Assembly (NCBI RefSeq): GCF_037975245.1
Contig: NC_092577.1
Coordinates: 26,967,398 to 27,031,397 of the forward strand
Length of the DNA: 64,000 bases
DNA from: Apostichopus japonicus
Lineage: Eukaryota > Echinodermata > Holothuroidea > Aspidochirotida > Stichopodidae
Direction of reading: 5' to 3'
Below, piece by piece: positions 1-64,000 of this stretch. The translations under genes and the position numbers were made by a program. Position 1 is the stretch's first letter. Every line of letters starts with the position of its first letter. The notes under the pieces are model-generated. The model saw only the letters and a list, made by a program, of their open reading frames with translations. It did not search any database and had not been told where the DNA came from.

Positions 1-789
1 TTAATCAAGTTACAGTACTGTATCAGTATGGGCGACATGTGAAATTATCATCACTTCTGCTCAGTTTTGCTTACAAGTGTAAATTTGTTTCACGTTATTG
101 TAAATCTTGCGTCTGCAGACATTTTTCAATACTTTTTACAACCAAGCTAATCAAATGCCCTTTTATCTTAGATTCGAGCATACCAGTATATTGTGCAATT
201 TATGACAACTTACAATTTAATCAATGCAATATGCCATTTTACAACTGAATTGTCGTCTGACAAACAGTTTGAATAAATCCAGTGAAGCCAACAGAATCTT
301 CTCCCTTGTCTTTTGGAAATCATGAAAGGGAAAAAATTATTACTGTACAGAAACAAATTGACCACTCACAATGTTGATGTTGTAAATAGACAGATTGCAG
401 TAAGAACCAAAGCAAGTGGGATATCATGACTCAAACACTTGTATAGTTTTGCTTAAATAATTAACTCTTCCATGTGGATAACTTAACCAACACAGAGTAG
501 CATCTAAAGCAACAACAAATAGTACAGCACCATGACAAACTGTGGAAACAAGGTAGCAGTATTGTTAGTTTAACAACACAGTTACCCATACAAAGATAAA
601 TACATAAACACAGGGAATCCCACAGTTCAGTATTTATTTAAATCCTTTCAAATAAGCAGCACTTGATGCGTTAATAATACATACAAAAATGCCCTTAGTT
701 AAAAAATAATGATAATGATGATCATGATGATAATGATGATAATAATGATGATAATAATGAACGATAATGATATTCAGCATTGAGGAAAA
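1..789. other. Gene-free stretch with a GAT/AAT microsatellite
   Basis: No coding exon, RNA gene or element boundary is recognisable here. The only structure is a short imperfect microsatellite of GAT and AAT triplets at about 707-775, which ends just before the inverted terminal repeat that begins at 790. Confidence 0.5.
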
Positions 790-822
790 TACAGTACTGA
801 TTTCGCTTAACTCCCGTTGAAA
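790..822 (+). repeat. Left copy of a 33-bp inverted repeat (candidate transposon end)
   Basis: This copy begins TACAGTACTGATTTCGC and is identical, in inverted orientation, to 14394-14426. Both copies start with TA, as expected for a TA target duplication of the Tc1/mariner superfamily. The identity stops sharply after 33 bp. Both interiors then continue with non-identical runs of the same short words (ATCGA, GTTGAAA, AACGA), which resembles subterminal transposase-binding repeats. Confidence 0.7.
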
Positions 823-1714
823 TTCGTTAAAAAAAAAATAACCGAATTTCTTCGTTTTTTATCGAAATTCCCCGATTTTTATCGATTTTTATCGAATTTT
901 AACGATTGCATTTCTCAGTCATTTCCTTCGTGGAATTTTCAACGATGCGTTGAAATTCTTTTTTAAACGAAATAGAAGGTCAATATGTGGTTACGCGAAG
1001 CGTCGGAAAACGCGTAACTTCGTTCATTAGTATCGATTAGACTTTGGAACAGTCGTTTGCAAGTAAGAATATTCACTGAGCCATTCTCAACCTTGCGTGA
1101 GAACACACACTCAAAGAAACATGTAAGTTAAACTGACGGGGGACGTTTTCTAACTGTGAACCCCAAACACAGCGACATAAGTCTTAACTTCGCCAGGCCT
1201 CCGAAAAGGTTGCAGTACAAGCTATGTACCACGAGGCACCCTTCCAGATAAGTTGGAGTGCTGTTTAACCATTTAAATAACAATGAATGGACATATAAAC
1301 TTCGTTTACTTGCAGATTACGCAAAATAGTTATTTTTTAGAGATGTATATTTGGTTTTTTAGTAGAGATGAAGTATGAAACTTTGTTTCTGAGCGAAAAC
1401 ATGTTACTTGAAGCAAAATAAAGATGCCCCGCCCATTCTGCGAGGACGCTTCCATTTTTCAAAAAGGCGTTTTCTCTTTTTATTTTCTCTATTTTGTTTA
1501 ATATAGATTTGGCATGAGACATGTTACTCAGGTTAACTTTGATGGAATAATTTTATACCAGAAGTGGAAAAACTTTACAGTTATTACTTTCGTTTTGGAT
1601 CATTTCCGAACAAGATAACACACACACAAAAACGACCTTACTGAATGAAAATAAACTGAAAACCATATCGCAAAAACACAAAATCGCTTATAACTCGAAA
1701 ACGGAATGAGATAT

Positions 1715-1848
1715 CGACTTTTGTCGGCTGTATAGGGATTTCAAATACGTAATTTTCTTGCGCTCTTTCCGCCTACGTTATTTCTGAGTTTCTCCGACGT
1801 AAGCTGCAGAACATAATTTCATAATACCAGTTCCGCGAAATTGATTTA
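1715..1848 (+). repeat. Diverged direct repeat, copy 1
   Basis: About 135 bp matching 12663-12799 in the same orientation, by eye at roughly three quarters identity. Shared blocks include CGACTTTTGTCGGC near the start, GACGTAAGCTGCAG in the middle and ACCAGTTCCGCGAAATT near the end. No coding frame is conserved. The family is not known to me. Confidence 0.65.
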
Positions 1849-3690
1849 TGCATTTAGATCTTTTATCCAGGTGCTGCATTTTGTTGCAAGTGTTTTAGTA
1901 CTTCATCTTTTTTGCCATTCTGTATCAACTCGAAGGTTTTTTTCTTATTTCTGGTTTCTCAAATTTTTGTACAGTTTTCTGTTCATATGTGATGAACTTT
2001 TGTTGTTTCTTTACACCGTTTTGTAGCATTGAAAAGACAATAAACTTAAACAGTATCAATTCCCTGGTTTGGACTATCGAGAAACATTCTAAATGGGCAA
2101 TATTGGGGCGTTGAACTGAGTAAAACATTTGCTGTGCCCTCCCCCTTGTAATGAGGTCTGTAAAACAGATAGGGTTGTGAATGTCCATTTAACCAAAAAT
2201 ATTGATGGACGCAAACCCGCGCAAGACGGTGGCGTCCGTCTTACAGTGTAACAGACATGTAGCCCCTCCAAAACGTTTGCCGCGGCCGCTTCAAACACCA
2301 CAGTCCGCCACTGGGCGCTAATCAAACAATAGAAAAATACTGGGACTGAAAATTTCGGGGCTTTTAATCCAGAAGGTATAGTAGTCCTAAAGCGTATTTG
2401 TTTTTTCTCTTTTGGTAACCTTTTCAAGAATTGGGAATGAGACCCATTTTCTTTTGCTAATCCCTTGCCCTGTCAAACAGTTAGAACTTGTTGATTCATT
2501 TTTTAGTTGATGTTAAAAAGATGTTACGAATTAACATAAAAGTGGGCAACACGGGAATGGGTCCACATACTGACACGTCTTTCTGGATAAAAAGACATGT
2601 AGTTTGGTGTCGTGGTGCTTGTGTATATCACTTTGTCACGTTCGCTCGTGGTCTTTGAATGACCTTCTCGAAAAAAAAAATCACATAAAACAAAATTATC
2701 AAATTGTGGAATAAGCGAAAAAATGTCAACAAATAATGAATAGTCTAAAAACAGAGAGAAAGAAAAAACACAATAACAATGATACATTTTATTTTCGTCC
2801 AAAATCGAACCTACGAAAAGAATAAAGTATGATCAAGAACTACAACTTCAGTAAGAATAAATGAACAAAAACTACAATTGGTTAACTAGAATGGACGCAC
2901 TTAATGTGGTTACTTTCCATCTCAAATGTGCTTCCAAACAACTCACTGACCGTTCTGAGATATGACGTTTACAAGTTATGGAGTTACACATACAAACTGG
3001 ACGATAAACACAGACAGCCACTTGTGCCGGACAGGCCGAGTTTTGTTAATTTGTTATCTTCTGTTTGACCTAGCTAATAAATTACCAGGATAATGCCTAG
3101 GTATACGTTAACAGCGGGAACTGAGTCTAGAGGCATGAATATTCATTTCTGCCAGGTCTTTCGTCATATTGTATGGAATGCATGTATGTAATAAAGCAGC
3201 CTTCGTAACATGATTATTTGGTATTTGCAGCACGTATTTTTTTTAAGTACACGTTATACAACTATTATATCATTCCAGCATGTTTAACTTAGGTAAAAAA
3301 GGAAGTGTCGCAAACTAAAACCCGAATGCGAAAATACTTTACTTTTAAAGAAAGTCAGAATTATTTCGCAGGTACCGTATGAGCATGACTGACATACTAT
3401 AATGCGCTGTTTAAGATGTAGCAAAAGAAAATGTAAAGTTGCTGAGATGGTTATAGCCTGACAAAGCATCACATCAGTAGGTTGCAAAAGAAAACAGTAT
3501 GATAGATGACGTTTGCTGACTTTTGGGTTTATTGTAGATCAACATGAGACAAGTCAAAGCTTCAAATCCTTAGATATTCTCCTAAAGCGTTTTCAGCCTG
3601 TCATACCTGTGGTACATCCACATACCCAATAAGACATGTCCATTTTCTCTTCTTCATATACATAAACGCCATTATGACAGTAAAGGTTTC

Positions 3691-3820
3691 TCATCGAAAT
3701 CGCTTTTTGAAATTGAGAAATGATCACCCTAGCCATACAGAATGTCACAATCAAGCTCAAGTATGGCTAGGGTGACCATTTCTCAATTTAAAAAAAGAGG
3801 ACTATATATTTTTTCGATGA
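3691..3820. repeat. Hairpin-forming inverted repeat
   Basis: The left arm, 3691-3738, ends in ATCACCCTAGCCATAC. The right arm, 3761-3820, begins GTATGGCTAGGGTGACC and continues with the complement of the TTGAGAAAT and CATCGAAA blocks. The spacer is 22 bases. A few mismatches and a small insertion near the open end mark it as an aged fold-back. Confidence 0.7.
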
Positions 3821-4019
3821 GGAAGTGGTCGATGGCGATAGATTCGACGCGGGACAAAAAAGGATATCAGATGTCAAAAAGGGGCAGGAACAAAAGCGAC
3901 GATATATACAGGGAATTGATTAAAATACTGTATGTTTCACCACTTTAAAGCAGCGGAACAGTAAGCTATACTGGAACTTATTATCATGAGGTTCAACGGG
4001 TTAAAATAGATTTTAAAGA

Positions 4020-7000
4020 TTACTCCAAAGATTTGGATATTTTTTTCTTTTTGTACGATCTCATAGATCTCATTAGAGAGTCTATGGCGGTAGTCGCTTG
4101 TTTCCATACGAACGTCCTACGCGGTATCGGAGTCTGTGTTATCTTGAACAGCTCGTTGTATAGACAGGTCATACCGGATGATGGTAGGCGCGGCTTGCCG
4201 TGAGTGCCATTGCAATTACAGGATACCATTTCCTCCACGGTGAATATGGCTTTCGCTAGTTTACGTGCAAGTGTCGTAGGTTTGTCTGCATATATCCACA
4301 GAGACCGCAGAAATTCTTGTGGTAGGTTGGATGCTGTGGAGTGTTCGGTTGGTGACTTCGTATGGTTCAGTGATGTTGGAGATATGTGAGATGATGTATG
4401 GGGAGGTGATGTTAGTAGGGAAGATGATGTTATGGGTGGGGGAAGTGATGTTAAGGGAGGTGATGTTGGTAGGGAAGTTGATGTTAGGGGTTGGGGAAGT
4501 GATGTTAGGGGAGGTGATGTTGGAAGAAATGATGATGTTAGGGGTAGGGCAGGTGATGTTAGAGGAGGTGATGTTAGGGGAGGTGGTGTTGGTAGGAATG
4601 ATGATGTTAGGGGTAGGGGAGGTGATGTTAGGGAAGGTGATGTTGGTAGGGATGATGATGTTAGGGGCAGGGGAGGTGATGTTAGGGGAGGTGATATTGA
4701 TAAGGAAGATAAAGTTAGTGATGTTAGGGTTGGAGATGGTGATATTGATATTGGAAATGATGATGTTAGTGGAAGTGATGACGTTAGAGGTTGGGGAGAG
4801 GATGTTAGAGGTTGGGGAGAGGATGTTAGAGGTTGGGGAGATGATGTTAGAGGTAGGGGAGATGATGTTTGTGTGGGGTGTGAGATGGAAGATGTAGATG
4901 GCTCAAAGTAATCAAGTTCTGAAGACGTGAAAAAACTTTCTTCATCATGGAGAATGTTCATGCTGTCTGCAAACACATCACTTGCTTGTTCCGACTTATT
5001 CATCATCGACATGATAGTGGACACCATGCTTTTAATTTCATTCTGTCCACGAATGAAGTTGGACTCCATCCTTTCCATCCTCTGTTCGACCAGTTCCAGC
5101 CTTTGCCAGAGGTTCTGCTTCCCAACTTCCTCTGTCCTACCGACATCCACCGCTTCTTCTTCATGCCGTGTACAATCCACTTCATTAGAAGCGCTGGCTA
5201 TGACACCAACACTTCCTTGATCCCCAACGGTCTTTTCTTTCAAGGTTTGCTTTGCCTTTTTTATAGCGGCGCTGGAAACAGATGGCAGTTCCACTGTCCA
5301 ATTACTGTTGCTGTCAGAGACAGCGGCAGACTCTCCTATGCACAGCACTTTCGCTCCCTAGTGAAAAAAAAATGCGTAAGCAATCTCTTAATATATAAGG
5401 TGGGCAACACTTTTTACAAACTACACTTAAAATAAGAAATCAAAACAAACTCAAGTAATTCTGGGAACAACTCAGACTTCAAATATCAACCGTGGTGGTA
5501 TATTTCGGCTATATAACACAGACACAATACCATGCACTAACATGGCTTCATGGCTCATTTATGAATATTCATAGTTGCTGTATAACAAAAGGACACAAAA
5601 TTAGAAAAGCATCATATCAGACGTTTCAACGCATAATTCAGCTTTAAGCGGAAGACCCCAACCTGCCTTTTTTGTTTGTTGCTGGAGTTAAACATATCAA
5701 AGTAACGATAGGTCTTCTCTAGGCTTTTCTAAGATACCCCCATCCCCTAATAAGCCAACTAACCTTCTTCCTTACGTCTACTGTTGACCTTTTTTTCTGA
5801 CGAGGCTTCTTTGGGATGGTCAAATGTGCGACCTGAAACAATAATACAGTATTTGCTATAGAGGAGATTACATGCTTTAGACATGCTTATAGGACAACTC
5901 AAATTACTCAAGGTTCAAATTTAACATATATGTGACAGAATTAAAAACTACTCTTATTGATCCAACTCATATCTTGTTTGGTTGTTGAGATCTAAAACGT
6001 TAAAATGTATTCATGATTTGTTGTGATGGCATAAAGGAACAACATGTAAAATGGAAGGGTGCACGAACCACTCATTCCCTCCCCGCACCCATATACCGAC
6101 CAGCAAATTCCATTAGGTGCATAAAAACACAAAATGCAATGATGTGCTGCTATAGTTTCCGTGTATGGCAAGCCATATGGGACAAACACTGCATAATATA
6201 TCCGCGTATAAATTGGAATTTATACGCGTATTAATTGTAATATATACGCGTATATATTATGAGCCAATCATATGGCTTAAATATATCCGCGTATTAATTC
6301 GAATATATCCACGTATTAATTCGAATATATACACGTATTAATTCGAATATATACACGTATTAATTCGAATATATACACGTATTAAATAAAATACATATGG
6401 AGATTAAATCCAATATATGCACGGATTAATTAGAATATACATGCGAAAAAACATTTCCGCTCTTGCTGTGTACATATACCAACGATAAATGTTTTGGCGG
6501 GCTCGCGAGATCGCTTCAAAAAGCGAAACTTGTACAACACATGTGTATTTGAATTAATACGCGTATATATTCGAATTAATACGCGGATATATTATGCGGT
6601 GTTTGTCCCACATGGCTTGCCATATCCGTGCGGCACTCCCATTGATCACAGTCTACCCACCGTCCCACCTCGATAAAGAAAATAGTGCATTTTGTCCTTC
6701 CCCCTTTATCTACCCTTCACAGTGGTTTAAAAGTAAACTATCAACATCTTTTGGAAAACACTTACGTCATTAACAATATTCAAATGGTTATCTTCTACAA
6801 ATGATGGTGGTTGGGAAGGGGACGTTGGAGAGACATCGGTATCGGAGGAGTCTATGTAGTCAGTCAACAGTTCATAACGTATAGTCTGGTTGCAAGCTGT
6901 CACTATCTGTGAAACAAATGTTGCGGATCAATGTCAGCACCATACTGCAATATAGAGTAGTTTACCTACAGTTTTTGATTTATTCATTGATAGTACACCA

Positions 7001-8690
7001 ATTGGTACTGGAGCGAGCGCAGACAAGATCCCTCCAAAACGGAATAAGGCCATGTTAATAAAACCAGAAATACAACATTCAATGTGGTTCATTCGCCACT
7101 GTTTGGGATTTTTTTTTCTCATTGAGAAGTACAGTACGTTTGTGATAACCTCTCATCACTGTTTACGTACTCTGCATGCCAGTCTACACAGTGTGTCACA
7201 TTATCTATTCAAACCAACCTACTTAAGCTGAGCTTATGACCAGGTTCTAACCACAAATTTGATTGGACCCCTTCCTCCAAGAATATTTAATAAAGTAAAT
7301 CATTTGGGGTGGCAAACCATGCATATCCATATTGAACTTACAAATGCAGATTCTCACCAACCGTATGTGATATTGTAAGGTTCCCACCCATCATGACTAT
7401 GCATACATCATAATGGCACTACAAAAACATTATAGATCATTCCTGGATCATGTGCTATCATTGTAGTAAGTATCAACTTAAACTGATCTACGGTTCGTGA
7501 GATTTCGTTTTACAAGTTAAGGCGTCACATACAGTACTTACATACCCATATACACACAGTACATACTTTATATACATACATTCCATGCATACACATATAC
7601 GCGCCTACTCGAATGGGCCATGATGCCTCAGGCATAACTACAAAAAAGGGCATGGGCTTACATGGCCTCTGTATGGGTCGTTGATATGAACGGTTAGCCG
7701 ACCTCCCGTTGACCCATCGTTCCTTTTCACGGTTACGCTATCCGTACGCTGCAATTTGCTGGGATGCTTAGATACAGGCCAATCTTGTTTGCGTGGTTGT
7801 ACTCTTAAAGGCCTCTTAAGCAGGTGCTCCCTAACCTCATTGCGAGGCAACCAGGAAGTGGTAGAATAGCCTATCCATCTGTCACACGAATAAAATTAAA
7901 AAGTTTAGCCTAATTGTGAAAATATTAATTATTGAAATGTGTTCTTACATAAACTATAGTACGCAATCGAAAACAATATGAAAAGTTAATGCTAACTGGT
8001 AATTATATCGTCCAAATGATTTGTACACTAACATGACCTTACGGAGAAGTTTTCCTAAGTGTCACTTACAGGAATTATCGACCAATGAAAATAACACGTA
8101 CTTTGTATCAACTGTTAATTTACGTACTGCTTTGAGGAAAACAGTGAAGAGTTTTGATTTTAAAATTCAGGAGGGATTTTATATCACTCCCATTGCGTTG
8201 AAATTTTCAGTCGGCAAAAATTCAGAACACATCGCTGCTTTTGCAAATTAGGTAAATAACTTTCAATGATCGATCAGTGGGAGGAAAGGGGTGGGGGGGG
8301 GGGGGAGACCCAGAAAGCACTGGCAAGAAAAACATCCGTTGCCACACCACTATCAGAGAGTAAATATGTATGTTAACTGTTTCAAATATATTGTTTTTCT
8401 AGGATAAGCTATTAAAGGTACAGTATCAACGTAATATATATTAAATACTGTACTACGCAAAATCTTATTTACAATTGCACATTTTGATTTACAATGTGCG
8501 GGTCTACAGCACGTTATGATAACCGATAACCCTGATGTCTATGCCTGGTTATAGAAAGTAGAATGAGAGAAGAGCGAAACACAAGAAAAAAAATATTTAC
8601 TTACTTGACGTGCACTTCTCCATTTCTTTCTTCCAGTTTTTTACAAAACATCCAAATTCCGCTTGCTGTATCTAAACCCTGCAACTTCAT
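4020..8690 (-). CDS. BEN-domain protein, five exons
   Basis: Exons in transcript order: 8605-8690, 7662-7878, 6766-6906, 5764-5832, 4020-5357. All junctions are GT-AG and the phases agree, giving 616 residues. The start is the ATG at 8688-8690, reading MKLQGLDTASGIWMF. Exon 4 carries a basic stretch, KKPRQKKR (about 156-163), that could be a nuclear signal. A probable coiled coil lies at about 247-282. A Ser/Thr/Pro-rich low-complexity linker follows at about 325-510. The C-terminal 90 residues match the BEN pattern: LARKLAKAIFT, then VEEMVSCN, GKPRLP, and a helical end with AIDSLMRS. BEN domains bind DNA or chromatin partners, usually as transcriptional repressors; that role here is inferred. 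The gene is transcribed away from the Tc1 transposase, 1 kb distant, and both lie inside one pair of inverted repeats. It could be a host gene or transposon cargo. Confidence 0.75.
4380..4880 (-). repeat. Degenerate coding minisatellite in the BEN gene
   Basis: This part of exon 5 encodes imperfect repeats of the form TSPPLPLTSS and LPTSPPLTS. On the plus strand it reads as GATGTTAGGGGAGGTGATGT-like units of variable length. The unit is degenerate, so the linker has probably grown and shrunk by slippage. Long open frames on the opposite strand here are a by-product of the stop-free repeat. Confidence 0.75.
6164..6624. mobile_element. Fold-back MITE with about 50-bp TIRs and a 6-bp TSD
   Basis: The left end begins TATGGCAAGCCATATGGGAC. 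The right end is its inverted near-copy, with differences at one position in ATRTGGG and one in CACYGC; similarity extends about 50 bp, to CGCGTAT. TCCGTG flanks both sides (6158-6163 and 6625-6630), a 6-bp target duplication. The interior holds a tandem repeat of about 22 bp (TATTAATTCGAATATATACACG type) at 6285-6385. It has no coding capacity. It sits in intron 3 of the BEN gene. The superfamily is not recognised. Confidence 0.8.
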
Positions 8691-9219
8691 GTTGGTTCAA
8701 TTTTAACTTGCCGCGAAAGGAAACCTGCGTATCGCTGAAGTTTCTGGTTATGATTATCTTGTTGCAGTTAATTTACAACTTTGTGTTTCACTGATGCGCT
8801 TATACAGGACAGTCCTCGGACATTAAAATACTTTGCTCTAATATCGATTGCTGCAGGCTTATCAATATCAGACTTATCAGTAATATGGGTGGAAATATAC
8901 AAACGAAGACTTCATGAACAGAACAATTTACAACCTTGCAAGACCATGGCGAGTAATGCCGTTTCATTTTAAATTGCGCCCTTTTATCCCACTACCATCT
9001 CATATTCACCATCTGGGGGGAGGATTTTTTTTTTGGTTCTTTTGGCAGATCGCGGGAAAGTCGATCTTGACGACAGAATTACACTCCTTTGATGGCCTTG
9101 TTGAATAAAACAATCTTCATCTCCAAACCCAAATGAACCTGCGTGGGTGGTGTCTTGAAGTTTCTGGGAGTTGTAACCTATTAATTGCCTTATAATCGCT
9201 AATACAGTCTGCAGCTATA

Positions 9220-9241
9220 ATTGATAACGTACGTTATCAAT
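9220..9241. repeat. Perfect 22-bp palindrome
   Basis: The half-site ATTGATAACGT is followed directly by its exact complement ACGTTATCAAT with no spacer. This could be a binding site for a dimeric protein or a short cruciform. It is placed between two divergent genes. Confidence 0.8.
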
Positions 9242-9337
9242 TTATATCCGTAATGAATCAACGTAATCACGATTACTACGCACCCTAAAGTTGCCATATT
9301 TTGGTCACATCGAATCCTTCGATGGTGCTATATGAAA

Positions 9338-9499
9338 ACATCATAAGTCGTAAGGCTGTCAGCAAATAGCGCATGTATTATTGCTGGAGGTTATAAAAGT
9401 ACGCTCTTGATTACTCGTAATAAGACTTGAACCAGGAACATCGTAATTCGTAAGACAGCATGTGTTGTTGCTAGACGCTAAAAAAAAATACGCTCTTCG
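9338..9499 (+). repeat. Two-copy direct repeat upstream of the transposase
   Basis: Copy 1 (9338-9413) and copy 2 (9438-9499) share CAT, TAA and TCGTAAG blocks, then ATGT, TTGCT, and finally TACGCTCTT. Copy 1 contains TATAAAAG just before TACGCTCTT, while copy 2 has an A-run there. This is consistent with a duplicated core promoter or a duplicated transposase-binding site. Confidence 0.6.
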
Positions 9500-9677
9500 T
9501 TAAGAATCGCCCGAGGGCGGACAGAGGTCGTCATTCTCTACATCAATTCATTAAAAAGGGGCGGGTTTTAAATGATTAATATCGTCTGAATACAGGGAGG
9601 TCTGATGTTTCGATGAGAAAATTGGAAGTAATGCATTCAGCGAGTTACAATCACCAACTGAACTTCGTTCGCAGAAA

Positions 9678-10697
9678 ATGGCACGACTGTCGCTTACACT
9701 CCGGAGGGAAATTGTTACCTTATCTGGGCTCGGAAATAGTATTTCCAAGATAAGAGCAATTTTAGCTGAAAAGGGATATTTTGTCGACCCGAAAACAGTA
9801 AGAAATTTACTAGGAAAGTGGGAGACACATGGCACGATTAGGGATCTGCCTCGCCGCCGGCCACTTCCTAAGTTTGGTCCATTGCACTTGAGTGCAATGG
9901 ATAAACTCATTGATGCGAATCGTGAGATAACGTCCATTGGCATCCAGAGGAAGCTACGTGAGGAGAACTTAACGATCAGTACAAGTTCCATTCGGAGGGT
10001 TCGACAGAAAAAGCTAAACTGGGTGTGCACTAAGCCAAGATACGCTCAACTGATTCGCCGCGTTAACCAGACCGCTCGTCTAGAATACGCAATTCGTTGC
10101 ATTGAAAATAAGGAAACCTTCGCCAACGCAATCTTCACCGATGAATGTTCTGTGGAATTAGACCACACGGCCAAACTACAGTTCAGGAGGAAGGGGGAAG
10201 CTCCGGAACTGATCGGAAGACCAAAGCACCCAACCAAAGTTCACGTTTGGGCAGGTATATCTGTGAGAGGTGCCACAGATATCGTAATTTTTGACGGGAT
10301 CATGCGCAGCGAATTTTACTGCCAAGAACTTCTCCAGAATGGACTGCTGCCGTTCGTGAGAAAAGCCTTTCCGGATGGTGGTTATCGCTTCATTCAGGAT
10401 AACGACCCAAAACATACGAGTGGCTTCACAAAATCTTTCATGGTCGCAAACCAGATACCATGGTGGCCCACGCCAGCCGAGAGTCCTGACTTGAACCCCA
10501 TCGAGATGCTCTGGCATGAGCTGAAACACTGCCTGCGGTCGGAATTGAAGCCATACACACTAGACGATCTAAAGCGCATGATCACCTTTTTTTGGAAAGA
10601 TAGGGTTACCCCAGAAAAGTGTCAAAAGTACATCGGACACATCCAGAAGGTTCTGCCAGTTGTGCTGGAAGTCGAAGGGAAGGCCACGGGACATTAA
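9678..10697 (+). CDS. Intact Tc1-type DD34E transposase
   Basis: A single uninterrupted 339-residue frame, the usual length for Tc1 transposases. Residues 1-115 form a bipartite helix-turn-helix, paired-like DNA-binding region with a basic linker, LPRRRPLPK (about 58-66). The catalytic triad is visible. D155 lies in AIFTDE. D241 lies in FIQDNDPKHTS. E276 lies in SPDLNPIEMLWHELK, with 34 residues between the second Asp and the Glu. All three residues are present and there is no stop or frameshift, so the enzyme could be active or recently active; it would cut and paste DNA at TA sites. No inverted repeats of its own are seen within about 0.5 kb on either side. The nearest candidate ends are the 33-bp repeats at 790 and 14426. 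The 3' untranslated region is unusually short and ends in a histone-type signal. Confidence 0.93.
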   Translation: MARLSLTLRREIVTLSGLGNSISKIRAILAEKGYFVDPKTVRNLLGKWETHGTIRDLPRRRPLPKFGPLHLSAMDKLIDANREITSIGIQRKLREENLTISTSSIRRVRQKKLNWVCTKPRYAQLIRRVNQTARLEYAIRCIENKETFANAIFTDECSVELDHTAKLQFRRKGEAPELIGRPKHPTKVHVWAGISVRGATDIVIFDGIMRSEFYCQELLQNGLLPFVRKAFPDGGYRFIQDNDPKHTSGFTKSFMVANQIPWWPTPAESPDLNPIEMLWHELKHCLRSELKPYTLDDLKRMITFFWKDRVTPEKCQKYIGHIQKVLPVVLEVEGKATGH

Positions 10698-10730
10698 ACC
10701 ACCAGGAGCTCAACCCTCTATATATCAAAC

Positions 10731-10766
10731 GGCCCTTTTCAGGGCCATCAAATACTACTGAAAGAG
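10731..10766 (+). promoter_or_regulatory. Histone-type mRNA 3' end: stem-loop plus downstream element
   Basis: GGCCCTTTTCAGGGCC (10731-10746) is a perfect 6-bp stem with the four-base loop TTTC. It is preceded by AAAC and followed by ATCA. It fits the replication-dependent histone stem-loop consensus (GGCYCTTTTCAGRGCC) at every position. GAAAGAG at 10760-10766, 13 bases after the stem, fits the core of the histone downstream element that pairs with U7 snRNA. The stem-loop begins 33 bases after the transposase stop codon, a normal distance for histone genes. No AATAAA lies nearby. Cleavage, SLBP binding and lack of a poly(A) tail are inferred from the histone system. Confidence 0.85.
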
Positions 10767-13700
10767 CGACTTTTTCTCCTCTCTAGAACATGCTTTGTGT
10801 CTTGTCGTTGTTGTAATGTTTTCTGTTTTGTGTCATGTAAAATCATAAGGGAAACGAATGATGGTTGTGATGGTGGAAGGGGCGGGGTTGTCAACTCGGA
10901 GAGGGACAGCTTTTGATCATTAAATTTGACGTACAGTATATTGCGAGAAAAAGTTTTATCCCCGTTTCCAAAGTGTTGAAAAAAAAAAAACAGTCACTCA
11001 TGTGTTGAAAATTTATTATTTACATAAATAAATACAACTTTTGTTGGTAGGCTACGTGTATATAAATAAACACAAGCTCTATTGTACTGTAGGTCTTCAC
11101 AAGTAATGTAAAGTATTATTATAGTATCAGAGAAAAAGAAACTACCGGTACATCAGCAAAACATGTACAAATCATGCTGAGATATGCTGAGAAATTAATC
11201 CTCTGAAATATATTTTTTGGGGGTGGGGGGGGGGGGCGAGTCCCCACCCGGGCATCGTTGTCATGACGCCACTTTCCATTGGTGCCATGGAAGTAAAACT
11301 TTATTTAACAAAAATTTAGTTCTTGTTGCAAACTATTAATTCGTACTAACAAAATAGGTTTTTACTACAAAGTAGACATTTTTACTTGCATAGGATTAAT
11401 ATGTTTCTATAATATCCTGCCCCATTTGTATATCAAAAAACTTAGGTGCTGTCCACACTGTTATGACTAAAATTTACATTTAGCTGACAGAATACTGTAA
11501 ATCTCACATCTGAACGTCTTTTGTTTTATGCGGGATGCCCCCCCCCCCCCCCCCGCCAAAAAAAAAAAAAATACACAAAACTAAACGCAGAGGCGGGTCA
11601 TAGAACAACCAACGAATGCGCCAAGTAAAACACGTATATGCATGGGCAGGTTATAGACAACGGGAAGCTGCTATATTCCCTGGACGGAACACAATGTCTT
11701 AACAAAACACCTGGTTACTTTATTTAAAAATTAAATTCCAAATATGCCACTATCAACGAAATTATTTGTCTTTGTATGTACAGTATATTCGAAGTTGCAA
11801 GGCCTAACCTTTAGTCCCGGTGGGGGCAAGGGGTGTTATAGTTACACTTTCCTAAGAAAATATTCTTAACAACCTCGATTTGATAGCTGACACGTTTGCT
11901 GTGTGCACATGCTGATTACGCGCTCATCATCAATTCATCATGATCACAGGCACTACTCTGTCGGCCATGATCCAATCATGACCGTTCACATGGAACAACG
12001 CGCCCTAGGTAGGGTCATGGTCGGATGACGGAGTCGTCATCAAGCGTGCACTGCAATGTTTGTCTAGAAAAGTGAAATGATTCTGTTCAAATGCAGTTAT
12101 CGCCCAATTGTTGATGACGCGCTCGCGATCGGTTGAATTGCCGTCCCTTGAAAGGATTATCTGGTGGCCATCTGTATGTACTTTTAAAAAAAAAGTATGT
12201 AATTTTTAGACTGTGCTGACAAACTTTGAAGGCAAAAAATTCCCGAATTATTGAGAAACGATTTATTAAATTTCTCGCTGAGAACTCTTTTCATATGATC
12301 AAGTGAAGTTAATCATGAGATGATCTCCGTTCATATGGAAAATAGGAAGACGGGGTATTCAAGAGCGTGTAACCCATGGGAACACATGAGTTATTTCACT
12401 GTTATAATCGACCCCAAGTGACATGATGTGTTTACTTTTTGGCAAACACCTCTTGTGAACTATTTTATATCAGGAAGGGGGTGGGGGACTATTAACAGCG
12501 TCCCGAAACTTTTGTGAAACTCAATAGATATGGAACTACGTCGAGTTTGTTATTCACTTCCATGTTAGATCCTTAACACATTCATTGTATTGTTTACGGA
12601 TTAGCGCTATCTGACAGTAGCGCTGAACTTCACACTTCTTGCAAGAACACAAGTACAGTTGTCGACTTTTGTCGGCAGGACGTGGATTTTCTAAAACTAA
12701 TTTTAATGCGCTCTATCCACCTGTGTCATTAATGAGCTTCTCTGACGTAAGCTGCAGTACGTAATTTCGCTATACCAGTTCCGCGAAATTTATTTACACA
12801 GTAAACATCGTTCATTATGTTTTCTTTCACAACGAATATTCAAAGTTGTGCTCCACACGCTTCACAGATATTTTATGTTGTTCATTTTCAATTCTACTTT
12901 AAAATTACATTTTCGAACGATGCATTGCACGCCTTATCAAACATTCCCGATTAGTAAAACTAAGGAAGGATATTCAAATATATATATGATTTTATGAGGT
13001 GTTCCACTTGAAAAACGATGATAAAACCGAAAAACAAAACATTTACTTCTCATGTGACGCATACCGGGAGATTCATAAAAACACCCCCTTCTCATTAAAT
13101 TAAATTTACATGCCGTCAGGCCATTTGAAAGCCCTCCCCAGTAATGTTTGATCAGCTCTTCCCAATATTCAATACTCAAATAAGCAATGAAAATATATTC
13201 ATTTTCCCCAGATTCTCCCCAACGGTGGGCCCCAAGTCACTGCTTTATTTTCTTAGTAACAATTGTTTGCAACTCTCTTGCTGGCCAGGTGTTTTCAAGT
13301 TTTATTAATAGCACGACTTCTGATTGGTTCATTCAAGATAAACTTTTTATCCCTGCTGGATTGTTCTACTTACATATATATGAATGAATATTTGGTTTTC
13401 AATTAACTTAGTTACAGGTTACATCCATTCCATTACGAACAGTAGGGGTAAAAAATGTTTGCTTCTAGAGGCAGCCAGACAAAGGTTCTGCAGTGCTAAA
13501 CCCCCACGAAGATAAATACTATGCTAAATAACAGATGGTAGGCGTGAATTTGACAAAACCAGGTTTCTGATTGGACTAAGCCTCTCAAAAAAGTTTTGTC
13601 GCTGGGGATATCCAGGGTAGGGAATTCACATGTAAGCAGCATACTGTAGGTGACCCAGAACCAGGCTGCGACCTTAATTACCAGGGCAGTCCATCTGCAT

Positions 13701-14393
13701 TCGCGGGCAACTTTGGGTTAGGGGGAAAATAACAGGATGTTTTTTATTTTGCGTGCATTGAAGCCGGTGGGAGATTTTTTGGACGGAATGCGCTCTCAGA
13801 AAAGTTTGAAAGTGAGCGCGGTTCGTAGTAAACGGCACTGTAGTTCGTCAGTAACACAGGAATTTATTGGAAATAAAAATCTCTTTGATATCCAGCTATG
13901 ACTGCTTCATTGTGGATATTTTGTTTTTTATTTCGTTTTTCTGACGCTGCGTTCCTTGGTGAGTTAACTTAAACTTATCTTAGTTAAATACTAGCCTATA
14001 ACTTAAGAGTCATAGAATGTGCTTGTTACGATCGATCAAGACCTATTTTTTATTATCCTAGCCAAATCATTTTTCAAACACCTAGTACAGAACTTACTCT
14101 ATCTACAGTACAATCAAACTTTTGTAACGTTTGTAATATTCCTCGGCAACTTCTGGTAGACTCTGAAAACGGCTGTAGTTACACTAAGGATTCAACGCAA
14201 GTCACAACCTTGATATGTCTAGAATTGCCTTTGCGGTTTTTTGATCGCGATAACTTTCGTGGAAATTTCGTTGAAACTTCGTTGACAACCGTGCCCGCAG
14301 TAGTCTAAATCTTGTCAACGAAATTATTCGTTTTTAACCGATTTTCAACTATTTTTATCGATTTTCAACGTTTGTTATCGATCGTTGATTTTT
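10767..14393. other. Gene-free right arm of the TIR-bounded interval
   Basis: Mostly unannotatable AT-rich DNA with poly-G (about 11219-11237), poly-C and poly-A (about 11538-11570) tracts. A fragment at about 12147-12168 resembles one end of the TTAA element described at 24276. The direct repeat copy lies at 12663. From about 14230 the DNA becomes rich in ATCGA, GTTGA and AACGA words leading into the right inverted repeat. No supported exon is seen. Confidence 0.5.
12663..12799 (+). repeat. Diverged direct repeat, copy 2
   Basis: Partner of 1715-1848, in the same orientation. Both copies lie inside the interval bounded by the 33-bp inverted repeats, 0.9 kb from the left end and 1.6 kb from the right end. 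They could be two copies of a short interspersed element or part of the ancestral ends of a larger one. Confidence 0.65.
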
Positions 14394-14426
14394 TTTCAAC
14401 GGGAGTTAAGCGAAATCAGTACTGTA
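14394..14426 (-). repeat. Right copy of the 33-bp inverted repeat
   Basis: Exact reverse complement of 790-822, ending in CAGTACTGTA. Adjacent inner DNA (about 14230-14393) repeats short ATCGA and GTTGAAA words as the left end does, but without base-for-base identity. Confidence 0.7.
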
Positions 14427-15114
14427 TATGGTTTCATTCATGAGTTATTTAGTTGGTTTCTGAAAAATGAAGTCAACCCGATGTTGGGAAAGGCTGAAAA
14501 AGAAAATCCTAAACATGGGACTTTTCGCAAAAGGCGGTATTATGATCACGATCGATGATCAGGTGATTCACAGTGACCTGTGACTTCATTATTATGATGA
14601 AAAAGTGAGCTCGGTGTAGACTGTACTTCAGCTGTGTGCACAGACTGTGTTAGATTCTGATAGGTTGGAGGCCATGTTTTTTTTGGCGCAGTAGGCCAAC
14701 TTCAATGTATCAACAAATTTTGAGGCCAACTTTGAAACTCATGCGATACAGTCAACATTAACACTGCAACAAATATGGGTCTAAGCCAGACATGGGACAA
14801 TAAGCTCTCATCGATTTTTAAACATAACGCAAGTTATATAACATTGAAAGGGAAGAGAGGAGATTTGAATCACTGTGTGAGACATTCAACAGTCTAATTT
14901 TAATTAGGTGTTATTGATCCTGCTTTTTCTTGTTGATTAGTGAAGCCAATTGCCCCAATATAAATTATGGAAAATTTAAATTTACAGAATTACGGGGAAA
15001 AATGTGTATATCAGTGGTGAAGTTAATTATCTATTTAAGTCCTGAACATTACACCAGAAAATTAAACTAAAATAACATTTATGCTGACATGAAATGTACG
15101 CACAGCTCCATACT

Positions 15115-16710
15115 GTACAGTACACTACAGAAAATATCACCACAGTGATGTCATTCACTGATCTGAGTGCTGAACAGTACACTACAGAAAATATCATCAC
15201 AGTGATGTCATTCACTGATCTGAGTGCTGAACAGTACACTACAGAAAATATCATCACAGTGATGTCATTCACTGATCTGAGTGCTGATCAGTACACTACA
15301 GAAAATATCACCACAGTGATGTCATTCACTGATCTGAGTGCTGATCAGTACACTACAGAAAATATCATCATAGTGATGTCATTCACTGATCTGAGTGCTG
15401 AACAGTACACTACAGAAAATATCATCACAGTGATGTCATTCACTGATCTGAGTGCTGAACAGTGCACTACAGAAAATATCATTACAGTGATGTCATTCAC
15501 TGATCTGAGTGCTGAACAGTACACTACAGAAAATATCATTACAGTGATGTCATTCACTGATCTGAGTGCTGAACAGTACACTACAGAAAATATCATTACA
15601 GTGATGTCATTCACTGATCTGAGTGCTGAACAGTACACTACAGAAAATATCATTACAGTGATGTCATTCACTGATCTGAGTGCTGATCAGTACACTACAG
15701 AAAATATCATTACAGTGATGTCATTCACTGATCTGAGTGCTGAACAGTGCACTACAGAAAATATCATTACAGTGATGTCATTCACTGATCTGAGTGCTGA
15801 ACAGTACACTACAGAAAATATCACCACAGTGATGTCATTCACTGATCTGAGTGCTGAACAGTACACTACAGAAAATATCATCACAGTGATGTCATTCACT
15901 GATCTGAGTGCTGAACAGTGCACTACAGAAAATATCATTACAGTGATGTCATTCACTGATCTGAGTGCTGAACAGTGCACTACAGAAAATATCATTACAG
16001 TGATGTCATTCACTGATCTGAGTGCTGAACAGTACACTACAGAAAATATCATTACAGTGATGTCATTCACTGATCTGAGTGCTGATCAGTACACTACAGA
16101 AAATATCATTACAGTGATGTCATTCACTGATCTGAGTGCTGATCAGTACACTACAGAAAATATCATTACAGTGATGTCATTCACTGATCTGAGTGCTGAT
16201 CAGTACACTACAGAAAATATCATTACAGTGATGTCATTCACTGATCTGAGTGCTGATCAGTACACTACAGAAAATATCATTACAGTGATGTCATTCACTG
16301 ATCTGAGTGCTGATCAGTACACTACAGAAAATATCATTACAGTGATGTCATTCACTGATCTGAGTGCTGAACAGTACACTACAGAAAATATCATTACAGT
16401 GATGTCATTCACTGATCTGAGTGCTGAACAGTACACTACAGAAAATATCATTACAGTGATGTCATTCACTGATCTGAGTGCTGAACAGTGCACTACAGAA
16501 AATATCATTACAGTGATGTCATTCACTGATCTGAGTGCTGAACAGTACACTACAGAAAATATCATTACAGTGATGTCATTCACTGATCTGAGTGCTGAAC
16601 AGTACACTACAGATAATATCATCACAGTGATGTCATTCACTGATCTGAGTGCTGATCAGTACACTACAGAAAATATCATTACAGTGATGTCATTCACTGA
16701 CCTGAGTGCT
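15115..16710. repeat. 57-bp minisatellite, about 28 copies
   Basis: The unit includes CAGTACACTACAGAAAATAT, then TGATGTCATTCACTGATC and TGAGTGCTG. Because 57 is 3 x 19, a frame open in one unit stays open through the array, and the plus strand reads as 568 residues from 15094 to 16800. Copies differ at a few sites (GAA/GAT, TAC/TGC, ATC/ATT/ACC). Most of these changes alter the amino acid, so there is no sign of selection on a protein. Plain spacer DNA flanks it on the left and the TGACC-rich repeat on the right. Confidence 0.9.
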
Positions 16711-16789
16711 GTTACAAGGTCGTTGCAGTGTTTGCAAACTCCTAAATTTGTATCAATTACGGAGACGAAAAAACGATGTTTTAATGTTA

Positions 16790-17165
16790 AACTCAAATGA
16801 CCTTTGCCTTCTACCAAATTCAATAGGGTTCCTCACCAAGCTGGATCTGCATAACAAGTATGATGTTCAACAAAGATGTACTTTTTTAGTTATCATGTTT
16901 ACAAGGTTTTCAGACAATGACCAAGATGTTAACTTTAAATGACCTCTGGCTTCGATCAATTTCAATAGGGTTCTTGGACTCACCAAGAAAGATCTACATA
17001 CCAAACTCAAATCATAACTATGATCAATGTACCTCTGAGTTACAGTTTAGAAGGTTTTCAGACTTGACCTCTGTTGACCCCAAATGACTATTGGCCTCAC
17101 ATAAATTAATGGGGGATGGATCCACATACCAAGCATTCAGTTAATCCACAATGAACTGTTTGAGT
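16790..17165 (+). repeat. Dispersed TGACC-rich repeat, copy 1
   Basis: Contains about three internal units of roughly 120 bp, with recurring AAATGACC, TCAATAGGGTTC, CACCAAG, GTTACA and AAGGTTTTCAGAC words. The same words recur at 18030-18340 and 38290-38720. No coding potential is seen. Confidence 0.6.
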
Positions 17166-18029
17166 TACAGTCTATGCAAGCAGGTGTGACATAAGTACAC
17201 ACATGCCATCACCATCACATAGATTCTTTTCACCTCCAGCAAGGAATAGAAATATACATATTGACAGAGGGGCTATCTGAAATTCTGAATGTTCCCAAAT
17301 GTCATAATCTAATGCTGTTTTGAGGTTTAACTCTACCATATACTACAGCCATAGTGCTACTATTGAAGCCTACAACAAGACCAACTAAAGTTACAATGTA
17401 GTCCTGTTTAACCTGTTGCGTTGTGGATTACAGTTTGATTGCAACAACTACCTGCATGCAAATAAAGGAAAACTAAGATTGGTGAGATTGTTACAACATT
17501 AGGACTATCCAGTCTTTCACCCTCCCATTATTGTAATTACTGTTTCCAGTTTGATCTGCATTCAAAACTGCTGACATATCCAATGTTGAGAGATTTATAC
17601 ATACAGTGGTTATGAGTGCATTCCCCTCCAACATTGCAACAATAGTGTGACAGAGGTGTGACATACCAAATGTTTCTTTCATGCCAATCATGTCATTATT
17701 TGCAGGATTACTCTAATGAAGCGGTTGTCTCTTCATCCAATCTTCTGAATATGTTGTGTTTAAGCACAGGCTTTGCATTATTAATTATCAGGGTTACTGT
17801 AGCCTGAGCAATACTGTCTGTGAACCTTATTATATTTTTGTACAGTTTTACCTACCACTGATCTGGCGATACACAATATATGGACTTTCAAATGAAACGC
17901 TAGACACCACAGGAGAGATTTAATTGTTTTGTTGGAAAGAGATTTCCTGATTATGTTATTGATCAGAAACTGCAGCAAGTAGGACTGTCACTAAATTAAA
18001 CAATACACGTTCAAGCATTGTGAAGTTAG
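17166..18029. other. Gene-free stretch
   Basis: Short open frames on both strands lack splice context and conserved motifs. Nothing else is recognised between the two copies of the TGACC-rich repeat. Confidence 0.4.
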
Positions 18030-18340
18030 GATTGGGTCCACATTCAAAGCATCAAATTCATCCAAGTTTTATGGGTGATGTCATTGGTTCACAAGGTATT
18101 CAGACTTCAAAAGCTTTTGACCTGATATAACCTTTGACCACCCAAAAATGATTAGGTTATTGAGCTACTGTACTGTACTGTTGTTAACTTGCATCCACAC
18201 ACTCAAATATGACTGTTAATCAAGGTTTACTTATGAGTTATCCAGTTTACAAACGACCTTTGACTTATTCCAAAAATAACAATAGTGTTATTTTTTAGTG
18301 TACTCACTAAAGTGGATCCTTGTACACCAAGTAATAACTT
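18030..18340 (+). repeat. Dispersed TGACC-rich repeat, copy 2
   Basis: Carries the family words GGGTCCACATTC, TTCATCCAAG, ACAAGGTATTCAGACT, TTTTGACCTGATATAACC and TTTGACCACC. It is more diverged than the copy at 38290. Confidence 0.5.
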
Positions 18341-18610
18341 AAAACTACTGCAAACATTTGGTTTACAAGCCAAGGCTATAACACAGGCACACAAGCAGCC
18401 ACAACCACGCACACATACACACACATACGGTTACCATTGCAAAGATAAATGCCTTTGAAAAGGTATCAAAATTTGGAAAAGTTGGTCTTTTGTAAAATGA
18501 TGTGATACTGTGATCTTAGGTTAGATAATTAAAATTAAGATTTCTTTTAATGAAATATTAAAGTATACTGAGCTTGCACTTGAATATTAATTAATTGAAG
18601 ATGTTCTTAC

Positions 18611-18694
18611 CTTTTTAAAGTTGTACTCATTCAGTGATATGATCTCAGGGACATCGTCCACATCAAATTCATTCCCTCCAGACTGAACAGCCAT
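18611..18694 (-). CDS. Initiating exon of an unidentified gene
   Basis: The ATG at 18692-18694 opens a 28-codon frame that begins MAVQSGGNEFDVDDVPEI and ends at a clean GTAAG donor at 18610. The acidic, non-repetitive composition is protein-like. A possible upstream exon (18769-18808) has an acceptor and a donor, but its own ATG would not join in frame, so it would be 5' untranslated or false. No convincing second coding exon was found to the left. I do not recognise the family. Confidence 0.5.
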
Positions 18695-18829
18695 TTCAAG
18701 TTTAACCAAAGTTTAAATATTCTAGAGAGATATTCTGTGAAACTTGTTGATTGGATTAAAATATATACCTAAACTGTCATACTCCGACATGATGAAAGCT
18801 GCACAAACCTGTAAACAGAAACAGACAAT

Positions 18830-21298
18830 TTAAGCTATTGTCAAACTGTACAGATCAGTTGATTCACTTTTTCTTCTTCTTCTTAAATTTTAATTTCCTT
18901 CTCCCCTTGTTTCCCCCCCCCCCCATTCACTCCTCCTCTCATAGCTCTCTTCCACCCTTTTTTCTCCACACCTTTCTTTCTTTGTCCTTCTCCAGTTTAT
19001 TTCCCACCCCCTTCCCTTAATCCTCTCTTTGTCCTTCCACTGTTTATCTCCTACCTCTTCTCTTTGCTCTGTTGGTTTCTTTCTTTCTTCTCTCCATCCC
19101 TGGTCTACTAATCCCCTTACATCTATCTCTTTGTGTTCACCATGCACATTAACCTGTCTGTATTCTGTGCGTGTTTTTGTCTCTTCTGTTACTGTTACTT
19201 GTCATTTAGCCGTTGAGAAGATCCTAGAACCGAAACGTCAGGCCAACTTACTTTTACACAGGCTCTCTAGTGGATAAGCAGTTTGCTAACAGTTTTATTT
19301 ATTTTTTTTATATCAAAAGAGCAGTAAGCTACAAGCATAAAATGTAAACTTGCCAACACTGCACTTAGAATATTAGCACACTACCTCATACCTACATCAC
19401 TGAGTTTTCAGTGTACTATACTTTCTGTACATTGGTATAAGAAATCTGCCATTCCAACGGAATCCATACATATGCCCTTTCATATTGAAATATACTTGAG
19501 ATATTAGCTACATAGGGATTTGAATTCAAATCCTGCACATGTCAAAAGTTGCCAAGACAGGATTTCCAGCATTAAATTTCAGCTCTCAGGTTCAATTAAA
19601 CTGACATTAATTAGGGTTGTAACTGTGTAGCCATTCATTGCTAAATGATACCATTTAGAACAAAAAACTTGCGATTATTTTTTAGATATGGCAACTTTAA
19701 TCCATCTTAACATCCTTTATATTTCCTTGTCAGTTTTTCCTTAAATGCAAAATGGATGAAGTTGAACAAATAATTGTGAGAATATTTTCAATATTTAAGC
19801 TTGAATCATGAACGAATATATACACTAGCTATATAACTATGAGAGCAAAGCACATGCTATGGACTAGCAGGGCTAGCTGCCTAATGATAACAAAGACACG
19901 TGCACTCGAAAAATGATAACCGAACACCACACTAAGTCAATGGGAAAATCTAGCCTAACCATCTGTGTATTCGTGGAAATTGTGTCACAGTTAGCTGGCA
20001 CTAAAACTATTCACTGAATACTTTGTTTCACTTTGGTCATTCCATTACAGCTTTGCAGATTAAACATGACAACAATGGCTATCAGTGCAATTACATACTA
20101 CCACCATCCTTCTTTTGCCAGAGATTTTGGCATAGAAAATGAACATCATAAATTATTGTGTAATTATAGTCGTTAACTACAGTTTGGTACCAAAACAAGT
20201 GTAGCATTAGAGATTGGAATGTTCATGTTTACAATGGAATGTACTATGAGGACCATGACTCTTCAGGCTTTAATAGAAACTCAGGGATTGTTAATGTTAT
20301 CATTGTCATATCTTTGGTTTCCTTTCAAGGATGTTGTAAAATTTCTTATCTATTTGCTAGGGAGTGAAATATGGGCTAGCAGCCGATCGATAGTCCTAGC
20401 ATGACAACACTGTGGTATTGTTACAGTTAACCACTCAGTCACTGTGCAAATCAAATTAGGCCTACGGTAGCCCCTAAGGCCTAGAATCAGCGGGGCTACT
20501 TACTTAGGGCCCAAAGGGCCAAATTAACTAAAGCTTAACTGACCCCTTAAAGTAGACCTAGACTTGTACAAGTATATTAGTTCTGCAGTATAGCTTGTTA
20601 AGTTAGGCCCTAGCCTAAATCATGTTCGTGATAGGCTTATGTTGACTAGTTATAATGTACTTTGTCAAGTACACCGGGCCTTGATGGTTAGCCTACTCTA
20701 ACTTTAAGTCTAACCTACAGTAGGCCTAGCTGAGGCTAGGCTTTGAACTAACGAGTAACGGTTCCATGGTTTAAGCAACTTGGAAGACAACATTATCAAA
20801 ACATAAGCCCTAACTAAATTGTTATTCTGAAGTCGTCAAATATCCATATAAAACTTGTCACATAGACCTAGCATAAGAAACGTAACCTCATCGACGCGGA
20901 TTAATCTCCTATTTAGTATAAGCGAAATACTTGTAAAATCATACCGTAATTACGTAAAGTGTAGGCGTAGTCGAACCTACCCTTATTTGTGTACGCCGTC
21001 GATCGTAGGTACGGTACACATACGTACGTAACATCGATCCAGCAGTAAGATGTATCTGCTCATATATGATGACTTGTTGATTAGAAATTAAAAATTTGGA
21101 AATTCCAAATAGAGGGCGCGTTGCCAAATTCATAATTGAGGTTTGCAAGTGAAGCGGGCATACGGGCAGAGCCATGACTCTGGCATCAGGGAGATGTTAC
21201 AGAACGCGCAGCCAGTGTTTCAACTTGGGTCCCCCATTTTCGCTATCATGGTACAGACTTACCAAGAGCAAAGTAGTGTTACATTTCTATGTTAACTA
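18830..21298. other. Intergenic region with pyrimidine tract and TAGGCCTA words
   Basis: A strong pyrimidine-rich tract on the plus strand runs at about 18868-19080. From about 20455 to 20760 the DNA is rich in TAGGCCTA and CTAGGC words, which recur at about 22915 and 23300 near the start of the next gene. No supported exon is seen. Promoters for the minus-strand exon at 18694 may lie here. Confidence 0.4.
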
Positions 21299-21819
21299 AT
21301 GAGAAATAACCATATTCATAAGAGGGCTCAGGGTCAGGCTCAGATTCCTATTGACTGCCTAAGGAAGCCTCTGCGTAGGAGTCGGAACATGCACGATATG
21401 CATTTCTGCCAATTGTATGCCAGTACCAATTGCTATAAGTATAGTTTTCTTCCAAATACAATTAGGGATTGGAACAGTCTGCCTTCAGACCTCATTCAAG
21501 GGCGTAGGAACCGGGGGGGGCTGGGGGGCGCCAGCCCCCCAGTGAAAAATGTGGAGGGGCGGAAGTATCATTCCGCCCCCCCGGTTCGCAAGTCAGAAAA
21601 CCCCTTTTTCATTTCCAAATGAGAAAAAAAATCTCAATTGCATCTGAGGCCACCTGGAAATGCAAAAAATTCCAAAGGGGAGGGGGACACCCGGCTATTA
21701 GTCTTCAGCCCCCCCCCCCCCACTCAAAAGTACCTTCCTACGCCACTGACCTCATTAGTAGTTCCAGTGGTTCTGTGAATCCTGTCACTCATATCAGTAC
21801 TCGTGTCAGATATAACTAA
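21299..21819 (+). pseudogene. LINE reverse-transcriptase C-terminal fragment, interrupted
   Basis: The frame includes FCQLYASTNCYKYSFLP followed by IRDWNSLPSDL, the typical tail of a LINE-encoded reverse transcriptase, where 'WN.LP' is the hallmark. At 21497 it is broken by a MITE. The same frame resumes after the second target duplication and reaches its stop at 21819. No reverse-transcriptase catalytic region is present, so this is a 5'-truncated dead copy. Confidence 0.7.
21497..21748. mobile_element. hAT-like MITE with an 8-bp TSD
   Basis: The ends are CAAGGGCGTAGGAACC and, inverted, CAGTGGCGTAGGAAGG. ACCTCATT occurs directly on both sides (21489-21496 and 21749-21756), an 8-bp target duplication as made by hAT transposases. 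The interior is short, with poly-G and poly-C tracts and no coding capacity. It is inserted into the LINE fragment. Confidence 0.85.
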
Positions 21820-22650
21820 TTACTCTCTTGACGTGTGTGTGGTGAGATATTGTCCCTTTTTGCGGATGTGTCACCGTAACGAAGACGAAGATGAAGAGGG
21901 CGCCTTAAGTAAATGAAAACCTGTATTACTGTGTTAAAATAAACTCTTCCAACCCGTCAAGAATGATCACCTGTAGCGTTCATCGTTCTGGATGGGTTTA
22001 TTTTAGATCACGTACAACTTGAAATTCTTACCTCGTTCTTTATAATGAACTGGTGAGTTACAACCCTAATTGACAGACTTATCATCTGGGAAATATCCCT
22101 AGGGTAGTTTAAAAGAATTTAAAGTAGTTTACAGTTTTAATTAAATGTTTTCCATACTACTACATGACAATTTAACAGACAAATGCACTCCCTTCCCGCG
22201 CCCTCTCCACACAAGCTACATATGAAATATGGACCCCTTAAGCACATTTTATAAGATTAAATCCAACGAAACATTATCTAACAATGGTGGTGCAATGTGC
22301 ATATAAGGGGATAGAAATTTGGACAATTTGGCTTCATGCTGTTTTCGTTTTGAAAACGAGACTACACAAATCTTTATTCCATGTCTGTCCGGATCTCGTT
22401 ATTAACGGACGTCGGTATCTTACGCCACCTGGTCCCACCCGCTCTCTATTTACATTTGCTCCCCACGTGCACCCTTCCGGTCATCCAACCTCAAATAACC
22501 CATATATTTATATAAATATATTCCCGGGTGGGAAATATTACTCTTAAAATATCCTGCTCATGGATACCATCCATTTTTAATGGAGGAAAGTTCTGATGTA
22601 TCCTAGCAACGAGTCACGCGATCGACATCTGTACTACTATACTGTAGCTG
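21820..22650. other. Gene-free stretch before the next gene
   Basis: Probably LINE 3' sequence for the first 100 bp, then unassigned DNA. No exon is supported. Confidence 0.35.
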
Positions 22651-22769
22651 TGCATGTTTGTGCGTTTTAAGTTTAGTTTGATTTTCTAACTTCACACGTA
22701 CCGTATTAATTAATGTAATGAAACACACGAACATGCCAGTGAAGAGGAGAGGTGCAAAACGCGGTTGAT

Positions 22770-25700
22770 ATTGGTAAGCTGAAATACGACCAAATGTTTA
22801 AATTAAACGTTATAAAATATATACATTTTCTTCTGCAATGACGTTATGAAACTTTAACAGCGATGGCAGGTTCCATTACTATAGCCTAACATTGTAATGT
22901 AGGTTCCCGTTCTGTAGGCCTAGCCTAAATGTAGGCCAAGGTTACTGTACCAGTTTCATGGTCACAAACTGACATGAGATACCGCTTGACTTTATTTGCT
23001 TAATTTTCATTTCAATTTCACATACCGAACGTAAGAACCCCCCCCCCCCAAGGCCTATAGCTCTTTTTGTGCACATCTTGTGACAGGATAACAAAGTTAA
23101 CTAAGTTTTAGGCTATAACTTAGTATAGCTGATAGTTTATACTGATAAGTGATAGTAGTACTACTAGGCTAGTAATAGTACATATCTTGAGAAATATTTT
23201 CCTCAACTAGCATTGTCTTTTCTATGTTATATCGATATAATGATCAATTAATAAGCTTCATGCTGAACTTATTGTCAGGTAAAGTTGTGTAGTCCTACTG
23301 CAACTAGGCCTAGTAAGTAGTAACAGACTATAAATCTAGTCTGATATGTACAAACCACAATGTATTGTGTTGTGGTGAAGCTTGGTGCAACATCACATGC
23401 TACTATTAGGCTTAGCATGGTCAATTAGTTAAGGCATCCAGTTAGGTGTGCACTACCCCTTCTCTTATACAATGCTGATTAATGTCACATCAAAAAATAT
23501 TTTGCTTGTACCATGTTAAACCAAACATTTTGTATGTAGCCTATGTGTAATCTTAACTTCCAGGACATTTTTTACATCATTTTCCAAATTTCTGAATTGC
23601 TTCATGAAACTTCAAATCAAACAGTTTCTTCAAATCAGACAGTTTCTTGATCAACCACTTCATTTGGTATCAAGTCGTTTCAGTGAAGCTAGAGACAACT
23701 ACAACAAAAACAAGGATGCTTTTGTAAGCAGTTAAGATTTAACAGGCTAATCGTATCTGTGTTGGTGGCTTGTTCATGACAGCACTATTATTCCCACCAA
23801 TGCAAGATATAGACAAGTTAAAGTAGTATTTATTGATACATATTCTGATTTTGTGACTAGGAAGTTGCAGTATGACAGCCAATGGTACTGGCTCAGGAGG
23901 CACATCAGCTAACAGAAACCACCCAGTCCATGGATATCAATCTCTCATCAAAGATCAGCCAGCAATACAAAGTGCTGAAATCACAAAGTATCTCAAACAA
24001 AACTTTGTAGCACCAGAAAAAGGTAATTGGTTCTTATAAATTCAATACAAGGATCCTGTGACCATATAGGATATCATATTTCAACCTTGATCACTAGTAA
24101 CTTGTTGGCATAGTTGCAGCAGTACATACATAAGTAAACATTAGGTGCATTAGGTGCTATGTTTAGGTGCTATGTTTAGGTGATCCATACAGCAGGTGAC
24201 AAAGGCTGGCAGCATAGATCAGGAAACCTTAAAGGTTATCAGTATATTGGCATCCCACCACCACAGTATCTTTAAAAGGATTGTCTGGTGGCCCAAAGAA
24301 GTTACCTTAAAAAATAGTAAATAATTTTCCAAACATGTTGTCAAAGTATGAGAACGCTAATGTTGCGTTTGACAGAGAAACGATTTTTTAATCGTTATAG
24401 AGAGACATTTCAAATATGTTTTGAACAGTACAATACGTGACGTCAGCTCTGCCATAGCAGATTGCGTCATAACCCACCCTCCGCACAGTACCTATACGGT
24501 AATCACAACAAAAACAGCGTTTGTATACAGATAAATATCTTCCTTAATTTCCGGTGAAATTTCTTAAAAATTAGATATGTTTTCGAAAACTCCTTAAGCC
24601 GCCATGTACTTGATCGGTGGTTCCGTGGTCTTTGTGTAACACAAGGTAAATTTTAACAGCAGACTCTGAGTTGTTCAGGCTATACATCGCGCTATCCAAC
24701 TCCAACGCGAAAAATGTTCGCATGTAGGCTATACTCTAACGTTGGCAATCGGACAGTTCTGCGAAGCCTAAGCTTCTCAGTGCTACATTCTGCTCTGACA
24801 ACGATTCGGTCAATTTCTTCAATAATTTCCGGTGAAATTTCTTATAAATTAGATATGATTTAAAAAACTCCTTAAGCCGCCATATATGTAGTAGATCGGT
24901 GGTTTCGTGGTCTTTGTGTAACACAAGATAAGTTTTAACAGCAGGCTCTTCGTTGTTTATACATCGCGGTATCCAGCTCCAGCGCGAAGAATGTTCGCGT
25001 GTATAGAGTACTCTAACATTTACAATCGGACAGTTCTGCGATGACATCGATTCCGCCAAGTTTCATCTTTCGGTTTAACGAATACTTTACAAGTTTCCTT
25101 TTACTGTTAATTTGATCCGTGAATTTTATTTCAGCGATTTCGAAGAACAGTTAATGAAATGTGGTTTGAGTGTGAGTGCACTATGTGTAACGCTATACAA
25201 GTACACCAACTTAGCATCGTAGTATATACGTTCGCGAGTATGTACGTTATATATATGAGGCAATCCAATGTGCTTACACGTGAGTTTATTTGCTGCGGAA
25301 TTGGGAGTGCTAACTTCAAGTCGCCTGTTTTGCCTATCTGCAAGCACTACGTCAATCACCATATTGAAGCGTTCGAACAAACGGTACTTTTGGTGAGAAA
25401 CTGGTGAATTTGAAAACCAGATTTCTACAAGAAGAAAACGTCGAATGGGGACAATTTTTACATGGTTAGAAAGAGAAAAATAATAACTACAAGGACAATG
25501 TATCAAAATCTTCCACCAGACAATTCCTTTAAGCAAACACTATGGTTCCTACCAACCAGACCTCTTACAGTTGCAACTGTCTAACACTTGCTCAATTGCA
25601 CACTGGCAATATGAAGCATAACATATTTTGGCATCTGATTGTAATGATTTTTCATTTTGTTTGATTTTTTTACCATGCTTTTATTTTCTCCATTTTGTGG

Positions 25701-28700
25701 GAAATAGCTCCAACTCAGGTCCCAAAATATCCTTTTCAGATCGAAAGTACAGCCCAGAATATGTCACTCGCAAAACCAGTACTTCCAGAGTTCTCTCATT
25801 AGATAAAGAAAAATGGAGGACTCATTTTCAGCGAAGAAAAGGCCATTTCGAAAAAGGATTCTTTACTCCCAGTTACAAGTCCTACTCATCTGTTGGTTAT
25901 GTGGAACTGAACCCTCAACAACTTGTTCTTAATGTCTTTGATGACTGCTTGAATAAAAAGGTATGACATGTAGGTCAATGTAAACTTTGAACACATAGTC
26001 GTTTACTATTATTTGTTGTTTTCTAGCTCATTCCCAACCATTATGTTTTGAAAGTTTCTTTTTGCTTTTAGTTTAAGGTTTGCGTCCATCAGTTACTTTT
26101 TGTACTCTATACTTTCAAAGAGGATGTCCAATTTATTCACATTTTATAGGTATGAGTTAATAAGTCCTATAACGTGAAATTCCTCAAATCAAGATCCTCC
26201 TTTGCATTTCTTTGATAATGTAGAAGCCTATACCAGCCATTCTGACTGGTAAGCTGCCCGTCAGAACACCTCCATGTCAAGATATATTCAACAAAGACAA
26301 AAGAAAGGTAATCGTATATCTGATGTCAGTGTGAATCTAAGTGTTGAGGATGTTGAGAATAGTGATAAAGTGTTATATGGATATGTGTGTTATGGACATG
26401 ATATTGGCCATGGTGTAATAGTTTTGCACTTGGTATGTAGGATACTAAGGTTGTAGAATTGGACTATACATTCATGACATTATTTAAGGTTCATTGTTCA
26501 TATTAACCCTTGAACTCTTCCATGAACAGCTAGTACCATCAGTACATGTCCATCAGATTAAGATGAATAAACTGAGTAGAAGAAACTGTTTTTATTGAAC
26601 TTATATACATAATCCTCATAAGGAAACTTATGCTGATTGTGATTTGTTAACTCATTGGGTCAATTTATTACAATCTCTCATTTTGCGACTGTCCATGATT
26701 CACAATGAAAGAATATCAGAGAGAATATGACAAATTACTGGAGATGTTGCGATACATGAGCAATTTTAACTATCAATTTGTTGAGACTAAAACTTAACAC
26801 TGATATTTATGCAACAAAATTATGAATATTTATTTATTGTTCATCATCTCCTTAAATGATATGTATGATATAGATTAGCACAGATACAAAATACTCTACC
26901 TTTAGTTTTGATAATGCTAATGAATATTAGTAAGTGCCTTACTCAAATGTTGTATTACTAATTAGTAAGTTTATCATGTTATTATATCTGAACCATATCA
27001 TCACTAATCATCACTTTATTAATGTTATCCTTGACATTGGCTCTTCATCATGTTATGAAGTTGTTACTAATTGTTATGTTTATCATGTTAATTATGATTT
27101 GACATTTTATTAATTGGTATTAAATGTTAGTTTTCCCTTTTTCCTATATAGTCTCCTAGTCACTTTCACCGTAGTTCGACAGGAGGTCTTGACTTCAGTG
27201 ATGAGGAGGTGGATTCAGCAGGTTTCTCCTTCATAAAGAAGAGCTTAATGGACTCAGAGAAAGTAATGATTGCAAATAGAGGTGGACAGCCATATGATCA
27301 GTGCATGAGGGATATACAGGTGAGATATCCCTAAAGACATTTACCCATTGATGGGACGGTTATTTGATCAGTGCATGAGGGATATACAGGTGAGATATCC
27401 CTTAAGACATTAACACATTGATGGGACAGCCATATGATCAGTGCATGAGGGATATGCAGGTGAGATATCCCTAAAGACATTAACACATTGATGGGACAGC
27501 CATATGATCAGTGCATGAGGGATATACAGGTGAGATATCCCTTAAGACATTAACACATTGATGGGACAGCCATATGATCAGTGCATGAGGGATATACAGG
27601 TGAGATATCCCTTAAGACATTAACACATTGATGGGACAGCCATATGATCAGTGCATGAGGGATATACCTGTGAGATATCCCTAAAGACATTAACACATTG
27701 ATGGGACGGTAATTTGATCAGTCCATAAGGGATATACAGGTGAGATATCCCTAAAGACATTTACCCATTGATGGGACAGTTATTTGATCAGTACATGAGG
27801 GATATACAGGTGAGATATCCCTAAAGACATTAACACATTGATGGGACAGCCATTTGATCAGTACATGACAGTTATATAGGTGAGATATCCCTTAAGACAT
27901 TAACACATTGATGGGACAGCCATATGATCAGTGCATGAGGGATATACCTGTGAGATATCCCTAAAGACATTAACACATTTATGGGACGGTTATTTGATCA
28001 GTGCATGAGGGATATACAGGTGAGATATCCCTTAAGACATTAACACATTGATGGGATAGCCATTTGATCAGTACATGACAGTTATACAGGTGAGATATCC
28101 CTTAAGACATTACCACATTGATGGGACAGCCATATGATCAGTGCATGAGGGATATACCTGTGAGATATCCCTAAAGACATTAACACATTGATGGGACGGT
28201 TATTTGATCAGTGCATGAGGGATATACAGGTGAGATATCCCTTAAGACATTAACACATTGATGGGACGGTAATTTGATCAGTCCATAAGGGATATACAGG
28301 TGAGATATCCCTAAAGACATTAACACATTGATGGGACGGTTATTTGATCAGTGCATGAGGGATATACAGGTGAGATATCCCTTAAGACATTAACACATTG
28401 ATGGGACGGTAATTTGATCAGTCCATAAGGGATATACAGGTGAGATATCCCTAAAGACATTAACACATTGATGGGACAGCCATTTTATCAGCTATGATTA
28501 GTGTGTATACAGGTGTGTATAAGGAATATACCAGTGAGATACCTCTACACAACTAAACACATTGATGGAACAACCAATTGATTAGTGTATAAGAGATATA
28601 CCGGTGATATATATCTACAAACCTTAATCCATTGATGGGACAATCATTTTATCAGTACGTAAGAAATGTGTATTCATCTTTATAGTACTTTGATACTTAT

Positions 28701-31700
28701 GTTATTGATCAGTGCATAGTGATCAAATGATATATTTATCAGGGTTAAAGGGGTATTTGGATTACCCCAAAGCATGTCAGAAACATTTTATTAACCTATC
28801 AGTATGTAAATAAATTCACAGAGGATTAATTGCAAAGCAAATAAAACATCAGAAATATGACCCGAGACAATGAACACTGGAAGTAGCTCTTTATGATAGT
28901 CGAGGACAATCACTATCTTTGCAATCATGATTTTGTGTGTTTGTGTTTATATTGAGTATCTTAGATGGAATCTTATTCTTACTATGTGTGTTGGTTCCTT
29001 ATTGAGTATGAAAATTTTAGTTGTGTTTGAAGGTCCAAGGTATGCATGGGCCACAGGGCCCTGGTCAAAATATGGAAAGCCTGTTGCATGATTTTTCAAG
29101 AGTGAGGAAGAAAAGTAGATAACATTTTAGGTATGTTGATGACTTCTACTGTGACAATTGTTCAAGGTTGCCTTATTTTGGTTCTGATGATTTGAATAGA
29201 CTGCAATGAAATATGAAATGGTAAATAATATCTGTGCTTTATATGGCTTCATGTTCTGTATCCGTAAACAACATTCCAGGTTTATCTTATTCCTCCATAT
29301 AGGCAAAGAGAGAGCAGTCTCATGAAGATGAACAGCAGCAGTGTGCTGTCACCTTCCTGCCTCCAGCTCCAGAAGAACACATCCCCCTTGTGCCCACCAT
29401 GGATATATATGCAGTGCCAATTAGCACAGCTCCTGACCCAACTAGACCTTGTTCAAAGGCAAGGGCAGCTGAAGAAGATCGGGAAAGAGAACAAGAGAGG
29501 TATATATATATATTGTATAGTGTATATTGTATAGTATATAGGTGAAGCAACCTGACATAAATACACTATTTACCAAGGGAGTTACAAAGTCTGTCTCTCC
29601 AAGAGTTGTTGTAAACAATGAATGAAGTTGTTATTTAATACTGTTGTTGTTTCCAGGATGATTTTCAACCGATCCAAGAGGTTAATGCTGGAGAGATTGA
29701 AGATGATCCAGATGATACTCAATGCATTACATAATATGAAATCTAGAGACCTTCGATCTAGGGTACCACTTTCGACAGAGGTTGTCAAACATCTCTACAG
29801 AGATGTGGCTGATAAAACATTTGTCAGGTAAATATACTTGTAATCAAACTAACAGTTATATTGCAGATAACTACAGTGTAATGTTTCATGCCTGTTCATG
29901 GGAGTATACATAGGAGTAATGCTAAGCTTCACTACAGCACTTTATGTGCCTTTGGTATTCTTGGCAGAACACTTACTCAGGTTTCATGTACACTGATTAC
30001 AACCCTAAATCCAGTATGTGAAATAAATGCTGTCTTGTTTAAAACCTATGCTAACACTGCATTTAACACTGTTAATGGTATAACCTGTTGAAGAAATTAT
30101 TGAATCCATTTTGTTATATCTTGTTGTGCAACAATAACTACATAAGTTCACATTTTCAATAGAAATATCATAGCTAAGTGTGTACCTTTAACTTTATTCC
30201 AACAGACCAGTCAAGAACGAGGTTCATTATTCTTCCAATGACACTGTCAACTCTAATGAGAAGGCATCGGTCGCGGGCAGAACTTCAAAAACAGTAATCC
30301 CAAGTAAACTGTCTACCCTTGGCAGAAACGATGGCTTGGTTTCAACTACACCTACACCTACGTGGAGAAAGTTAGTATTTTGAACTTATTTCCATTACAA
30401 ATCTAGGATTTTGTTTGTTTCCTTGTTCAATTTGTCCTAGAAATATCTATTGATGCTTGTGATAATTTATGGTAGATCTCATCTGGCTATGTCCATGGAA
30501 TCTCATTTATTGTCATATAACATGAATTGTGATCAGAAATAAAGAATGGAATGTGCATAAGATGTTAATATTTGAACAGATTGTTAATGAATCATCCAAT
30601 CAGAGGTTGGTAAATCAAGTGCTGATAACTAAAACAATGATAGGTTTGTTAATTAATCTAAAATTGGTGCATGATTAATTATTACAATGTTCACAGTGAA
30701 GTCAAACCATGATGTAAAATTGCTAATGCTATGAATCATCACTATCCAGTACTTGTTTCGGTGGTAGTTTACAGTATGTAATTGAGACTCTGTTTGTGTC
30801 CACTGTGAAGAATGAGTGGGTTGGTCAAACGGTCTTGCCAGTTTGAAGCTTATAACTGAATCTTTCATGCTAAATCTTACTTCTTTTCTTTATGTTAGAC
30901 ACAGACAGAACATCATTCACCATAGAAAGGAACTTAGGGTGGAGACTTGGGAGGATTTAATCACTTTATCATCACCCTCTAATGTGGTTCACAGGAATAG
31001 TGTCTTTCCTAACGGTGAGATAGCTGTCTCCTGCAAAGGATAATTACAATGTCCTGTTTCTAATTCCTCTCTTGCAGTTTCACAAAAATTAGAACAGCTT
31101 AAATACTATTATTAACACAGTATTATTTTCTTTTTATATATTGGGCAGAGGAAATGGTTGAATTTAATCCAAACGAGAGTAGCAAGTGAAATATATATAT
31201 TACGCAGCAACTTTCATGCACTCAGTTATGGTCACCATGAATTTTTGTCAGGCTGTCATCACAGGGCCAGACAAAGAAATACAATTTACATAAAGTGTAA
31301 AATAGTACACTGGACAACCTTAGCAAAGAATTCAGGTTTCAATTCAAATTATTTTCTGCAAATCTTGTCCATGATCTGTCCTTTGCTATGATAACATTGC
31401 AGCATATAATAGTGTATCGTAAGCTGTTTGTAACACAGTCAAGAGTATTTGCTAGCGTCTAATACATAATACAATACTTAAATAAATATCCATTTTGGTT
31501 CATAAGACCTTAAAACCTATTTTGCCAACATGCAAACTTAGTTTATTCAGTTTCTTTTTCGGTTTACAGTCACCAACATGGTTGGAAGGTTACTTGGACC
31601 TCATCGTCATGGAGATTCTCAAAAGCTTCCTTTTTGGCAAGCGATAGGTCTGGTTAATGAGGACACAGGTGAGTTGCATCAGTGGTACTTTAACAGACAT

Positions 31701-34231
31701 ATAAACGTCAGTAGATATAGATTACCCATCTATAAGTAGATCAGGTTCTTATCAATTAATAACTATAAACTAAAGTAAGACAATGATTTGTTAGTGGGAC
31801 TACTATTCTTCATAACCTATCACCAGGTATCAAATTAACATGTTTGATAAATGTCGGGAAGACTCTTAAAAATCATAAGTCGTCAAGATGGTACACACAG
31901 GAGTATCTTCAGTTTACTGCACCAGTGAAACTACTTCAGCCCTGTTTGGCTAGTCCTTGTTTGCTTCATTTTGTTCCTAAATCTCCTAGACTTGAGACTC
32001 AAATGGTCACCAAGTACTGTCCTGTCTGTTTTAACCCATGTCAGTAGATGATAAGTAACTGCATAGACAGATAAAAGTGGATAAATAATAAATGTGACCA
32101 GCCGAGGGAGGTATTTTTTCTTGGTTTCAGTGGAAAGGCCACCTGTCACTCATAAGGGAAAGGGTGCATCATCTCGTAAGCATCCAGATCCAGAAAACAC
32201 CCTCAAGTCTCTGATTCAGAACTTCACTCGAGTTAAAAAGAAAATGGCCAGAGAAGTACAGAGTGATCTTGAAAAATTAATCAGGTATGAATGATTGCCC
32301 TTGAATTAAATATTTAATAACTCTCATGTAAAGAAGGATCTTCAATGTTCATGACAAATATTGGTAGCATAAGGTCTTCAGGCATGTTTTTTCTTGCCTT
32401 ATAAATTCAGTATTTTGGGGGTTGGACACCTTGGCATCACTTCATAATGCACAAGTTTGGGGGCAAATTATAACATTCGCTCGCTTTCTCATTTCCAGGG
32501 ATAGACACAGAACTTTCAGACAGAAGTTTCAATGCCTAAATAAAAGTCCACTGTTTGAGAAGACTGTGCAACACCTAAAGGGAGTGTCTACACAACCAAT
32601 GCCAATGATTGTTGAAGACACAAACACAGAGATAAAGCCCTCCAAATGGTGAGTAAAGTCTTACATGGCTAATGGTGATAGCAATTTGCTTACTGTAAGT
32701 TTACTTTCTCATAGACTTAAGTATAAAGAGTGTATGATAATTACTAAACCATTTAAGGGATACAACCTTGAACCTATACATCTTACAAAAATAATGTATA
32801 TCAAGCAACGATTTAATATGTTGTTTATCAAGAAGCAACTACAAGAGTTATCACCAAGTTTGTTTGTATGTTGTTGTCAACGCGAGACATGTTTCTTGCT
32901 TTCAAGTTACATGATGATATAATGCACTTATGTAGCACCACAAGATAATATTAACTATTGCTAAGCCTGTTTCCATATACCATGTTGTTCATGCGATACT
33001 TTTATGCAGCGTGCTTGCAGAAATTTGTTTGCATCGAAAATTTAGATTTGCACCATGATCAAAAGGAATTCACAGATATGTCCATCCCTTCTTCTGGTAA
33101 GAAATAAATGACACCGAAGTTAATTAATAACTGTATCACTGGTCATATTTCTTGATGGTGATCCTGCAAAAGTCAGTGTTCATGTTAAGTAATTCATGAT
33201 TACCTTCTTGATAACTGATTTGAAGGTTTTTAGACCTGAAGTCTGGAGCAGAGAATATTGTTGGAAAGGACGATAAAGAAGTCTGTTCAATGCTGCAGCA
33301 ACTCTCACGATTCTCTTATGAAGATGCAAAGTCTATACCAAATGCAAAAGTAAGAAACATAAACTCAAATTTTAAACAGTTTTTAGAATGGTTTTAGTCC
33401 TAGAAGGAGCACAGTACATCGTCTTTTCTCTGATTACATTCATGCAGATATTTTCTCTTTAGGTTTGTGTTGAGAACTCACATTTTTGTAATGTAATCAT
33501 ACCTTATTGATAACAAGGCTGTTTGATACTTTTACCAGCTTCATGTTTGGCACCATTGATATATTTAAACAGGCGTTTTTGAAAACTTTTCCAAACCTGT
33601 GCTATGCTCAAAATACGATTTAAAAGATCAAACTACGATATCCTTGTTAACGACATGAATATTAATGAGTACATGGTTTCATTAAAATTGATTCAGTTCA
33701 CATTTACTTGCCCATATTTGTTCATAACACTATTAGTTACTAGTTAAATGGAACATCATCTACTAGTTGTCATTACATGAATTGACTTTGCAGGCTAATG
33801 AACTACATTGTTATGAGATGTTGTATAACATTGAATATTGTAAAATTGAAGACAACAACTCTGAAGTGTATCTGACTTGATTTGTTGATTTGACAGGAGA
33901 AGCTTTGTCTGTTGGTGATGTCAATGCCAGCCAGTCATCTCTTGACTATCCCAGCACAGCAAGCATTGAAGTATGTATTAGATGAGATCCTCTGGGCATC
34001 ATCTGAATCTCTCTCCCAATGGCTAAACCACCGTAAAATACCACTCATCCTACAAGAACCATCATCATCATCATTCACAACACACTAGATACACACCAGC
34101 AATCCAATCAAGAGTCCGAAAATAACTTGGTTTATCAATCAATTTATTGCAACTTTGTTGAAGCCAACCTTGAATTTGCATTGAACAGTTCTTTAAAATG
34201 TTAATTGTATATTGCAGAAGGTAAAAATAAA
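22770..34231 (+). CDS. Unidentified multi-exon gene, about 660 residues
   Basis: Coding exons: 23872-24022, 25719-25960, 27152-27319, 29303-29499, 29657-29827, 30206-30370, 30899-31014, 31570-31668, 32131-32284, 32499-32648, about 33010-33096, 33234-33349 and 33897-34088 (stop TAG). AATAAA follows at 34226-34231. Junctions are GT-AG and phases agree except at the join into the eleventh exon. The first coding exon has an acceptor at 23860, so a 5' untranslated exon exists; a good donor at 22773 may end it. The protein starts MTANGTGSGGTSAN, is basic and hydrophilic, and has no signal peptide or membrane segment. A Glu/Arg-rich helix (AAEEDREREQER) and a Lys-rich helix (FTRVKKKMAREVQSDLEKLI) could be coiled coils. 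I cannot name a family. Confidence 0.7.
24276..25528. mobile_element. Non-autonomous DNA element flanked by TTAA
   Basis: TTAA at 24272-24275 is followed by AAGGATTGTCTGGTGG. The right end, inverted, reads TTAA (25529-25532) then AGGAATTGTCTGGTGG, so 14 of 16 terminal bases match. TTAA target sites are used by Kolobok and piggyBac transposases; the ends resemble the former more. The interior holds a tandem duplication and no transposase. It lies in the first coding intron of the unidentified gene. Confidence 0.65.
24538..25046 (+). repeat. Two-copy tandem duplication inside the TTAA element
   Basis: Copy 1 (about 24544-24767) and copy 2 (about 24826-25046) share AATTTCCGGTGAAATTTCTT at the start, CTCCTTAAGCCGCCAT, TTTGTGTAACACAAG, and CAATCGGACAGTTCTGCG at the end. 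The offset is about 280 bp. Confidence 0.85.
27284..28485 (+). repeat. 70-bp tandem array duplicating an exon end and its donor
   Basis: About 17 copies. Each unit contains the last ~36 bases of the exon ending at 27319 (CATATGATCAGTGCATGAGG and GATATACAG) plus GTGAGATATCCC of the intron. Most copies keep a usable donor. Reading past the first donor meets a stop within a few codons (GTG AGA TAT CCC TAA), so only the first donor keeps the frame. Copies alternate between several subtypes (CAGCCATATG, CGGTTATTTG, CGGTAATTTG). Confidence 0.9.
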
Positions 34232-37039
34232 GACTTTTTCAATTTGACAGCTAGTGAATACATTCCTTTCATGTGTAGTTCTTGATCTTTTCATTAACCA
34301 TACTCCATATCCCCCAAAACTTACTGGTTTGGGGATTTACAAGCGACGATACTTACCTGAATTTTAAACTTCTCCATCTTTTACATTATACTTGTATTTA
34401 AGGAACTGGATAACTCAAGATAACATTGAATGGAAGCTTCCAGCTATGCACAAGACTTGTGCATTTTCAAAAGTTAACCATAAGGAGATGTCAATGCATA
34501 ATGAGATGGGATTTGGGGTAAGATGATGACAATAGAGGTCAATTCATTAAGTAATAATCAGGTCAGAAACAAACATCTCCTTAACTCTAACATGGTTTAC
34601 ATTGACACCTAGTCCTTCTACTCTACCTCTATGGTAAATGAGAGCATACAATCACAATGAGCAATGAATTCATTATGAGAAACCTACAAACAAGTTAATA
34701 CTACTTTGAGCCACAGCAGCTTTCTTGATTAAACCTGCTTAGCCAGTGATATGCACTCTGACTATAATATGACCTCTCTTTGTAAAGTAACAAAACTTTT
34801 TTGGGTGAAAAAGAGCCCCACATTGTACTAATGTGATAGAAGAGGCTGCTGACTAGTAAGAGATCACAAAGGCCAAGATCAACACAAACTTGATTTCTTT
34901 TCTTGTTGTAAAAGAGGGCACACCATAACTTCCATAAACATACAGTATGTCTGAAGAAGCACATGTTGAAATATTGTTGTTAGTTTGAAGGAAAACATTG
35001 CCAAAAAAAAGAAAGCATTCATATCCCTCTTTTGACTTACAAATTAAATTGAATATAGGTGTTAAATTGTAGAAACTTTAGTCAGAGGAAATAAAATTAG
35101 GATGATCAGAAAGAGAACAACTGCCAAATGGTGGTTGTCTCTTAAAAGAGTGTTTTGGTTAAACCTTTGCTGAAATCTATTTAACACTATTAAGAGATAA
35201 CATCATTAGTAATCATTTAACTATTTAAATTTAAGCTATGCCCAACCAGAGTCCTGAAACGCTGATAGAAAAATCAAGTTGTCTGATTACAGGTCCAATC
35301 TGTGTAACAATTTCATGAAAGTTAGAAAATATAAAGAAACCAACAGAGATTACTTATTTAAACCAAATTAGACATTATTATAACATATGATTTACTTATT
35401 TTATTAGCAGTCAGTTGAACAGGCAAAACCTACTGGCAAGAATCTTGGTCTAAATTGACATATCACATTTCACTACAGTGGACATTGCTATTGTAGCAAC
35501 ATGTGTCTACTCTACCCAAGTTATTCCAGTAACCAGACTTGATTCAAGGGAAAACTTATTTGCAACTGATAACTATGACCAAAGACTTCCATATGCTATG
35601 CAGAAAATATGATTATATCAAGTATATAACTATATAAATAAAACTATAAACTACCAATCACCATTAATAGTTAAGTACTTTCTTAGAACACCAGAATCTC
35701 TGATGTGGGGTATGAGGGAGGAAATAACATCACTAAATATGCAAAGTGTAGTCTGTGTATGTCTCCCCCGGCCTGCATATTCCTCACTGGTGGAAACAAA
35801 TATCTTTGGTCAATTGTTTGCTTGGTTATAAAAGGAAGAGCAGTTCCAGAATTCAAAATTAATATGAGGGGTGGGGAGGGGGAGGGGGTAACTGTTGATT
35901 CTCTATACCCACTTACCAAGTGTGCTACCCATTCTCGTTAATGTTTCCATATTATCTGGGGGTGCAAGAGGGGGACAAGAGTCCTCCCAGCTGAACAACA
36001 GCAATATCAAAAGTTGGTACTTAATAACCTTTACTTCAAAACAGAGAGATGGCACACTTGCTATTCTGAAGTAAAGTAATCACTAACCTACAAATACTCA
36101 TGGTACATTGTTGACATTAAGCAGTGTACTGTATAGGGTCATTGAAAGGAATTGGTATTGTGAGTGATTTGTGACTATGAAAAACAAGATGGCAACATGG
36201 GCCTTTAAACAGGAAGCCAGTGTACATCCTTCATTCTATTACTAGCACCTCAAAATATATCAGCATAGAACAGTGCTACGTGTACATGAGCAGCCTTGAT
36301 ATCTTATACTAGTTAGTAAGCACACCATAAAATATATTAACGACTAATCAATGCATATTCAGGAAACATGAAATAATCATCTATAACAAGAAACTTTGAA
36401 AATAAAACTGGAAAATGTTTAACCATCTGCACCAGTTTGAATGTCATAATGCCCAAGTGATTGTTAATGATCTCTGTTGTAAATTAATGTCCCTTATGGG
36501 AGGGAGGGTAGGATTTAGTACATAGAATCTTAATATTGTGTACAAAACAAGCAGAATTATAGTAAGGAATAGGATATTAATACCCTCATGCAATATAAAA
36601 GTAGTGAATGCAATGCATACACCCAAAGCATCATCTGGCTTTTAGAAATGTGAATTTGTGAACCAGTTTTATTTTCCAATTTGAACACTTCCCAGTGTAG
36701 GTGACCAATCTGCATGTATGTACAGTATGTCAAAGGAAGACTAGTAGCAAAGTTTCCCTGATAAAATAGAGCAGGGTAAAGATGACCCAAACTGATGGAC
36801 TTCACATCCAGTTGCAATCCTGAGTCATTCCTTTGTTGCCAATAATAACTGACATCAAGACACACGTAGGTACATTTGAGTCCGACTCTCAAAACGGGAA
36901 AGTTCTACAACAATCTTCCTTTACCAAAGTTTTGCTACCTGAGATGTTTCTGTTACCAAATAATCACTTGGTAGTAAGTCCATGCAATCTTTGTGGTTCG
37001 TGATACCCTGCTTCACATATTTGGCTGATGAGACAGGCT
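34232..37039. other. Intergenic, convergent 3' flanks
   Basis: Lies between the poly(A) signal of the plus-strand gene and the stop of the NAD+ carrier gene on the minus strand. Short open frames on both strands have no motif or splice support. The left part of the carrier's 3' untranslated region is presumably here. Confidence 0.4.
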
Positions 37040-40000
37040 TCAATCTTGCATAAAGCAATTCTTCAATATTTCATATGCTGCATTTATGATCCCCCATGAG
37101 ATCAATGCTCTGCTATAGTTCAAATGAACACCTAAAAACATATTCCTTAATCTGCAGTTCCTTTCTTTGTATATTTGTTTAAAAGTGTAAACAAATGACC
37201 TAAATTCCCCTCCAATTTTTGATTGCATCCTTGACTTGACAACATTGACTGGGTACCAGACGGTGCTTATAAATGCACCTGTCACTGCACCAGCCACAAA
37301 GTCATTTCTCACTTTTCTTGCTGAGGTTTTTGCCTCTGGTAACACAGAGTTAACTTTCCCTCTAAGACTAAAAAAGACAGCATTGCTAGGTCCATTGCGT
37401 AATAAGATGGCAGTTAATCCTCGATAATATTCACCTATACCATACATCCGCAGCACCCTGAAGGCATGAATTGTGTTTGAGAATCTATTAGCACGGCGCT
37501 GATCCTGCAATATTGTCTGGACTCTTTCAAAAGGAACCAAAATAGCCTCCGTTGTTCCTGCAAGATAGAATATGAGAAACTTTCAAATTCTGTTCCACAT
37601 TAAACAAGTAAACTATATACCACTTATGTCATATTAATTTCCAATGCTATGCACTACTTCTAACCACTATCGAAAAATACAAATGTATGCATAAAAGCTT
37701 CAAATAATACCTATTCATAGATAACACATGGGTTCATTACAGTTTCAAACCAAATCAGGTTCTGGGCAAATGAAGTACAGTACATTGATTGATTGATAAA
37801 GAGCTGATGGGTCAGCTCAACGTCAATCACTCGATATATGCAAGACCAGACTCAGTGCATTTCTCAGTCTGAGGTATTTGTCCTCTGACTCATAATGACT
37901 ACAGTAATTACACTTAGCCTCAGATATGAGGACTTGATGTCTGCAGGCAATTTAACAACCAACAGAGACTCAAACTTTTGGACATTGACTGATTTCTACT
38001 TTGGTTGAAATACGGTAGTTCTCAAAATCAACTCTACGTCAATTATCATACTAAGTCTTGTACAGAGTCTTAAAATGTGACTTCAGCAGAAGACATTTGC
38101 CTTTAGTTTCCAATCTGCTTCATATACCTTCATGAAACAATTGCTATACATATTATTGATAAACTACTGATACATGGAGATAATAGGCTTTCTGCACAAA
38201 GTGTGTCCAAATACCAGAAAGCCAACAGGCTTTGTGATACAGGCATTGCCAAATTTTACATGAGAACATCTAATGTAAAACTGCACACACCATTTTCCAA
38301 GTTTGACCTCACATGACCTTTGACCTCCACAGAAAATTATTAAGGGTTTTCATAATCACTAAGGTACTGTAGATCCACCTGCAGTACAAAGCATGAACTT
38401 CATCGAACCTTTACATTTGGAGTTATCTTGCTTACAAGGTTTCAGACTTCTGTTGACCTGAAATGGATTTTGAACTCCAAAGAAAAATATAGCGTTCTTG
38501 TACAGTCAATTGACAGGGGCAGATCTATGTGCAAAGTACATAAAGTGTTAAGTTCATCCAAACTTCACTTTTGAGTTATTACGTTTACAAAGTTTTGAGA
38601 CTTTGACCTCAAATTACCGTTGACCTTGACAAACCAAGATAGGGTTCTTGTACTAAATAAGGTGGATCCACATGCCAAGAAAATATGATGTTTATTGACC
38701 TCTAATTATTGTGGAGAATGAAGAGCAACCGAAGTGAAATGAAAATGCACAAAGGAGTAGAAAAAACTAAAATCGGGGCTAATTGGAAACTTCATAAAGA
38801 CTTAATGTACAAGGGCACAAAACCTAGCATACTGTAAGTTGCAAGAAAAAAGTACCTATGCATTCCATACATTTGTGAACAACTGTCACATGATCACTGC
38901 TGCAATAAAAGAATCTAGGAATTCATTGGGTGTACTGTACTCCTGGTTTTGCACTTGCCTTCCTCACACAAATGATTTGGAAACAAATGCAATGACTTGC
39001 TCAAGAAGTCATACTCAATACCTTAACTAATCCTCCACAGGACCAACAGGCTGATACGTCTTTGGTTTCAATTCAAACTTCGTAAAAAACAATCAAAATA
39101 TTGGCAAATAAGTTGTTTACTTTGGGCAGATTATACATGTTATACTTCAAGGAAAAACAAAACGTGGGTACTGCAGTGTAGCTTAAAAAAAGGTTTCTAT
39201 CACTTTCAAGATATTCACCTAGACACAATATGCTTAAACTCTGGAATGCCCACTTGAAGGCTTCAGAGATGATGACATCATCTCCTCCTCAATGCAGGCC
39301 TAGATGTGAATCTAAACCCATTGTTTCATGAATTTTAATCATAAAAACAAATCAAATATAATTTTGTGGAGTTGAATGGAATTAAACAAATAATGCCTGG
39401 ATGTGTCATTTCTGGCCATCTAGGTGTGGTTTTAATGAAATATTTCCTACTGTGTCCAACCATGGTTGGGCTGCATTGCAGTGTATACAGTGTCCTGGAA
39501 GTTTTCACCAATTTTTGGTAACGCTATGGTTGCCAAAAGAGTAGCACTAGACTTAACACTGCAATGCCGCAAAGATAGTAAAACTGAGGAAGGAATAGAC
39601 ACAGACATATTCTCAAACTAATATCTATATTGGCATAACTTAATGGCACTCTAGCCATGTGGAACTGTTCCACAAATTATTTTGCCACCCTCCCTCTTCC
39701 CCCACCCTCCCTCTTCCCCCACCCCCACGACTATAGGTATGTAATTCGACAGTCATGTATCTAGACAAAGCTTGAAGATGTGGACCAATGTGAGCCTTTT
39801 AAAATCCTCTGAAGTTCACATTTTCATCTTTAAACTTCAGTTTCGGGTTAAGGAATGTTATTTAACAATGTTTAAACTTTTTCTTTAAAACAAGAAGGTG
39901 TTACCTGACAAAATGGCAGCAGCATGAAGAGTTGCTGATTGAGGAATGAATGGACAGTTGCTACGTAGGATCCTTGAATATTGATCATATAAGCCAAACA

Positions 40001-40256
40001 TTAAAGAAACTGAAAATGTCTTCTGAAGAAGAGGAGGTAGGACTCCTCTGTACAGCTGACTCAAGCCCTCCTTCTTGACTTGCATAAAAGCACTGTTGCC
40101 AGAGATCCCAAAAACTTGCTGTCGAAATATGACTTTGTGAAGAGGGAAGGTGATAATGATATTGAAGAAAGCTGCGCCCCCTCCACAGGCATATTCCACC
40201 CAATCTGGTGAGTGATCCATCAAGGGAACTGTTACATCCTCTCTAGAAGACTCCAT
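37040..40256 (-). CDS. SLC25A51: Mitochondrial NAD+ carrier, SLC25A51/52 type
   Basis: Two coding exons, 39905-40256 and 37040-37557, joined in frame (TCA G / GA ACA), give 289 residues; the human proteins have about 297. Three mitochondrial-carrier repeats are visible, each with a family-specific signature: FPLHKVIFRQ, VPFERVQTILQ and YPVNVVKSRMQ. Blocks typical of SLC25A51/52 include LYRGVLPPLLQKT, the TTEAI turn, GIGEYYRGL, IGGEF and HLNYSRALISWGIINAAYE. Family members carry NAD+ across the inner mitochondrial membrane into the matrix. The start MESSREDVTVPLMDH has no cleavable presequence, as expected for carriers. The single 2.3-kb intron carries the TGACC-rich repeat. Vertebrates have two paralogues, and which one this corresponds to is not decidable here. 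Confidence 0.93.
38290..38720 (+). repeat. Dispersed TGACC-rich repeat, copy 3, with a DR1-like site
   Basis: Three or so units of about 130 bp with GTGGATCCACATGCCAAG, TTGACCTCAAATTACCGTTGACC and AAGTTTTGAGACTTTGACC words. TGACCTTTGACCT at 38314-38326 is a perfect inverted reading of AGGTCA-A-AGGTCA, the DR1 nuclear-receptor element. It lies in the intron of the NAD+ carrier gene. A weaker relative with GGGTGGATCCATGTAACAC lies at about 40380-40545. Confidence 0.65.
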
Positions 40257-43200
40257 TAAGACTTCAACAAACTGGCCAATTCACCCATAACTCTGAAAGA
40301 AATATAGCAGCATGGAATTGGGCATACCAAATGAAAAATAGACTTGAATTAAAATTGTATCTGTTAAAAGCCCATGACATGTGTCTAAGTTTAACCAAAA
40401 TGTGAAGGCTTTCACAGTGAATCCTTGCCAAATTCTATAGATGAGAACATTTAAAGCAAATCATGTATATACACTGCACACAAAGTTCTTACAGTACTTA
40501 ACAGGGTGGATCCATGTAACACTTGAGTGTGAACTTGATGTCCTCAAATTTTTTTGACCAAAGGCCAAGATTTAGAAGTACTCATAGGTCTACACATGAC
40601 CATACAGTAGTAATATACTGTAGGCCGAGAGAGTATTTCCAAAGCTATTATCAATCTGTCCGTTTTCATGCGATATTGATTCTTAACTTACGACTGGCCT
40701 ACCGACGATTATCTGTTGATAATGATACGAAATCGTGTGGAAGAAAAAAATAGAGGTAGCCTAGTTATCCAATAGCGCAACTGGTCCATGAACAATGTGC
40801 GTGTAGCGTTACAACGAGAAGTTGTATGTGTGGTGTGTACCTAGGTAGGCTAGTCCTTATAGCTTTATGGGGACACTCACCAATTGTTTTCAAGTAACTT
40901 TGATGAAAGCTTAAAATACAAATCACTTCTCAAATCTCTTCTTAGTGGATCGAGAGTTGCCCGTGCAGCTATGTATTTGTGGCCGTCACCCTTCTTGAGA
41001 AAGCTATGGTGTATCGTATTCTGTACCGTATACCACGATACGTGAAGGGAGCAGACAGAAGTGCAATGTGATACATACACTGCACCGACAGTACTCTAGC
41101 TCCTAGTACATCGAATTTAAAATGTATACGCCGATGTAACTTACCAAAGAGTTTAGATTGATGACTCATATACCACTACTTCTTACACACAACAACGTGA
41201 GCCAATGCACGCATATGTACGGTTTGGACAAAAAAAGTTCGTATACACTAATGAACCCAACTTGCCAGCATCGACGACTGTTTCGTGAAACTGCTTCGAC
41301 CTATATCTACGATAACGTTTCAGTCTTCTTCTTTTTTCGTTGGTCAGTACGGAAGCGTAGAAGGCACATGGTGATGAAAGAGAAACAAACTCGTCAAAAA
41401 TGACAAATTCAGAAAAATGACGTTTTGCCGAGATACAACAACTCAAAACGTCAATTTTCAGATTTTTTTTCATTTTGACGAATTGTTGTATTTCGGCAAA
41501 ACGTCAATTTTCAAAATTTTATCATTTTGATGACTTGTTGTATCTCAGCAAAACGTTAATTTTCAAATTTTTGTCATTTTGACGACTTGTTTTATCTCGG
41601 CAAAACGTCAATTTTCAGATTTTTGTCATTTTGATGGGTTGCTGTATCTCAGCAAAACGTTCAGATTCAGATTTTTGTCAGTTTGACGACTTGTTGTAAC
41701 TCGGCAAAACGTTAAACACAGCCTTTTTTACCTTTTTTTTAACTATTTACCAAAAAGTATTGGAAATTTTCAATCGACATATTCTCGAACTTAGCACTAC
41801 ACTCTCAAACTTACTACACATTTATTATCGAATTTGAACTTTCTTATAAAACTGTCCACAAGCTTCCTATCCTCGAAGTTCGATTATCCAAGTCTCAAAA
41901 TGTCAACCTTTCAAAACTACATGTCAATTTCTACAAATATCTATTTCTTTACTTTGGCTTCAAATTTGACATTTGTGACAAAAGACGTGACGTCCTTTAG
42001 GAATGCAAACACTATGTAAAAACTAAAGGGGCCGGAAGAGGGGGGGGGTGCACTTTTGTCCCATATAAAAAGTTGCAATTTCGATGAAGGGTTTTGGAAT
42101 TTTCGACTTTCTATTTTGACATTCCTACAGTGTTTATCTTAAACTTTCGACAAATTTATTACTAAATATCATTTCTTTTCCTTTGAGCATTTATGGATGC
42201 TTTGTGTAGCCTATCGAAATATTGTTCGTTTTATCATTTCAGCTTTAGACTATTTTCTCAAAATGTCCACTATTTTATCATACAATTTCCATTAACTTCT
42301 ACTGACGACATGTACCGATACATACCGATATTTAGACATATTTCTCGATATTGCCAATTTTAATCTTAACATTTCCATTGTTTTTGATGAAAATAATAAG
42401 TGAAAGTTAGGATTGAAGTAGGACTAAGTAAGGTGGGTTGGTACTTCGTAGGGTAGGGGAGTTTAGGCAAGTCAGGGTAAGGAAGTCCACATCCATAAAC
42501 TGTTGAAATTGTCTGTGTTTGCTGCGAATGTGTTAGTAAGAATGCCGTAATGTTCAGAAGAAAGGTCAATATTGGGTAAAGACTAAAGTAACTTGACACA
42601 GATGCTTATCGTAGAGGCTCGATGTGTATGACTGTTGAACAATACGTTCGCGAAATTTCTTATTCCATCCAGGAGTTGAATATTCATTACAAATTATAGA
42701 TAATTTGAAACAGACTGTTCAAACTATCATATTATTTTTTTTGTTTATGCATTCACTAGCAATTATTGGAGGGAGTAAAATCTACCGTTGCCCCCTCCCC
42801 CTCCCCTAGTTTCCATCATTTAGGTTGAGGGGCGCTACCCCTTGGTCACTATGATCGATGCATCTGAACACAACCCCTGTCATTGTTGCACCATAGAGAG
42901 CTGCAGGGGCGCCAAACTTTATGTCTAGTCTACGGCACCCAAAGGATAAAGCAGCCCTTTTAGATAAAACATTACCGGAATATTTATAAAATGTAACGCA
43001 ACATATTTTCTTTAGCTTAATTATAATGAGAAGACAAAGGTTTTGAAAGAGCAACATATGACAAAAAGATGATTTTTCAAATAAATATAATTTTAAAAGA
43101 TATAAATAGCAAAGAACTGGTTTATAAGCAGCAAATGTCGGATTTCGTGTCTTTTCGATCTTATGAGATGAGTTATAACACAAGTCTTGTTTGTTTTCAA

Positions 43201-43575
43201 ACTTATCGCCCTCTTGTTTCTCGTCAACAATGGGTTTTACTCATCCATGATTCAACGCTCTGTCACAGGGCGTTGCTTTTTGCGATTGTTAAATATTTTA
43301 ACAATCTTTCAAAATATTCCTTCAGAATAGTGAGTTATTGACAGGAAAAAAAAGTACATCACATTCGTTTTTCTGATATTGCTTTCGACTTTCGACCACA
43401 ATTCGATAAGCTGTCACCCTTTGAAGTTAAACTCTATCGCTTAGAATGGCTTTGTAAGTTTGTGAAATCCTTCCTTTTGATTTAAATATTCAGAAAACAG
43501 TATATTACTTCCTGGAGAGAATTATGAGTTATGCTGAAAAAACACAGAGGGCCTCATTCTCCTACGAAACAGTAA
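40257..43575. other. Intergenic region
   Basis: Upstream of the NAD+ carrier and downstream of the small anchored-protein gene, both on the minus strand. It holds the inverted and tandem repeat at 41393-41720 and AT-rich DNA. A poly-G tract lies near 42040. No exon is supported. Confidence 0.4.
41393..41720. repeat. About 62-bp tandem repeat with one inverted unit
   Basis: About five direct units built on TCGGCAAAACGTCAATTTTC, then TTTTTGTCATTTTGACGAC and TTGTTGTATC. The first unit (about 41393-41446) is in the opposite orientation, so the left end can fold onto its neighbour. The repeat is non-coding. Confidence 0.75.
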
Positions 43576-44970
43576 TTAGTCTCCGTTGTTTTGAATTTTC
43601 TTTCCAAAAACTTTTAATGATGAAACTGACTTCTCCAAAAACAGTTCCCATGGCAGCTGCGACCTCATCACCATCTTGCCATGATATTTCTCCGCACAGA
43701 AAGCAGTGCCGACCTCTAAGTCCATCTTGCTGTTGGCTTGTAAGAAGATGTAATTTCCGAGTTTTTCACTCTTGTAAAAAGCAACATTTAGATCACCAAC
43801 CAGTTGCTTCGATAGATCCTCGTCAAAGTGTTTCTTCAACATGAAGACGTTAGTATGGATCAGTTTTAAGTTGAGTGCGACCATGAGTTCTTCACTCGCC
43901 ATCGAATCATCGATGACGTCAGTTTGTGTCTCTGAGTCGACTAATTTAGATGGAGCAGCACTAGACTGATCTCCTATAGATGTGACGTCATCCGTACTAG
44001 CAATATTGTTGTTATTGATGACGTCACCAGATGCCCATTCTTTGGGCGTTTGACCAGTAAAATCGGCCATTGTTAGTTTTTTGCTTTCGTTAATGGAAGT
44101 GGCACATTCATCCATTGAACAGCCACGGTCCTTTCTCCCGGTGCGGCTCTGTTTGGCAGAGATGGTTTGTCGTCCAAACAAGTCCCGGGTAAACTTGTAA
44201 GAGAGAGCAGCGGTAGCAGCCACACCCAGACCAAACACCAGAAGCTGTTCACGACTGAAGCTTAAATATAAGAAGAAACATTGACAGGACCAATCAAATC
44301 GAAAGAGAAAATGACTGGTTGAGAACTTTTTGCTTTGGTCACCATCGGGTGACGAAATTATTATCCTTGAAAGCAAAGTTTAGAGGACAATTAATTGTTT
44401 ACATTTGAACGAGGAGCTTAATTTCAGAATCCTGGTAACATCTCTATATGCCGTATAAAATCATTGAAGTTTGAAAAGAACATGAATTTGATGCAAGCAT
44501 GGAGTGATTTCATATATAGATATGAATTGACAGAAAATATGTCATTCTTTCTTTTCTCTCTTTCTTTCCTTTTTGTCTTGACCATGGATTGGATAATCTT
44601 CCAACTTTTATTGCAATATTTGTGAAGCATATACAATATCAATGAATATAAGAGTATTCATGTTATGGTGCATCCCCTTTTAGATAGAAAACCGAATTCA
44701 AATTTTTGATTAGAAAAATAAACATTTGTATGAATAGTTGTGCATTAATGACATTACTCTTGTTTACTATATGAAACAAGTTCACTATTGGCAGTTGACG
44801 TACCGGTATAAACTTCAAATGATCATACCTCGAATACGGTAGACCTCTAAGTAAGTAAATGAATGGGTCGCAATCATGCTTAAATTAAATTCCTCTTTTA
44901 ACGAATATATCAAACAAAAATTTACATCGGAAGTATTCAATGTCAATCTATGTTACAAAACTTACCACAT
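43576..44970 (-). CDS. Small protein with an N-terminal membrane anchor, unidentified
   Basis: Coding exons: 44966-44970 (only ATG TG) and 43576-44260, total 690 bases, 229 residues. The donor CATGTG/GTAAG and the acceptor TTTAAG/CTTCAG give an exact in-frame join. The protein begins MCFSREQLLVFGLGVAATAA, so residues about 7-23 form one hydrophobic helix followed by basic residues, like a signal anchor. A polar, Ser/Asp/Asn-rich middle (about 60-135) leads to a better-structured C-terminal part with LNLKLIHTNVFMLKKHF and a Lys-rich end. The alternative is an upstream start within one 266-residue open frame, but that would read the intron. A decayed inverted copy lies 2 kb away. The family is not recognised; location in an outer mitochondrial or ER membrane is only a guess from the anchor. 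Confidence 0.65.
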
Positions 44971-46260
44971 GATTATTTGAAGCTTGAAAGTACTTGTGTT
45001 GATGAAATCACAAAAGATATACACGTCCTGATTGTACACTATACAAGATAATATTAACGTTGTGTAAACAAATAAACTACCATCTCTACCATAGCGCGGC
45101 TGTGACGTCACGGAGAGACGCTCTGATATCTATGAACAAACGCGCGCAGGATTTTCAAAGTATGAAATATACTGTAGCTTATTGAAGTAGAAGGAAGTCA
45201 GTAAGGGAGAAATGTATTGCAAACGAGGCGCAAACTGCATGAATCTTGTAATTATAATTCACAAAACTATGAAGCCAGCATACGCGCGCTGTACGTGATT
45301 TGTTTACAGTGCCGGACAGAGACAGAGCCGGCTGTATATACGGTCCTGCTCTGACCATCGATATGTTACAGCGCGAAGGCGCTAAGATCTTGAATTCTTA
45401 CTGAAAGTGAAGCCTTACTGTAACATACGAAGGAACGCGCGTACGTGTGCAGATGTGCGCGTTCACTGGCTTCATGCGTTTGCGTGTAAGAAGTATGGGA
45501 GTCACCAATCTAGCTCCTTCGGCTCTGTAGAATATATCTTTGTTTCCGGGGTCTGCTATTGCCTTTTGTGGCTATAGGTACTTGACTTCTCATTGAAAGT
45601 GAAGTCCGTTCATGCATGGGGTTCCTTCTATGTGACGTAACAGCACCACTCATCCAAAAGTTTAGATTTAGTACTAACGTGTACAGTGTACACTCTGGAC
45701 GTTCTTGTTACTGATATTGCATCAATGCTATATATATTGAAACAAGTATTAACAACATTTGGTAATTTCTCTGTGCAGACCTAGATAGCATACCTACGAA
45801 ATCATATAGGGTCTGGTATCCTACTACTACTATAGCTTGAGAGATCGAGAATGTAGTACTGTTTAGCTACTCTTGTAGACTTACCACGTATATGGGATTC
45901 GTTTATTAAATATATCCTATTAAACCGTCTCGAGACGTGACATGAGGAATATTTCAAAGTCAACAGTCTCACAGTGTTTTGCATGCTAACTAAAAACAAT
46001 TAAACTTTAACTTTGACTGGCGATGTATTTTTGGAGTTGTTTCCCTGCAGCGCTAACAGAATATTGCTATAGCAACCAAAGTTAGTAAGGACAATACTTG
46101 GCTAAAATTATCCTTAAAAATACTTATAGAAGATCTAAAACAGTTCAGCGATAAATAAGTGATTATTATTTCCTTTTGAGAACGCATCAAGTCATAATCT
46201 CAATTCAATCTGCTTAAACCAGTATAAAGTTGTATTCTCATTGATTTTCAATATTTTCAG
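44971..46260. other. Spacer between the small gene and its inverted copy
   Basis: Contains GC-richer, CpG-bearing DNA at about 45095-45500 (several GCGCG words and TGACGTCA at 45103-45110, a cAMP-response-type palindrome). This may be the promoter of the minus-strand gene. No exon is supported. Confidence 0.4.
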
Positions 46261-46690
46261 CTTCAGTCGTGATCAGCTTCTGGTGTTTGGTCTGAGTGTG
46301 ACTGCTACCGCTGCTCTCTCTTATAAGTCTACCCAGGTTGTTTGGACGACAAACCATCTCTACCAAAGAGAACCTTATCGGGAGTAGGGAGGATGGCTGT
46401 TCTGTGGATGGACGTGCCACTTCTATTAACGAAAGCAAAATACTAACAATGGCCGATTTACTGGAAAACGCCCAAAGAATGGGCATCTGGTGACGTCATC
46501 AATAACGATAACACAGATGACGTCACAAGCTAGCAGCAAGGTAGATTTAGAAGTCTGCACTTCTTTCTGTACGGAGAATTATCAAGGCGAGAAAGTGATG
46601 AGGTCGCATATGACATTGAAACGATTTCTGGAGAAGTCAGTGTCAACATACAAGTCTTTGGAGAGAAAACTCAGAGGATTAGCCTAATTA
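46261..46690 (+). pseudogene. Decayed inverted copy of the 43576 gene
   Basis: From CTTCAGTCGTGATCAGCTTC to the tail AATTACTTTATTCG it follows exon 2 of the gene at 43576-44260, but on the opposite strand. The acceptor (TTTTCAG) is kept, so the copy arose from DNA rather than from spliced RNA. The frame is lost to small indels after about 20 codons. About 250 bases are missing in the middle, between GATGACGTCACA and GCAGCAAG. Confidence 0.85.
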
Positions 46691-49621
46691 CTTTATTCGT
46701 AAGAGAATGAAAGTGATATTCATCTTGCTTGAATTTGTATACAAAACATCAAAACCAAAGGAAGTTACTTTGTAAATGAACACAGAAAGAAGTTGAACAC
46801 TGTAATTGCAAAATTAACAAAAGCAATTCAATTCAACAAAAACACATTTTAATTAACGCCATGAAAAGTAAATTGAATAAACACAGGCCATGAGCTTCCA
46901 AAACGAAGCTGTGAAACCAGTTATTGTGCAGAACGCAGAATCGGGAATATAGTTGTGTCGGAAGAGTAAATAATACGGACACAATTTGCACTAAGGGTTA
47001 TCAGGGCCCGATAAGTCCTGTTCCCTTTTCGTATAACCAGGGAAATAACACATCCCTGAAAGTCACATCGCAGATCAGCTATCAAAAAGTGGAAGAGATG
47101 GAAGGGAGGGGGGAGGGGGCGGGAGAAGCCGGTGGGCGTTTGGTTTCTTTTCCAAGAGAATTTTAGTTGTTAGATACGTTGGCCCAAACTGGACACTGGT
47201 AATTACAATTTTTTCATCTTTGAATTTCTACTTTATTTTTCAAACTTAGACTATATTCCCAAATCTCGATATTTTTTTTATCGAATTTCGACAATCTATA
47301 TCAATATTTCGACTACATTTATCACAAACAAATATTACTGAAACGTTCTCGAAATTTTAACCCTATGTCTTCAAATTTTGTCAATTTTCTCAAAATGTAG
47401 GAAATCTGTGAACGTCAGTTTAAAACCGCGAAAGAGGAGATACCAATACCAATTCTCTAAGTTGAACTGCTGTTTGACATCAATAAAGGTTCAGTTGTAA
47501 TAAACCAAAGAGAGACAACCGAAATTGTGTTGTTACTTCAACTTTATTGTTTAAGACAAGCTTATCGTAGTTTTTAGTAACTGCTCACATTTGATATTAA
47601 AATAGAGGCACATACTGCAATTCTCAAGAGATCGATTCAAGTAACAAGCCCAATGTCCTGTCTAAACGATATGATGCTTTCTCTCTACATCCAAAGAAGC
47701 CTAAGAGTAGATACATGTGTCAGGCGCGTAGCCAGGAATTTGCCAAGGGAGAGGCGAAACTGTAGATTCGGCATTGAAAACTATCTAAGCGTAGCGCCAC
47801 CATGAGTTGGCGCGAAGCGTACAAGAAAATTTTGGCTTAGAATGCCTCCCAGATCGCTGGAAAAGGCACTTCCCAGGCCTTGTAAGTTGAATCTTAGCAT
47901 TTTCTCTTTGAAAATACTAGCGATATCATAAAAACATTAATAAAAAAAATATATATATGCTCAAGAGGGGGGCGGCTGCCCCCTACGTGCCTGACATGTG
48001 TAAGCAGGCCTTGTGGAGGCTCAGGAGGGATACAACCTTTGGGCTCAGAGATAATAAGGGGCTGCAGAAATAAGGAGGCAAAATTGGAAATATGGGATAA
48101 AAAGGATAACATATTACCAATTTTGAAGAATACTTTGAGGAAAATGAAATGTGCATCGAGAGATCCCAGTGACATAACGTCCTCAGGCCCCGAACTAGCT
48201 TTTAACACATCTGTCAGTGTGTAGAACTAGGGATTTAAGAACTGACCAGTGGTATAATGTATTTGCTGAATACCTGTTGACATCAAGGCTAATAATGAAT
48301 GTGGTACCGAGGAGATGACAAGAGAATCAAATAACGACAATGGAAAACCATATTATAATGCATAACCTCATTAATATCTGAAATATGACTGTACAAGCCA
48401 GACAGACAGCAATCTCTAGATGATACCTCACTTATTCCTGACGAAAATCGTTTACACAAAATTTGGTTCTATTGTTATTCACAACATTGTATCACACTCA
48501 CATTAACTTAATACTGGCATGACTACTTGGTTTTAATACAATATTTGCCAGGTACTTTTACAAGCACACACCAGCGATTGATATCAAATATTTTTAAGAA
48601 CTTATACAGACCATGCCTTATTTTAGACTAATCTTTGGCAATTCAGCAGCCAATAAATGTTATTAGATACTAACCAGCAACCATACATAATAATACACAT
48701 TACATTTATTTTGTGGGTTGAACATTTTGTACATTGTAACAATTTCAAGTGGACATATAACTTGTCATGTCACCAAGTTGTTATTATAAATCATTTATAT
48801 TCAGTATCTTTCAACTGTTGTTTGGGAAGGATTCTAGTTAAAATGCCAAACACAAAGACTAAAGGTTTTCATGTTAAGTCATGAAACCTTTTTATTAAGT
48901 TGTCTTCTTCTTCTTTTACTTACAACCCTAACTAACTTCATATTAGGTCTGCAACTGACACAAACAGCTTTGAATCATTAATAACAAATGTCTAACTTCG
49001 TTAGGTCTGCAACTGACAGTAACAGCTTTGAATCATTTCTAACAAATGTCTAATATATGAGTTTTCATAACATCTATGAACATTAATGTCTGGGCACGTT
49101 CAATACAGAGAGCAGTATTGTTTGTTGGTGATAATTATTTACATATCAAATGATCAACATTTTGAAATGTAAGAAGCAGCAACACCCTATAGCTGTGTTG
49201 GAATAATAATAAAACAGATAACACACATGACTGTGTGAATTTACTTATATTAATCATGCTGGTAGCATAATAAGATATGTTACACACATGACTGTGTGAA
49301 TTTATCCACATTACTATTGCTGGTACCTACTCATTAATTAAGGAATTGTGACTTCAGTTGTACACATATACAATGTAATTCTTGTACATGTCAATTATTT
49401 TCCATACCTTCCTTTGTCCCTACCCCCCCCCTCACCCTCCTTAATTAAATAGAGTGCTCTCATATGAATGGATGCCAGGCTAACAAGGCAGCTTCCAAAG
49501 ACATTCAAGTTAAAGCTGAATGTCATGATATCAATGACGGCATTCTCTTGTAAAGTTAACACAAACTATATCACATCATTCATTTACTGAAAGTTCTTTT
49601 GGACATTTTGACCTTTGGAGC
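46691..49621. other. Intergenic region downstream of SDHA
   Basis: No supported exon. Holds a hAT-like MITE (47721-47993). There are also two-copy duplications at about 48945-49050 (AGGTCTGCAACTGACA and AACAGCTTTGAATCATT) and at about 49223-49330 (ACACATGACTGTGTGAATTTA). SDHA 3' untranslated sequence should lie just below 49622. Confidence 0.45.
47721..47993 (-). mobile_element. hAT-like MITE, perfect 8-bp TSD
   Basis: The left end is CAGGCGCGTAGCCAGGAATT; the right end reads GCCCCCTACGTGCCTG. ACATGTGT flanks both sides exactly (47713-47720 and 47994-48001). It is the same family as 50086-50386 but inverted relative to it, sharing CCTCCCAGATCGCTG-like, CACTTCCCAGGCCTTGTAAG-like and GCTACGCTTAGAT-like blocks. 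It has no coding capacity. Confidence 0.9.
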
Positions 49622-63388
<13,767 letters not shown>

Positions 63389-64000
63389 ACTCGACGTACG
63401 ATATTAGATTAACACGTTCGCACGTGGATTAAACTTGTAATCCGTACACAAACATAAATGGGAGTTCCCCACTAATCCATGATGTTGGAATAGGGCAACC
63501 CCTTCAAGTTCAAAAGTTCACAATGAAAAGTTTTTAACTATCAACAAGTCACCACGTGTTTGGAACTTCAGACAATAAGAATGTTACATAGGGGCTACGC
63601 AAATACGGGATTATAAACTACATACATAAGAATAGTACAGATTTATTTATATCGTTAATCGGCTTTTGTTTACTCCAGAAAATATACTTTCAATACGTAC
63701 AATGTCAATCTTTCGTACAAAAGATCTTAAAAATTAAAAAAGTAGCGAAAGATAAATATAAATGACATCGTGGAACCCCCCGCATTAATAGACGAATCCA
63801 TTTCATTACAGCATCAAATCTCAAGTACTGAACTGCTGTGTGTACCTGTACCGTACCCTAGGCTATAATAATATACAGTCCCGTGCGAAGATGGATTTAA
63901 ACTGGATATACTCCCTGCGGTTTTGGCTCAAAATTGATTAAATCGTTATAATTATTATAACAAAATGAGGTGAAATGCATAAGAGTAAGATTTTGTACAT
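63389..64000. other. Region upstream of SDHA
   Basis: Should contain the SDHA 5' untranslated region and promoter. No TATA box at a convincing distance and no neighbouring exon are seen. Confidence 0.4.

Follow-up and report, generated by a model that had tools for sequence, protein, structure and literature searches.

Why should a transposase gene end in the way that a histone gene does? In the sea cucumber Apostichopus japonicus, the open reading frame of a Tc1-type transposase is followed closely by a sequence that resembles the 3' end of a replication-dependent histone gene. We analysed this locus together with its surroundings, a stretch of 64,000 nucleotides that we call the window. The arrangement raises the questions of what the gene encodes, how far its 3' end agrees with that of histone genes, whether other transposases share it, and what it could do for a mobile element.

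The coding region is a single uninterrupted open frame with a TAA stop codon at 10695-10697, and is thus intronless as the initial annotation had described it. In a Pfam scan, the product matches DDE_3 (PF13358) with an E-value of 7e-13 and HTH_Tnp_Tc3_2 with 28 bits, the latter under its cut-off of 31.5. The catalytic residues are D155, D241 and E276, and the 34 residues between D241 and E276 give the DD34E spacing. Across an alignment of 48 sequences, D155 and E276 are invariant and D241 is at least 90% conserved. The catalytic core of Sleeping Beauty SB100X also matches the transposase (E 8e-22). The AlphaFold2 model (mean pLDDT 90.3, pTM 0.66, no residue below 50) has an RNase H-like core and six helices within residues 6-111, the N-terminal DNA-binding region. 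This is apparently a normal Tc1 transposase, intact to all appearance. It shares with the Tc1 group (DD34E; Sleeping Beauty, Tcb2-annotated) the DDE_3 domain, the DD34E spacing, the helical N-terminus, a length of about 340 aa and the single exon, but no account of a histone-type 3' end in that group turned up in the literature search described below, and no TIRs were found around the copy.

The source species itself provides a close match: the product of ORF 9678-10697 aligns from end to end, with 98% identity, to A. japonicus P0002, annotated as 'Transposable element Tcb2 transposase'. The 7 differences all fall in residues 1-73 (9678-9896), the other 266 residues being identical, and may be due to allelic variation, to a second copy or to the assembly. 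Three methods revealed no TIRs around the transposase ORF that were above chance or flanked the ORF, and no TA-anchored ungapped inverted pairs between 7001-9677 and 10747-13500 exceeded those of shuffles. The protein is a Tc1 transposase, and no complete TIR-bounded element containing this copy was found. Hence, the copy at 9678-10697 may be a remnant that no longer moves, or may have been domesticated. The CpG content is uninformative, as the ORF lies within a CpG-rich stretch resembling other stretches of the window.

The rest of the window holds repeats and other ORFs. A 57-bp minisatellite (15113-16711; 28 copies, 97% match) is open as a repeat ORF of 568 aa (MSFTDLSAEQYTTENIITV), and the Pfam matches at 15094-16797 resemble repeat artefacts. 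Long minisatellites also occur at 58663-60202, 27284-28491 and 56171-56737, with periods of 67, 70 and 79 bp, respectively, and 91-99% match. On the minus strand, ORF 4023-5348 has a weak C-terminal BEN-domain match (E 0.003, below cut-off) and, in its middle, low-complexity sequence that derives from a tandem repeat. ORFs at 37043-40256 and 54765-61074 on the same strand match the mitochondrial carrier (two) and FAD_binding_2 (two) families, and are probably exons of two genes.

Past the TAA of the transposase gene come exactly 33 nt, then GGCCCTTTTCAGGGCC, then ATCAAATACTACT and then GAAAGAGCGAC (table 1). GAAAGAG begins at 10760, 13 nt 3' of the stem-loop, and belongs to a putative U7-type downstream element, GAAAGAGC. 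The spacer, the stem-loop of histone consensus and the GAAAGAG at this distance had all been proposed in the initial annotation, and all three hold. Rfam agrees on the stem-loop: RF00032 matches 10726-10772 on the plus strand over 46 of 46 model positions, with 35.6 bits against a gathering score of 34. When the 64-kb window was compared with 4227 Rfam families, this match had an E-value of 1.3e-6 and was the only one to reach the gathering score of any family. Cleavage would be expected a few nucleotides 3' of the stem, which would place it in the AUCAAA. The UGAAAGA of the window fits the sea urchin-type HDE, and UGAAAGAGC is HDE-like by comparison with anti-HDE motifs of U7, so that it is a candidate for pairing with U7 snRNA. 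AAAGAGC is common to this element and to the mammalian HDE, given as AAAGAGCUGU in PMC4117776.

The absence of AATAAA nearby, another feature of the initial annotation, stands for the canonical hexamer, the first of which is at 11027, about 280 nt past the loop. It does not stand for the variant ATTAAA, found at 10919 and at 10693-10698, where it spans the stop codon. Polyadenylation could therefore be possible from the hexamers at 10693, 10919 and 11027. Overall, the gene resembles replication-dependent histone genes (RF00032, HDE, SLBP/U7) in its stem-loop, flanks, HDE-like element, short post-stop spacer and intronless ORF, but it encodes a transposase and not a histone.

Table 1. Transposase gene and elements of its 3' end, in window coordinates.
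Feature	Position	Strand	Details
Tc1-type DD34E transposase ORF	9678..10697	+	339 aa; profile match, alignment, structure model
3' UTR spacer of 33 nt, stop codon to stem-loop	10698..10730	+	
Histone-type 3' stem-loop GGCCCTTTTCAGGGCC	10731..10746	+	6-bp stem, 4-nt UUUC loop; Rfam, fold
AUCAAA, predicted place of U7-dependent cleavage	10747..10752	+	inside Rfam match
HDE-like UGAAAGAGC, putative U7 snRNA pairing site	10759..10767	+	12 nt after stem

Could such a 3' end be a coincidence? Short hairpins are common to all genomes, and beyond this nothing specific speaks for a chance resemblance. A first-order Markov model predicts 4.7e-4 consensus stem-loops per window, counting both strands, and only 1.6e-6 with GAAAGA behind them. 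The flanked pattern was present in 0 of 100 shuffles, and the hairpin folds with a z of -4.2. A pattern scan for the stem-loop followed by GAAAG gave 0 matches in viral contigs and 41 in 257 Gb of prokaryotic contigs. Among these 41, AAA or AAC precedes the stem in 4, AYC follows it in 0, and both occur in 0. They lack histone-like flanks, and hence serve as a control for chance. The Rfam score, the Markov expectation, the shuffles and the prokaryotic control all put the match far beyond what chance would produce. It is very unlikely that the stem-loop and its flanks arose in this way, and we give a fortuitous resemblance to a histone 3' end practically no weight.

No DNA of relatives was found in viral contigs, prokaryotic contigs or phages. 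We used the proteins of relatives as a view of their DNA and deduced the stem-loop by back-translation. The rationale is that loss of the stop codon leads to translation of the 3' UTR, so that a stem-loop located there must appear as a predictable peptide. One such protein, P0073, was noticed during a scan of 121 proteins for long or stem-loop-like tails. It ends in ...EREGRATEF-W-SHQQRKTQPKGSFKSHQAHKSHANK, and its tail, PKGSFKSHQAHKSH, contains PKGSFKSHQ, a peptide that can be encoded by the Rfam consensus ccAAAGGCUCUUUUaAGAGCCACcaA. Another, P0130, was obtained with a padded query that admitted longer relatives alone and that included the P0073 tail. It ends in ...GAATGY-W-PPACTAFLTSRRSTNGSFRSHQINKSH, with the tail TNGSFRSHQINKSH. 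By core score alone, P0130 ranks 25 among the 120 matches listed, and hence it was not the tail that brought it into the list. A search with the tail of P0073 on its own returned P0073 only. Pairwise alignments show these proteins to be divergent: P0073 is 47% and P0130 41% identical to the window protein, and 45% identical to each other.

We scanned 230 proteins including that of the window (85,377 residues) in three frames for any back-translation compatible with a 24-nt pattern, AAN-stem-loop-AYCAR, which was composed once both tails had been seen. Only P0073 (no mismatch) and P0130 (one mismatch) fit it with at most one mismatch, and 23 further places have two or three. Random tails of 40 codons (37% and 48% GC) reached one mismatch in 1 of 80,000 cases. 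The stem-loop would start 30 nt past the lost stop in P0073 and 45 nt in P0130, compared with 33 nt in the window. Both tails contain AAR-AGY about 11 nt past the stem when back-translated, so that AAGAGC is possible at the place of the HDE. The window's own read-through would give NGPFQGHQ (NGPFQGHQILLKE), in the same frame as P0073 and P0130. The fourth stem pair is C-G in the window, whereas the codons of P0073 and P0130, as back-translated, fit U-A, as a compensatory change would produce. When the scan was restricted to the 16-nt stem-loop under strict pairing, it matches P0073 and a chance coding place at residue 82 of P0153, and misses P0130, in which an arginine codon would imply a U-G closing pair or another mismatch.

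How many relatives could have revealed a stem-loop by this approach? For the census, 49 of the 230 proteins (those below 480 against the P0073 core) were dropped; the pattern scan kept them. Most of the remaining 181 are uninformative, with 148 ending at or before the normal stop and 33 being longer. The latter include a sister group of 14 with a coded extension and 19 others, 11 of which extend 20 or more residues beyond the stop, long enough for the stem-loop. It is carried, in any frame, by 2 of these 11. In 7 of the long tails the canonical end is lost before the stop, and since they diverge there the residues that follow need not be the element's 3' UTR. P0032, with 20 residues, has an altered canonical end and no stem-loop. 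The canonical end is kept and the read-on is straight in 4 of the 11. The expectation of the initial annotation that other copies conserve the stem-loop is borne out in two of these four, P0073 and P0130, but fails in P0174, with 49 residues past the stop and no stem-loop, and in P0176, with 35. P0176 is an annotated Branchiostoma gene model and may be spliced.

The sister group (P0156, P0157, P0161, P0164-P0167, P0169, P0170, P0172, P0173, P0178, P0180 and P0181) has three named members, all molluscs (Patella and Mytilus among them). Its C-terminal extension often reads [KRN][RK][LIV]FxE[RPS]SxGKS. Some of these extensions resemble the stem-loop in another frame, with two to eight mismatches, and three members are two mismatches away from it in frame +1, followed by Lys-Ser. 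The extension is possibly a 3' UTR turned coding. We set it aside as a relic of the stem-loop, an ordinary protein motif being more likely.

The distribution of the stem-loop bears on its age. We placed it on a tree of 83 rows, built by a quick method with SH-aLRT support only. P0001, P0073 and P0130 lie in three separate subclades of a group of 57 rows (support 90), whose named members include Holothuria leucospilota, Exaiptasia, Paramuricea, Actinostola and Branchiostoma. Among seven rows labelled for the stem-loop, the tree needs two changes, of which the well-supported branches force only one. One gain followed by losses and several gains both fit the three points. A single origin is the simpler reading, because the spacing (33, 30 and 45 nt) and the orientation agree. 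Since two divergent relatives appear, at the level of protein, to encode the same stem-loop, the histone-type 3' end has probably long belonged to a clade of animal Tc1 elements and was not recently captured by the copy in the window. The idea of a captured histone 3' end, put forward in the initial annotation, is thus strengthened by P0073 and P0130 as regards its use by Tc1 transposases, but its history now looks different, an inheritance of the clade and not an event in this copy.

An alternative on this point is that the transposase inserted next to, or became fused with, a histone 3' end from the sea cucumber's own histone genes, the stem-loop being a passenger of host origin. The match is indeed a complete histone 3' end with its flanks, and such ends are known to come from histone genes. 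The initial annotation had pointed to a truncated histone gene at the edge of the copy as the observation that would explain the arrangement away. Searches of the 64-kb window by tblastn with five histone sequences gave only noise and no such gene: the best match (E 0.044), to a stretch of 30 residues from H1, lies in the 3.5-kb neighbourhood, and the remainder have E-values of at least 0.62. In the window, 25 ORFs reach 100 aa, and Pfam scans of 14 of these gave no histones; the matches were to the transposase, the weak BEN domain, the mitochondrial carrier, FAD-binding and repeat artefacts. Together with the recurrence of the arrangement in the two divergent relatives, this makes a local acquisition decidedly improbable.

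Two other explanations concern what the gene and its 3' end now do. The gene might be a domesticated, single-copy host gene that inherited the histone-type 3' end of its clade and now works for the host in S phase. Its intact ORF without detectable TIRs fits this idea, as does the fact that P0002, identical over residues 74-339, is the only protein named A. japonicus among the best 120 of 1626 matches. Identity to P0003 is also uneven, falling from 88% over residues 119-339 to 59% over residues 1-73. However, most listed matches are without an organism name, and annotated proteomes usually omit masked repeats, so the listing does not establish a low copy number. The catalytic triad is also intact and relatives are numerous. 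We regard domestication as unlikely. It is also conceivable that the stem-loop is inert, a fossil or a hairpin with another role, and that transcripts are instead polyadenylated by way of ATTAAA (10693 or 10919) or AATAAA (11027). The hexamers are there, and the report that histone mRNAs become polyadenylated in Drosophila Slbp mutants (PMC2781718) implies that such sites can serve as a fallback. Yet one would expect disuse to erode a perfect 6-bp stem, its flanks and the HDE, and here they are complete and matched in two relatives. An idle stem-loop thus seems quite unlikely to us.

The interpretation that we prefer is that the mRNA of this Tc1-family transposase is made like a replication-dependent histone mRNA, with a 3' end that is old in the animal Tc1 clade. 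We consider this likely. In the histone pathway, as outlined in PMC1924863 and PMC4117776, SLBP acts on the stem-loop and U7 snRNP on the HDE, and cleavage takes place past the stem. For the transposase gene, the stem-loop would be the binding site of SLBP, and the GAAAGAGC element would pair with U7 snRNP. The pre-mRNA would then be cut just past the stem, yielding an mRNA without poly(A) whose stability and translation would be largely limited to S phase, and which might be stored in eggs, as histone mRNAs are. Transposase would be confined to the time when the sister chromatid can refill the donor site, would be removed afterwards, and would find unreplicated targets ahead of the fork while present. 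The analysis establishes the sequence elements in the window and that they are no product of chance, and it finds matching 3' ends in the two divergent relatives at the level of protein; processing, S-phase timing and benefit to the element are what we infer.

IS10 is linked to the cell cycle by its methylation state. With the P element, which is found near replication origins, it shares a proposed gain from transposition in S phase (PMC3687335), a gain that would also apply here; the P element acts through target choice according to the same source, whereas in A. japonicus the link would be the 3' end of the mRNA. That account has the copies of cut-and-paste elements rise when the sister chromatid refills the donor site or when the element jumps ahead of the fork. 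It presents synchrony with S phase as an advantage to such elements, states that for mariner this is unknown, and mentions a counter-example, in that a lengthening of G1 by the Sleeping Beauty transposase has been reported (PMC3687335). A broader claim is that a wide animal Tc1 clade, whose named members include echinoderms, cnidarians and amphioxus, has ancestrally used histone-type mRNAs to make its transposase, and that its transposition is wired into the SLBP/U7 programme of S phase. On this claim our judgement is evenly balanced.

The histone 3' end has been regarded as exclusive to histone genes, and a description from 2009 states that SLBP had never been linked to the regulation of non-histone genes (PMC2781718). 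A literature search over titles and the openings of abstracts, with most subscription journals outside its reach, returned no transposase gene with a histone 3' end. If the broader claim is true, these would be the first non-histone protein-coding genes known to use the SLBP/U7 pathway for their normal 3' end. A Tc1 clade with a conserved histone 3' end would supply natural non-histone substrates for SLBP and U7, and would put a 3' end module on offer for limiting transposase expression to S phase. It would also answer the question of cell-cycle timing for some Tc1 elements, and by a simple mechanism. The suggestion is that these jumping genes may set their own timing by cell division.
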